Below are positions 1-40,631 of a stretch of DNA of 40,631 nt, piece after piece. The stretch is from Bacillota bacterium (GTDB lineage Bacteria; Bacillota; SHA-98; Ch115; JABLXJ01), in contig DUMQ01000009.1 of the NCBI GenBank assembly GCA_012839815.1, positions 1-40,631 of the forward strand, written 5' to 3'. The notes beneath the pieces are model-generated. The model saw nothing but the letters and a program-made list of their open reading frames with translations. It was not told where the DNA came from and did not search any database. Position 1 is the first letter of the stretch; each line of letters starts with the position of its first letter. Made by a program: the position numbers and the translations under genes.

Positions 1-2
1 CA

Positions 3-1229
3 TACAGATCAGCCTCATATGCTAAATATGAGGTTATCTTCGACACGAAGGGCAAAAGTACCTTCTCGGAATATTCCGACTACTTATTGAGAATATTCAG
101 CATTTCTACTGCGGAAAATGGGCTAAGACCACATAAGCGGGAAGACCTCATTACAAAGCTGGCTCCCGTGGAATATGACCCGGAGGCCGAATGCCCGACA
201 TGGAATAGCTTCCTCGACCGCATCATGGCGGGAAATAAAAAGTTGATCCGTTTCCTTCAAAAAGTTGTCGGATATTGCCTGACGGGGGATGTTTCGGAAC
301 AGGTGGTCTTCTTATGCTACGGGACAGGAGCGAACGGGAAATCAGTCTTCCTGCGAACCCTCCTTGCCGTCCTGGGGGATTATGGAAAGCCGATTGACCC
401 CGAGCTTCTCATGGTTCATCGGGGAGGTCAACATCCCACGGGACTTGCTGACCTCATGGGGGCACGGCTCGCCGTCGGCATTGAAACGACGGAGGGACGC
501 CAAATAAACGAAGCCCTTTTGAAATGGGTCACCGGAGGGGATACATTAAAAGCCAGGTTTATGAGACAGGATTTCTTTGAGTTTGATCCAACCCACAAAC
601 TGTGTATAGCCACCAACCACAAACCCCAGGTCCATGGAACGGATTATGCCTTCTGGCGGCGAATCAGACTGATTCCCTTTACCGTAACCATCCCGCCTGA
701 CGAGCAGGATAAACACTTGTTTGAGAAGTTAAAGGCCGAATTGTCTGGGATCCTCAAGTGGGCGGTAGAAGGTTGCCTTGCCTGGCAGAGGGAGGGACTC
801 GGTATCCCGTCTGAAGTTGCTCAGGCGACAGAGGCTTACCGGCAAGAAATGGATATAGTTGCCAATTTTCTGGCCTCAGAATGCATCATCAATCCACTAG
901 CTAAGGTAAAATCCGCTGACCTTTACTCAGCATATGTCGAATGGTGCCAGGCGTACGGTGAGCATCCATTGAGCCAGCGAAATCTGGGAATTAAGCTGTC
1001 CGAGAGGGGATTCCAAAGGCAAAAGAGTGATGGAATATTCTGGTGGCATGGGATAGGACTTTGTTACCAGAAACAGGAAAAACAGGGACGAAGGGACGAA
1101 CAGGGACCATTTTTCCATATAACACGCGAGAGCTCAAATTCCATAGGTTCATGCCGAAAGTTGGTCCCTGATGGTCCCTATCATCCCTGTTCTGACAATA
1201 ATTCCCAGAAGGAGGTGCTTGATCTGTGA
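3..1229 (+). CDS. P4-family primase/helicase C-terminal part, truncated at window edge
   Basis: The reading frame is open from the first complete codon in the window, so the 5' part of the gene lies outside; the TTG at 87 is probably not the true start. Counting from that TTG, a D5_N-like segment (PVEYDPEA about 27-34) precedes a Walker A motif GTGANGKS at 79-86, a Walker B-like RLAVGIET near 127, a sensor-like IATNHKP near 174 and FWRRIRLIPF. The C-terminal part resembles the winged-helix region of phage/plasmid P4-type primases (superfamily 3 helicase). Such proteins unwind and prime the replicon of integrative elements, plasmids and satellite phages. The N-terminal primase part cannot be judged. 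The last codons overlap the next gene by four bases (GTGA), suggesting translational coupling. Confidence in the helicase family is high; whether the gene is intact is unknown. Confidence 0.85.
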   Translation, partial: YRSASYAKYEVIFDTKGKSTFSEYSDYLLRIFSISTAENGLRPHKREDLITKLAPVEYDPEAECPTWNSFLDRIMAGNKKLIRFLQKVVGYCLTGDVSEQVVFLCYGTGANGKSVFLRTLLAVLGDYGKPIDPELLMVHRGGQHPTGLADLMGARLAVGIETTEGRQINEALLKWVTGGDTLKARFMRQDFFEFDPTHKLCIATNHKPQVHGTDYAFWRRIRLIPFTVTIPPDEQDKHLFEKLKAELSGILKWAVEGCLAWQREGLGIPSEVAQATEAYRQEMDIVANFLASECIINPLAKVKSADLYSAYVEWCQAYGEHPLSQRNLGIKLSERGFQRQKSDGIFWWHGIGLCYQKQEKQGRRDEQGPFFHITRESSNSIGSCRKLVPDGPYHPCSDNNSQKEVLDL

Positions 1230-1480
1230 CTCCTTCCGAGCTTTGGTTGACCCTTCAATCCCTTGGCGTGGAGCTATCTCTGAATGCTGATGGTGGTCTC
1301 CACGTTGAGGCCCCTGCTGGCGTGCTAACCCCGGCCCTGCGGCACGAGCTATGCGAACACAAGCCCGAGATCATGGCCCTGCTGTCGCGTCGTGTTGGCA
1401 TAGCTCCCGAGGCTGTGGCCGCCATCAAGGAGATCGAGCCCGTGGCCCTCTCCCTTGGTTGGACAGAGGCCCAGCTGTGA
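1226..1480 (+). CDS. TubC_N-type docking domain protein, frame closed early by TGA
   Basis: GTG start with the Shine-Dalgarno site AAGGAGGTG just upstream and a four-base overlap with the primase gene. The 84 residues contain a TubC N-terminal docking-like fold signature: an ELWLTLQSLGVEL helix, a VEAPAGVLTP strand/turn and a final helix HKPEIMALL. Small TubC_N-like proteins often sit next to primases in Gram-positive mobile elements; their role there is not established. The frame continues with convincing coding sequence after the TGA at 1478-1480, in a position where Trp would fit (see the next entry), so the complete protein was probably about 150-160 residues. I read this as the N-terminal half of a gene carrying a nonsense change or a recoded stop. 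Confidence 0.65.
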   Translation: MTPSELWLTLQSLGVELSLNADGGLHVEAPAGVLTPALRHELCEHKPEIMALLSRRVGIAPEAVAAIKEIEPVALSLGWTEAQL

Positions 1481-1711
1481 CAGATCAGCGGTCTGTATGC
1501 TGAGCGTGGCCTGGTTACATTCCTCCATCCTGGCTACAGGATTGGAAGAGTGGAGCGGGAGTATATCGAGCTTGTGATCAAGGAGGGGGATCGCGAGGTC
1601 ATTCAGAGGTTTTACAACCACCTCGGGAAGCAGCCCTGGACCAAAGATCAAAGAACGGGGGGTGTGAGGGATGGAGCGAAACATGAAAAGGGTCTACACC
1701 CTGACAAATAA
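1481..1711 (+). pseudogene. Continuation of the TubC_N-like gene after in-frame TGA
   Basis: Directly after TGA 1478-1480 the same frame stays open for 76 codons to TAA 1709-1711. It encodes ISGLYAERGLVTFLHPG, YRIGRVEREYIELVI and VIQRFYNHLGKQPW, which reads as genuine protein, not random sequence. From memory, longer relatives of the docking protein carry a similar R-I-G-x-V...R-F-Y-N...Q-P-W tail, and Trp is a natural residue at the TGA position (one base from TGG). The end overlaps the following CDS. It could be a pseudogene by nonsense mutation, a sequencing error, or a readthrough site; the sequence alone does not decide. Confidence 0.6.
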
Positions 1712-2219
1712 CATCAGGAACCTGGAGCTTTACCAGCACCTTGGCCCTGGAGATTACATGCTTTTCATGGACGCTAAGGGGAGGGGAAGCATTTTTGTAG
1801 TCTTCGGCGTGAAGGAGTGCAAGGGCATTCCCGACGGGGCGGGTTACCGCTATACCTTTTCTGCGATATCGCCCTCAGCGGCGACAGGTGGGCAGGCCCG
1901 GTTGCTACTCGAAATCGAGTTCGAAAAGCCTAAAAAGGAAATTCGCTTATCCTTTCCGGCCAAGGCTATACCACTACTCTTGGGTTCCTGCGAGCTGTAT
2001 GTGTTTATCGACAAAAAGCCGGAATGGCTGGATGCTGGCAGCATTATAGACGAGGATACCTTCCTGACGCTGGCGGAACGAGGCGGCGTCTCGTTCGACC
2101 TGAAAGAGGTAAGGGATGAGATTCTAAGGTTGGGCACCCTGGTGTTCCTGTTCCAGGCGGCTGTGGATTCAATAAGGCTATGCCAGGAGGCTGAAAAGAA
2201 GATAAGACAAGGGGGATGA
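1671..2219 (+). CDS. Hypothetical protein of the mobile element
   Basis: Unrecognised 182-residue protein. Two ATG starts are possible: 1671 (after GGGGGGTGTGAGGG) and 1683 (after GGAG, spacing 6); the second has the more regular ribosome binding site. The first half is rich in beta-strand-like segments (YMLFMDAKG, SIFVVFGVKE, LLLEIEFEKPKKEIRLSF), the rest is mixed, and the C-terminus is helical and charged (EAEKKIRQGG). There is no signal peptide or membrane span. It ends six bases before the regulator at 2226 and is in the same frame, so the two are likely co-transcribed. No function can be given. Confidence 0.6.
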   Translation: MERNMKRVYTLTNNIRNLELYQHLGPGDYMLFMDAKGRGSIFVVFGVKECKGIPDGAGYRYTFSAISPSAATGGQARLLLEIEFEKPKKEIRLSFPAKAIPLLLGSCELYVFIDKKPEWLDAGSIIDEDTFLTLAERGGVSFDLKEVRDEILRLGTLVFLFQAAVDSIRLCQEAEKKIRQGG

Positions 2220-2225
2220 GCCAGC

Positions 2226-2528
2226 ATGAGGTTGCCGAACAACATCCGCATCTATCGCATTCAGTTGGGTCTAAGCCAGGCCGAACTGATCCGTATGGTC
2301 AATGAGCGGTTGGCACTCCGCGGCGAGAACCGCCAAATGTATTTTGTCGACCTTGCAAAAGCCGAGAAGGGAACCGGGCTTTTGAACAAGGCTCAGTTAA
2401 CTGAGATCGCAAGGATTCTAGGCTTCAAGCCCTGGGCGTTGTATGGCGATGACCCTCAGATCATTCGCCCCGACTATGAAGACGAGTTTGAACCATCGGG
2501 GCCTGCGATTGTGAGACCGCGACGCTAG
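2226..2528 (+). CDS. XRE (Cro/C1-type) helix-turn-helix regulator
   Basis: A 100-residue protein whose first 75 residues fit a Cro/C1 helix-turn-helix: NIRIYRIQLGLSQAELIRMV (helices 1 and 2), then the recognition region with YFVDLAKAEKGTG, and helix 4 LTEIARILGFKPWALYG. The C-terminal 25 residues are acidic and then proline/arginine rich and probably disordered. The start ATG follows GGGGGATGAG. It closes the plus-strand gene run of the element, and such regulators usually control excision or replication genes. Palindromes downstream at 2679-2696 and 2892-2905 are candidate operators; that link is inference. Confidence 0.75.
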   Translation: MRLPNNIRIYRIQLGLSQAELIRMVNERLALRGENRQMYFVDLAKAEKGTGLLNKAQLTEIARILGFKPWALYGDDPQIIRPDYEDEFEPSGPAIVRPRR

Positions 2529-2563
2529 CGTGACGGAATCACGGGAAAGGAGGGGAATGGGCT

Positions 2564-2668
2564 ATGAACATAATCGTCTTCCTCTGCGGCATTGCAGGCG
2601 GCATTGTATACTGAAAGACATTAGAATTCCTGAGGGACCGGATGCTTGCTAGAAAAAGGGCAAACTGA
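2564..2668 (+). pseudogene. Small membrane peptide gene with in-frame TGA
   Basis: An ATG at 2564 follows AAAGGAGGGG. It opens MNIIVFLCGIAGGIVY, a hydrophobic span, then meets TGA at 2612-2614. The same frame continues KTLEFLRDRMLARKRAN to a second TGA at 2666-2668. The joined product, about 34 residues with Trp at the TGA, would be a plausible single-span peptide with a basic tail. Either the 16-residue form is made, or the gene is broken, or the TGA is read through. This is the second case in the element of a TGA where Trp would fit. Confidence is limited by the short length. Confidence 0.4.
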
Positions 2669-2678
2669 AGGCTATAAT

Positions 2679-2696
2679 GTGCCCATTTTTGGGCAC
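2679..2696. promoter_or_regulatory. Inverted repeat directly after a TATAAT box
   Basis: GTGCCCA-tttt-TGGGCAC, seven-base perfect arms. It begins immediately after TATAAT at 2673-2678, where a repressor would block initiation if TATAAT is a real -10 box. The matching -35 is weak (TAGAAA at 17-base spacing). It lies 150 bases after the XRE regulator gene, so it is a candidate operator; it could also be a small hairpin in RNA. Confidence 0.35.
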
Positions 2697-2891
2697 CTGC
2701 GTTTCCCTGATCTATACCCCACAGCGTGCACGTTTTGTGCATAAGGCATCTCGCTCCTGCTCCCGCTTCGCGTGCCCCGTGCCCCGCGGCACGCGTTGCT
2801 TCCCCCTGACATACCTACACCACAGTTGAGTTTTGAGCGGGGGCTTCTCTCCTACGTAGTTTCCACGGCTCCTCCCCCGCCGCTACCCACC

Positions 2892-2905
2892 TTGACAATT
2901 GTCAA
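2892..2905. promoter_or_regulatory. Perfect 14-base palindrome containing TTGACA
   Basis: TTGACAATTGTCAA is fully self-complementary and presents a consensus -35 element on both strands, so bidirectional promoter or operator use is possible. No good -10 box follows at 17 bases on the plus strand. Location downstream of the XRE regulator makes operator use plausible but unproven. Confidence 0.35.
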
Positions 2906-3383
2906 AAAGGTCAAATCTTGCAGCGATTTTCGAGGCGGGGTATTACCCGCTCCGCTCGCCGCTGCGAGGGGGCATCCCGGGTCCCCACGCGGGGGCTTTG
3001 CAAGCAGCGTCGCGGGGTGCGGCACGCCCTTGCAAGCCAGCCTGTGGGCTCCAGAACGGGCCTAGGAGCCTGTTTGTGGGGCAGGGGAATATGTTTTTCC
3101 CAAGGGAACGTCGCTCGACCCGTCCTGAACGAAATCTGAGGCCCGGGAGCGGGGCATAGTAGGCGGGGCAGGGTGGCATGGACGGTCCATAGGCAAGTTG
3201 ACATAAGGTCCATTACGCGACGTGAGACTGGGCACCAGAACACAGAAAGACGATTCTGAGCCATTTACAAGTAGCAAAATCCGAATTTACAAAATACAAA
3301 AGAATATTTCTTAAAATCTTGCAGGATTTCTTGATAGCTCGTCGAATCTCTTAATTGCTAATAAAGCGGGGAGGTGAATAAGC

Positions 3384-3641
3384 GTGGCTATCGTGGTAAA
3401 TGTTTCTAAATATACTGATTGTGCAGCGTCCCTGATAGAGCTGTTAATGGCCTGGGGGGAGGATGTTACAGGAGACATGAGCCGGCTCTTACAAGCGATT
3501 TCGGAGCTAGATCAGGCAGTGAGAGATGGTAACCTAGAAGAGTGTAGGAGGATTATCGACGGGTTATCGGAGTTGAGGGAGAGGAATACCGAGCTTGAAG
3601 AGATGGGAATCTGGAGAAGTATGGAAGAATTATCGAATTGA
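3384..3641 (+). CDS. Small hypothetical helical protein
   Basis: GTG start with a strong ribosome binding site, GGGGAGGTG at 3368-3376. The 85 residues are acidic and almost wholly helical (LIELLMAWGEDV, RLLQAISELDQAV, LSELRERNTELEEMG), with a possible short coiled coil at 60-75. There are no membrane spans and no recognised domain. It stands alone between the long intergenic region and a hairpin at 3653-3688, so it is probably transcribed separately as a cargo gene of the element. Function unknown. Confidence 0.55.
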   Translation: MAIVVNVSKYTDCAASLIELLMAWGEDVTGDMSRLLQAISELDQAVRDGNLEECRRIIDGLSELRERNTELEEMGIWRSMEELSN

Positions 3642-3652
3642 ACATGAGGAAA

Positions 3653-3688
3653 GGGAAGCGAGCCTGGCGTTGATAGGGCTCGCTTCCC
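3653..3688 (+). terminator. Perfect 12-base hairpin after the 3384 gene
   Basis: GGGAAGCGAGCC and GGCTCGCTTCCC form a perfect 12-base stem around a 12-base loop, eleven bases after the stop codon of the upstream gene. No T-run follows, so it is either a terminator of the non-canonical sort or an mRNA 3' stabiliser. Confidence 0.5.
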
Positions 3689-3712
3689 CGAAAGGACGCC
3701 CCGCGGCCCGAG

Positions 3713-3775
3713 GTGTTGAGATGATGCATCCAATTCGAGGTGGTAAGTGTGTTGAGATGTAGCATCCGATTCGAG
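3713..3775. repeat. Two 27-base direct repeats, 36-base period
   Basis: The units at 3713-3739 and 3749-3775 both read GTGTTGAGATG, then GCATCC and ATTCGAG, differing at only three positions. Spaced near-identical units of this kind resemble transposase binding sites at ends of some insertion sequences, but no transposase gene lies nearby. This may be the relic end of a lost element. Confidence 0.5.
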
Positions 3776-3830
3776 CCGGGAGATACAAGGTCGACTTCGC
3801 GGCCTACGATACATTAAAATGCAGCATTGT

Positions 3831-4448
3831 TTACTGAGGACTATAATATTTATAATGCCCCGCCTCAATTGCTGCATCCTGATAATCTCCTAAAAATTTG
3901 TTAACAAAGAAATGAAAAATAGAGAAAATCCAAGGGTCCCTCTCGGTTTCAGACGGCCTGTATACCGATTCAGAGTCCCCATACATAATGTCCTCTTGAT
4001 TGGCAAACCATGCATTCCTCCAAACTTCCTCCGTTCGCCCTCCTGGATATTCTATTATAATCCTTCGGTTCAGGCTGCCCGTTGCACTAAGTACCTTATA
4101 CCCACCATCGGTTACAGACCCTAATGTCAGCGTAAGAAATAAAGAACCATCATACGTGGCTTCATCTAAGATTTCATCTTGCGGAATAAACTCAATTTCA
4201 GGTAAATACGAGTTTAATTTTCCCGCCACGGCTCCCTCTAGCATTTTTCGAAAAACTGGGTTTTCTAATGTATTGATGCTTTCTTCTTTTGAGAGCACGG
4301 CCACGCTTACACGCACAGACTTTATCCCGTAGAAATGCTTATTCCACGTCCCCGCCCTGACTATATTGGGGGCATACATCCCTAGCAAAATCGAACTTAA
4401 CGCTATAACAAACATCATCGCGAGCACTCTGCCTAAAAACCTTCTCAT
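3831..4448 (-). CDS. Exported hypothetical protein
   Basis: A 205-residue protein with an N-terminal signal peptide: a basic MRRFLGR, a hydrophobic core about 8-24 and a likely signal peptidase I site near 30-33 (NIVRAG). The mature part has no membrane spans, mixed charge and strand-like segments (SVRVSVAVLS, LFLTLTLGSV, RRIIIEYPGG). The start ATG has GGGAGGG six bases upstream. No family was recognised. The next minus-strand gene upstream, a zinc ribbon protein, starts about 230 bases away. Its position inside the integrative element suggests cargo, possibly a surface or envelope function. Confidence 0.6.
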   Translation of the reverse strand: MRRFLGRVLAMMFVIALSSILLGMYAPNIVRAGTWNKHFYGIKSVRVSVAVLSKEESINTLENPVFRKMLEGAVAGKLNSYLPEIEFIPQDEILDEATYDGSLFLTLTLGSVTDGGYKVLSATGSLNRRIIIEYPGGRTEEVWRNAWFANQEDIMYGDSESVYRPSETERDPWIFSIFHFFVNKFLGDYQDAAIEAGHYKYYSPQ

Positions 4449-4483
4449 CTCTTTCCCTCCCCATTTTTTGAATTCGTCTTTGG

Positions 4484-4678
4484 CTATTCCTTCCCCCTTC
4501 GCCTGATCAACCGCCTTATGTTCTCTATACGCCTCTCGAATTCATCCTCCTCCTCTTCACTCAGATTATGCCCGCACCACGGGCAGAAGTAGGGCACATT
4601 ATTCCCATCCGAGCCTTCTTCACTGCTCTCCGTCCAGAACTGGCGGCCACAAAAATCGCATGCCCATTGGGTAAGCAT
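4484..4678 (-). CDS. Small zinc-ribbon protein
   Basis: A 64-residue protein with two CxxC knuckles, CDFCGRQFW (about 8-16) and FCPWCGHN (about 32-39), which form a zinc ribbon, followed by an acidic then basic C-terminal helix (EEEEDEFERRIENIRR). The start is supported by AAGGTGAAGAG upstream. Such small ribbons bind Zn(II) and often nucleic acid or partner proteins; nothing more specific can be said. It lies between the integrase and the exported protein, on the same strand as both, with a gap of over 100 bases after the integrase stop. Confidence 0.6.
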   Translation of the reverse strand: MLTQWACDFCGRQFWTESSEEGSDGNNVPYFCPWCGHNLSEEEEDEFERRIENIRRLIRRRGKE

Positions 4679-4791
4679 ATCTCTTCACCTTTGCCTATCG
4701 GCTTCAAAGTCGAAATATAAAGGCTAGAGAGGCATTTTCTCTACGCTAACAGCATTATCTCATACTTATGCGACAGGTGGTATCCCATAAA

Positions 4792-5733
4792 TCAATCCCG
4801 ACGCAGTTTTCTGACCCTATGGGCCTGAGGCATGAGTTTATTTAGCGGGTTTGCTTTCGCCATAGCCTCCCGTAGGTCAGACTCCACGAGGTTGACGTAT
4901 CTTCTGGTCATGTTCATGGTGGAGTGTCTCAGCATCGCCTGAACCACAAAGGCGTTAGCTCCTCCCCGAAGCGTCTCTATGGCGAATGAATGCCGAAGCA
5001 TATACGGCGTAACCTTGGTTCCCAGCTTCTTACTATACCTCTCCAGCCTGTCCCCAAATTCATCAACCGTCAGGGGCCTCCCCGAATATGAGCAGAATAC
5101 CGGAACATTGCCATGCCATGAAGGGTGACGGGCGTTAAGCAGTTCTCTGATAGCCTCGGCTACCTGAGGAGGTATGGGTAATACTGCTTCCTGTCTTGTC
5201 TTCGATACGCTGCTCTTTATGGTAATAGATAAGCCCCGCAGGTTTATATCAGCGGGTAGGATTGATAGAGCCTCTCCTGGCCGTATGCCGGTTGCGAGGG
5301 TGAGAAGTATCAAGGCGTAATCCCGCAGCCCGGAGAACGTTGACCTATCCGGCAGGGAAAGTAGTCTCTGGAGGACATCCTCTGGCAGGTGTCTGATCTT
5401 GCCGGGGTCCTTCTTTTTTGGAATGTCGTGAAAAGGATTCCGAGGGAAGATGCCTTCACGGACACACCAGGAGAAGAATGCCTTGAGGTATTCACGCCTT
5501 AAATTGAATGTAGCAGGCATGATATCCTCTGCCATGTATTCGAGTACTCTCTGCCGAAGGTTTGCCGGGTTGTAGGCGTCGGGGTAGCGGGTGAAGAACT
5601 GGGTGATATGTTTCCGGTAATCTGTAAGTGTTCTGGGTGCTATGCCTTGGGCCTGCTTCCAAAAGAGGAAATCCTGGAGTGCATCCTGCCATGTCCCTGG
5701 AATTTTCTTGTCGATACGCAGAATCTTTCCCAT
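4792..5733 (-). CDS. Tyrosine-type site-specific recombinase (integrase)
   Basis: A 313-residue integrase of the XerC/D-like phage integrase family. Residues 12-100 form a core-binding SAM-like domain (TLTDYRKHITQFF), and the catalytic domain follows. Visible catalytic positions are Arg in TGIRPGEAL, Lys in the KSSVSKTRQE region, LRHSFAIETL, the RHSTMNMTRRY box and the nucleophile Tyr279. The first His of the usual HxLRH box is Tyr here (YMLRH), an uncommon but tolerated change. The start ATG has AGGAGGT upstream, buried in a possible hairpin. The gene lies 150 bases from the 3' end of tRNA-Trp, so it most likely integrates the element into that tRNA gene. Confidence 0.92.
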   Translation of the reverse strand: MGKILRIDKKIPGTWQDALQDFLFWKQAQGIAPRTLTDYRKHITQFFTRYPDAYNPANLRQRVLEYMAEDIMPATFNLRREYLKAFFSWCVREGIFPRNPFHDIPKKKDPGKIRHLPEDVLQRLLSLPDRSTFSGLRDYALILLTLATGIRPGEALSILPADINLRGLSITIKSSVSKTRQEAVLPIPPQVAEAIRELLNARHPSWHGNVPVFCSYSGRPLTVDEFGDRLERYSKKLGTKVTPYMLRHSFAIETLRGGANAFVVQAMLRHSTMNMTRRYVNLVESDLREAMAKANPLNKLMPQAHRVRKLRRD

Positions 5734-5740
5734 GTAAAAA

Positions 5741-5779
5741 ACCTCCTGATCTGGAATCTGAGATTCACCACCAGGAGGT
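5741..5779 (-). promoter_or_regulatory. Leader hairpin that could mask the integrase Shine-Dalgarno site
   Basis: In the minus-strand transcript ACCTCCTG (complement of 5772-5779) can pair with CAGGAGGT (complement of 5741-5748), which contains the integrase ribosome binding site. Between them GAATC-TCA-GATTC adds an inner stem, giving a long, interrupted hairpin. This would hold down integrase translation until opened. Confidence 0.5.
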
Positions 5780-5780
5780 A

Positions 5781-5819
5781 ACCGTCGGTGTAAACATGGC
5801 CTATTTCAGCACCGACGGT
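5781..5819. repeat. Inverted repeat between integrase and tRNA-Trp
   Basis: ACCGTCGGTG at 5781-5790 and CACCGACGGT at 5810-5819 are perfect ten-base arms around a 19-base loop. The position between integrase and attachment site suits an arm-type or excisionase binding site, or a terminator; neither is proven. Confidence 0.45.
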
Positions 5820-5882
5820 CTCACATTTTATGCAGGATACTGGGTCTCATTTCCAATACTGCTCTAGCAGCCCAAATAAAAA

Positions 5883-5958
5883 TGGCAGGGGAGACAGGAC
5901 TTGAACCCGCAACCTACGGTTTTGGAGACCGCCGCTCTGCCAGTTGAGCTACTCCCCT
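5883..5958 (-). tRNA. tRNA-Trp (anticodon CCA)
   Basis: The minus strand folds as a full 76-base tRNA with encoded CCA. The acceptor is AGGGGAG/CTCCCCT, the D arm GCTC...GAGC, the anticodon arm GCGGT-CTCCAAA-ACCGT with anticodon CCA, the T arm GCGGG-TTCAAGT-CCTGT, and the discriminator G. It decodes UGG. Its 3' end faces the integrase gene and is the probable attachment site of the element at 1-5880. An excellent promoter lies upstream (6002-6030). Confidence 0.96.
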
Positions 5959-6001
5959 GCGCATCTCTAAACATATGTTCTATAATTCTAAAAGCAATTT
6001 T

Positions 6002-6030
6002 ATAATACCTAATATCGCTGGATTTGTCAA
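6002..6030 (-). promoter_or_regulatory. Promoter of tRNA-Trp
   Basis: On the minus strand TTGACA (complement of 6025-6030), a 17-base spacer and TATTAT (complement of 6002-6007) form a near-perfect sigma-70/sigma-A promoter about 45 bases before the tRNA 5' end. Confidence 0.85.
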
Positions 6031-6039
6031 GGGTAGTTA

Positions 6040-6067
6040 AAAGGTCTAAAAAGGTCGCCAAAAGGTC
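6040..6067. promoter_or_regulatory. Three phased AAAGGTC repeats upstream of the tRNA-Trp promoter
   Basis: AAAGGTC occurs at 6040-6046, 6050-6056 and 6061-6067, spaced 10 and 11 bases, that is once per helical turn. Read on the minus strand this gives phased T-tracts immediately upstream of the -35 box, as expected for curved DNA or an UP-like element boosting the tRNA promoter. A regulator site is an alternative. Confidence 0.45.
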
Positions 6068-6194
6068 TGGACGCAGGTCAGGGCTGTGTAAAAGCAACCT
6101 CACAAAGAGGAATTTTAAGGTGCGGCGCAGAATAACAGGGAATTAGGGTATGGTATCAAAGTTCTACGGTGCAATGTACGAGGGGGTATTGGAT

Positions 6195-7721
6195 ATGGGT
6201 GGGGGGCGCCTGATTCCGGATCGCCTGCATTGTCTTGTCTTTACGCTGGCGGCTCTGGCAATGATAGCTATAACAGGAGGGGTTGTATTCCCTGCGGGAG
6301 GCGCTTCAGCTGCTGAGCCATCTCTCGACCAGGTTGTATCAGGTATAGAGAAAATAACTATGAACGTAAAGGATTTCCAGGCGGTTTTTATCAATACCCT
6401 TACCGAGAATGGTGTAAGCAGGGTTATAAAGCTGCACATAACGTTCAAGAAACCCGGGAAATTCCTCATAGAATACGTGCAACCTGGCGCCTCGACAGGT
6501 GCAGGGCAAAGCGCTGGAGGCGTCGGTAGCGACCGGGCCGGAGATCGTATTATACTCTCGGGCGAGGATAGGATATTGATTCCACAGGGCGGCAGGCCGA
6601 GGCTCTTGAAGAACCTCGATATATCAATGCTGGATCTTTTAATGTATAGCCTTAGATTCGTGGCGTCTGATATAAACAAGATACATAACCTTGAGTATGC
6701 CGGCTCAGATACCATTCTCGGGCGTAAGTGCTTTGTTCTCTCGATGCCGGCCGGCGTCGTGCCTTCTGGCTCTCCTGGTTCAACTGCGAGCGGGCGAAGC
6801 GGGGGAGGGACCCAGGAGAAGATCTGGGTTGCGGCGGACGATGCTGCAATACTTCAAGGCGAGGTCTCCGGGCTTTTCGGGATCCGGGCGTTTCTCAAGG
6901 CTTCGCTGCCCGAAGCTAGCCCCAGTGGTGCGGCACTCGAGCCGGGTAGGAAGGAATACTCCATGATTGCGCTTGGCTTAGATGGTAATCGCCTCGGGAC
7001 TATCACGATGACGCAGGTTGCCAGGGGATTATGGCTCCCAACGAAGGCCATTTTTCAGACAAAGGGCGGGGAGCTCGCTCAGGTAATTCAGGAGATAAAG
7101 GTGAATACGGGGGTAAAGGACGATTTATTTAAAGTAAAAGAGATTGATGAGATGCGGGCAAAATTCAAAGAGGGCATGTCGCTCCTGGAAAAGAAGCGTT
7201 ATGATAAGGCGGCGGAGGCCTTTGAGCGGGTTATAGAGCTCGAACCGGCACATACCCTGGCGCGTAATAACTTGGGCCTTGTTTATATGGAGTTGGGGCG
7301 GTTTGAGGATGCCGAGAAGCAATTCAAGACGGTGATTGCAACCGAACCTCAGAATGCAGCCGCGTACAATAATCTCGGTTTTATGTATGCCGATTCGGGG
7401 AAGGATGTCGACGGAGCGATAAGGCTTATAGAAAAAGCGATCAGTTTGGAGCCTGCGAACCCTGTCTTCATGGACAGCCTGGGATGGGCGTATTACAAAA
7501 AAGGCTGGTTGGATGAGGCTACAAGGGCATTGAAGAGAGCTTTGCTATTTGCGACAGAGCTCGCGCCGGATACGTTATCGATGGCCCACTACCATCTCGC
7601 TACCGTATACGATGCCAGGAACATGATCCAGGAGGCCCGGTCTGAACTCCGAAAGGCCCTTGAAGCCGATCCGGGAAACCGGAAGGCCAGGGAGATGCTT
7701 TCAAAGATCAACAAGAAATAG
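6195..7721 (+). CDS. Exported LolA-like protein with C-terminal TPR repeats
   Basis: I place the start at ATG 6195, after GAGGGGG with 8-base spacing; an upstream in-frame ATG at 6150 lacks a clear ribosome site. The protein (508 residues) has a signal peptide (core LVFTLAALAMIAITGGVVF, then GGASAAEP). Next comes a domain resembling LolA/outer-membrane lipoprotein-sorting proteins (MNVKDFQAVFI, FKKPGKFLIEYVQP, SGEDRILIPQ, GRKCFVLSMPAG), with low-complexity Gly/Ser inserts. The last 190 residues contain about four to five TPR motifs (KRYDKAAEAFERVIELEP, GRFEDAEKQFKTVIATEP, GWLDEATRALKRALLFA). LolA-like folds bind acyl chains in a half-barrel; in a monoderm host such proteins probably handle lipids or lipoproteins outside the membrane, with the TPRs recruiting a partner. 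The domain call is moderately certain, the role inferred. Confidence 0.75.
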   Translation: MGGGRLIPDRLHCLVFTLAALAMIAITGGVVFPAGGASAAEPSLDQVVSGIEKITMNVKDFQAVFINTLTENGVSRVIKLHITFKKPGKFLIEYVQPGASTGAGQSAGGVGSDRAGDRIILSGEDRILIPQGGRPRLLKNLDISMLDLLMYSLRFVASDINKIHNLEYAGSDTILGRKCFVLSMPAGVVPSGSPGSTASGRSGGGTQEKIWVAADDAAILQGEVSGLFGIRAFLKASLPEASPSGAALEPGRKEYSMIALGLDGNRLGTITMTQVARGLWLPTKAIFQTKGGELAQVIQEIKVNTGVKDDLFKVKEIDEMRAKFKEGMSLLEKKRYDKAAEAFERVIELEPAHTLARNNLGLVYMELGRFEDAEKQFKTVIATEPQNAAAYNNLGFMYADSGKDVDGAIRLIEKAISLEPANPVFMDSLGWAYYKKGWLDEATRALKRALLFATELAPDTLSMAHYHLATVYDARNMIQEARSELRKALEADPGNRKAREMLSKINKK

Positions 7722-7768
7722 TATAATCAATTTGAGAACATAGATTACAGCGCGAGGGGTTGGTCGGC

Positions 7769-7993
7769 TTGGCTTTATACGAGTTTTCGTGTGCATCGTG
7801 TGGAGCAAGGTTTGAGGAGCTTGTATCAGGCAATGCCGAGGGCATAAAATGCCCGAGGTGCGGAGCGGCGAACGTTAGGAAGCTGCTCTCAACCTTCGGG
7901 TATAGCAGTGGCTCAAGTTTCAAGAGCAGCTCGAGCTCGAGCGGGGGGTGTTCCTCCTGCGGGGGCGGGAGTTGCAGTACATGTGGACGCTAG
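7769..7993 (+). CDS. FmdB-type zinc ribbon protein
   Basis: The start TTG 7769 is chosen because GAGGGG (7754-7759) gives a nine-base spacing and because the family begins with M-x-x-Y-E-F. The 74 residues hold YEFSCASCGARFEEL and IKCPRCGAANVRKLLS, the two CxxC knuckles of the CxxC_CxxC_SSSS (FmdB) family, followed by a Ser-rich stretch and a Cys-rich end (CSSCGGGSCSTCGR) typical of the family. It follows the LolA/TPR gene by 47 bases and precedes a clear terminator, so the two are likely co-transcribed. FmdB was proposed as a regulator in methylotrophs, but the general function is unknown. Confidence 0.85.
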   Translation: MALYEFSCASCGARFEELVSGNAEGIKCPRCGAANVRKLLSTFGYSSGSSFKSSSSSSGGCSSCGGGSCSTCGR

Positions 7994-8022
7994 CGGGTAC
8001 TATACAGGTGGGCACCATACGG

Positions 8023-8050
8023 AAGGAGCGATTAAATCGCTCCTTTTCCT
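8023..8050 (+). terminator. Intrinsic terminator after the FmdB-type gene
   Basis: AAGGAGCGA and TCGCTCCTT form the stem (8023-8031 and 8037-8045) around TTAAA, followed by TTCCTTG. Thirty bases after the upstream stop codon. Confidence 0.8.
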
Positions 8051-8458
8051 TGACACACTTTGTCCTTCTATGATACCATAATAGCGGCTCAAATACCACG
8101 TAACTATAGCGGCGCGGTTCAGGTCTTCCCGCCCTGTGGGATATTCCCCGGGCGATATTCCCCCGGTTTTTATGGGGGGGGGGAGCGGGAGGATTGTTTA
8201 TGCCTGCGCCCGGTTATCTGTTTCGGTTTTTGCCTAACATATGGTCTGCTTCATTTTATTATCACCTTATTCTATGCCTATTTATCTTTAGCGTATTTTT
8301 GTGCGTTTATACCTTGGGTGCAGGGGGTGCTGTTACGGGCCAGAATGAGGGCTAGCCCACCGTTTTTGTTTGGGTTTTGTTTGGAAAGCTGAAGCACGGA
8401 TTGAACCCACGTATTGATTTCTTGATTGACCATGTTCCGAGGAGATGATTCTTAAATT
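8051..8458. other. Intergenic region before the acyl-CoA synthetase gene
   Basis: No gene is supported; the open frame at 8060-8392 has no ribosome site and unlikely composition. The region contains a near-perfect tandem duplication of GATATTCCCCGGG (8140-8166), a run of about ten G residues near 8175, and AT-rich sequence at 8230-8310 that may hold a promoter. The ribosome site GAGGAG for the next gene is at about 8440. Confidence 0.4.
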
Positions 8459-10624
8459 ATGGCTGACTTGCGTACGCTTTTCCGGCCGACGTCTGTGGCC
8501 ATTATCGGCGCTTCAAAAGCTGAAGGCAAGGTAGGTAACTCGATCTTAAAGAATGTAATAAACAGCGGGTTCAAGGGGGATATCTACCCTATTAACCCTA
8601 AAGAAACTGAGATCGCCGGTTTGCGCTGTTACCAAAGTATCTCCCAGGTAAAGGCCGAACTGGCGATTATAGTTATACCGACTTCCGGAGTCCTGGCCGC
8701 CGCGGAGGAATGCGGAAAGAACGGCGTCAGGAGCCTTATCGTTATAACAGCTGGTTTTAAGGAGACTGGGGCTGCCGGCGCCAAGTTAGAACGGGAGCTT
8801 TCTGAGATTTGCAACCGCTATTCCATGCTTTTGGTAGGGCCAAATTGTCTCGGCGTTATGGACACCAGGACGCCCCTGGATGCGTCTTTCGCCCCCAAGT
8901 TTGCACTGCCAGGCGATATCGCGTTTATATCGCAAAGCGGGGCGCTCGGCTCCGCAATCCTGGACTGGAGCGTCCAGCGCGGCCTCGGGTTTAGCAAGTT
9001 CATAAGCCTCGGCAACAAGGCCGGCCTCGATGAGACCGATTTCATAGAGTATCTCGCTGGCGATCCCGACACAAAGGTCATAATCTGCTATATCGAGAGT
9101 ATCACGGGCGGCCAGCGCTTCATGGATGTTGCTCACGCCGCCAGCAAGGTCAAGCCCATAATCGTCTTCAAATCAGGTACGAGCGCAGCAGGGGCCCGGG
9201 CTGCATCGTCGCATACGGGCTCACTTGCCGGAAACGACCGCGTCTATGAGACTGTATTCAAGCAGTGCAATGTGATGCGCGTCAAAAAGCTCGATGACTT
9301 GTTCTCGCTTGCGGTGACATTTACGAGCCAGCCACTTCCCAGGGGCAACAGGGTAGCGATCTTGACCAACGCTGGCGGGCCCGGCATCATCACGACCGAC
9401 AATATCGAAACCTCCGAGCTGACCATGGCGCAATTTTCGGACCGCGTAACCAAGGCTCTGAAGGCGGGCCTTCCAGAGACGGCCAATATCCACAACCCCG
9501 TGGATGTTATCGGGGATGCCCGAGCCGACCGTTACGCCTATGCCATGGAGCATATCTTGTCGGACGAAAACGTCGACAGCATGCTGGTCTTGCTTACCCC
9601 TCAGAAGGTCACTCAGCCCGATGAGACTGCCAGGGCCCTTGTGGATATCCGCTCGAGGCATCCCGAAAAGCCGGTCTTGGCTTCATTCATGGGCGGTGAG
9701 CTCGTAGCGGGTGCCGTTGACTACCTCGAAAAATCCGGCATTGCGACTTTCCCGTTCCCGGAGCCAGCCGTTGGCGCATTAGATGGGATTACCAGATATG
9801 CCAATTGGAGGAAGCGAGCGGAGGAGGGTGGGGAAGAGATCCTAACGCCACCGCCGGACAGGCAGCGGGTTGCCGCCGTTTTTGAGGCGGTCCGGAAGGA
9901 TGCGCGTACCAACCTGATTGGGAGCGAGGCCGCTCGAGTGGCTGAGGCATATGGAATCCCGGCGGCTCCATCGGTTTTGGCCAGGACGGCTGAAGATGCC
10001 GTGAGCGCTGCGGAGAAAATGGGATACCCGGTCGTCTTGAAGTTAGCTGCGCCAAAAATCCAACATAAGACGGACCTGGGCGGCGTCAAGCTCAACATCA
10101 AGTGTGCTGATGATGTCCGGAAGAACTTCGACGAGATTATTTCAACAGTACGCGCCAAGATGCCGGATGCGCAGATCTCAGGCGTTGAGGTCCAAAAAAT
10201 GATGCCTCCGGGCCGCGAGATGATCATAGGGATGTCACGCGACCCGCAGTTTGGTCCGATGATCATGTTTGGTCTTGGCGGGATATACGTCAACCTCCTG
10301 AAGGACGTGTCGTTCCGGATGGCCTACAAGCTCACGAGACGACAGATCGAAGATATGATCAAGGAGACGAAGGCCTACACGCTGCTGCGTGGGTTCCGTG
10401 GAGAGGCACCGGCCGATATAGACGCCATAGTTGACGCTATAGCCAGGATCGCGCGGCTCACTCTGGATTTCCCCGAAATCGCAGAACTCGATATCAACCC
10501 TGTATTCGCCTATGAAAAGGGTCTGTCGGCGCTCGATGTGAAGATCATGCTGGCACCCCCGAAGGAGACGGGGAAGGAGGAAGTGGCGAGCGGCGTAACG
10601 CCGGGCAGCGCAGTAGCGCAATAG
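8459..10624 (+). CDS. ADP-forming acetate/acyl-CoA ligase, fused alpha-beta
   Basis: A 721-residue NDP-forming acyl-CoA synthetase, converting acyl-CoA, ADP and phosphate to the acid, CoA and ATP (reversible), in the cytoplasm. Domains in order: CoA-binding Rossmann (SVAIIGASKAEGKVGNSIL, 12-30), succinyl-CoA-ligase-like flavodoxin domains (LVGPNCLGVMD; ISQSGALGSAILDW), the phosphohistidine segment SSHTGSLAG (His about 251), a hinge/ligase-CoA region (LTNAGGPGIITTDN) and a C-terminal ATP-grasp domain (GYPVVLKLAAPKIQHKTDLGG, GPMIMFGLGG, ELDINPVF). Length and order match the single-chain form. In anaerobes it makes ATP from acetyl-CoA or branched acyl-CoA during fermentation. No acetyltransferase domain is fused. 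It stands alone, bounded by a terminator. Confidence 0.92.
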   Translation: MADLRTLFRPTSVAIIGASKAEGKVGNSILKNVINSGFKGDIYPINPKETEIAGLRCYQSISQVKAELAIIVIPTSGVLAAAEECGKNGVRSLIVITAGFKETGAAGAKLERELSEICNRYSMLLVGPNCLGVMDTRTPLDASFAPKFALPGDIAFISQSGALGSAILDWSVQRGLGFSKFISLGNKAGLDETDFIEYLAGDPDTKVIICYIESITGGQRFMDVAHAASKVKPIIVFKSGTSAAGARAASSHTGSLAGNDRVYETVFKQCNVMRVKKLDDLFSLAVTFTSQPLPRGNRVAILTNAGGPGIITTDNIETSELTMAQFSDRVTKALKAGLPETANIHNPVDVIGDARADRYAYAMEHILSDENVDSMLVLLTPQKVTQPDETARALVDIRSRHPEKPVLASFMGGELVAGAVDYLEKSGIATFPFPEPAVGALDGITRYANWRKRAEEGGEEILTPPPDRQRVAAVFEAVRKDARTNLIGSEAARVAEAYGIPAAPSVLARTAEDAVSAAEKMGYPVVLKLAAPKIQHKTDLGGVKLNIKCADDVRKNFDEIISTVRAKMPDAQISGVEVQKMMPPGREMIIGMSRDPQFGPMIMFGLGGIYVNLLKDVSFRMAYKLTRRQIEDMIKETKAYTLLRGFRGEAPADIDAIVDAIARIARLTLDFPEIAELDINPVFAYEKGLSALDVKIMLAPPKETGKEEVASGVTPGSAVAQ

Positions 10625-10716
10625 GCAGTAAGCGACAATTAATAAAGTTAAGTAATAAGTGTTGGCTGGATCAATCGTCACTACAGGTTGCTAGATCAAT
10701 CAATCGTCGGAATGCA

Positions 10717-10788
10717 AGCCCGGGGAAATGAGCGCTCAAGGTCGCACGCGTCGCATGCCCGACCGGCCGCTCATTCCCGGGCTTTTTC
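10717..10788 (+). terminator. Terminator of the acyl-CoA ligase gene
   Basis: AGCCCGGG plus GAAATGAGCG on the left (from 10717) pair with CGCTCATT plus CCCGGGCT on the right (to 10783), then TTTTTC. Long stem with a GC-rich loop of about 35 bases. Confidence 0.75.
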
Positions 10789-10948
10789 GGTTGTTGTAAT
10801 TCCGGACCCAGGGGGTTTCTATATGAGACTTCTCATGTGATTTCTCAATGGTTTTTCGTCTTTAGTTAACATAATATCTATTATGCGACGTTATTGGAAG
10901 GAATAAAATGGAAGATATTTGCTTATACCTGCCTGGCACTAGCCGGCT

Positions 10949-11797
10949 TTAACCTTTAAGGGCTCCCAGCGTGAGCCCTCGCACAATGTACCGCTGGGCG
11001 AAAAGCGCGAGCAACGTCGGCGGGAGCATCGCGACAAGAGCCCGGACGGCCATAAACCAGAATTGAACCCCGCGGGTGTCAACAGCGCCCGCCATATGCA
11101 CGGGTATCGTGACGGCCTGGCGGCTCCCGAGGGTAAGCGCAAAGAGGAATTCATTCCATGTAAAGGCCAGTATGATCAGGGCCGTCGCGGCGATGGCCGG
11201 CGCCGCCAGTGGCAGGGAGATATTCCTGAGAATACCAAAATGCGTGGCTCCATCGACAAGGGCCGATTCTTCAAGTTCCACAGGAAGGTCCGCGAAGGTC
11301 TGGCGCATGATGACTACAACGAATGGGAGGATGAACGTGACATTCGCGAGGACAAGAGCCGTTCTGGTGTCCAGGAGACTGGCTGAGCGCATCATCAGGA
11401 AAAACGGGATAACTGTTACAACGGGAGGCAGCACCCGCTGGGAGAGAAACCACACCGTAATATCCTTATTCTTTATGGCAAAGAACCGGAATCTCGCCAG
11501 GGCATACGCGGCCGGAATGCCCAGGATCAAAGCGATGACAGCCGAAAACACCGCAACAATAGTACTATTTAGAAGTGCCCTTTGCGTCTCGCCTATGGAT
11601 AGTTGGTCTATCCAGTTGGCCAGCGTTGGTCTAAATTGGATAAATGGTATCCCGAGGCCCGCTATTGTAAACGTCTCGAGAGGGCTTCTCAGACTTGTGC
11701 TTATGGCCCAGTAAAATGGCATGAAAGCCCATAACGCCGCGGCAACAGCCAGAACCAGTATGATAATACCTTTAGTTCGTTTACGTTTCCTGCTCAA
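10949..11797 (-). CDS. Sugar ABC transporter permease, MalG type
   Basis: I choose the TTG at 11797, preceded by AAAGGAGG at eight-base spacing; an in-frame ATG at 11830 lacks such a site. The protein (282 residues) has six predicted membrane spans beginning GIIILVLAVAAALWAF. The cytoplasmic EAA loop reads ELEESALVDGATHFGILRNISLPLAAP, the contact with the ATPase subunit. It belongs to the carbohydrate-uptake CUT1 class together with the MalF-type gene just upstream. The pair lacks a neighbouring ATPase gene, common in Bacillota that share one MsmX/MsmK-type ATPase, and no intact binding protein gene is visible. The substrate cannot be told. Confidence 0.88.
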   Translation of the reverse strand: MSRKRKRTKGIIILVLAVAAALWAFMPFYWAISTSLRSPLETFTIAGLGIPFIQFRPTLANWIDQLSIGETQRALLNSTIVAVFSAVIALILGIPAAYALARFRFFAIKNKDITVWFLSQRVLPPVVTVIPFFLMMRSASLLDTRTALVLANVTFILPFVVVIMRQTFADLPVELEESALVDGATHFGILRNISLPLAAPAIAATALIILAFTWNEFLFALTLGSRQAVTIPVHMAGAVDTRGVQFWFMAVRALVAMLPPTLLALFAQRYIVRGLTLGALKG

Positions 11798-11853
11798 CCC
11801 CCTGTCCTCCTTTCCTAACATACACGCCATACACGCCGGGCCGTGCCAAGCGC

Positions 11854-11892
11854 ATAATCAATCGTAAATCCGCCTATAATCAATCGTAAATC
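11854..11892. repeat. 17-base tandem duplication across the MalF-type stop codon
   Basis: ATAATCAATCGTAAATC occurs at 11854-11870 and 11876-11892. The second copy contains the last codons and stop of the upstream permease gene, so the gene's 3' end was duplicated. A nine-base tandem (TACACGCC) lies at 11821-11838. Confidence 0.8.
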
Positions 11893-12725
11893 TGCCGCAG
11901 GTGTCTGAAGAATAAGCTCACGATTATCATAACAACGATTAACATTATATACGAGAGAGCGGATGCAAATCCGAGGTCGAAAAATCGCAACCCCGTTCTG
12001 TATGTAAAGAGCGAATACACCTGGGTCGCCGTGCCCGGGCCGCCTCCGGTCAGGCTGAAAGGTATATCAAAAAGCTTTAGCGCTTCCGCGAGCCTGAGGA
12101 GCAGGACTATAACGATGGTGGGCTGGATTAGCGGCAAAGTTATGTGGCGAAATACCTGCCAGCCGGAAGACGCCTCTATTCTGGCTGCTTCATATAATTC
12201 CTCGGAAAGCCCCTGCAGCGCGGCCAGGAATACAAGGAAGCAAAATGGCGTCCACTGCCATATATCCACCAGGGATATGGAGATGGCGGCAAGCCCGGGG
12301 TCTGAAAGCCATGGGACTTTCCAGGGTATCAAGCCGTTTATGAGTCCGCCCTCCTCATAGAATATGGTGAAGAAGAGATAGCCTATGGCTATCGGCGTGG
12401 CGAAAAGCGGCATTGTGAGAATGGTCCGGAGCAACCCTCTTGCTGGCATGGCGCGGTTAAACAGGATAGCCAGCGCAAGACCCAGCACAAGTTCCACGGC
12501 GACCGCGATGACCACGATCTTAAGGGTGATAAAAGCCGCGCTCCGTGCCTGCTCGTTTGTGAAGACCCTGGCGAAGTTGTTCAGGCCGACGAAAACGTCG
12601 CCCTGCCCTATCCGGACGTTATAAAAGCTCATCCTCAGCGAGTAGATGAGCGGGAAGATGGTGAATATAAGGACCCATACTACCGCGGGGAGCAGAAAGA
12701 GGAATTTAGCCTTGCTTTTCCACAA
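11880..12725 (-). CDS. Sugar ABC transporter permease, MalF/UgpA type
   Basis: TTG start with GGAGGTG eight bases upstream. The 281 residues have six membrane spans, the first at FLFLLPAVVWVLIFTIFPLIY, and the EAA loop ELYEAARIEASSGWQVFRHITLPL. Family and length fit CUT1 permeases, which form the heterodimeric pore with the MalG-type partner encoded 80 bases downstream. The short GLNNF segment after the first span is typical. No binding protein gene precedes it; only two small unknown ORFs lie upstream. It is probably co-transcribed with the downstream permease. Confidence 0.88.
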   Translation of the reverse strand: MWKSKAKFLFLLPAVVWVLIFTIFPLIYSLRMSFYNVRIGQGDVFVGLNNFARVFTNEQARSAAFITLKIVVIAVAVELVLGLALAILFNRAMPARGLLRTILTMPLFATPIAIGYLFFTIFYEEGGLINGLIPWKVPWLSDPGLAAISISLVDIWQWTPFCFLVFLAALQGLSEELYEAARIEASSGWQVFRHITLPLIQPTIVIVLLLRLAEALKLFDIPFSLTGGGPGTATQVYSLFTYRTGLRFFDLGFASALSYIMLIVVMIIVSLFFRHLRQIYD

Positions 12726-12835
12726 AGGCTTTGCACCTCCTTTGCGACATGGGGGCCAGGGGCAAATAGCCTCCCTGCGGCCCCCTCATTTCTATTCATA
12801 GACCATTATTATTTATAGACCATTATAGCCTATGC

Positions 12836-12976
12836 CTATTTCTTATAGCTTATCGCCTCCTGGTAGAGCTTGAGCTGCTGGGCGCGGCCGAGCCTGTTTG
12901 TAATCTCATCCCGACGAATAGCGGGCGATATTAAAACTCGCCCGCTTGCAGCCCGGAAACCCATGCCCTGCCCCAT
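12836..12976 (-). CDS. Possible 46-residue protein
   Basis: The ATG follows directly on the TGA of the upstream gene (no gap). The product has a Gly-rich start and a strongly helical, charged C-terminal part (SPAIRRDEITNRLGRAQQLK, then LYQEAISYKK). It could be a small protein translated by coupling, or the C-terminal remnant of a lost gene, for instance the transporter's missing binding protein. No independent ribosome site was seen. Confidence 0.35.
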   Translation of the reverse strand: MGQGMGFRAASGRVLISPAIRRDEITNRLGRAQQLKLYQEAISYKK

Positions 12977-13345
12977 TCAGTTGGATCCTTCGGCTCTTCG
13001 TTGCCTAATATCATTTAGGGACCTCTCATCCACGCCAAGAGTACTAAAGAAGAGTTTCAGGGCCTGTCCCTGACCTATTATCTCCGGGGGAGCGTCGCTA
13101 TTGCCTTCGGTAACGTCCACATGTGGCAGCTCGGAATACTGTCGCGCCGCAATCTCATATGCGCCGGAGACGCCATATTTTTCAACCAGGGTGATCAGCT
13201 CTTCATATTTTTCCTTGCGGGCACCTGCGTGTTTCGACCAGAAAGCGGGGTTCTTTGTTAGAGCGCTTGCGAGGATATCCTGTTTTGCGAGACTCTTCAG
13301 CCGCTTGAGGCCCCTTATAACATCCTCGCTCGTAAGCTCAACCAT
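12977..13345 (-). CDS. Hypothetical protein
   Basis: ATG start with a strong AAGGAGGAGG upstream. The 122 residues are soluble and mainly helical (TSEDVIRGLKRLKSLAKQDI, KEKYEELITLVEKYGVSGAY), with no signal peptide and no membrane span, and a basic C-terminus. No family was recognised. It lies directly upstream of the 46-residue ORF and the two sugar permeases on the same strand, where a binding protein gene would be expected, but it is neither large enough nor exported. Confidence 0.6.
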   Translation of the reverse strand: MVELTSEDVIRGLKRLKSLAKQDILASALTKNPAFWSKHAGARKEKYEELITLVEKYGVSGAYEIAARQYSELPHVDVTEGNSDAPPEIIGQGQALKLFFSTLGVDERSLNDIRQRRAEGSN

Positions 13346-13477
13346 ATAGAATCCTCCTCCTTATAGCCTCTATGGGCCGTCTATCCTTCCTCACCTATCC
13401 CTTATCTATATCTATCCCTATACTATCTATCGCCTGCGCCCATCTCATGGGGGCAGGATCAACACCCCTAAAACGAG

Positions 13478-13518
13478 AAACTGGGCACATCGCCGTCAAA
13501 CCGGCTTGTGCCCAGTTT
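13478..13518 (-). terminator. Perfect 12-base hairpin after a small ORF
   Basis: AAACTGGGCACA and TGTGCCCAGTTT pair around a 17-base loop. On the minus strand the stem begins inside the TAA stop of the 30-codon ORF and is followed by CTCGTTTTAG, a weak T-tract. Confidence 0.55.
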
Positions 13519-13609
13519 ACCCAGGACTTTGCCCTACACGCTCCGTGAAGCCGGGGAACCCCACCTTCCCTTTCTTGCCAAATGCATTCAAGCTGATCGC
13601 CCCTTTCAC
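13517..13609 (-). CDS. Candidate 30-residue peptide gene
   Basis: GTG start after AGGAGAAAGGACACC; the product is a basic, Gly-rich peptide containing ISLNAFGKKGKVGFPG and FTERVGQSPG. The stop codon is the first base of a terminator-like hairpin, so this forms a compact cistron: ribosome site, ORF, hairpin. A 16-codon frame (ATG, ending in TGA that overlaps this GTG) precedes it. It is not similar to anything I recognise; chance cannot be excluded at this length. Confidence 0.35.
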   Translation of the reverse strand: MKGAISLNAFGKKGKVGFPGFTERVGQSPG

Positions 13610-13778
13610 GGTGTCCTTTCTCCTGTGAATAAAGGCCTCGTTATGTGTTTCGACATCGTCTCGAGAATTCCTTCTTCAAAAGCTTCTTAAAAATGATTAG
13701 TACATAGTTCCTTCCTACCCGTTTCGCGCCTTAACCTTAATATATATTATTTCGAAAGGGAATACGAAATATTGCACC

Positions 13779-13806
13779 AAAATGATCTTCCGAAAATGAT
13801 CTTCCG
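13779..13806. repeat. Perfect 14-base tandem duplication
   Basis: AAAATGATCTTCCG is repeated head to tail with no gap (13779-13792 and 13793-13806). Confidence 0.9.
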
Positions 13807-13856
13807 CCCGCTGTGTTTGGCCCGCTTCCTTGGTGGTATAATGTTCTCCTGTTATA

Positions 13857-14231
13857 CTATGACGAAGAACTAAGGTTGACGCCTAAAACGCCACCCAGAA
13901 CCCCGGCAAGCAGTGAGAGAGCTATGCGCTCAAGCATCCCGGTGGAGGCGATGCCTTCCATCCCTCCCGCGCCTAGCGACCCTATAGCCAGGATCGCGAG
14001 GATATATACCATACCCACGGTGCCCCCGACTATGATTCCGCGTCGTTTATACCTCTTGCCCGCTACGAATCCCCCTATTATGACCGCGGCATAGCTGATC
14101 CATGTCAGGATCACCGCCATAAACTCCTGGTGAAAATCAAGGAAGAGGGAAACAATGGCCATCGAAAGGCATCCAACGGCGAGAACAACCCAGGCATACA
14201 CGAGACCAGCGAAGATCGCAAGAATGAACAC
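13857..14231 (-). CDS. YrzE/TIGR04086-like membrane protein
   Basis: I place the start at the GTG at 14231, preceded by GGGAGGTG, because the open frame further upstream encodes no plausible domain. The product (124 residues) has four hydrophobic spans (VFILAIFAGLVYAWVVLAVG, CLSMAIVSLFL, AVILTWISYAAVIIGGFVAG, MVYILAILAIGSLG), and the hallmark GGFVAGKRYKRRGIIVGGTVG after the third span. This pattern fits the TIGR04086/YrzE family of small Bacillota membrane proteins of unknown function. In several Bacillota the family lies near yajC/secDF or tRNA genes; here it follows tRNA-Pro. Confidence 0.65.
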   Translation of the reverse strand: MFILAIFAGLVYAWVVLAVGCLSMAIVSLFLDFHQEFMAVILTWISYAAVIIGGFVAGKRYKRRGIIVGGTVGMVYILAILAIGSLGAGGMEGIASTGMLERIALSLLAGVLGGVLGVNLSSSS

Positions 14232-14473
14232 ACCCCCACACCTCCCGGGGCTCAGAAATATGTCGAGCAGGGGTGGACCCTTCTCCTGTACCCAAGGATA
14301 TTCAACTCCTGACCATATATGCCTACATGATTCTCCTGGTTGGACCCCCACACGGCCCGTGGCGGCCCGTGGCACCGCATGGCCCGGGCAAGCACACCAC
14401 CGGGAGGATGCCAGAGGAGCTATTCGGAAGGATGAAAACGAGCAGGATGAAAATGAGCTTCAAAAAAAGAAAA

Positions 14474-14550
14474 TGGTCGGGGCAGGCGGACTCGAACCGC
14501 CGACCTCTTAGTCCCGAACCAAGCGCGCTACCAACCTGCGCCATGCCCCG
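14474..14550 (-). tRNA. tRNA-Pro (anticodon CGG)
   Basis: A 77-base cloverleaf with encoded CCA. Acceptor CGGGGCA/TGCCCCG, anticodon arm CTTGG-TTCGGGA-CTAAG with anticodon CGG, T arm GGCGG-TTCGAGT-CCGCC, discriminator A. It decodes CCG. A consensus promoter lies just upstream. Confidence 0.95.
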
Positions 14551-14564
14551 ACTGCAACGATTAT

Positions 14565-14593
14565 AGTATACCTGAATAGCGGAGGAATGTCAA
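14565..14593 (-). promoter_or_regulatory. Promoter of tRNA-Pro
   Basis: Minus strand TTGACA (complement of 14588-14593), 17-base spacer, TATACT (complement of 14565-14570), 14 bases before the tRNA. Confidence 0.85.
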
Positions 14594-14599
14594 TAAACT

Positions 14600-17071
14600 C
14601 TATTTTTGCGTTAGCGCGAGGTACAAGAGGTACATAGAGGGAAAAAGTATGATAGTCGCGGCGGCTACCACGCCCGAGTCATTTACAGCAAACGCGGCTG
14701 CGCAGCCGGCAAGACAGCCCGCGAAACCCCGCGTGAATGCCGGATTTTGCTGCCACAGGGACACTAAGAGGCCCACCGGACGTACCACCAAGACAGAAAA
14801 CACAAGGATGAAGCTCAGCAGCACCTTGGTCCAGACGGTGTAGCGTATTAGTTTCAGATTCATTGATATTTTCCTCATTATGATGTCTCCCAGGGCAGAT
14901 GGTCCCCCGCTTGCAACCACTTCTACCGTCTTGCCCCAGTGCGATTCGTCGGCCCCTCTCACCAACGAGTCGAAAAGCGATATCCCGACGACTATGACAA
15001 AGCAGATAGCCATCAACCCTAACAGCTTGCGCGTCGTAACGCGCCTTCCTGCAAACCCGGTGTATGAAACTCCAAAGGCCACCACCGCCGCTATAGTGCC
15101 CCCGAGATTGGCGCCAAGCGATGGCATCGCGAGCACGAGGGTCGCCAGGGCGAAAACCGAAATAACCAGCCATCTGGCCAGGCGCCAGGGCTGGGAGGCT
15201 GGGGTTATGCGCCACCGATCAAGAAAAGCAGCCGATGCAATTATCGAGGCTCCTATGAGAATGCCCATATACTCATTCCCTATGCCGTAGTACCGCGCTC
15301 CCCCTATGACATCATAGCTGAGCACGGAGCCTTGAATAAGCCTGGCGCCGTAAAGCGTGTCGACGATTAGCGCTGTTGTTGTCGCGAAACCCGCCAGGGC
15401 AAAAGGACCTAAAATGTCCCCTCCAAGCCTTCGACATACCAGAGCGATTATCAGCGCTCCCGCCCCTATCTTCAGCGCCTCGCCGGCTATGCTCATCTTA
15501 GGGAACAGCGAAGTAAGGAGCATGGAAAGGGGAGCGCTCACCATCGCGAGGAGTATAACCTGTCCGCAATGGATAACCCATAACGGAAGGCGATATCTCA
15601 GCAATATCAGGCCCAGTGCAACTATGACCGAAAGAATCTGGGAGATCACAAAGCCTTTCGACAACGGGGTTCTCTGGTTGTATTCAAGGATGAGCCTGTG
15701 CTCGAGAGCCAGCATTACATCCATGACCCCTCCCCCGGGGAGCCTGCCTGACGGCGCCACGCCGGTGCCGGGAGGTATTACGGGCGTTGCGGGTGCCGGG
15801 GGGACGCCCGGTGATATGCTTCGCAAGGGCCGGCCCAACATGGAGTACGGAGCCTTAATGTCGAGAAAATCCAGGATGGTGGGGGCTATATCTATGTTGG
15901 TTACGATCCCACGCCGGCGCGTGGTTGCTGATGTCAGGAACCCATGCTCAATACCCGGCCCGAGGCAAGCGATGGGGCTAAGGGCATTTGTCGTTCCAAA
16001 GACAGAGGCCGGCGGCGTTGGAGAGACAAGTATCAAGAGGTCCTTATCGAGATCCATCAGGGGTAGCACTTCAGCGAGAAAGCCGTCGGCAGCTGCGAGC
16101 GCAGCCCGCTTATAATACACAACCATTTCATCAGTCATGCTAGCCCGGAAACGCTCGACCCTCGCTGTGTCTCCAAGGTCCACGACGATGAGGCTAGCCT
16201 TCGTATAGACTTCCTTGAAACGTTCTACCAGGGCGTCTATGTTAGTCCTGACCCCCCCGGGGAATCTCACATCCCTTTTCGTTGTTTTGCGCCCTACATC
16301 TCCCAGGTCGACCCTGCCATTTTTATCCATGGCTAGGGAAACCCCGGGCCGGGCAAGTTCATCTATGCTATCGGACGAACCGATGACTGCGACGCGCAGG
16401 CCGCTTTTGCGAATCGCTTCACCGAGGGCTCCCGGTTCCACCGTATAATATTCCCGGCTATTGATCCTCATAAGATCAGCGATATAAGGGTGAACAATAA
16501 CAGCATCACCGGGATCCATGCCGGTATTGCGCCTATAGACTTCAAAAGCAGATGCCCCTTCGTAGTTTTCCGTTCCATTGAACCCGAGTTCGGAGAAGGC
16601 CGATCCTTGAGCGCGTGTCCCGGCGCCGATGGTTACATATGTATTCCTGGGTATGGTGGCTCGCGAGGTCCTGGTATTCATCAATCCGATGGCTCCCCGG
16701 TCGAGGATGCGACTGAAATTCGGCAGGCCTGGCGTAGCCCATTCATCAAGCGCCGTTCCATCGAGAAGGATGAGGATCACCTTGCCGGGGATCAGGCGCC
16801 CCGAAAGGGGGCGGGACGCCAGAGCCATAGGCGCAAGGGTGACGGATACCAGGACCAGGATGATAGTGATGATAGTGATAGATATGAATTTCGGTAGATA
16901 AAGGCGATAGAGGCCTGCGCCCCTCGGGTTTATACCTGTATTCATATTTATATTTATGTCTGTGGAGCTTCCATTCGGGTTCATGTTCGTGTTCGCGTTC
17001 GAGATGATATGAATCATGGCGTGAAATAGACCCATCCTTTCAGGGCTTTTAAGGGATCCCTGCATGCCCAT
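14600..17071 (-). CDS. Membrane protein with alkaline-phosphatase-superfamily domain
   Basis: An 823-residue protein (start uncertain; the ATG at 17071 has a weak ribosome site). Residues 25-55 are a run of alternating Asn-X dipeptides. A membrane span follows (ISITIITIILVLVSVTLAPM). Next is a large extracytoplasmic domain of the alkaline phosphatase/phosphopentomutase superfamily: ILILLDGTALDEW (metal-binding Asp), TSRATIPRNTYVTIGAG (likely nucleophile region), LIVVDLGDTARV, and the C-terminal IVTNIDIAPTILDFL. The last 400 residues hold about nine to ten membrane spans, with a conserved-looking GNEYMGILIGASI and a final VNDSGVVAAATIILFP. Probably a phosphatase or phosphotransferase acting on an envelope polymer or lipid. 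It follows the GT4 gene by 47 bases, supporting a role in cell-surface polysaccharide. Confidence 0.75.
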   Translation of the reverse strand: MGMQGSLKSPERMGLFHAMIHIISNANTNMNPNGSSTDININMNTGINPRGAGLYRLYLPKFISITIITIILVLVSVTLAPMALASRPLSGRLIPGKVILILLDGTALDEWATPGLPNFSRILDRGAIGLMNTRTSRATIPRNTYVTIGAGTRAQGSAFSELGFNGTENYEGASAFEVYRRNTGMDPGDAVIVHPYIADLMRINSREYYTVEPGALGEAIRKSGLRVAVIGSSDSIDELARPGVSLAMDKNGRVDLGDVGRKTTKRDVRFPGGVRTNIDALVERFKEVYTKASLIVVDLGDTARVERFRASMTDEMVVYYKRAALAAADGFLAEVLPLMDLDKDLLILVSPTPPASVFGTTNALSPIACLGPGIEHGFLTSATTRRRGIVTNIDIAPTILDFLDIKAPYSMLGRPLRSISPGVPPAPATPVIPPGTGVAPSGRLPGGGVMDVMLALEHRLILEYNQRTPLSKGFVISQILSVIVALGLILLRYRLPLWVIHCGQVILLAMVSAPLSMLLTSLFPKMSIAGEALKIGAGALIIALVCRRLGGDILGPFALAGFATTTALIVDTLYGARLIQGSVLSYDVIGGARYYGIGNEYMGILIGASIIASAAFLDRWRITPASQPWRLARWLVISVFALATLVLAMPSLGANLGGTIAAVVAFGVSYTGFAGRRVTTRKLLGLMAICFVIVVGISLFDSLVRGADESHWGKTVEVVASGGPSALGDIIMRKISMNLKLIRYTVWTKVLLSFILVFSVLVVRPVGLLVSLWQQNPAFTRGFAGCLAGCAAAFAVNDSGVVAAATIILFPSMYLLYLALTQK

Positions 17072-17118
17072 GGCGATTTGCCCGTGGAGATTGCTTCTAA
17101 AAAGGTTTTTAAAAAGTC

Positions 17119-18348
17119 TTAAAGCGCGTGACCGGAGGCCATCAGGTCCTTATAAAGCTTATCCGTGCGCCTGAGCATTGTTTGGAGGTTGAAATCCTCC
17201 TCAACCTTTAAACGGGCCAGGGAGGCCATGGCCCGGGCCTTATCCGGCTCGCCCAGGGCTCTTTCTATCGCGTCAGCAAGCGCGGCCACGTCGCCAGGTG
17301 GGACGAGCCGCCCGGTCATCTCATTGATTACCACCTCGGAAACACCCCCTACATCGCTTGCGACAACCGGGACGCCAGCAGCCATAGCCTCCAGGATGGT
17401 TATGGACATGCCCTCCGAGAGCGTTGGCAACACAAACAAGTCCAGGGACTCGAGGATGGCTGGGATGTCATCTCTAAACCCGAGGAATCTGACACTCGAT
17501 TGGATATCGAGGTCTTGCGTGAGCTTCTCCAGCTCCGGGCGCTGAGGGCCATCCCCTACGACCAGGAAAACCGCGTCCATACCGCGGTCGAGTAGCTGCC
17601 GTGCAGCTTTAATGAAAACATCGACACCTTTGGCCGGGATTAGGCGGGCTATGGTGCCCACATGGACCCGGCCGATCCGGCAATCCCCCCTTAGGCCGCC
17701 GTTACGGCGAGCCATTTCGGAAGCTTGCTTGAAACGTGAGATATCTATACCGTTGGGGATGCATACAACCCTCTCTTGGGATGTTCCCTTCATTGAGAGG
17801 TATTCCTTCCGGAGCGCCTCGGAAATCGTAATTACACAATCAGTTCGGCTCGCCAGGGCAGATTCAAGAGCCGCGAAGAGTACGCCCATGGGTGTCCCCC
17901 GCGTCCTCTCTATGATCGTGTTGTGGATCGTATAAACCGAGAACGGCCGGCATGGGCCACGCGAAAGGAAGACCGCCACGCGCCCCAAAATTCCTGCCTT
18001 GAAACCATGGCAGTGAACTATATGGGGTCTAAACGATATTATATATCTCCGCAGCAAAGAGATGGCCCTGGCGTCGAGAATAGGGTCAATGCGGCCCGTT
18101 ATAGGTATAGGGAGCACCGTAGCCCCGGCATCCTGCAACGCCCCGGTGAGAGACGAATCGGGCGACTCCTCGTATGGACCGCATGGTCCCGCCACGGCAA
18201 TAACATATGCGTCGGAGGGCAGCCCGCGAACGAGGTTTAAGAGATGCTGTCTCATACCGCCGGCCGCGGGGCGCATAACATACAGGACTCTAATCCGCCC
18301 ATCAGGTGCGGGTTGCGCATTTCCCACCGGAGATCCACGACCCTTCAA
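17119..18348 (-). CDS. Glycosyltransferase family 4 (GT-B fold)
   Basis: The 409 residues contain an N-terminal acceptor domain (VLYVMRPAAGGMRQHLLNLV, IVHCHGFKAGILGRV, CVITISEALRKEYL) and a C-terminal nucleotide-sugar domain (VHVGTIARLIPAKGVDVFI, FLVVGDGPQRPELEKL, RFLGFRDDIPAILESLDLFV, the EGMSITILEAMAAGVPVVA signature, and GRLVPPGDVAALADAI). This is a standard GT4 retaining glycosyltransferase that acts at the cytoplasmic side on polysaccharide or lipid precursors; donor and acceptor cannot be told. The TTG at 18348 is a weak start; a GTG at 18327 is an alternative. It is most likely the first gene of an operon with the membrane phosphatase-like gene. Confidence 0.9.
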   Translation of the reverse strand: MKGRGSPVGNAQPAPDGRIRVLYVMRPAAGGMRQHLLNLVRGLPSDAYVIAVAGPCGPYEESPDSSLTGALQDAGATVLPIPITGRIDPILDARAISLLRRYIISFRPHIVHCHGFKAGILGRVAVFLSRGPCRPFSVYTIHNTIIERTRGTPMGVLFAALESALASRTDCVITISEALRKEYLSMKGTSQERVVCIPNGIDISRFKQASEMARRNGGLRGDCRIGRVHVGTIARLIPAKGVDVFIKAARQLLDRGMDAVFLVVGDGPQRPELEKLTQDLDIQSSVRFLGFRDDIPAILESLDLFVLPTLSEGMSITILEAMAAGVPVVASDVGGVSEVVINEMTGRLVPPGDVAALADAIERALGEPDKARAMASLARLKVEEDFNLQTMLRRTDKLYKDLMASGHAL

Positions 18349-18360
18349 TTCATAGCGTCC

Positions 18361-18397
18361 GTCATATCATAGTCATAGTCATAGTCATAGCGTCATA
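18361..18397. repeat. Hexanucleotide tandem repeat GTCATA
   Basis: GTCATA occurs at 18361, 18372, 18378, 18384 and 18392, with a five-base TCATA variant in between. The array starts at the stop codon of the methyltransferase-like gene and fills the gap to the glycosyltransferase gene. Confidence 0.85.
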
Positions 18398-19274
18398 GCG
18401 CGGCGATACGGGAGGCCATGGCACGGATATGATCGGGCGTCGTGCCGCAGCACCCTCCAATTATGCTTGCCCCGGCACTTACGAGTTCCACCATGCTCTC
18501 CGCCATGCTTTCAGGCAGCTCGCTATAGACCGTGACCCCATTTACAAGGCGTGGCAGGCCCGCGTTGGGTATTGCGGCTATTGGAAGCTTCGTGGCCACC
18601 GCCATTTCTGAAACCACGCTTATCATATCCCTGGGGCCTGCCGAGCAATTGGCACCCAGGGCTACAACTCCTCGAGGTGATAATGCTGCAACGGCCTCCG
18701 CCGGCGATACCCCCATTATCGTCCTCCCTGAGGTTTCAAATGTCATCAAGCACATAACCGGCAACCGGGTGGAAACCTTTACGGCATCTACAGCTGCTTG
18801 CGCCTCCTGCAGGTCGCTCATGGTTTCGATGCAAATTAGATCAGCACCGCCCTCCTCAAGAGCTCGCGCCTGCTCGCCGAAGATATCCAGCGCAAGCTCC
18901 CGCGTAAGGCTTCCGAGCGGCTCCATAAATTCCCCGGTCGGCCCTATTGACCCGGCAACCAGCAGGCCCTCCCCTGCCACCTCGCGCGCGAGCCTCGCCC
19001 CGGCAATATTGAACTCCCTGGCGCGGTCGCCGAGCCCGAACCGGTTAAGCTTTATGCGGTTGCCCCCAAAGGTGTTGGTCTCCAGCACCATCGCACCAGC
19101 CTCGCGGTACATCCTGTGGACATCTTTCACCCTTTCGGGTTGGTCTACATTCCACCTCTCAGGGCATTCTCCGGGGGCAAGGCCAGCAGTGAGCAACATT
19201 GTGCCCATGGCTCCATCAAATAATATAATGGCTTTACCGAATCTGGATAATACATCCTGTCTTGTCGTAGACAT
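18393..19274 (-). CDS. Homocysteine S-methyltransferase family protein
   Basis: The start ATG 19274 follows GGGAGGG; the longer open frame upstream (to 19355) encodes unlike sequence. The product (293 residues) is a single homocysteine-binding TIM barrel: FDGAMGTMLLTAGL near the start, LETNTFGGNRIKL, AGSIGPTGEFMEPLG, ETMSDLQEAQAAVDA, then the zinc ligands GANCSAGP and GGCCGTTP. It resembles MmuM/BHMT and the first module of MetH, and would transfer a methyl group from a methyl donor to homocysteine; folate- and cobalamin-binding modules are absent. The donor is unknown, and in Clostridia such short forms sometimes work with separate corrinoid proteins. The neighbours give no further hint. Confidence 0.88.
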   Translation of the reverse strand: MSTTRQDVLSRFGKAIILFDGAMGTMLLTAGLAPGECPERWNVDQPERVKDVHRMYREAGAMVLETNTFGGNRIKLNRFGLGDRAREFNIAGARLAREVAGEGLLVAGSIGPTGEFMEPLGSLTRELALDIFGEQARALEEGGADLICIETMSDLQEAQAAVDAVKVSTRLPVMCLMTFETSGRTIMGVSPAEAVAALSPRGVVALGANCSAGPRDMISVVSEMAVATKLPIAAIPNAGLPRLVNGVTVYSELPESMAESMVELVSAGASIIGGCCGTTPDHIRAMASRIAAL

Positions 19275-19374
19275 CGCCAATAGGACCCTCCCTGCTGTTA
19301 ACGCCGCTCGGGCGCAACATAACCTTATATTAATACAATATAAATATATCCTCATAAAAATATCTCATAATATC

Positions 19375-19704
19375 TCAGTTCAAAGCCTCCAAGAGCGCCA
19401 TTACGCCTATTCCAACGGAGATCGGGAAGACGAGGCTTTTAGTCCTGAACGCCGCCAGTAAGGTGGGAATAGATGCAATAAGATATTTATTGCTGGCGCT
19501 CAGACACAGATGGTCGCGGCCGCCGGGCATCAGGATAGCTGGCGCGAGGAGCGCGGCAAGGACGGCCACAGGGACGAAACCGAGCCAGTTAAGCAGCCAC
19601 TCCGGCATCTTTAGTTTGCTCAAGATCATGAGCGGCAGGACACGGGATGCATAGGTAACAGCGAACATTCCTACAAGCATCAGGGCAAATGTCTTCCCGT
19701 CCAT
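19375..19704 (-). CDS. azlD: AzlD-type branched-chain amino acid transport subunit
   Basis: The ATG at 19704 begins 25 bases before the end of azlC, the usual overlap for this pair. The 109 residues hold three to four hydrophobic spans, with MLVGMFAVTYASRVLPL (the TYxxRxxP signature) and LNWLGFVPVAVLAALLAPAI. AzlD is the small partner of AzlC in the LIV-E exporter family, exporting branched-chain amino acids or analogues. The remaining long frame upstream is out-of-frame azlC sequence. A terminator was not identified downstream. Confidence 0.9.
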   Translation of the reverse strand: MDGKTFALMLVGMFAVTYASRVLPLMILSKLKMPEWLLNWLGFVPVAVLAALLAPAILMPGGRDHLCLSASNKYLIASIPTLLAAFRTKSLVFPISVGIGVMALLEALN

Positions 19705-20417
19705 TGCTCCACCAATACCCCCACTGTGGCGCTGATCAGCGTGGCCAGGATTACACTCCAGGCGCTCCAGTCGGAAAGGGCGAAGCCAACCGCGATCAGG
19801 CCGGAGATTATAGCGACGAATAAGGCGGTGCCATTCTTGATTTGAGGAATCACAAGGGCTATGAACATCGCGGGCAGGGCGAAATCGAGGCCCAGCTTCG
19901 AGCCATCGCCGATTAAGGCGCCGGCTGCGGCACCGGTAAACGAGCTCATGACCCACGATAGATATGCGACAAGGTGAAGACCGAAAACCTGAAGCCCTTG
20001 AGGCTCGCAACTTGAGTACTGCCCGATACCAACGGCGTATGTTTCATCCGTAATCCCAAATGAAAGAAACGCCAGAGCCAGGGAGGAAAGGCGACGGAAA
20101 TAGGGCACCAGCGAGGCGCTGAAAAGTAGGTGCCTCAGGTTTACAAGGAGAGTGGTAGAGACAATAGCTGCCGCCGTGCCGCCATTGGCGAGCATCTCTA
20201 CGGCTATAAACTGCGCTGAGCCTGCATATACAGCGAGAGACATGGCGGTAGCTTTCATAACAGAAAGTCCAGCCTGCCTGGCCAGAACCCCGTAAGCGAA
20301 CCCCAACGGGATATACCCGATCACTATGGGGACCGCGCTTTTCACTCCCAACAAAAAGGCCGGATACCGCGGCCCTGTCTGCATATGGCAATGTATTATA
20401 CGTGTCTCAGCTCGCAA
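19680..20417 (-). CDS. azlC: AzlC-type branched-chain amino acid exporter
   Basis: Membrane protein of about 245 residues. Possible starts are TTG 20417 (GGAG eight bases before) or ATG 20384 (no clear ribosome site); I choose the first. Signature segments are GVKSAVPIVIGYIPLGFAYG, SLAVYAGSAQFIAVEML and LLVNLRHLLFSASLVPYF, followed by FGITDETYAVG, all typical of AzlC. About eight membrane spans. It overlaps azlD, with which it forms the exporter, and starts 26 bases after the SCIFF maturase gene stops, so it may be transcribed with it. No AsnC/Lrp-type azlB regulator is seen nearby. Confidence 0.92.
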   Translation of the reverse strand: MRAETRIIHCHMQTGPRYPAFLLGVKSAVPIVIGYIPLGFAYGVLARQAGLSVMKATAMSLAVYAGSAQFIAVEMLANGGTAAAIVSTTLLVNLRHLLFSASLVPYFRRLSSLALAFLSFGITDETYAVGIGQYSSCEPQGLQVFGLHLVAYLSWVMSSFTGAAAGALIGDGSKLGLDFALPAMFIALVIPQIKNGTALFVAIISGLIAVGFALSDWSAWSVILATLISATVGVLVEQWTGRHLP

Positions 20418-20443
20418 CGTTTCATCTCCATAAACAAGTTGCT

Positions 20444-21835
20444 TTATAAACCTGGCTGCTCTTGGGAAGCAGCCTGCACCAGGAGGGCGCACTCAAGCCT
20501 CTTTTTCATGAGCGCGCACCCCAGCTCATAGGGGTGAAAGATGTCCCCGTGAAACTGATCGGCATTGGCGTGGCAGCCCCCGCCGCAGTAAAACCTGGCC
20601 CAGCAGGAGCTGCATTTGGGTTTGTTGTAAATATGGGCGTTCTTAAACGTTCGCCGGATATTCTGGTCCCTGATGCCGGAAAAGACATCCCCTATGATAT
20701 ACTTCCTGCGCCCCACAAACTGGTGACAGGGATAAAGCTCTCCCGCCGGCGATACGGCGAGGTATTCATTGCCGGCGCCGCATCCCGTAAGGCGTTTGTA
20801 GATGCATGGCCCACCGTCGAGGTCTACATTGAAGTGAAAGAAGGAAAACCCCTCCCCTCTTCGCCTCGACTCCAAATACAGCCGGGCCAGTCTATCGTAT
20901 TCGGCCTCGATAGCAGGCAAATCCTCGCTTCTCAGGCCGAAAGCTTCCGTCTCTGCTGCTACAACGGGCTCCACAGAGATTCTTTGGAACCCAAGATTAA
21001 CCAGGTGCATCACGTCGCGACTGAAGTCCAGGTTCTCCCTGGTGTAGGTGCCGCGGACCCAGTAGTCCAGCCCGTCGATGGACGCAAGAAGGCCCTTTAT
21101 CTTTGGCAGGATGATATCATACGTTCCCCGGCCATTTGGGAAGTATCGCATATTATCGTTGACCTCGCGCCGGCCATCAAGGCTCAGGACGACGCTGATA
21201 TCGTGCTCCCTCAGAAAGCCCGCGACTTCTTCATTCAGGAGTACGCAGTTGGTCGTGAGGGTGAATTTAAGTTCCTTGCCGTATCTCGACGCCTGGCGCC
21301 GGCCGTACTCCACTGCTGCCTTCACAGTCTCAAAGTTCAATAAAGGTTCCCCGCCAAAGAAGTCGATCTCGCAGTGGGTCCTGTTTCCCGAGTTTGCAAG
21401 GAGGAAATCAATGCTGCGCCGGGCCACAGTATCGCTCATGCTGGCCTGGCTCTGCTCTCCCCTGCCTGCGAAGCAGTAACGGCAACGCAGATTGCAGCCT
21501 TCGGTTATAATCAGGCAGAGGGCCTTGACGATAGTATCGCCTGCCGGATGGTACGCGCCGCCCACCGGGTCGCCAGCGGCGAGGAGGCCGCTCGCCCGCA
21601 GCTTGTCCAGCTCAGCGAGGACCTCCAGAATCTGCTCGACCGGGTAGCGTCCTTTTAGAGCTTCAACCACCGCCCGTTCACTGGCTGCGCCATCTTTTTC
21701 GCAGTCGTAATAATCAAGGACATCCCATGTAATCTCGTCAATTATGTGGAGGGAGCCGCTCCCCACATCAAGTAGCACCCTGAGATCATCAAGGCGAAAT
21801 CTGTGCCAATCCCTGTCTTCTACCCAAGAGGCCAT
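20444..21835 (-). CDS. scfB: SCIFF-type radical SAM thioether peptide maturase
   Basis: The ATG at 21835 has AGGTG at six-base spacing. The 463-residue enzyme has an N-terminal precursor-binding region (LDDLRVLLDVGSGSLHIIDE, residues 15-35), a radical SAM core with the 4Fe-4S ligands C114, C118 and C121 in CNLRCRYCFAG, GGEPLLNFETV, a TLTTNCVLLNEE segment, and a SPASM domain (CIYKRLTGCGAG, GELYPCHQF, KCSSCWARFYCGGGCHAN, ELGCALMK) for auxiliary clusters. This matches SCIFF maturases (TIGR03974), which install Cys-to-Thr-type thioether links in the small Cys-rich ScfA peptide. ScfA usually lies just upstream; here no such peptide is seen. A consensus promoter precedes the gene. Confidence in the subfamily is good but rests on recognition alone. 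Confidence 0.85.
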   Translation of the reverse strand: MASWVEDRDWHRFRLDDLRVLLDVGSGSLHIIDEITWDVLDYYDCEKDGAASERAVVEALKGRYPVEQILEVLAELDKLRASGLLAAGDPVGGAYHPAGDTIVKALCLIITEGCNLRCRYCFAGRGEQSQASMSDTVARRSIDFLLANSGNRTHCEIDFFGGEPLLNFETVKAAVEYGRRQASRYGKELKFTLTTNCVLLNEEVAGFLREHDISVVLSLDGRREVNDNMRYFPNGRGTYDIILPKIKGLLASIDGLDYWVRGTYTRENLDFSRDVMHLVNLGFQRISVEPVVAAETEAFGLRSEDLPAIEAEYDRLARLYLESRRRGEGFSFFHFNVDLDGGPCIYKRLTGCGAGNEYLAVSPAGELYPCHQFVGRRKYIIGDVFSGIRDQNIRRTFKNAHIYNKPKCSSCWARFYCGGGCHANADQFHGDIFHPYELGCALMKKRLECALLVQAASQEQPGL

Positions 21836-21853
21836 ATCTATCACCTAAATTAA

Positions 21854-21882
21854 AATATATAGCTCTTTTTGCCATATGTCAA
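21854..21882 (-). promoter_or_regulatory. Promoter of the SCIFF maturase gene
   Basis: Minus strand TTGACA (complement of 21877-21882), 17-base spacer, TATATT (complement of 21854-21859), then the ATG about 18 bases after the -10 box. Confidence 0.75.
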
Positions 21883-21936
21883 AAACTATTGCCATCAGGT
21901 CCTTTGCTGAGGTTTTGACATAAGGTGAGGTGTTAG

Positions 21937-22632
21937 CTATTTCCTCACCTCAACCCTCTCGAAAAAAGGCCGCAATTTGCGGGCCGCATCCTCAAGCCAG
22001 TCACCGCTGTATGGGCGCCGGCCGGCAAAGGCCTCGTCGAGCGTCGGCCCCGGCATGTACTGCTGCAGCACATACTTTCTGGCGCCCGCCAGCCACCGGC
22101 CTATTTCAAGCAGGTCCTCCCCGGTGATAAGGCCGGGGGCGACTGTGGTTCTAAATTCATAATCCACCCTGCTCGACCGGATCAAGCCGATCGAGGCATC
22201 AATGTGCCTCAGGTTCACCTGCGAACGTGTGAGTTCCCGGTACTTACCAAGGGGCGCTTTGATATCCATGGCGACATAGTCGAGCAGGCCCCGGCCGAGC
22301 AACTCATCAAGGATTCGAGGGTTTGTGCCGTTGGTATCAAGTTTGACCTTGAAGCCCAGGCTTTTAACCTCGCGCGCGAATCCACCGAGCTCTTCCTGCA
22401 GGGTTGGCTCGCCGCCCGTAATGCAGACCCCGTCCACGAGGCCCGCCCTGCTCTCTAGGAGCGCCAGGATCTCTTCTTGCGGGATTCGGGGGAGGCTTCC
22501 CGCCTCCAGCACTAGATCCCTGTTATGGCAGTAAGGGCACCTCATGTTGCACCCGCCTGTGAAAACCGTGACGCAGATATTTCCCGGGAAGTCCACCAGG
22601 CTGGTCTTTTGGATTCCTCTTATCACTATCAT
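21937..22632 (-). CDS. nrdG: Anaerobic ribonucleotide reductase activating protein
   Basis: A 231-residue radical SAM enzyme with cluster ligands C28, C32 and C35 in GGCNMRCPYCHN, preceded by SLVDFPGNICVTVFT and followed by VCITGGEPTLQ and KLDTNGTNP. It activates the class III reductase NrdD by forming its glycyl radical, using S-adenosylmethionine and a reduced electron donor. It lies downstream of nrdD on the same strand. The C-terminal part (YVLQQYMPGPTLDEAF) is typical of this longer NrdG type. The ATG at 22632 begins 151 bases after the nrdD stop, so the pair may be one transcript. Confidence 0.93.
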   Translation of the reverse strand: MIVIRGIQKTSLVDFPGNICVTVFTGGCNMRCPYCHNRDLVLEAGSLPRIPQEEILALLESRAGLVDGVCITGGEPTLQEELGGFAREVKSLGFKVKLDTNGTNPRILDELLGRGLLDYVAMDIKAPLGKYRELTRSQVNLRHIDASIGLIRSSRVDYEFRTTVAPGLITGEDLLEIGRWLAGARKYVLQQYMPGPTLDEAFAGRRPYSGDWLEDAARKLRPFFERVEVRK

Positions 22633-22783
22633 ATCATCATGTTACCGTCCTATCCCGACCATCCTGCTGGCCGGATCATCTCGTCGCTATAAACGCTATG
22701 AAATCCTGATCCATGCTGACCGGACCGTATCAGTCTGCCTGGACATCGCCAATAACTCGTCTTGAAGCCGGAGTTCGAGCCAG

Positions 22784-24862
22784 CTATGCGACGATGTATT
22801 CCCTCCGGTCGGCGAACTCGCTCCGCTTGCCCTTATTCCAGTTTTGAATGGGCCTGTAGAAGCCCACCACCCTGCTCCACACCTCGGCAGGCTTTCCGCA
22901 CACCGGGCATGATGGGTGCTCGCCCGCAATATAGCCATGATCGGGGCAGATGCTGAAGGTCGGGGTTATTGTGAAATACGGTACCCTGTACCGTGACATG
23001 ACCCTCTGGAGCAGCCTCTTGAGCGCGTCTATATCCTCGACGCGCTCCCCGATGAATCCATGGAAGACCGTGCCGCCCGTATACTTCGTCTGGAGCTCCT
23101 CCTGCAGGTCGAGGGCCTCGAAGATGTCGGATGTGAAGCCGACCGGCAGGTGGGTGGAATTTGTATAATAAGGCTCTTCCCTACCGGCGGTGATGATATC
23201 AGGGTAGGTTTCTTTGTCGATCCGGGCGAGCCTGTAGGCCGTCCCCTCCGCAGGGGTGGCCTCCAAATTGAACATCTGCCCCGTTTCCTCCTGATAACCC
23301 ACCAGCACACTCCGCATGAAATCCAGGACCTCCAGGGCAAACTTGTGGCCCTCGGGGGTCGTAATATCGCGACCCATGAAGTTTAGCAGGGCCTCGTTCA
23401 TGCCAACAAGTCCGATGGTATTGAAGTGATTGTGCCAGTAGGTGCCGAAACGCTGCTTGATGGAATTCAAATAGTGACGGGAATAGGGATAGAGCCCGGC
23501 TTCCGTCATCCGCTCCAGGATGTTTCTCTTGATCAACAGGCTCTCCCTGGCCAGGTCCATTAGCCTTCTCGTCCGCTCGAAGAATTCATCCCTCGATTTA
23601 GCCAGGTAGCCAATCCTGGGCATGTTGAGCGTAACCACGCCGATGGAGCCCGTAAGGGGATTGGCCCCAAACAGGCCCCCGCCGCGCTTGCGGAGCTCGC
23701 GATTGTCAATCCTGAGCCTGCAGCACATGCTGCGGACGTCCTCAGGAGAGAGATCGGAGTTGACAAAGTTGGCGAAATAAGGAATGCCGTATTTCGCCGT
23801 CATCTCCATGACCCGCATGATGACGGGGCTGTCCCAGTCAAAGTCCGCCGAGATGTTATAGGTTGGGATGGGGAAGCTGAATATTCGCCCCCGGGCGTCG
23901 CCCTCCATCATAACCTCGCAAAAGGCCGTGTTCAGCATGTCCATTTCCTTTTGGAAGTCCTTATACCGGGCGTCCTGTAGTTTGCCGCCGATGATGACGG
24001 GCTCCTCGGCGAGCATTTTGGGCACTACAATGTCCATGGTTATATTCACAAACGGAGTTTGGAAGCCTACACGGGTTGGCACATTCAGGTTGAAGATGAA
24101 TTCCTGGAGGGCTTGTTTAACCTCCTTGTAGGTCAACCTATCAAAAGCGATGAAGGGGGCGAGATAGGTATCAAAGTTGGCAAATGCCTGGGCGCCGGCG
24201 GCCTCGCCCTGCAGTGTATAGAAGAAATTGACCACCTGGCCCAGGGCTGTACGGAAATGCTTGGCGGGGGCGCTTTCGATCTTCTGCGCCACCCCACCAA
24301 ACCCTTGCATCAGGAGATCAGCAAGGTCCCAACCGCAACAATAAGGGGCCAACAGGCTCAGGTCGTGTATGTGGAAGTCGCCACTCCTGTGAGCATCCCG
24401 GACCTCCTCGGGGTAGATCTTTTCCAGCCAGTAGCGTGAGGTCACGGCCGAGATCACGTGGTTGTTGAGTCCCTGAAGGGAATAATTCATGTTGCTGTTT
24501 TCGTTTATCTGCCAGTCCTGGCCGCCAACATACTCTTCGATCATCTTTTCCGCGTTGACCAGGAGGTTACGAAATTCGCGAAGATCTTCGTGTTGTTTAC
24601 GGTAAAGTATGTAGGCCTTGGCGGTCTTCGTTTGGCCGTGTTCGATCAGGACCCTCTCGACGATATCCTGGACATCCTCGACCATTGGTATACGGTCGGC
24701 AAACTCCCGGACCAGGATCGTGACCACCTCGTTTGAGAGCTCGCAAGCCAAGCGCCTATCTTCGATACCAACCGCCTTGCCAGCCTTAAAGATGGCATTG
24801 ATGATCCTCTCCTGGTCGAAATCCACTACCCGTCCATCCCGTTTGATTATCTTCTTTAACAT
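22784..24862 (-). CDS. nrdD: Anaerobic ribonucleoside-triphosphate reductase (class III)
   Basis: The ATG at 24862 follows GGAGGAGA; the open frame extends upstream to 25000 without family similarity. The 692-residue enzyme reduces ribonucleoside triphosphates to deoxy forms under anoxia. It has an N-terminal ATP-cone (KKIIKRDGRVVDFDQERI and the following AILYR-like helix), then the ten-stranded barrel (YWLEKIYPEEVRDAH, FHIHDLSLLAPYCCGWDL, FGGVAQKIESAPAKHF, ETGQMFNLEATPAEGTAYR), a zinc site near the C-terminus (CPDHGYIAGE, CPVCGKP) and the glycyl radical loop RVVGFYRPIQNW with Gly667. All key parts are present. Strict dependence on anoxia suggests an anaerobic host; no oxygen-dependent reductase is in the window. 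Confidence 0.95.
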   Translation of the reverse strand: MLKKIIKRDGRVVDFDQERIINAIFKAGKAVGIEDRRLACELSNEVVTILVREFADRIPMVEDVQDIVERVLIEHGQTKTAKAYILYRKQHEDLREFRNLLVNAEKMIEEYVGGQDWQINENSNMNYSLQGLNNHVISAVTSRYWLEKIYPEEVRDAHRSGDFHIHDLSLLAPYCCGWDLADLLMQGFGGVAQKIESAPAKHFRTALGQVVNFFYTLQGEAAGAQAFANFDTYLAPFIAFDRLTYKEVKQALQEFIFNLNVPTRVGFQTPFVNITMDIVVPKMLAEEPVIIGGKLQDARYKDFQKEMDMLNTAFCEVMMEGDARGRIFSFPIPTYNISADFDWDSPVIMRVMEMTAKYGIPYFANFVNSDLSPEDVRSMCCRLRIDNRELRKRGGGLFGANPLTGSIGVVTLNMPRIGYLAKSRDEFFERTRRLMDLARESLLIKRNILERMTEAGLYPYSRHYLNSIKQRFGTYWHNHFNTIGLVGMNEALLNFMGRDITTPEGHKFALEVLDFMRSVLVGYQEETGQMFNLEATPAEGTAYRLARIDKETYPDIITAGREEPYYTNSTHLPVGFTSDIFEALDLQEELQTKYTGGTVFHGFIGERVEDIDALKRLLQRVMSRYRVPYFTITPTFSICPDHGYIAGEHPSCPVCGKPAEVWSRVVGFYRPIQNWNKGKRSEFADRREYIVA

Positions 24863-24904
24863 CGCCTGACAATCTCCTCCCCCATCCCGTCTTGCCTCAT
24901 TACT

Positions 24905-24935
24905 TAAAAACCCCAGGCCTTCGTCGAGGCTGGGG
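24905..24935 (-). terminator. Terminator or attenuator between zwf and nrdD
   Basis: On the minus strand CCCCAGCCT-CGACGA-AGG-C-CTGGGG followed by TTTTTAAG. It lies 120 bases past the zwf stop and 40 bases before the nrdD start, so it can end the zwf transcript or attenuate nrdD. A TATTATAAT box lies just upstream. Confidence 0.8.
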
Positions 24936-25052
24936 CGTATTATAATACCTTGCGCCTTCCCAGGGCCAATTCCGCAGAGGTATTCTCCATCCCACGACAA
25001 TTCTCCTCCTGGGTCGCCCTTCTTTTTTATGCTGGACTACCCTACGGCACGT

Positions 25053-26570
25053 TCATAGAACCAGCCACCAATTCCTTCCCTCCCGTTCCAGGAGATCGCA
25101 GGCTTCCCGCGGCCCCCATGTCCCGGCGGGGTAGATGGGCAAGGCCACCTCTCCCTCTCCGGTTGCCTCCCTAGCTGCCGTCCAGGCATCAAGGACCGGC
25201 TGAACAAAGGCCCAGGTCTGCTCGATTTCATCCCAGCGGGGGAAGATGCTCTGGTCGCCCCGGATCAGGTCAAAAAACAGCCGCTCATAAGCCTCGGGGG
25301 AATCTTCAGGGTAGTCGCAGTTTTGGCAGTAATTCATTTTAACCGGGACGATCCTCCCGCCTGGCCCGAGCTCCTTTGCGTTGAATTGGAGAAAGACCCC
25401 TTCCTCCGGTTGGATCTTGAGCACGAGCAAGTTAGGTTCAAGGGCCCCGAATTCCTTAAAGTAGAGGGTTCCAGGCAGCGCACGAAACTGGATTACGACC
25501 GCGGCCGAGCGCTCTGGCATTCGCTTGCCGGTCCTGAGGTAAAAAGGCACGCCTGCCCAGCGAAAATTGTTGATAAAAAGACGCATAGCGACAAACGTCT
25601 CGGTGCGCGAGGAGGCGGAGACTCCCTCCTCCTCTCTATATCCCCGCACCGCCTCTCCATCAACATTTCCGCCCGTATACTGGCCGCGCACCACATCCCG
25701 TGCCACGGCATCCTGCGTGAGCCCCTGGAGGGCGCGAATCACCTTGACCTTCTCGTCGCGGATCGATTTAGTGCGCAAGTCCACCGGCGGCTCCATCGCC
25801 ACCAGGGCCACGAGCTGCATGAGGTGATTCGGAAACATATCCCTGAGCGCCCCCGCCTGCTCATAATACCGGCCTCGCGTCCCAACCCCCTGACTCTCAT
25901 TGATGCTGATCTGGATATTATCGATGTGTCTGTTGTTCCATAGGGGTTCAAAGAGGGAGTTGGCAAACCTGATCACCATTAAATTCTGAATCATTTCCTT
26001 CCCCAGGTAGTGGTCGATACGATAGATCTCTTCCTCGGCAAAAACGCGCGCCAGCCTCTGATTTAGCTCCCGGGCGGAGGCCAGGTCGTGCCCGAAGGGC
26101 TTCTCGATCGCGATCCGCAGCCAGCCGCCTCCCTCCGCCACCATGCGGCTGGCGGCGAGTTGGTCCACGATGGGGCCGAAGTGCTCAGGCGCCACTGCAA
26201 GGTAGAAGATCCTGTTTCCCCGCGTTTCCCGGATCCGGTCCATGTTCGCGAGGAACTCCTTAAGGCGCAAAAAGCCTGCAGCCTCGCCGAGATCGAATTG
26301 TTGATAATAAAAACTTTCCAGGAAATCACCACATACCCCGATTTTAACCTTGCGGGAAAACTCCTTGACCGCCCGGCAAACTTCGTCCCGGAACGCTGCC
26401 TCGCTGGCTAGCCTCCTTCCGATGCCCACGACCCCGAAGCGCTCCGGCAGCCGCCCCTCCAGGTAGAGGTTGTACAGGGCTGGAAACAGCTTCCGGCGGG
26501 CGAGATCCCCCGTAGCCCCAAAGATCACAAGTATGCAGGGATCGAGCCGGTTTTCACCCATGGCCCACAT
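25053..26570 (-). CDS. zwf: Glucose-6-phosphate 1-dehydrogenase
   Basis: I place the start at ATG 26570, six bases after AGGAG within the last codons of gnd. The 505-residue enzyme oxidises glucose 6-phosphate to 6-phosphogluconolactone with NADP. It shows the N-terminal dinucleotide fingerprint FGATGDLARRKLFPALYNL (about 17-35), FYLAVAPEHF, EKPFGHDLASARELN, and the substrate signature RIDHYLGKE at 184-192 with the catalytic His, then FRWAGVPFYLRTGKRM. Length matches the family. It overlaps the 6-phosphogluconate dehydrogenase gene closely, so the two oxidative pentose phosphate steps are co-expressed; the lactonase (pgl) is not in the window. Confidence 0.96.
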   Translation of the reverse strand: MWAMGENRLDPCILVIFGATGDLARRKLFPALYNLYLEGRLPERFGVVGIGRRLASEAAFRDEVCRAVKEFSRKVKIGVCGDFLESFYYQQFDLGEAAGFLRLKEFLANMDRIRETRGNRIFYLAVAPEHFGPIVDQLAASRMVAEGGGWLRIAIEKPFGHDLASARELNQRLARVFAEEEIYRIDHYLGKEMIQNLMVIRFANSLFEPLWNNRHIDNIQISINESQGVGTRGRYYEQAGALRDMFPNHLMQLVALVAMEPPVDLRTKSIRDEKVKVIRALQGLTQDAVARDVVRGQYTGGNVDGEAVRGYREEEGVSASSRTETFVAMRLFINNFRWAGVPFYLRTGKRMPERSAAVVIQFRALPGTLYFKEFGALEPNLLVLKIQPEEGVFLQFNAKELGPGGRIVPVKMNYCQNCDYPEDSPEAYERLFFDLIRGDQSIFPRWDEIEQTWAFVQPVLDAWTAAREATGEGEVALPIYPAGTWGPREACDLLEREGRNWWLVL

Positions 26571-26572
26571 TC

Positions 26573-28033
26573 TCACTCCTTGTCTTCGGGATCCCGCCAT
26601 TCTGTATGGAAAACACCGGGCCGGTCCAGGCGGCGGTAAGTATGGGCCCCGAAATAATCGCGCTGCGCCTGGATGAGGTTGGCGGGCAGCCTTTCCGCCC
26701 GGTAGGCATCATAGTAGGTCAGCGCGGAGCTTAGCGCGGGCGCGGGTATGCCCGCGAGGGCCGCCTGGCTCACCACCTGGCGCCAGCTGGCCTGGCTGGC
26801 GGCAATTACCTCCCTGAAATAAGTGTCGAGGAGGAGGTTGCGTAACCCTTGATCCCGTTTGTAGGCCTCCATGATGTGATTCAGGAGCCGGGCGCGGATG
26901 ATACAGCCATTTCGCCAGATCTGGGCCACTTTGGCCAGATCCAGCTCATAACCCCATTCGTATACGCGAGCCGCCTCCTTGAGGAGGGCAAAGCCCTGCG
27001 CATAGATGCAAAGCCTGGCGGCGTAAAGGGCCTTGCGGAGATTCGCCAGGAATGAACGGATTTCGCCTCGCTCACCTGCGCCTGGTTCCCCTGTGGATCT
27101 GGCGGCCGGACTGGTGAGGACCCGGGCGGCCTGCTCCCGCTCCTCCTTGAGTGCCGAGAGGAAACGAGCGGAGACGGCCGCGGTCAGGGATGGCACCGGC
27201 ACGCCCAGGTCCAGTGCAACCTGCGCTGTCCACTTCCCGGTCCCTTTCTGCTCAGCCTCATCCCTGATGAGCTCCACCAGGGGCATCCCTGTTTCCTTGT
27301 CAATCCTGCCCAGGATATCCGCGGTAATTTCAATAAGATGGGACTCGAGCTCTTCACGGTTCCACTCAGCGAAGATGCGGACCATTTCGGGCGCAGTAAG
27401 GCCGAGGAAATCCCGCATGAGGTGGTAGGCCTCTGAGATCAGTTGCATATCCCCGTATTCGATGCCATTATGTACCATCTTCACGAAATGCCCGGCCCCA
27501 TCCGGACCGAGGTAGGCGCAACAGGGCTCTCCATCCGCCGCCCTGGCCGCGATGTCGAGAAGGACCTGCCCGGCCAAGTCCCAGGCCGCCCGAGGTCCAC
27601 CTGGCATGATGCTCGGCCCGTGTCTTGCCCCCTCTTCCCCGCCGGAGATCCCCACGCCCAGGAAGAGGAGACCGTGTTCGCCAAGCTGCCGCTCCCGCCT
27701 CTGCGTATCCCGGAAGAAGGAGTTGCCCCCGTCAATGAGGACATCCCCCGGTTCAAGCAGGGGGATAAGCTCAGATATGAGGGCATCGACCGCTTCGCCC
27801 GCCCTCACCATGAGCAGGATCTTTCGAGGCGGCGTCAAGACTTGCGTGAGCTCAGCCAGGGAATAGGCGGGCACGACATCCTTCCCCCGGGCGACCCCGT
27901 GCACGAAGTCATCCACCCTGCTTTTTGTCCGGTTGTATACGGCGACGCGATAACCCTTATCCAATAGGTTGAGTACAAGGTTCTGGCCCATCACCGCCAG
28001 GCCGATCACGCCCACGTCCGCATTCATAATCAC
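26573..28033 (-). CDS. gnd: 6-phosphogluconate dehydrogenase, decarboxylating
   Basis: GTG 28033 lies seven bases after GGGAGG; ATG 28027 is also possible. The 486-residue enzyme converts 6-phosphogluconate to ribulose 5-phosphate and CO2, reducing NADP. Visible features are the Rossmann fingerprint GLAVMGQNL, VAVYNRTKSRVD, DGGNSFFRDTQRRERQL, GVGISGGEEGARHGPSIMPG, and KMVHNGIEYGDMQLISEAYH with the catalytic Lys. The C-terminal helical domain ends in YFGAHTYRRLDRPGVFHTEW. This is the long, homodimeric type. It stands just upstream of zwf in the same transcript, so its order is gnd then zwf. Confidence 0.96.
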   Translation of the reverse strand: MIMNADVGVIGLAVMGQNLVLNLLDKGYRVAVYNRTKSRVDDFVHGVARGKDVVPAYSLAELTQVLTPPRKILLMVRAGEAVDALISELIPLLEPGDVLIDGGNSFFRDTQRRERQLGEHGLLFLGVGISGGEEGARHGPSIMPGGPRAAWDLAGQVLLDIAARAADGEPCCAYLGPDGAGHFVKMVHNGIEYGDMQLISEAYHLMRDFLGLTAPEMVRIFAEWNREELESHLIEITADILGRIDKETGMPLVELIRDEAEQKGTGKWTAQVALDLGVPVPSLTAAVSARFLSALKEEREQAARVLTSPAARSTGEPGAGERGEIRSFLANLRKALYAARLCIYAQGFALLKEAARVYEWGYELDLAKVAQIWRNGCIIRARLLNHIMEAYKRDQGLRNLLLDTYFREVIAASQASWRQVVSQAALAGIPAPALSSALTYYDAYRAERLPANLIQAQRDYFGAHTYRRLDRPGVFHTEWRDPEDKE

Positions 28034-28159
28034 GCTTTTTCCTCCCCGAATCAAATTTCCTTAAATCTTCAGGCATAATGGGCCGTTACTTTAAGTATTC
28101 CCATAAGGGGTCGCAGACATTTTCATCGCTTACTGGTGCCGCCGTATGTAGCGGATATT

Positions 28160-29740
28160 CTATTTCATGCTCAAAAACAGCTGATAAAAAAGCGTCATAT
28201 CGAGACTCCTGCGCACAGTTGAGGCCAGCCTCTCATAGGCTCTTTCGCGCTCGCTCTCCGAGGAACCTGTGGGGCCGCAGAGAGGTTTAAGGCCCTTTCG
28301 TGTCCTGAGCCAGTTGACGAAGCGATGCCGGAACGAATCGTTATCGAAAATGCCATGCAGGTAGGTGCCAAAAACAAGACCGTCTCCCCTGATGGCCCCG
28401 TCTAAGACTGAGACATCCCGCCCCGAGCGGGAAACGATCCGTAAGAGTGGCCGCGCCTCGGGACCGAGACGCGAGATGCCCATATGAATCTCGTAGCCTC
28501 TAACCTTCCTCCCGGCCAGCCCCGCGAAGGGCCCGTAGTCTGCTTCGATCAGGGCCTCCGCCTGATGGGTCATCTTATCCGGCTGCAACTCAGTAATCAT
28601 ATCGAGCAGACCTAATCCGTCAATACTATTCCGCTTCGACTCGAGACCCAGGGGATCCCGTAGCTTGCGACCGAGCATCTGGTAGCCGCCGCAGATTCCC
28701 ACCACGGGCACCCCTGCCTTCGATAGAGCCACGATCTCGCCCGCGCGCCCCGTTTCGTGAAGGTATGCGAGGTCATCTATGGTATTCTTGGTCCCGGGTA
28801 TTATGACCACGTCTGGCCACCCGAGGCTGTCACCCCTACGGGTATAACGGACCTTTGTTTCAGGCTCGGTCTCCAGAAGATCAAAATCGGTAAAATTAGA
28901 AATATGAGGCAGGTAGATGACGGCTATCTCTATACCCTTGATGCCTCCAGACCTCGCACACCCGAATCCCGGCCGGTCGGGATCGCGGTATCCGCCGCGA
29001 TTGTAATAACGCGCCGGGAGGCTGTCCTCCTCCGGCACCCTGAAATCCGTAAAATACGGCACTACGCCCAATACCGGGATACCAACCAGCCGGGTCAGCG
29101 TATCAAGCCCGGGTTTCAAGAGTTCTTTTCGGCCCCGAAACTTGTTGATGATAATACCTTTTATTCGTTCCTTCTCCCAGGGTTCAAGCAGCTCCAACGT
29201 TCCAACAAGATACGCAAACACCCCGCCCCGGTCGATATCGCCCACGAGGATCACCGGAGCATCTGCTTCCACGGCAACGGGCATATTAACGACATCATTA
29301 TCCCGCAGGTTGACCTCAGCAGGGCTCCCCGCCCCTTCGATAACCACGATATCGTATTCCTCGCGCAGCCGCTGCAGGGATTCGGTGATCGCCTTCCAAC
29401 CAGCGTGCTTCTTGAAACGCATGTACTCTTGCGCCGTCATGTTCCCGATGGCCCTGCCGTGCACGATGACCTGGGCCACGGTGTCCTCGACGGGCTTGAG
29501 CAGGACGGGGTTCATATCAACGGTCGGGTCTACACGCGCCGCCTCAGCCTGAACCGCCTGGGCCCGGCCGATCTCCCCACCGCTCGCTGTGACGAAGGAA
29601 TTGAGGGCCATATTCTGGGCCTTGAACGGCGCCACCCTGTAGCCATCCTGGGCCAGGATACGGCATAACGCGGCCACCAGGACGCTCTTGCCGACATCAG
29701 AGGAGACGCCCTGGACCATTACTGTCTTCGCAAGCCCCAT
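28160..29740 (-). CDS. cobQ: Cobyric acid synthase, copy 1
   Basis: ATG start with GGGAGGGA seven bases before. The 526-residue protein has an N-terminal dethiobiotin-synthetase-like ATPase domain (VQGVSSDVGKSVLVAALCR P-loop, PFKAQNMALNSFVT, GAGSPAEVNLRDNDVVNM, DIDRGGVFAYLVGT, IINKFRGR) and a C-terminal glutamine amidotransferase domain (PGTKNTIDDLAYL, GICGGYQMLG with catalytic Cys, EIHMG, GTYLHGIFDND with catalytic His). Family role: amidation of the b, d, e and g carboxylates of adenosylcobyrinic diamide. The stretch after the Cys box (LDMITELQPDKMTHQAEALI) departs from the form I would expect (LPxETxFxPxKxT), unlike copy 2. It lies 66 bases after copy 2, with no other corrin genes nearby. 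Confidence 0.85.
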   Translation of the reverse strand: MGLAKTVMVQGVSSDVGKSVLVAALCRILAQDGYRVAPFKAQNMALNSFVTASGGEIGRAQAVQAEAARVDPTVDMNPVLLKPVEDTVAQVIVHGRAIGNMTAQEYMRFKKHAGWKAITESLQRLREEYDIVVIEGAGSPAEVNLRDNDVVNMPVAVEADAPVILVGDIDRGGVFAYLVGTLELLEPWEKERIKGIIINKFRGRKELLKPGLDTLTRLVGIPVLGVVPYFTDFRVPEEDSLPARYYNRGGYRDPDRPGFGCARSGGIKGIEIAVIYLPHISNFTDFDLLETEPETKVRYTRRGDSLGWPDVVIIPGTKNTIDDLAYLHETGRAGEIVALSKAGVPVVGICGGYQMLGRKLRDPLGLESKRNSIDGLGLLDMITELQPDKMTHQAEALIEADYGPFAGLAGRKVRGYEIHMGISRLGPEARPLLRIVSRSGRDVSVLDGAIRGDGLVFGTYLHGIFDNDSFRHRFVNWLRTRKGLKPLCGPTGSSESERERAYERLASTVRRSLDMTLFYQLFLSMK

Positions 29741-29806
29741 GCCTGGATCCCTCCCTTCCCTCCGTTTCTATATTTTTTCGAGCGATGCCCGGTGACGCCC
29801 TGGGCC

Positions 29807-31501
29807 TTACCTGACACCAGTCAACCTGTATAGCATGTCCATATTAAGGCCCTTGCGCACCAGGGCCGCAAGCTTATCAAAGTTCAACTCGCGTAAGGCC
29901 CTGCTGCTCATCCCATCCATCCTGGGTAGGGGGCTCAGGCCCTTCTTGCGGCGCAGGTGATTTACAAACGCCCGGCGGAAGCCATCATTATCGAAAATAC
30001 CGTGCAGGTATGTCCCCATTACGAGCCCATCCGGGCTCACCGCCCCCTCAAAGGTAACACCGTGATCACTAGCTATATCGCCGCCACCGACGGGCTTACC
30101 TGAGGCTTCCATTGCATCTTGATCTCGTCCCCGGGCCTCATCCTGCGACCCAATATCGTCGCGGACCTGGAATATAGGCGCGGCACCGCCCACCAGGGTC
30201 GTCCTCCCCATATGTATCTCGTAGCCCGAGATCTCCTCGCCGGCCAGCTCGCCGAGCCACCCAACCCGAGCGATAACTCGTCCTCTGACGCGGACGGTCC
30301 GTTTACCTGGGTAGAATGTTGTCTCCGTGGGAAGCAGCCCAAGGCCGGGAACCTCGTCCGGCGCACCGCCACCATTGACACGGCCGGCCAAGCCCTCGGT
30401 GTTGGCTTCGGTATGATAGGGGTCGCGCAGCACACGCCCCAGCATCTGGTACCCGCCGCAGATGCCTATAACCTGTGCCCCCCGCCTCACCAGCTCAAGT
30501 ATCTCGGCCGCATAGCCAGCCTCCCGGAGGTAGCTCAGGTCGCTGATGGTGTTCTTTGTGCCAGGGATGATGATGGCATCCGGGCTCGAGGCACCCGGCG
30601 GAGCGCTTAAGGGTTCGCCCTCTCTCACATATCTCAGCCTCACCCCGGGCTCCCTGGCGAGGGCATCGAAATCCGTAAAATTAGAAATATGGGGGAGCCG
30701 TATCACGACGATCTCAACGGCCGGCGTTGCGGCATACGTTACGGCCGCCGCCCCCTCAAGGCTTGCCAGCCGCTCGATCGAAACGGAATCCTCTTCGTCG
30801 ATGAGGGGCTCATCGATATACGGCACGACGCCTACAACGGGCTTGCCCGTTCGCCGCTCCAGGATCTCGATGCCCGGGCGCAATATCTCAAAATCGCCGC
30901 GGAATTTATTCAATACGCTCCCGGCTACGAGACCCCGCTCATCCTCCGGCAGGAGCGCGAGCGTCCCCACGATGGCCGCAAGGGCTCCGCCCCTGTCGAT
31001 ATCGGCAACCAGCAAAACGGGGGCATTCGCCATCTTTGCAACCTTCATGTTGGCGACGTCGCGGTCCCTGAGGTTGATCTCGGCCGGGCTCCCGGCACCC
31101 TCGATTACTATGACATCAAACTGTGTCCTCAATCTCCCCAGGGATTCCTCAATAACAGGCAGGGCTACATTTACGAAATCGCGCCGCCCCTCTCCCGCGT
31201 CCACATCCGCCCAGGGCTTTCCTCGCATTATGACCTGAGAGGTCATATTCCCCTTGGGCTTGAGCAAAAAGGGATTCATGTCGCCCGTGGCCTCAACCCC
31301 GGCCGCCTCGGCCTGGACGCCCTGGGCGCGGCCTATTTCCAACCCGTCTCTCGTTACATAGGAATTCAAGGCCATATTCCATGCCTTGAAAGGGGCCACG
31401 CGATAACCATCCTGGGCGAATATCCTACAGAGGGCCGTCACCAGCACGCTCTTGCCTACGTTTGATGCAACCCCCTGGATCATGAGGGCTTTTGCCGGCA
31501 T
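29807..31501 (-). CDS. cobQ: Cobyric acid synthase, copy 2
   Basis: The ATG at 31501 follows GGGAGGG at eight-base spacing. The 564-residue protein shares with copy 1 the P-loop QGVASNVGKSVLVTALCR, GAGSPAEINLRDRDVANM, DIDRGGALAAIVGT, PGTKNTISDLSYL, GICGGYQMLG and GTYLHGIFDND. It differs by PFKAWNMALNS (Trp for Gln), a canonical LPTETTFYPGKRTVRVRGRV segment, and a 30-40-residue insertion between EIHMG and the catalytic His region that is rich in Asp, Gly and Arg. It lies 50 bases after thiL, thus within or at the end of the thiamine operon. Either could make cobyric acid; tandem divergence suggests different substrates or a heteromer. Confidence 0.85.
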   Translation of the reverse strand: MPAKALMIQGVASNVGKSVLVTALCRIFAQDGYRVAPFKAWNMALNSYVTRDGLEIGRAQGVQAEAAGVEATGDMNPFLLKPKGNMTSQVIMRGKPWADVDAGEGRRDFVNVALPVIEESLGRLRTQFDVIVIEGAGSPAEINLRDRDVANMKVAKMANAPVLLVADIDRGGALAAIVGTLALLPEDERGLVAGSVLNKFRGDFEILRPGIEILERRTGKPVVGVVPYIDEPLIDEEDSVSIERLASLEGAAAVTYAATPAVEIVVIRLPHISNFTDFDALAREPGVRLRYVREGEPLSAPPGASSPDAIIIPGTKNTISDLSYLREAGYAAEILELVRRGAQVIGICGGYQMLGRVLRDPYHTEANTEGLAGRVNGGGAPDEVPGLGLLPTETTFYPGKRTVRVRGRVIARVGWLGELAGEEISGYEIHMGRTTLVGGAAPIFQVRDDIGSQDEARGRDQDAMEASGKPVGGGDIASDHGVTFEGAVSPDGLVMGTYLHGIFDNDGFRRAFVNHLRRKKGLSPLPRMDGMSSRALRELNFDKLAALVRKGLNMDMLYRLTGVR

Positions 31502-31551
31502 TTTCGCTACCCTCCCTCCCTTCACATCCACCGAATGAATCATGAGATGGG

Positions 31552-32628
31552 CTATGAATGGGCTATAAAATGATTGAACCCCCGGGCCTCAAGCCTTTGA
31601 ACTTCCCCACCGGGGTGGACGAGCGACACCCCTTCCTCCTGCGGGCGGATCTCGCCGATAGCGGTGACCTGCGTTCCAGTTGCCTCCCTCACAGCCTTGA
31701 TTATGCCGTCCACCGCGCCCGGCCGCACCGTAAACAGGAGCTCATAGTCCTCTCCGCCGTTTAGAGCCCAGCACAGGGGATCCTTACCCAGGGATCTGGC
31801 CACGGCCAGCGTTGCCTCGTCAATTGGAATACGATCGGCCAGGATCCGGGCCCCAACGCGGCTTCGCTCGCAAATATGGTTGATTTCGCTGGTGAGCCCA
31901 TCGCTGATATCTATCATGGACGTGGCCCCGCCTGTCCTGGCTATCACCCGCGCCTCAGGTATCCTGGGGTCCGGCTCTAGATGGGCCTGCAGCACGCGCT
32001 CTTCATACCTCTCATACCCCGACACCGGGTTGGCTGACCCTGCGTCTCTACAACTTGTATCCCTGCCCGGGTCCTTGCCCCTTGAACTAAGCAGGAGCTC
32101 CAGCCCTGCCGCGGAGGCGCCGAGGTGGCCGGTAACCAGGATCATGTCGCCGGGCCGGGCACCGCTGCGAAGGAGAATCTCGTCCTTCGCGGCCAGGCCC
32201 AGAACGGTAACATCGACAACCATGATCTCCGAGTGGACGGTATCCCCGCCGACCAGGCTCACCTCCCAGCGGTTAGCCAGGTCCTTCATGCCGCGGTAGA
32301 CCTCGTCCACATATTCCACGGGCGATGATGAGGGAACTCCTATGCTAACCAGGAAAAACTTGGGCTGCCCACCCATCGCGGCTATATCGCTCAAATTGAC
32401 GGCCAGGGCCTTCCTGCCCAGCTGGTAGGGGGTGATCTTATCCCTGAGGAAATGGCTCCCCTCTACAAGCATGTCAATCGTAACCAGGAGCTGCAAGCTG
32501 CCGTCCACATCGAGAACGCAGGTATCATCCCCTATGCCCTCCACCACGCCCGGGCCTGAAAAGGCTCCCAGGGTAACCCGCTTGATGAGTCCAAATTCCC
32601 CTATCTCACTAATCTGCAATCCGGTCAC
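31552..32628 (-). CDS. thiL: Thiamine-monophosphate kinase
   Basis: GTG 32628 overlaps the thiE stop as GTGA. The 358-residue kinase phosphorylates thiamine monophosphate to thiamine diphosphate with ATP. Visible features of the PurM-like family are the N-terminal ISEIGEFGLIKRV, the GDDTCVLDVDG metal motif, DMLVEGSHFLRDKITP, VNLSDIAAMGGQP, GGDTVHSEIMVVDVTVLG, TGHLGASAAGLELLL, MIDISDGLTSEINHIC and LNGGEDYELLFTV. Length is somewhat above average through a spacer before the C-terminal half (about 180-205). This is the last dedicated thiamine gene of the operon. Confidence 0.94.
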   Translation of the reverse strand: MTGLQISEIGEFGLIKRVTLGAFSGPGVVEGIGDDTCVLDVDGSLQLLVTIDMLVEGSHFLRDKITPYQLGRKALAVNLSDIAAMGGQPKFFLVSIGVPSSSPVEYVDEVYRGMKDLANRWEVSLVGGDTVHSEIMVVDVTVLGLAAKDEILLRSGARPGDMILVTGHLGASAAGLELLLSSRGKDPGRDTSCRDAGSANPVSGYERYEERVLQAHLEPDPRIPEARVIARTGGATSMIDISDGLTSEINHICERSRVGARILADRIPIDEATLAVARSLGKDPLCWALNGGEDYELLFTVRPGAVDGIIKAVREATGTQVTAIGEIRPQEEGVSLVHPGGEVQRLEARGFNHFIAHS

Positions 32629-33377
32629 CCCCAGCGCTGAGCCCCTGCCCTCGTCCCGGCATTGGCCCCGGGCGCGGCGCATCGCCCCATGCTCGCCTTC
32701 GCCCTACGCACTTCCTGTAAGAGCTCCCGCGCGGCAGCGCCTATATCAGGCGCACTGACCACCGCTGAAACCACGGCGATCCCGGCAGCCCCCGCCTTTA
32801 TTACCTGTTCAATATTACCTTTATTTATTCCCCCAATGGCCACCACGGGTATCCTCACGCTATCACAGATCTTCCGCAGGCCATCGAGCCCTATAGGGGC
32901 CGCATCGGTCTTTGTCGGGGTGGCGAATATCGCGCTCGCTCCCAGGTAGTCAGCGCCATCCAGTTCGGCGGCGAGCGCCTCCCCCTCGCTGGAAACCGAT
33001 ACTCCGATGATCTTCTCGCGTCCCAGCATCCGCCTGGCGAGCGCGGCCGGCATGTCGTCCTGGCCCAGGTGTACCCCGTCCGCGTCCACAGCCAGGGCCA
33101 CATCCACCCTGTCGTTTATTATGAGAATCCCGCCCGCCTCGTGGACTATCTCTTTAAGCCTCAGGCCGGTATCGATCAATTCCCTCGTGGTCATCTCCTT
33201 GTCCCGGAGCTGGATCACTCTCGAGCCGCCGGCCAGGGCCGCGGCAGCGACCTCCTCATGGGAGCGGCCGCACGCGAGCTTCCGGTCGGTAACCACATAC
33301 AGGTCCCAGATGCCCCTATCCAAACCACCCAGGTTGCTTCGATTTAACTCACTTCCGTTCAACGCATTTCCGTTCAA
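32625..33377 (-). CDS. thiE: Thiamine-phosphate synthase
   Basis: TTG start overlapping the thiM stop by four bases (TTGA). The 250-residue TIM barrel joins HMP diphosphate and thiazole phosphate to thiamine monophosphate. Visible: LYVVTDRKLACGRSHEEV, RVIQLRDKEMTTRELI, LIINDRVDVALAVDADGVHLGQDDMP, IIGVSVSSEGEALAAELDGADYLG, FATPTKTDAAPIG, IPVVAIGGI and GAAGIAVVSAV, all in the expected order. A short N-terminal Asn-rich leader and a C-terminal Ala/Gly-rich tail are extra. It is translationally coupled to thiM before it and thiL after it. Confidence 0.95.
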   Translation of the reverse strand: MNGNALNGSELNRSNLGGLDRGIWDLYVVTDRKLACGRSHEEVAAAALAGGSRVIQLRDKEMTTRELIDTGLRLKEIVHEAGGILIINDRVDVALAVDADGVHLGQDDMPAALARRMLGREKIIGVSVSSEGEALAAELDGADYLGASAIFATPTKTDAAPIGLDGLRKICDSVRIPVVAIGGINKGNIEQVIKAGAAGIAVVSAVVSAPDIGAAARELLQEVRRAKASMGRCAAPGANAGTRAGAQRWG

Positions 33378-34222
33378 AGTCTATCCGCCTCCGAAGCCTC
33401 AAATACCTGCACCCTTGCCCGTGCCCGCAAGGTATCCTCGTTCATATTATAGACTTCATCAAAGATGGCCGTCTTGAAGCTCCCGGGAAGGCTGGATTTC
33501 TCTGCCGCAAGCTCGCCAGCCACACCAAATAGCGCCAGGGCGCCCGCCGCTGCCAGCATGTAATCGCGTTCCACGGCCGCGAAGGCGGCCACGATCGAGG
33601 TCGACATGCAGCCCGTCCCTGTGAGGTTTCCCATGAGGGCGTGGCCGTTATCGACCACCGCTATCTTGTTGCCATCGGAGACGAAATCGCGCTTGCCCGT
33701 TATCGCGACTACGAGCCCGTACTCCCTTGCCACATCGCGAGCTATTTCAGCGGCATTCCCGCGGATACCTGCTGCATCGACGCCTTTAACCTCGGCGTCG
33801 CGCCCTCCCAGGATTGAGATCTCAGCGGCATTGCCCCTTAGTATATCGATTTTGAGTCCGGTGAGAAGCCTCCGGGCACTATCCGTCCGCAGCCTGGTGG
33901 CCCCCGCGCCGACAGGGTCCAGGACGACGGGCACGCCGAGCTCGTTGGCCCGTTTTCCGGCGACCAGCATGGCATCCACAAGTCCGGGCGTAAGCGTCCC
34001 TATATTTAACACCAGGGCCCTCGCCATACTTACCATCTCGGCTACCTCTTCGGCAGCATGGGCCATAACCGGGGAGGCGCCTATGAAAAGGGTGATATTG
34101 GCTGTATCGTTCATGACGACCATGTTGGTTATATGATGGATAAGCGGCCGTTCGCGGCGGACGCGCCCGGGAATGCTGGCTATCTTGTCCAGGTAGGAAT
34201 CGTTCATGTGGACGTTGTTCAA
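33374..34222 (-). CDS. thiM: Hydroxyethylthiazole kinase
   Basis: I choose the TTG at 34222, nine bases after AAAGGAG; ATG 34207 is an alternative. The product (282 residues) phosphorylates 4-methyl-5-(2-hydroxyethyl)thiazole, salvaging the thiazole half of thiamine. Visible: RPLIHHITNMVVMNDTANI, GASPVMAHAAEEV, LVLNIGTLTPGLVDAM, GVPVVLDPVGAGATRLR, LRGNAAEISILGG, AITGKRDFVSDG and the active-site NLTGTGCMSTSIVAAF. No thiG, thiH, thiO or thiS genes for de novo thiazole synthesis are in the window, so this operon covers pyrimidine synthesis plus thiazole salvage. Confidence 0.95.
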   Translation of the reverse strand: MNNVHMNDSYLDKIASIPGRVRRERPLIHHITNMVVMNDTANITLFIGASPVMAHAAEEVAEMVSMARALVLNIGTLTPGLVDAMLVAGKRANELGVPVVLDPVGAGATRLRTDSARRLLTGLKIDILRGNAAEISILGGRDAEVKGVDAAGIRGNAAEIARDVAREYGLVVAITGKRDFVSDGNKIAVVDNGHALMGNLTGTGCMSTSIVAAFAAVERDYMLAAAGALALFGVAGELAAEKSSLPGSFKTAIFDEVYNMNEDTLRARARVQVFEASEADRL

Positions 34223-34356
34223 GGTCTGTGTCTCCTTTCCCTTTCGCGATTGCGTCATTTACATTCATCGGAAAGCCACGTGTGAGGGTGGGCCGCGTCC
34301 GCCGGGTGAAGAGAGGCGCGCCCACCCAAACAGCGTACCGCAGTACGAGGACGCCC

Positions 34357-35658
34357 TCAGCACGCAGGCTGCCGTGAGCCCAGGAACTCCCCCACCAGCT
34401 TCATCGCACAGTAGGGGCCGCACATCGTGCAGCCTTCACCGGCCTCCGGCAGGGCATCGCCCGCGAGGCAGCTCTCAACCTTTTGAGGGTCTATGGCTAG
34501 CTCGACCTGCCGCCTCCAGTCAAGGGCCTTACGGGCCTCCGACATCTCCCTGTCCCAGCTCGCAGCCCCCCTAACCCCCTTTACAAGGTCTCCTGCGTGG
34601 GCTGCGATCCTGGCGGCAACAACACCTTCTCGCACCTCTTCCAGGGTCGGGAGCCGCAGGTGCTCGGCCGGGGTCACATAGCAGAGGAAATCAGCACCAA
34701 AGCTAGCGGCCAAGGCCCCGCCGATGGCCGAGGTGATGTGATCAAATCCCGGCGCCACATCCGTAACCAGCGGTCCCAGGACGTAAAATGGAGCCCCCTG
34801 GCAGACCTGCTTCTCAAGGCGCATATTCGCCTCGATCTGGTCGAGCGGCATATGCCCGGGACCTTCGATCATCACCTGGACCCCCGCATCCCGCGCCCTT
34901 TGGGCGAGTTCGCCCAGGATGACCAGTTCCTGGACCTGCGCCCTGTCGGTTGCATCAGCCAGGGAGCCCGGGCGTAAACCGTCCCCGAGGCTGAGGGTGA
35001 TGTCATATAGCAGGGCTATGTCCAGGAGGCGATCAAACTGCTCGTAGAGGGGGTTTTCCTTCTCGTGATGCAGCATCCATCCAACAAGGAACGAGCCACC
35101 CCTGCTCACGATGTCGGTTACCCTTCCCTGCCTGCGCATCCTCTCCAGGCTCTCCATGGTGAGACCGCAGTGGACCGTCATAAAATCCACCCCGTCCCTG
35201 GCCTGTCTCTCGATGACCTCAAAGAGGTGGTCTACTCTCATGGCCACAATCGCGCCGTCCCGGGTCCTGGCCTCAACCGCGGCCTGGTAGATCGGTACCG
35301 TCCCAAAGGGAACCCGGCATCTCTCGAGCAAGCCTCGCCTCACGGCATCGATATCGCCACCGGTGCTGAGGTCCATGATGGTATCTGCCCCTGCTGCGAG
35401 GGCAGCCTGGAGTTTGGTTATCTCCGCTTCCATGTCCGGGTAACGCTCGGACGTGCCGATATTTGCGTTGACCTTCGTGCGCAGCCCCGATCCTATGCCG
35501 CAGGGATCGAGGCCGGCATGCTTCGGATTTGCGGGGATGACAATGGTCCCCCCGGCCACCCCCTTAAGTATCTCCTCCGGCGTCGTACGTTCCTTCTCAG
35601 CAACCACCCGCATCTCCCGCGTTATGGTGCCGCCTCTCGCCATTTCAAGCTGCGTCAA
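34357..35658 (-). CDS. thiC: Phosphomethylpyrimidine synthase
   Basis: TTG 35658 is chosen because GGAGGTG precedes it by six bases and because the family begins (M)TQLExA. The 433-residue radical SAM enzyme turns aminoimidazole ribotide into HMP phosphate. Visible: [116 protein letters not shown], and the C-terminal cluster site CTMCGPYC. Upstream are a TPP riboswitch and a terminator, so expression falls when thiamine diphosphate is plentiful. It is the first gene of the operon. Confidence 0.96.
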
Positions 35659-35674
35659 CGTTTCCACCTCCAGC

Positions 35675-35709
35675 AAAATAAAACCGCGGACCAGTTCAGG
35701 TTCGCGGTT
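35675..35709 (-). terminator. Riboswitch-controlled terminator before thiC
   Basis: Minus strand AACCGCG, a 14-base loop, CGCGGTT, then TTATTTT. It lies between the TPP aptamer and the thiC ribosome site, the expected expression platform. Confidence 0.85.
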
Positions 35710-35737
35710 TCGCATCTCTCTTTTCGTTTCAACGAAA

Positions 35738-35866
35738 TCACTTCCCTTCGCTGGTATTACCCAGACACCGGGGAGATCCCAAGTCACCCGGTGTAGATCA
35801 GGTTCAAGGGGTGAGCAGGTTGCCCCTGCACTCTCAGCCTCGCAGTAGAAGCTCCCCCAGTGATCC
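35738..35866 (-). promoter_or_regulatory. TPP riboswitch (THI element)
   Basis: On the minus strand the conserved parts appear in order: CACTGGGGGAGC, GGCTGAGAG, ACCCCTTGAACCTGATCT, then TGGGTAATACCAGCGAAGGG and AGTG. It carries an enlarged P3 and a stem insertion (ACACCGGGTGAC...CCGGTGT) before the GGTAAT loop. It binds thiamine diphosphate and acts on thiC and the genes behind it. Confidence 0.93.
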
Positions 35867-35918
35867 CAACCATATTCACTTTTCCAGATTTATCCGCTAT
35901 GCCTCCCCGGCGCTCGAC

Positions 35919-35949
35919 GCTCAATATCCGGCACGGCTCAATATCCGGC
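35919..35949. repeat. 14-base direct repeat GCTCAATATCCGGC
   Basis: Two perfect copies, 35919-35932 and 35936-35949, separated by three bases, in the gap between the thiC leader and pdxT. Confidence 0.85.
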
Positions 35950-36109
35950 GCTTGACGCTCATCTCACGCTTACTCAAATATATATTCGGCGTCTAAAAAT
36001 AGATTCCTGCTTCAAGTTGGTGCGCCTTCAACTTGGCATACAGGGGTTTGCCCAAAAACTCGCCGGGTTTCCGTCTAGCCCTAGCCAGGCGGGCGCTCTG
36101 TAAACTCCG

Positions 36110-36697
36110 TCACGATGCCATATCAGATACCATATTTAAGAAGTAGCGATGTATCCTCGCATCACCCGTCAGTTCAGGGTGAAAGCTCGAGACCAGGAAG
36201 CGCCCCTGTCGCGCGAGGACGGGCTTCCCATCAAGCTCCGCCAGCACCTCAACCCCGGGGCCCGTGACCTCTATGCGGGGGGCCCGTATGAATACCCCCC
36301 TGAATGGGGTATCGCCGATGGCCGGTATGCGGAGGTCCGCCTCGAAGCTGTCGACCTGGCGCCCATATGCATTTCTCATAACCGTGATATCCATCATGCC
36401 CAGGACCGGCTGAGAGCTGGCCAGGACGCGTCTTGCGAGGAGGATCAGGCCAGCGCAGGTGCCGTACACAGGCATTCCGGCGGCTGCAAGCTCCCGGATC
36501 CTCTGATCCAGGCCATAGCGGGTCATTAGCTTGCCTATTGTAGTGCTCTCCCCGCCGGGAATTATCAACCCCTCGATGCCCTCGAGATCCTCGGGTTTTC
36601 TAACCGCCACGGCCCGGGCGCCGCACCTCTCGATGCTCCGGGCATGCTCAATGAACGAACCCTGCAATGCCAGGACGCCTAACTTTATGGCTACCAC
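36110..36697 (-). CDS. pdxT: Pyridoxal 5'-phosphate synthase glutaminase subunit
   Basis: GTG 36697 is six bases after GAGGGTG; a longer frame starts nine bases upstream. The product (about 195 residues) is a class I glutamine amidotransferase that feeds ammonia to PdxS. Visible: LGVLALQGSFIEH, LIIPGGESTTIGKL, the nucleophile Cys in VYGTCAGLILLA, DSFEADLRIP, FIRAPRIEVTGPGVEVLA and the His-Glu pair in SSFHPELTGD. It follows pdxS by 57 bases, so the two subunits of PLP synthase are co-expressed. Confidence 0.95.
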   Translation of the reverse strand: MVAIKLGVLALQGSFIEHARSIERCGARAVAVRKPEDLEGIEGLIIPGGESTTIGKLMTRYGLDQRIRELAAAGMPVYGTCAGLILLARRVLASSQPVLGMMDITVMRNAYGRQVDSFEADLRIPAIGDTPFRGVFIRAPRIEVTGPGVEVLAELDGKPVLARQGRFLVSSFHPELTGDARIHRYFLNMVSDMAS

Positions 36698-36754
36698 CAA
36701 TATCACCCTCTAAACACATTCCTGCCGGTCGTTTGATAACCTAAGGACGCATCG

Positions 36755-37657
36755 TTACCAGCCGCGCGTCTGGATGCGTTCCTCTTCCCTCATGCTGCCT
36801 ACGTGAATCCCGCGCATTGCCTCGCCTATCCCCTTTGAAACCCGCGCCAGGACCTCGGGGTCGTTATAGTGCGTGGTGGCCTCGACTATGGCCTTTGCCC
36901 TTGCTGCCGGATCTTCTGATTTGAATATCCCTGAACCGACGAAGACGCCGTCCGCCCCAAGCTGCATCATCAACGCTGCATCCGCGGGTGTCGCGATGCC
37001 ACCTGCGGCGAAGTTTACCACGGGAAGCCTGCCCGTCCGAGCCACCTCCACCAGGAGATCATAGGGCGCTTGCATCTCTTTTGCTATAGTCATTAGTTCC
37101 TCCTCGGGTAAGCCAGACACGCGCCTTATCTCGTCCATCATACAGCGCATGTGCTTGACGGCCTCAATAACATCCCCTGTGCCCGCCTCTCCTTTAGTCC
37201 TGATCATGGCGGCACCCTCGCCTATCCTCCGCAGCGCCTCGCCGAGGTTCCGGGCCCCGCACACAAAGGGAACCTTAAAGGCGTGCTTATTGATGTGGAA
37301 TTTGTCGTCGGCCGGCGTTAGCACCTCGCTTTCATCGATATAGTCCACACCTATGGCCTCCAGAATCTGGGCTTCCACGAAGTGCCCGATGCGCGCCTTC
37401 GCCATAACTGGAATCGTCACGGCCTCCATGATCGCCTCGATGATGGCCGGATCTGCCATGCGGGCCACTCCCCCCGCCGCCCGTATGTCCGCGGGCACCC
37501 TCTCGAGCGCCATGACGGCCACGGCCCCGGCATCTTCAGCAATTTTAGCCTGCTCAGGGGTAGTCACATCCATTATCACCCCGCCCTTGAGCATCTCAGC
37601 CATGCCCTTTTTCACTGTCCACGTTCCAGTCTCCCGTCCGCTTTTCTCCTGCGTCAT
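36755..37657 (-). CDS. pdxS: Pyridoxal 5'-phosphate synthase subunit PdxS
   Basis: ATG 37657 lies six bases after GGAGGTG. The 300-residue TIM barrel makes PLP directly from ribose 5-phosphate, glyceraldehyde 3-phosphate and ammonia. Visible: [60 protein letters not shown] (with a catalytic Lys), [43 protein letters not shown] (second Lys) and [13 protein letters not shown]. Length and motifs are standard. Two leader structures precede it: a terminator hairpin and, further up, an FMN riboswitch. Confidence 0.96.
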
Positions 37658-37683
37658 AGAAAACACCTCCACTGGCTTATCGG

Positions 37684-37715
37684 TCAAAAAATAATCCCGG
37701 AGTTCGCCTCCGGGA
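37684..37715 (-). terminator. Terminator just before pdxS
   Basis: Minus strand TCCCGGAG, loop GCGAA, CTCCGGGA, then TTATTTTTTG. It ends about 15 bases before the pdxS ribosome site, so it can act as attenuator for pdxST or terminate a leader RNA. Confidence 0.85.
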
Positions 37716-37802
37716 TATATTGCATCGCACTGGCCCTTGCCCTAGCCTTCCTCTGCCCTGGCATCTTGATCCGGGCTCCCTAACCTGTCCCTAATCCGGT
37801 AC

Positions 37803-37837
37803 TGGAATTTATGGAATTTACATAACGTATGTTATGT
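37803..37837. promoter_or_regulatory. Tandem nonamer followed by a dyad, candidate operator
   Basis: TGGAATTTA is repeated without gap (37803-37820); its last base starts ACATAAC-GTAT-GTTATGT (37820-37837), seven-base perfect arms around four bases. The region is the only AT-rich part between the FMN aptamer and pdxS, so it may hold the pdxST promoter and an operator. Confidence 0.45.
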
Positions 37838-37913
37838 CGATGTTGACATTCGGCCTGCCGAGCCTCCAGGGTTGATCGCTACGCGTCAGCCACCCCGGGC
37901 TCGGGGCCCGCCG

Positions 37914-37935
37914 GGTTACAGGTTACAGGATTACA
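37914..37935. repeat. Tandem heptamer GGTTACA
   Basis: GGTTACA, GGTTACA and GGATTACA follow each other directly, immediately downstream (minus sense) of the FMN aptamer. Confidence 0.75.
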
Positions 37936-37944
37936 AGGCCATGG

Positions 37945-38145
37945 TCCTTCTCCCATTCAGACTTTACTGTCGGCTCCGGGTTCACACCGGATCCACCGCT
38001 GAGGCTGGCGGGCTCGTCCCCGCAATGGGGCATCACCGCCGGTCCGGAATTGAAAAACGCGCGGGGTGAGAGGTACCCGTTCACGGGGTCCTCTTAGTCA
38101 TCCGCTCCCCTGCCCGCTCGCTTCTCTCACCGTGCCCTGAAGGCA
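37945..38145 (-). promoter_or_regulatory. FMN riboswitch (RFN element)
   Basis: On the minus strand: CCTTCAGGGC at the 5' side, GGACCGGCGGTGAT, GCCCGCCAGCC, TCCGGTGTGAACCCGGA, GCCGACAGT, AGTCTGAATGGGAGAAGGA at the 3' side. CCTTC and GAAGG close P1. The conserved RFN blocks are all present; the P2 arm is enlarged. It points towards pdxS, 290 bases away; an ATG follows the aptamer by two bases but opens only MAL-stop. Confidence 0.9.
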
Positions 38146-38250
38146 AACTCTCGATTATAGATTTTCCAGCATCAATTATACGCCCCCCTACCGAGGTTTG
38201 TAAAGGGGTCAAAAAATATTGCCCCGGAAAGGCAGTTACGCGAACGGGAC

Positions 38251-39114
38251 TCAACCGCTTCGTTTCAGCCTCCCAACCCGCATCGCGTAGGTTTCACCCC
38301 AGTTGAAGACGATAAGCCCCAGGGGAACACATACCGCCCCAATGGCAAGCAGGATCAAAAGCTCAGGCACGAGCGCCCTGGTGGGTGCACCATGGAGAAG
38401 GGCCGCCCTGGCTGCTCGCAGCGTATAGGTGGCCGGTGATAGGACGGCTAGCGGCTGTATCCACCGTGGCATGACGGTCACATCATAGTAAACCCCTGAT
38501 ACCAGCAGGATGACCCCTTCCATTATATGGGTCGCCTGCGCCCCGCGCTCGGGAGACAGCAACGGCAGGACCGCCGCCACGAGGCCCAAACCTATGAAGG
38601 AGACTGACGAGACCAAGAGAACAACGAATGCCCCGGCCAGGTTGGACCTGCTCAGGTCGAGGTCAAAGAAGGATGCGACCACGATCATCACAATGATGGT
38701 CCTGATAGCCCCGTAGATGGTAGCCCACAGGCAGACGCCTCCGAGGTATGTGAGCCTTCGTATGGGGGCCATGAAGGTATACTCGATGGTGCCTTCCCAG
38801 CGTTCCCAGGCAACGGACTCACTTACTTCGTGAAACAGGATCGAAAGAAAGCCCCAGAGGAGCGCCCCTGCCACAAGATACAGGACCCTTTCCCCTCCCC
38901 CACCTCCCCGGTCAACGCCGATGAACCCTATGGTCAGGGTATTTACAACCGCATAGAAAAGAAAAACCACCTCCCAGCCTATGTAGCGCTTGACCAGGTT
39001 AAAATTTCGCTCGACCAGCCCGTAGCTTGCCTTGATCTCTTGCAATCCGGTTTCTTTCCACCTACTGTTCAAGATGCGTTTCTCAATTGCCAACTTCCCA
39101 GGCCTCCTCTCCAT
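38251..39114 (-). CDS. ABC-2 type transporter permease
   Basis: A 287-residue permease with six membrane spans: an N-terminal cytoplasmic helix (LVERNFNLVKRYIGWEVVF), then FLFYAVVNTLTIGFIG, VLYLVAGALLWGFLSILFHEV, IRTIIVMIVVASFF, LAGAFVVLLVSSVSFIGLGLVA, IMEGVILLVSGVYYDVTVMP and a last span LLILLAIGAVCVPLGLIVFNW. The segment YEVTVMP-like (YYDVTVMPRWIQPLA) is the usual ABC-2 signature before the last span. Its start overlaps the ATPase gene by 32 bases, so both are coupled. The pair forms an exporter for an unknown lipid, glycan or drug. Confidence 0.88.
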   Translation of the reverse strand: MERRPGKLAIEKRILNSRWKETGLQEIKASYGLVERNFNLVKRYIGWEVVFLFYAVVNTLTIGFIGVDRGGGGGERVLYLVAGALLWGFLSILFHEVSESVAWERWEGTIEYTFMAPIRRLTYLGGVCLWATIYGAIRTIIVMIVVASFFDLDLSRSNLAGAFVVLLVSSVSFIGLGLVAAVLPLLSPERGAQATHIMEGVILLVSGVYYDVTVMPRWIQPLAVLSPATYTLRAARAALLHGAPTRALVPELLILLAIGAVCVPLGLIVFNWGETYAMRVGRLKRSG

Positions 39115-40015
39115 TTGGCACTATGAGCCCCTTTCCCGTAAGCCTGAAAAATACATCTTCAAGGGTGGTCGCCTCACCATCCCTCGCCACCATTCTTTTC
39201 AGGTTACCCGGGGTGTCGAGGGCAACAAACCGGCCGCTATCGATTATAGCGATCCTATCGCAGAGTCTCTCGGCTTCCTGCATATCATGGGTCGTCAAGA
39301 GGACGGTGGTATCACGTGTCCCCCGCACTTCAAGGACAAGGTCCTGGACCTCTTTCTTTGAAACGGGGTCGAGTCCCGTTGTTGGCTCGTCCAGGAGTAA
39401 CAACACGGGCGAGGAGAGGAGTGCACGCGCCACAGCCACCTTTTGCTGCAGGCCGCGGGACAGGTCCTCCATGGGCTCATGAAGCCTACCTGCGGGGAAC
39501 CCGAGTCGTTCAAGTATCTCCCTTGCGCTGGTACGAAACCGCTTCATATCTATTCCATAGAGTCGCGCGGCGTAGGTAAGATTCTCCATTGCCGAGAGTT
39601 TCTTAAAAAATGATGCCTCCACGGAGACGCGGTTTATCAGCCGGCGGACCCGCAGGCGCTCCTTGATTACGTCCAGGCCCAGGACCCTTATCTCGCCCTT
39701 ATCGGGCAAGAGGAGCGTAGCTATCAACCGTATCAACGTGGACTTTCCTGAGCCGTTGGGGCCAAGAATTCCGAATATCTCTCCCCTCTTTACGGCGAAA
39801 TCCACCTGCCTCACGGCATCTACACGCTCCATCGGGAGGGCCCACCTTGGCGATAGCATCCGGAGTGATAATATCGGGCCCCGGCGGTCATGCGCACCGG
39901 CCGGACCATTTCCAGCTAGTTTTTTTACTGTAAAGCTCTTCGAGACATCCTTACATTCAAGCACTACATCGGTATCTACACTGAAAGCCATCGTATCGGC
40001 GTCCCGGTACCCCAT
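39083..40015 (-). CDS. ABC transporter ATP-binding protein
   Basis: ATG with GGAGG six bases upstream. The 310-residue ATPase has Walker A GPNGSGKST, a Q-loop, the variant signature LSRGLQQKVAVARALL, Walker B LLLLDEPTTGLDP and the switch His in LLTTHDMQEAERL. An insertion of about 45 residues between the first two strands (KLAGNGPAGAHDRRGPILSL and following) is longer than usual and resembles the TagH/Wzt-like or DUF4162-type ATPases that start with a long first loop. It pairs with the overlapping ABC-2 permease gene as an exporter; the substrate is unknown. Confidence 0.93.
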   Translation of the reverse strand: MGYRDADTMAFSVDTDVVLECKDVSKSFTVKKLAGNGPAGAHDRRGPILSLRMLSPRWALPMERVDAVRQVDFAVKRGEIFGILGPNGSGKSTLIRLIATLLLPDKGEIRVLGLDVIKERLRVRRLINRVSVEASFFKKLSAMENLTYAARLYGIDMKRFRTSAREILERLGFPAGRLHEPMEDLSRGLQQKVAVARALLSSPVLLLLDEPTTGLDPVSKKEVQDLVLEVRGTRDTTVLLTTHDMQEAERLCDRIAIIDSGRFVALDTPGNLKRMVARDGEATTLEDVFFRLTGKGLIVPNGEEAWEVGN

Positions 40016-40279
40016 ACTCTCCCTCCTATTTTACATCGAGAAGCCACCCCGGGGTGGAGAACTTATAGCCATGACTACCGGACCCTGCATCTATCGAGCT
40101 ATCCAGAAACTCCCTTCCCCGGAGGCAACACGAAAGGGAGCCACGTTTTTAACCCATGGCTCCCCACTGGCAATGCAACTCTTGATCCCATGATGCTGAG
40201 TTAGTACCCAAAGATATCCAGACCTTCCGCAGGTAACAGCTACCAGTGCCGCACAGTGGCCGGGGTAACCAGCGTCAGG
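40016..40279. other. Region before the exporter operon without a clear gene
   Basis: A minus-strand frame encodes HCAALVAVTCGRSGYLWVL and similar sequence, ending at TAG near 40100, but it has no start or ribosome site and crosses the hairpin at 40136-40164. I see no supported gene. The AT content is unremarkable. Confidence 0.35.
40136..40164 (-). terminator. Hairpin downstream of the small ORF at 40280
   Basis: GGGAGCCA and TGGCTCCC enclose a 13-base loop; on the minus strand TTTCGTGTT follows. Likely terminator of the transcript starting near 40450. Confidence 0.6.
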
Positions 40280-40366
40280 CTATGAGACAGATTCAGGCCG
40301 TACCTCGGATAATCCCCCGGCGTGCAAAGCGCGTTCAAACAAAGGTGTAAACATAACGATTCGCAT
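40280..40366 (-). CDS. 28-codon ORF resembling the start of a glycosyltransferase
   Basis: ATG 40366 with AAGGAGG at nine-base spacing (complement of 40376-40382) and a TTGACA promoter about 95 bases upstream. The product reads MRIVMFTPLFERALHAGG followed by LSEVRPESVS. The beginning resembles N-termini of GT-B enzymes (MRIxMFTxxFxPxxGGLxxV), suggesting a truncated gene remnant; a genuine leader peptide is the other option. An 11-base inverted repeat (40295-40305 and 40368-40378) could fold the whole ORF and hide the start region. Confidence 0.4.
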   Translation of the reverse strand: MRIVMFTPLFERALHAGGLSEVRPESVS

Positions 40367-40378
40367 CAGGTACGGCCT
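40295..40378. repeat. 11-base inverted repeat enclosing the 28-codon ORF start
   Basis: AGGCCGTACCT at 40295-40305 and AGGTACGGCCT at 40368-40378 are perfect complements, 62 bases apart, spanning most of the small ORF and reaching into its ribosome site. Confidence 0.7.
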
Positions 40379-40458
40379 CCTTCTTACTTAATAGTTAGAT
40401 AGTCTCCTTTTTTACTAATTACTTTATTACCTTGAGGTAAGGACCTGCAACGATTTTA

Positions 40459-40487
40459 AATGTACTATATATTTCCGAGATTGTCAA
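40459..40487 (-). promoter_or_regulatory. Promoter for the 28-codon ORF transcript
   Basis: Minus strand TTGACA (complement of 40482-40487), 17-base spacer and TACATT (complement of 40459-40464). Perfect -35, fair -10. Confidence 0.6.
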
Positions 40488-40517
40488 ATAGTTTCCGTCG
40501 TCCCGTGTGAACGTGCT

Positions 40518-40592
40518 GTGATATTGTCACCCTGAAACTCGTCTGAGAAAATGTCACCTATGAGGGTGATGGTGACATTGTCGCAGAACGAG
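40518..40592. mobile_element. Left end of an insertion sequence with repeated motif
   Basis: Three copies of a motif close to GTGACATTGTCGCAGAACGAG: a degenerate direct copy from 40518 (GTGATATTGTCACC), an inverted copy at 40538-40558, and a direct copy at 40571-40592 that overlaps the first transposase codons. Such arrays are typical transposase binding sites at IS ends. The rest of the element is outside the window. Confidence 0.5.
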
Positions 40593-40631
40593 TTGAAAAG
40601 AGCACTGGTCATGCAGCGGGTAGTAGACGGG
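40569..40631 (+). CDS. Transposase N-terminus, cut by window edge
   Basis: ATG 40569 with TGAGGGTG upstream opens MVTLSQNELKRALVMQRVVD, in frame to the last base of the window. The pattern (L/M-S-x-x-E-L-K-R-x-x-V-x-x-x-V-V-D-G) matches the start of helix-turn-helix transposases of the ISNCY/IS481-like groups as I remember them. Only 21 codons are visible, so the family is tentative; the repeated motif around the start supports an IS. Confidence 0.55.
   Translation, partial: MVTLSQNELKRALVMQRVVDG

Follow-up and report, generated by a model that had tools for sequence, protein, structure and literature searches.

In-frame TGA codons at which tryptophan would fit were noted in two neighbouring genes of an integrated element of a Bacillota bacterium, one encoding a TubC_N-like protein (gene 1) and the other a putative small membrane peptide (gene 2). 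From the sequence alone, two independent nonsense mutations were suggested, and decay of the element, UGA readthrough and decoding of UGA as Trp were offered as possible reasons. The question is which of these best accounts for the codons. The window, i.e. the whole stretch of 40,631 nucleotides analysed here, is contig C73 of a draft genome assembled in 163 contigs.

The frame of gene 1 spans 162 codons (1226-1712) and contains one internal TGA, after which the next 76 codons are open up to a TAA. Translation with the TGA read as Trp gives a protein of 161 aa. Its N-terminal 55 residues match the TubC_N domain (PF18563) with 42.8 bits, well above the curated cut-off of 26. An AlphaFold model of the protein is confident for TubC_N (residues 1-50, mean pLDDT of at least 90) and moderate to low in confidence afterwards, so that the 84-aa product is predicted to retain its first domain. 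Downstream of the TGA, codon usage favours the gene 1 frame, and 76 open codons are expected from composition alone in ~1.8% of shuffles. Together with the phage-protein homology described below, these results bear out the earlier claim that the gene runs on convincingly past its TGA. Apart from this one codon the frame is clean on both sides; given that the coding bias is also kept, either the lesion arose very recently or the base is erroneous.

Searches of related genomes with gene 1 gave at first only N-terminal TubC_N matches, and the C-terminal part was then searched alone. This query, covering the region around and after the TGA, identified a 102-aa ORF in genome G043 (L008) and a 110-aa ORF in genome G386 (L009), while four of its six non-self matches (L010-L013) were dropped because they are located in unrelated proteins. 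Further homologues of the second domain are found on three viral contigs (L015, L016 and L022). All five are stand-alone proteins of ~93-110 aa sharing the motif GWSxxxLWExRFWNI...NRPGLAALMxPGDxI...YIE...RFYHPD, and a Pfam scan of one member (L016) returned no family match. At the column of the gene 1 TGA, each of these five independent homologues has Trp and none has a stop, as anticipated from the sequence-only reading, in which TGG was thought to give a sensible protein and an alignment with homologues was proposed as the check. In the MAFFT alignment the TGA faces the second Trp of LWExRFW, and an alternative ungapped alignment (GWTEAQL-TGA against GWSPELLW) places it opposite the first; both candidate columns are Trp in every homologue. 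The TGA falls within the second domain and not at a domain boundary. Selenocysteine at this codon was set aside, since the homologues carry Trp.

Judged from these domain matches, the gene 1 protein is a fusion of TubC_N with a small phage-type domain. No close copy of the joined protein came up when the viral, GTDB and phage collections were searched directly, and the plasmid collection gave two matches, N-terminal only, in annotated peptide-synthetase-type genes. The likeness to TubC_N docking-domain proteins is confined to the N-terminal match above the cut-off: gene 1 is not part of a peptide synthetase, and follows a replication gene as in five relatives (L002, L003, L004, L005 and L006), with a different C-terminal part. 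It is noted that in all five of these loci a TubC_N-type gene (~90-118 aa) lies directly after the replication gene, which encodes a primase or helicase-like protein, and that the C-terminal parts vary. The replication module in these loci recurrently has a TubC_N-type gene as its partner.

The second frame is much less secure. It consists of 16 codons, the TGA, 17 further codons and a terminal TGA, and would give a 34-aa peptide with the internal TGA read as Trp. The start is plausible, with a ribosome-binding-site-like GGAGG upstream, and codon usage over the whole frame is mildly coding-like (shuffle p ~0.001). Shuffles give 17 open codons after the TGA by chance in 34% of cases. Searches of 399 genomes of the phylum gave no credible homologue, the best E value of 0.019 per genome being at chance level over 399; the small-peptide matches that were inspected resembled chance matches. 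Relatives of the neighbouring 182-aa and 100-aa genes were also sought, for elements with a matching small peptide, and none were found. The frame may be a gene, and the proposal that its TGA replaces Trp finds no support. The 17-codon extension described earlier is present, but its standing as part of a gene is unproven. Because there is no credible homologue and the open run is readily explained by chance, two independent nonsense mutations are not established. Further along, the ~700 bp between this frame and an 85-aa gene at 3384 (2670-3380) show no coding-like composition in any frame.

The left end of the window cuts the element, which continues on contig C56; the joined element measures ~9.0 kb (C56 contributes 3.2 kb, the window 5.8 kb), not counting an insertion sequence (IS). 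It is bounded by two identical 94-bp copies of tRNA-Trp(CCA) with 18 nt, one per end, and its integrase lies beside the tRNA, as expected for a tRNA-integrated mobile element with the att core duplicated at both ends. The element seemingly brought a whole extra tRNA-Trp, not merely a 3' fragment. No second copy of the element, by which the changes could be polarised, was found in the collections searched. The coordinates of the features are collected in Table 1.

Table 1. Features of the integrated element in the window and on contig C56 (window coordinates unless a contig is named).
Feature	Position	Strand	Evidence or remark
Inner part of one IS end (right junction), interrupting the primase	1-122		Inverted repeat CTACTGCGGAAAATGGG at 106-122
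Target-site duplication CTAAG, 5 bp	123-127		CTAAG also borders the other IS end, C56:51971-51975
3' part of IS-interrupted P4-type primase/helicase gene	123-1229	+	Matches to TIGR01613, PF19263, PF08706, phrog_6088
Readable TubC_N protein of gene 1, 84 aa, up to the apparently premature TGA	1226-1480	+	PF18563, E=5.5e-11, residues 9-54
In-frame TGA at conserved Trp position (W85 column)	1478-1480	+	Homologue alignment
Rest of gene 1 frame: small phage-protein domain, stop TAA	1481-1712	+	Homologues L008, L009, L015, L016, L022; in-frame coding bias
182-aa gene, intact, ends TGA	1671-2219	+	ORF; no family match
100-aa gene, XRE-like by eye, ends TAG	2226-2528	+	ORF; weak phrog_3 regulator match, E=0.07
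Putative small membrane peptide frame (gene 2), unvalidated	2564-2668	+	TGA 2612-2614, terminal TGA 2666-2668
Tyrosine recombinase (integrase) adjoining tRNA-Trp, intact, ends TGA	4792-5733	-	PF00589, E=2e-27
att copy: complete tRNA-Trp(CCA) + 18 nt, 94 bp	5865-5958	-	Identical to C56:48802-48895 (L095:2803-2896)
Treble-clef zinc-finger gene split between two overlapping frames	C56 ~49,040-50,050 (L095:3045-4066)	-	Break at T5 run

The element carries other damage. Its primase gene is interrupted by the IS, and the 5' part sits at the extreme end of contig C56 (match C56:51602-51982, the 5' part ending at 51975). When the flanks on C56 and in the window are joined at CTAAG, an open frame of 737 codons results, collinear with the intact primases of L004 and L006. 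The head of the window and the tail of C56 share a 19-base inverted match, corresponding to the two ends of the IS. It is identified as an insertion sequence by its inverted repeats, its target duplication and its presence in multiple copies; only ~120 bp of each of its ends are present in the contigs. The terminal repeat recurs on contigs C40 (L088), C31 (L089), C160 (L090) and C54 (L091), mostly near contig ends, and the IS tail on C56 is 97.6% identical to that on C160 over 127 bp, which indicates a multi-copy IS. It should be mentioned that the IS family with the terminal repeat CTACTGCGGAAAATGRG breaks the assembly at several contigs (window 1-127; C56:51971-52097; C160, C54, C40 and C31), and that CTAAG borders this family at every junction seen on that side; CTWAG is suggested as its target.

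Another element gene, on C56, is probably frameshifted. In the homologue L102 of this zinc-finger gene, FLN...DIRDFALRYGLLG is read in a single frame that matches both halves of the C56 gene, while in one search no significantly aligned homologue was found across the frame junction. The T5 run at the break is a type of site prone to sequencing errors. We infer that the frameshift is a genuine lesion. The integrase and several small element genes are intact. Altogether, breaks affect ~3 of 12 element genes, compared to none among the window's 24 host genes (Fisher p=0.03, with small counts and an author-chosen list of element genes); all 24 host genes that were checked, over ~34 kb, are intact ORFs. 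The option of decay raised at the outset is thus supported by the IS in the primase and by the apparent frameshift.

Stop usage and tRNA content speak against UGA as a sense codon in this organism. Of the window's 24 host genes, 12 end in TGA, as do four of the seven other element genes counted (the primase, the 182-aa gene, the 85-aa gene and the integrase). Trp is encoded by TGG 93 times in the host genes, and TGG is present in all seven element genes checked. Rfam finds 43 tRNA matches in the genome, and ARAGORN assigns anticodons for 42; no tRNA with a UCA anticodon, which the sequence-only reading had proposed to look for in the element, is among these 42. The genome has two tRNA-Trp genes, both CCA, one at each element end. 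The points raised earlier against recoding (TGA stops, TGG for Trp and a CCA tRNA-Trp) were all found. A 58-nt tRNA-like match at C136:19218-19275 (L087), just above the Rfam cut-off (30.6 bits) and not called by ARAGORN, is perhaps a tRNA fragment. Changes of tRNA-Trp at positions 9, 24 and 27-43 have been reported to raise UGA reading (PMC13092985). The tRNA-Trp of the window (5883-5958) has none of the suppressor changes tested (Hirsh G24A, A9C and the 4-bp anticodon stem): G24 and A9 are kept, and the stem has five pairable positions, with a G27-U43 wobble as its top pair.

We consider it probable that the gene 1 TGA is a TGG-to-TGA nonsense mutation in a degenerating ~9-kb element bounded by tRNA-Trp. 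The stop lies inside a frame that the homologues continue, and other independent lesions are found in the same element, as in a nonsense pseudogene. It is the disrupted primase and the probable frameshift in the same element, next to 24 host genes without visible lesions, that make this the best reading. A conserved Trp codon would have become TGA by a one-base change from an ancestral TGG, and translation would now stop after 84 codons, with TubC_N kept and the second, phage-type domain lost. We infer that the TGA base is real in the organism; selection for autonomous replication of the element has presumably been lost. The main rival, an assembly or sequencing error, seems unlikely: the organism would have TGG, the T-run frameshift on C56 would be an error too, and the IS insertion would remain genuine. 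It draws on the otherwise clean frame on both sides of the TGA, on the draft state of the genome and on the homopolymer at the other small lesion. However, the intact host genes make the error rate look low, and an erroneous indel would be more likely than an erroneous substitution at a conserved Trp codon.

Readthrough of the UGA by tRNA-Trp(CCA), yielding a minor full-length TubC_N-phage-domain protein with a functional role beside the 84-aa form, is distinctly improbable, and no positive evidence was found for this option of the earlier reading. The truncated product does retain the whole TubC_N domain. The base after the gene 1 TGA is C, reportedly a context of inefficient termination, and misreading of UGA by tRNA-Trp can occur in E. 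coli and B. subtilis (PMC5289835); a tRNA-Trp gene is also present at either end of the element. Against readthrough, the stop falls within the second domain instead of at its boundary, the homologues carry Trp in place of a stop, the tRNA-Trp lacks the suppressor changes tested, and the other lesions give a simpler account of the stop. A variant, in which the second tRNA-Trp(CCA) of the element, with its weak G27-U43 closing pair, raises dosage and the element's own UGAs are read at low frequency to give the 84-aa form plus a longer fusion, is still less probable. Decoding of UGA as Trp by the host or the element (genetic code 4) is practically excluded. One Trp column does carry TGA, as in known UGA-to-Trp recoding; in contrast to those systems, with a UCA or 4-bp anticodon-stem tRNA-Trp, TGA here serves as an ordinary stop in the host as well as in the element, and the tRNA-Trp is CCA with five pairable stem positions. 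The stop usage and the tRNA content, together with the TGG codons, led us to reject recoding, contrary to the third option considered at the outset.

Among known systems, the element comes closest to degenerate prophages and integrative elements with pseudogenes and IS insertions, which it resembles in the integrase next to a tRNA, the att duplication, the IS-disrupted P4-type primase and the stop and frameshift lesions. It differs from them in that the parts of it that were examined show no phage structural gene, and in that searches of phage and viral collections yielded no close relative of the TubC_N fusion, the integrase or the accessory genes.

If readthrough were true after all, a tRNA-integrating element would be tuning termination in its own genes. 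Independently of how the TGA arose, the alignments define a small phage-protein domain with the GWSxxxLWExRFWNI motif, the one member scanned by Pfam having no family. The locus also offers a caution for the reading of mobile elements: where other genes of an element are broken, a TGA that stands in frame at a Trp column is most simply taken as a nonsense mutation.
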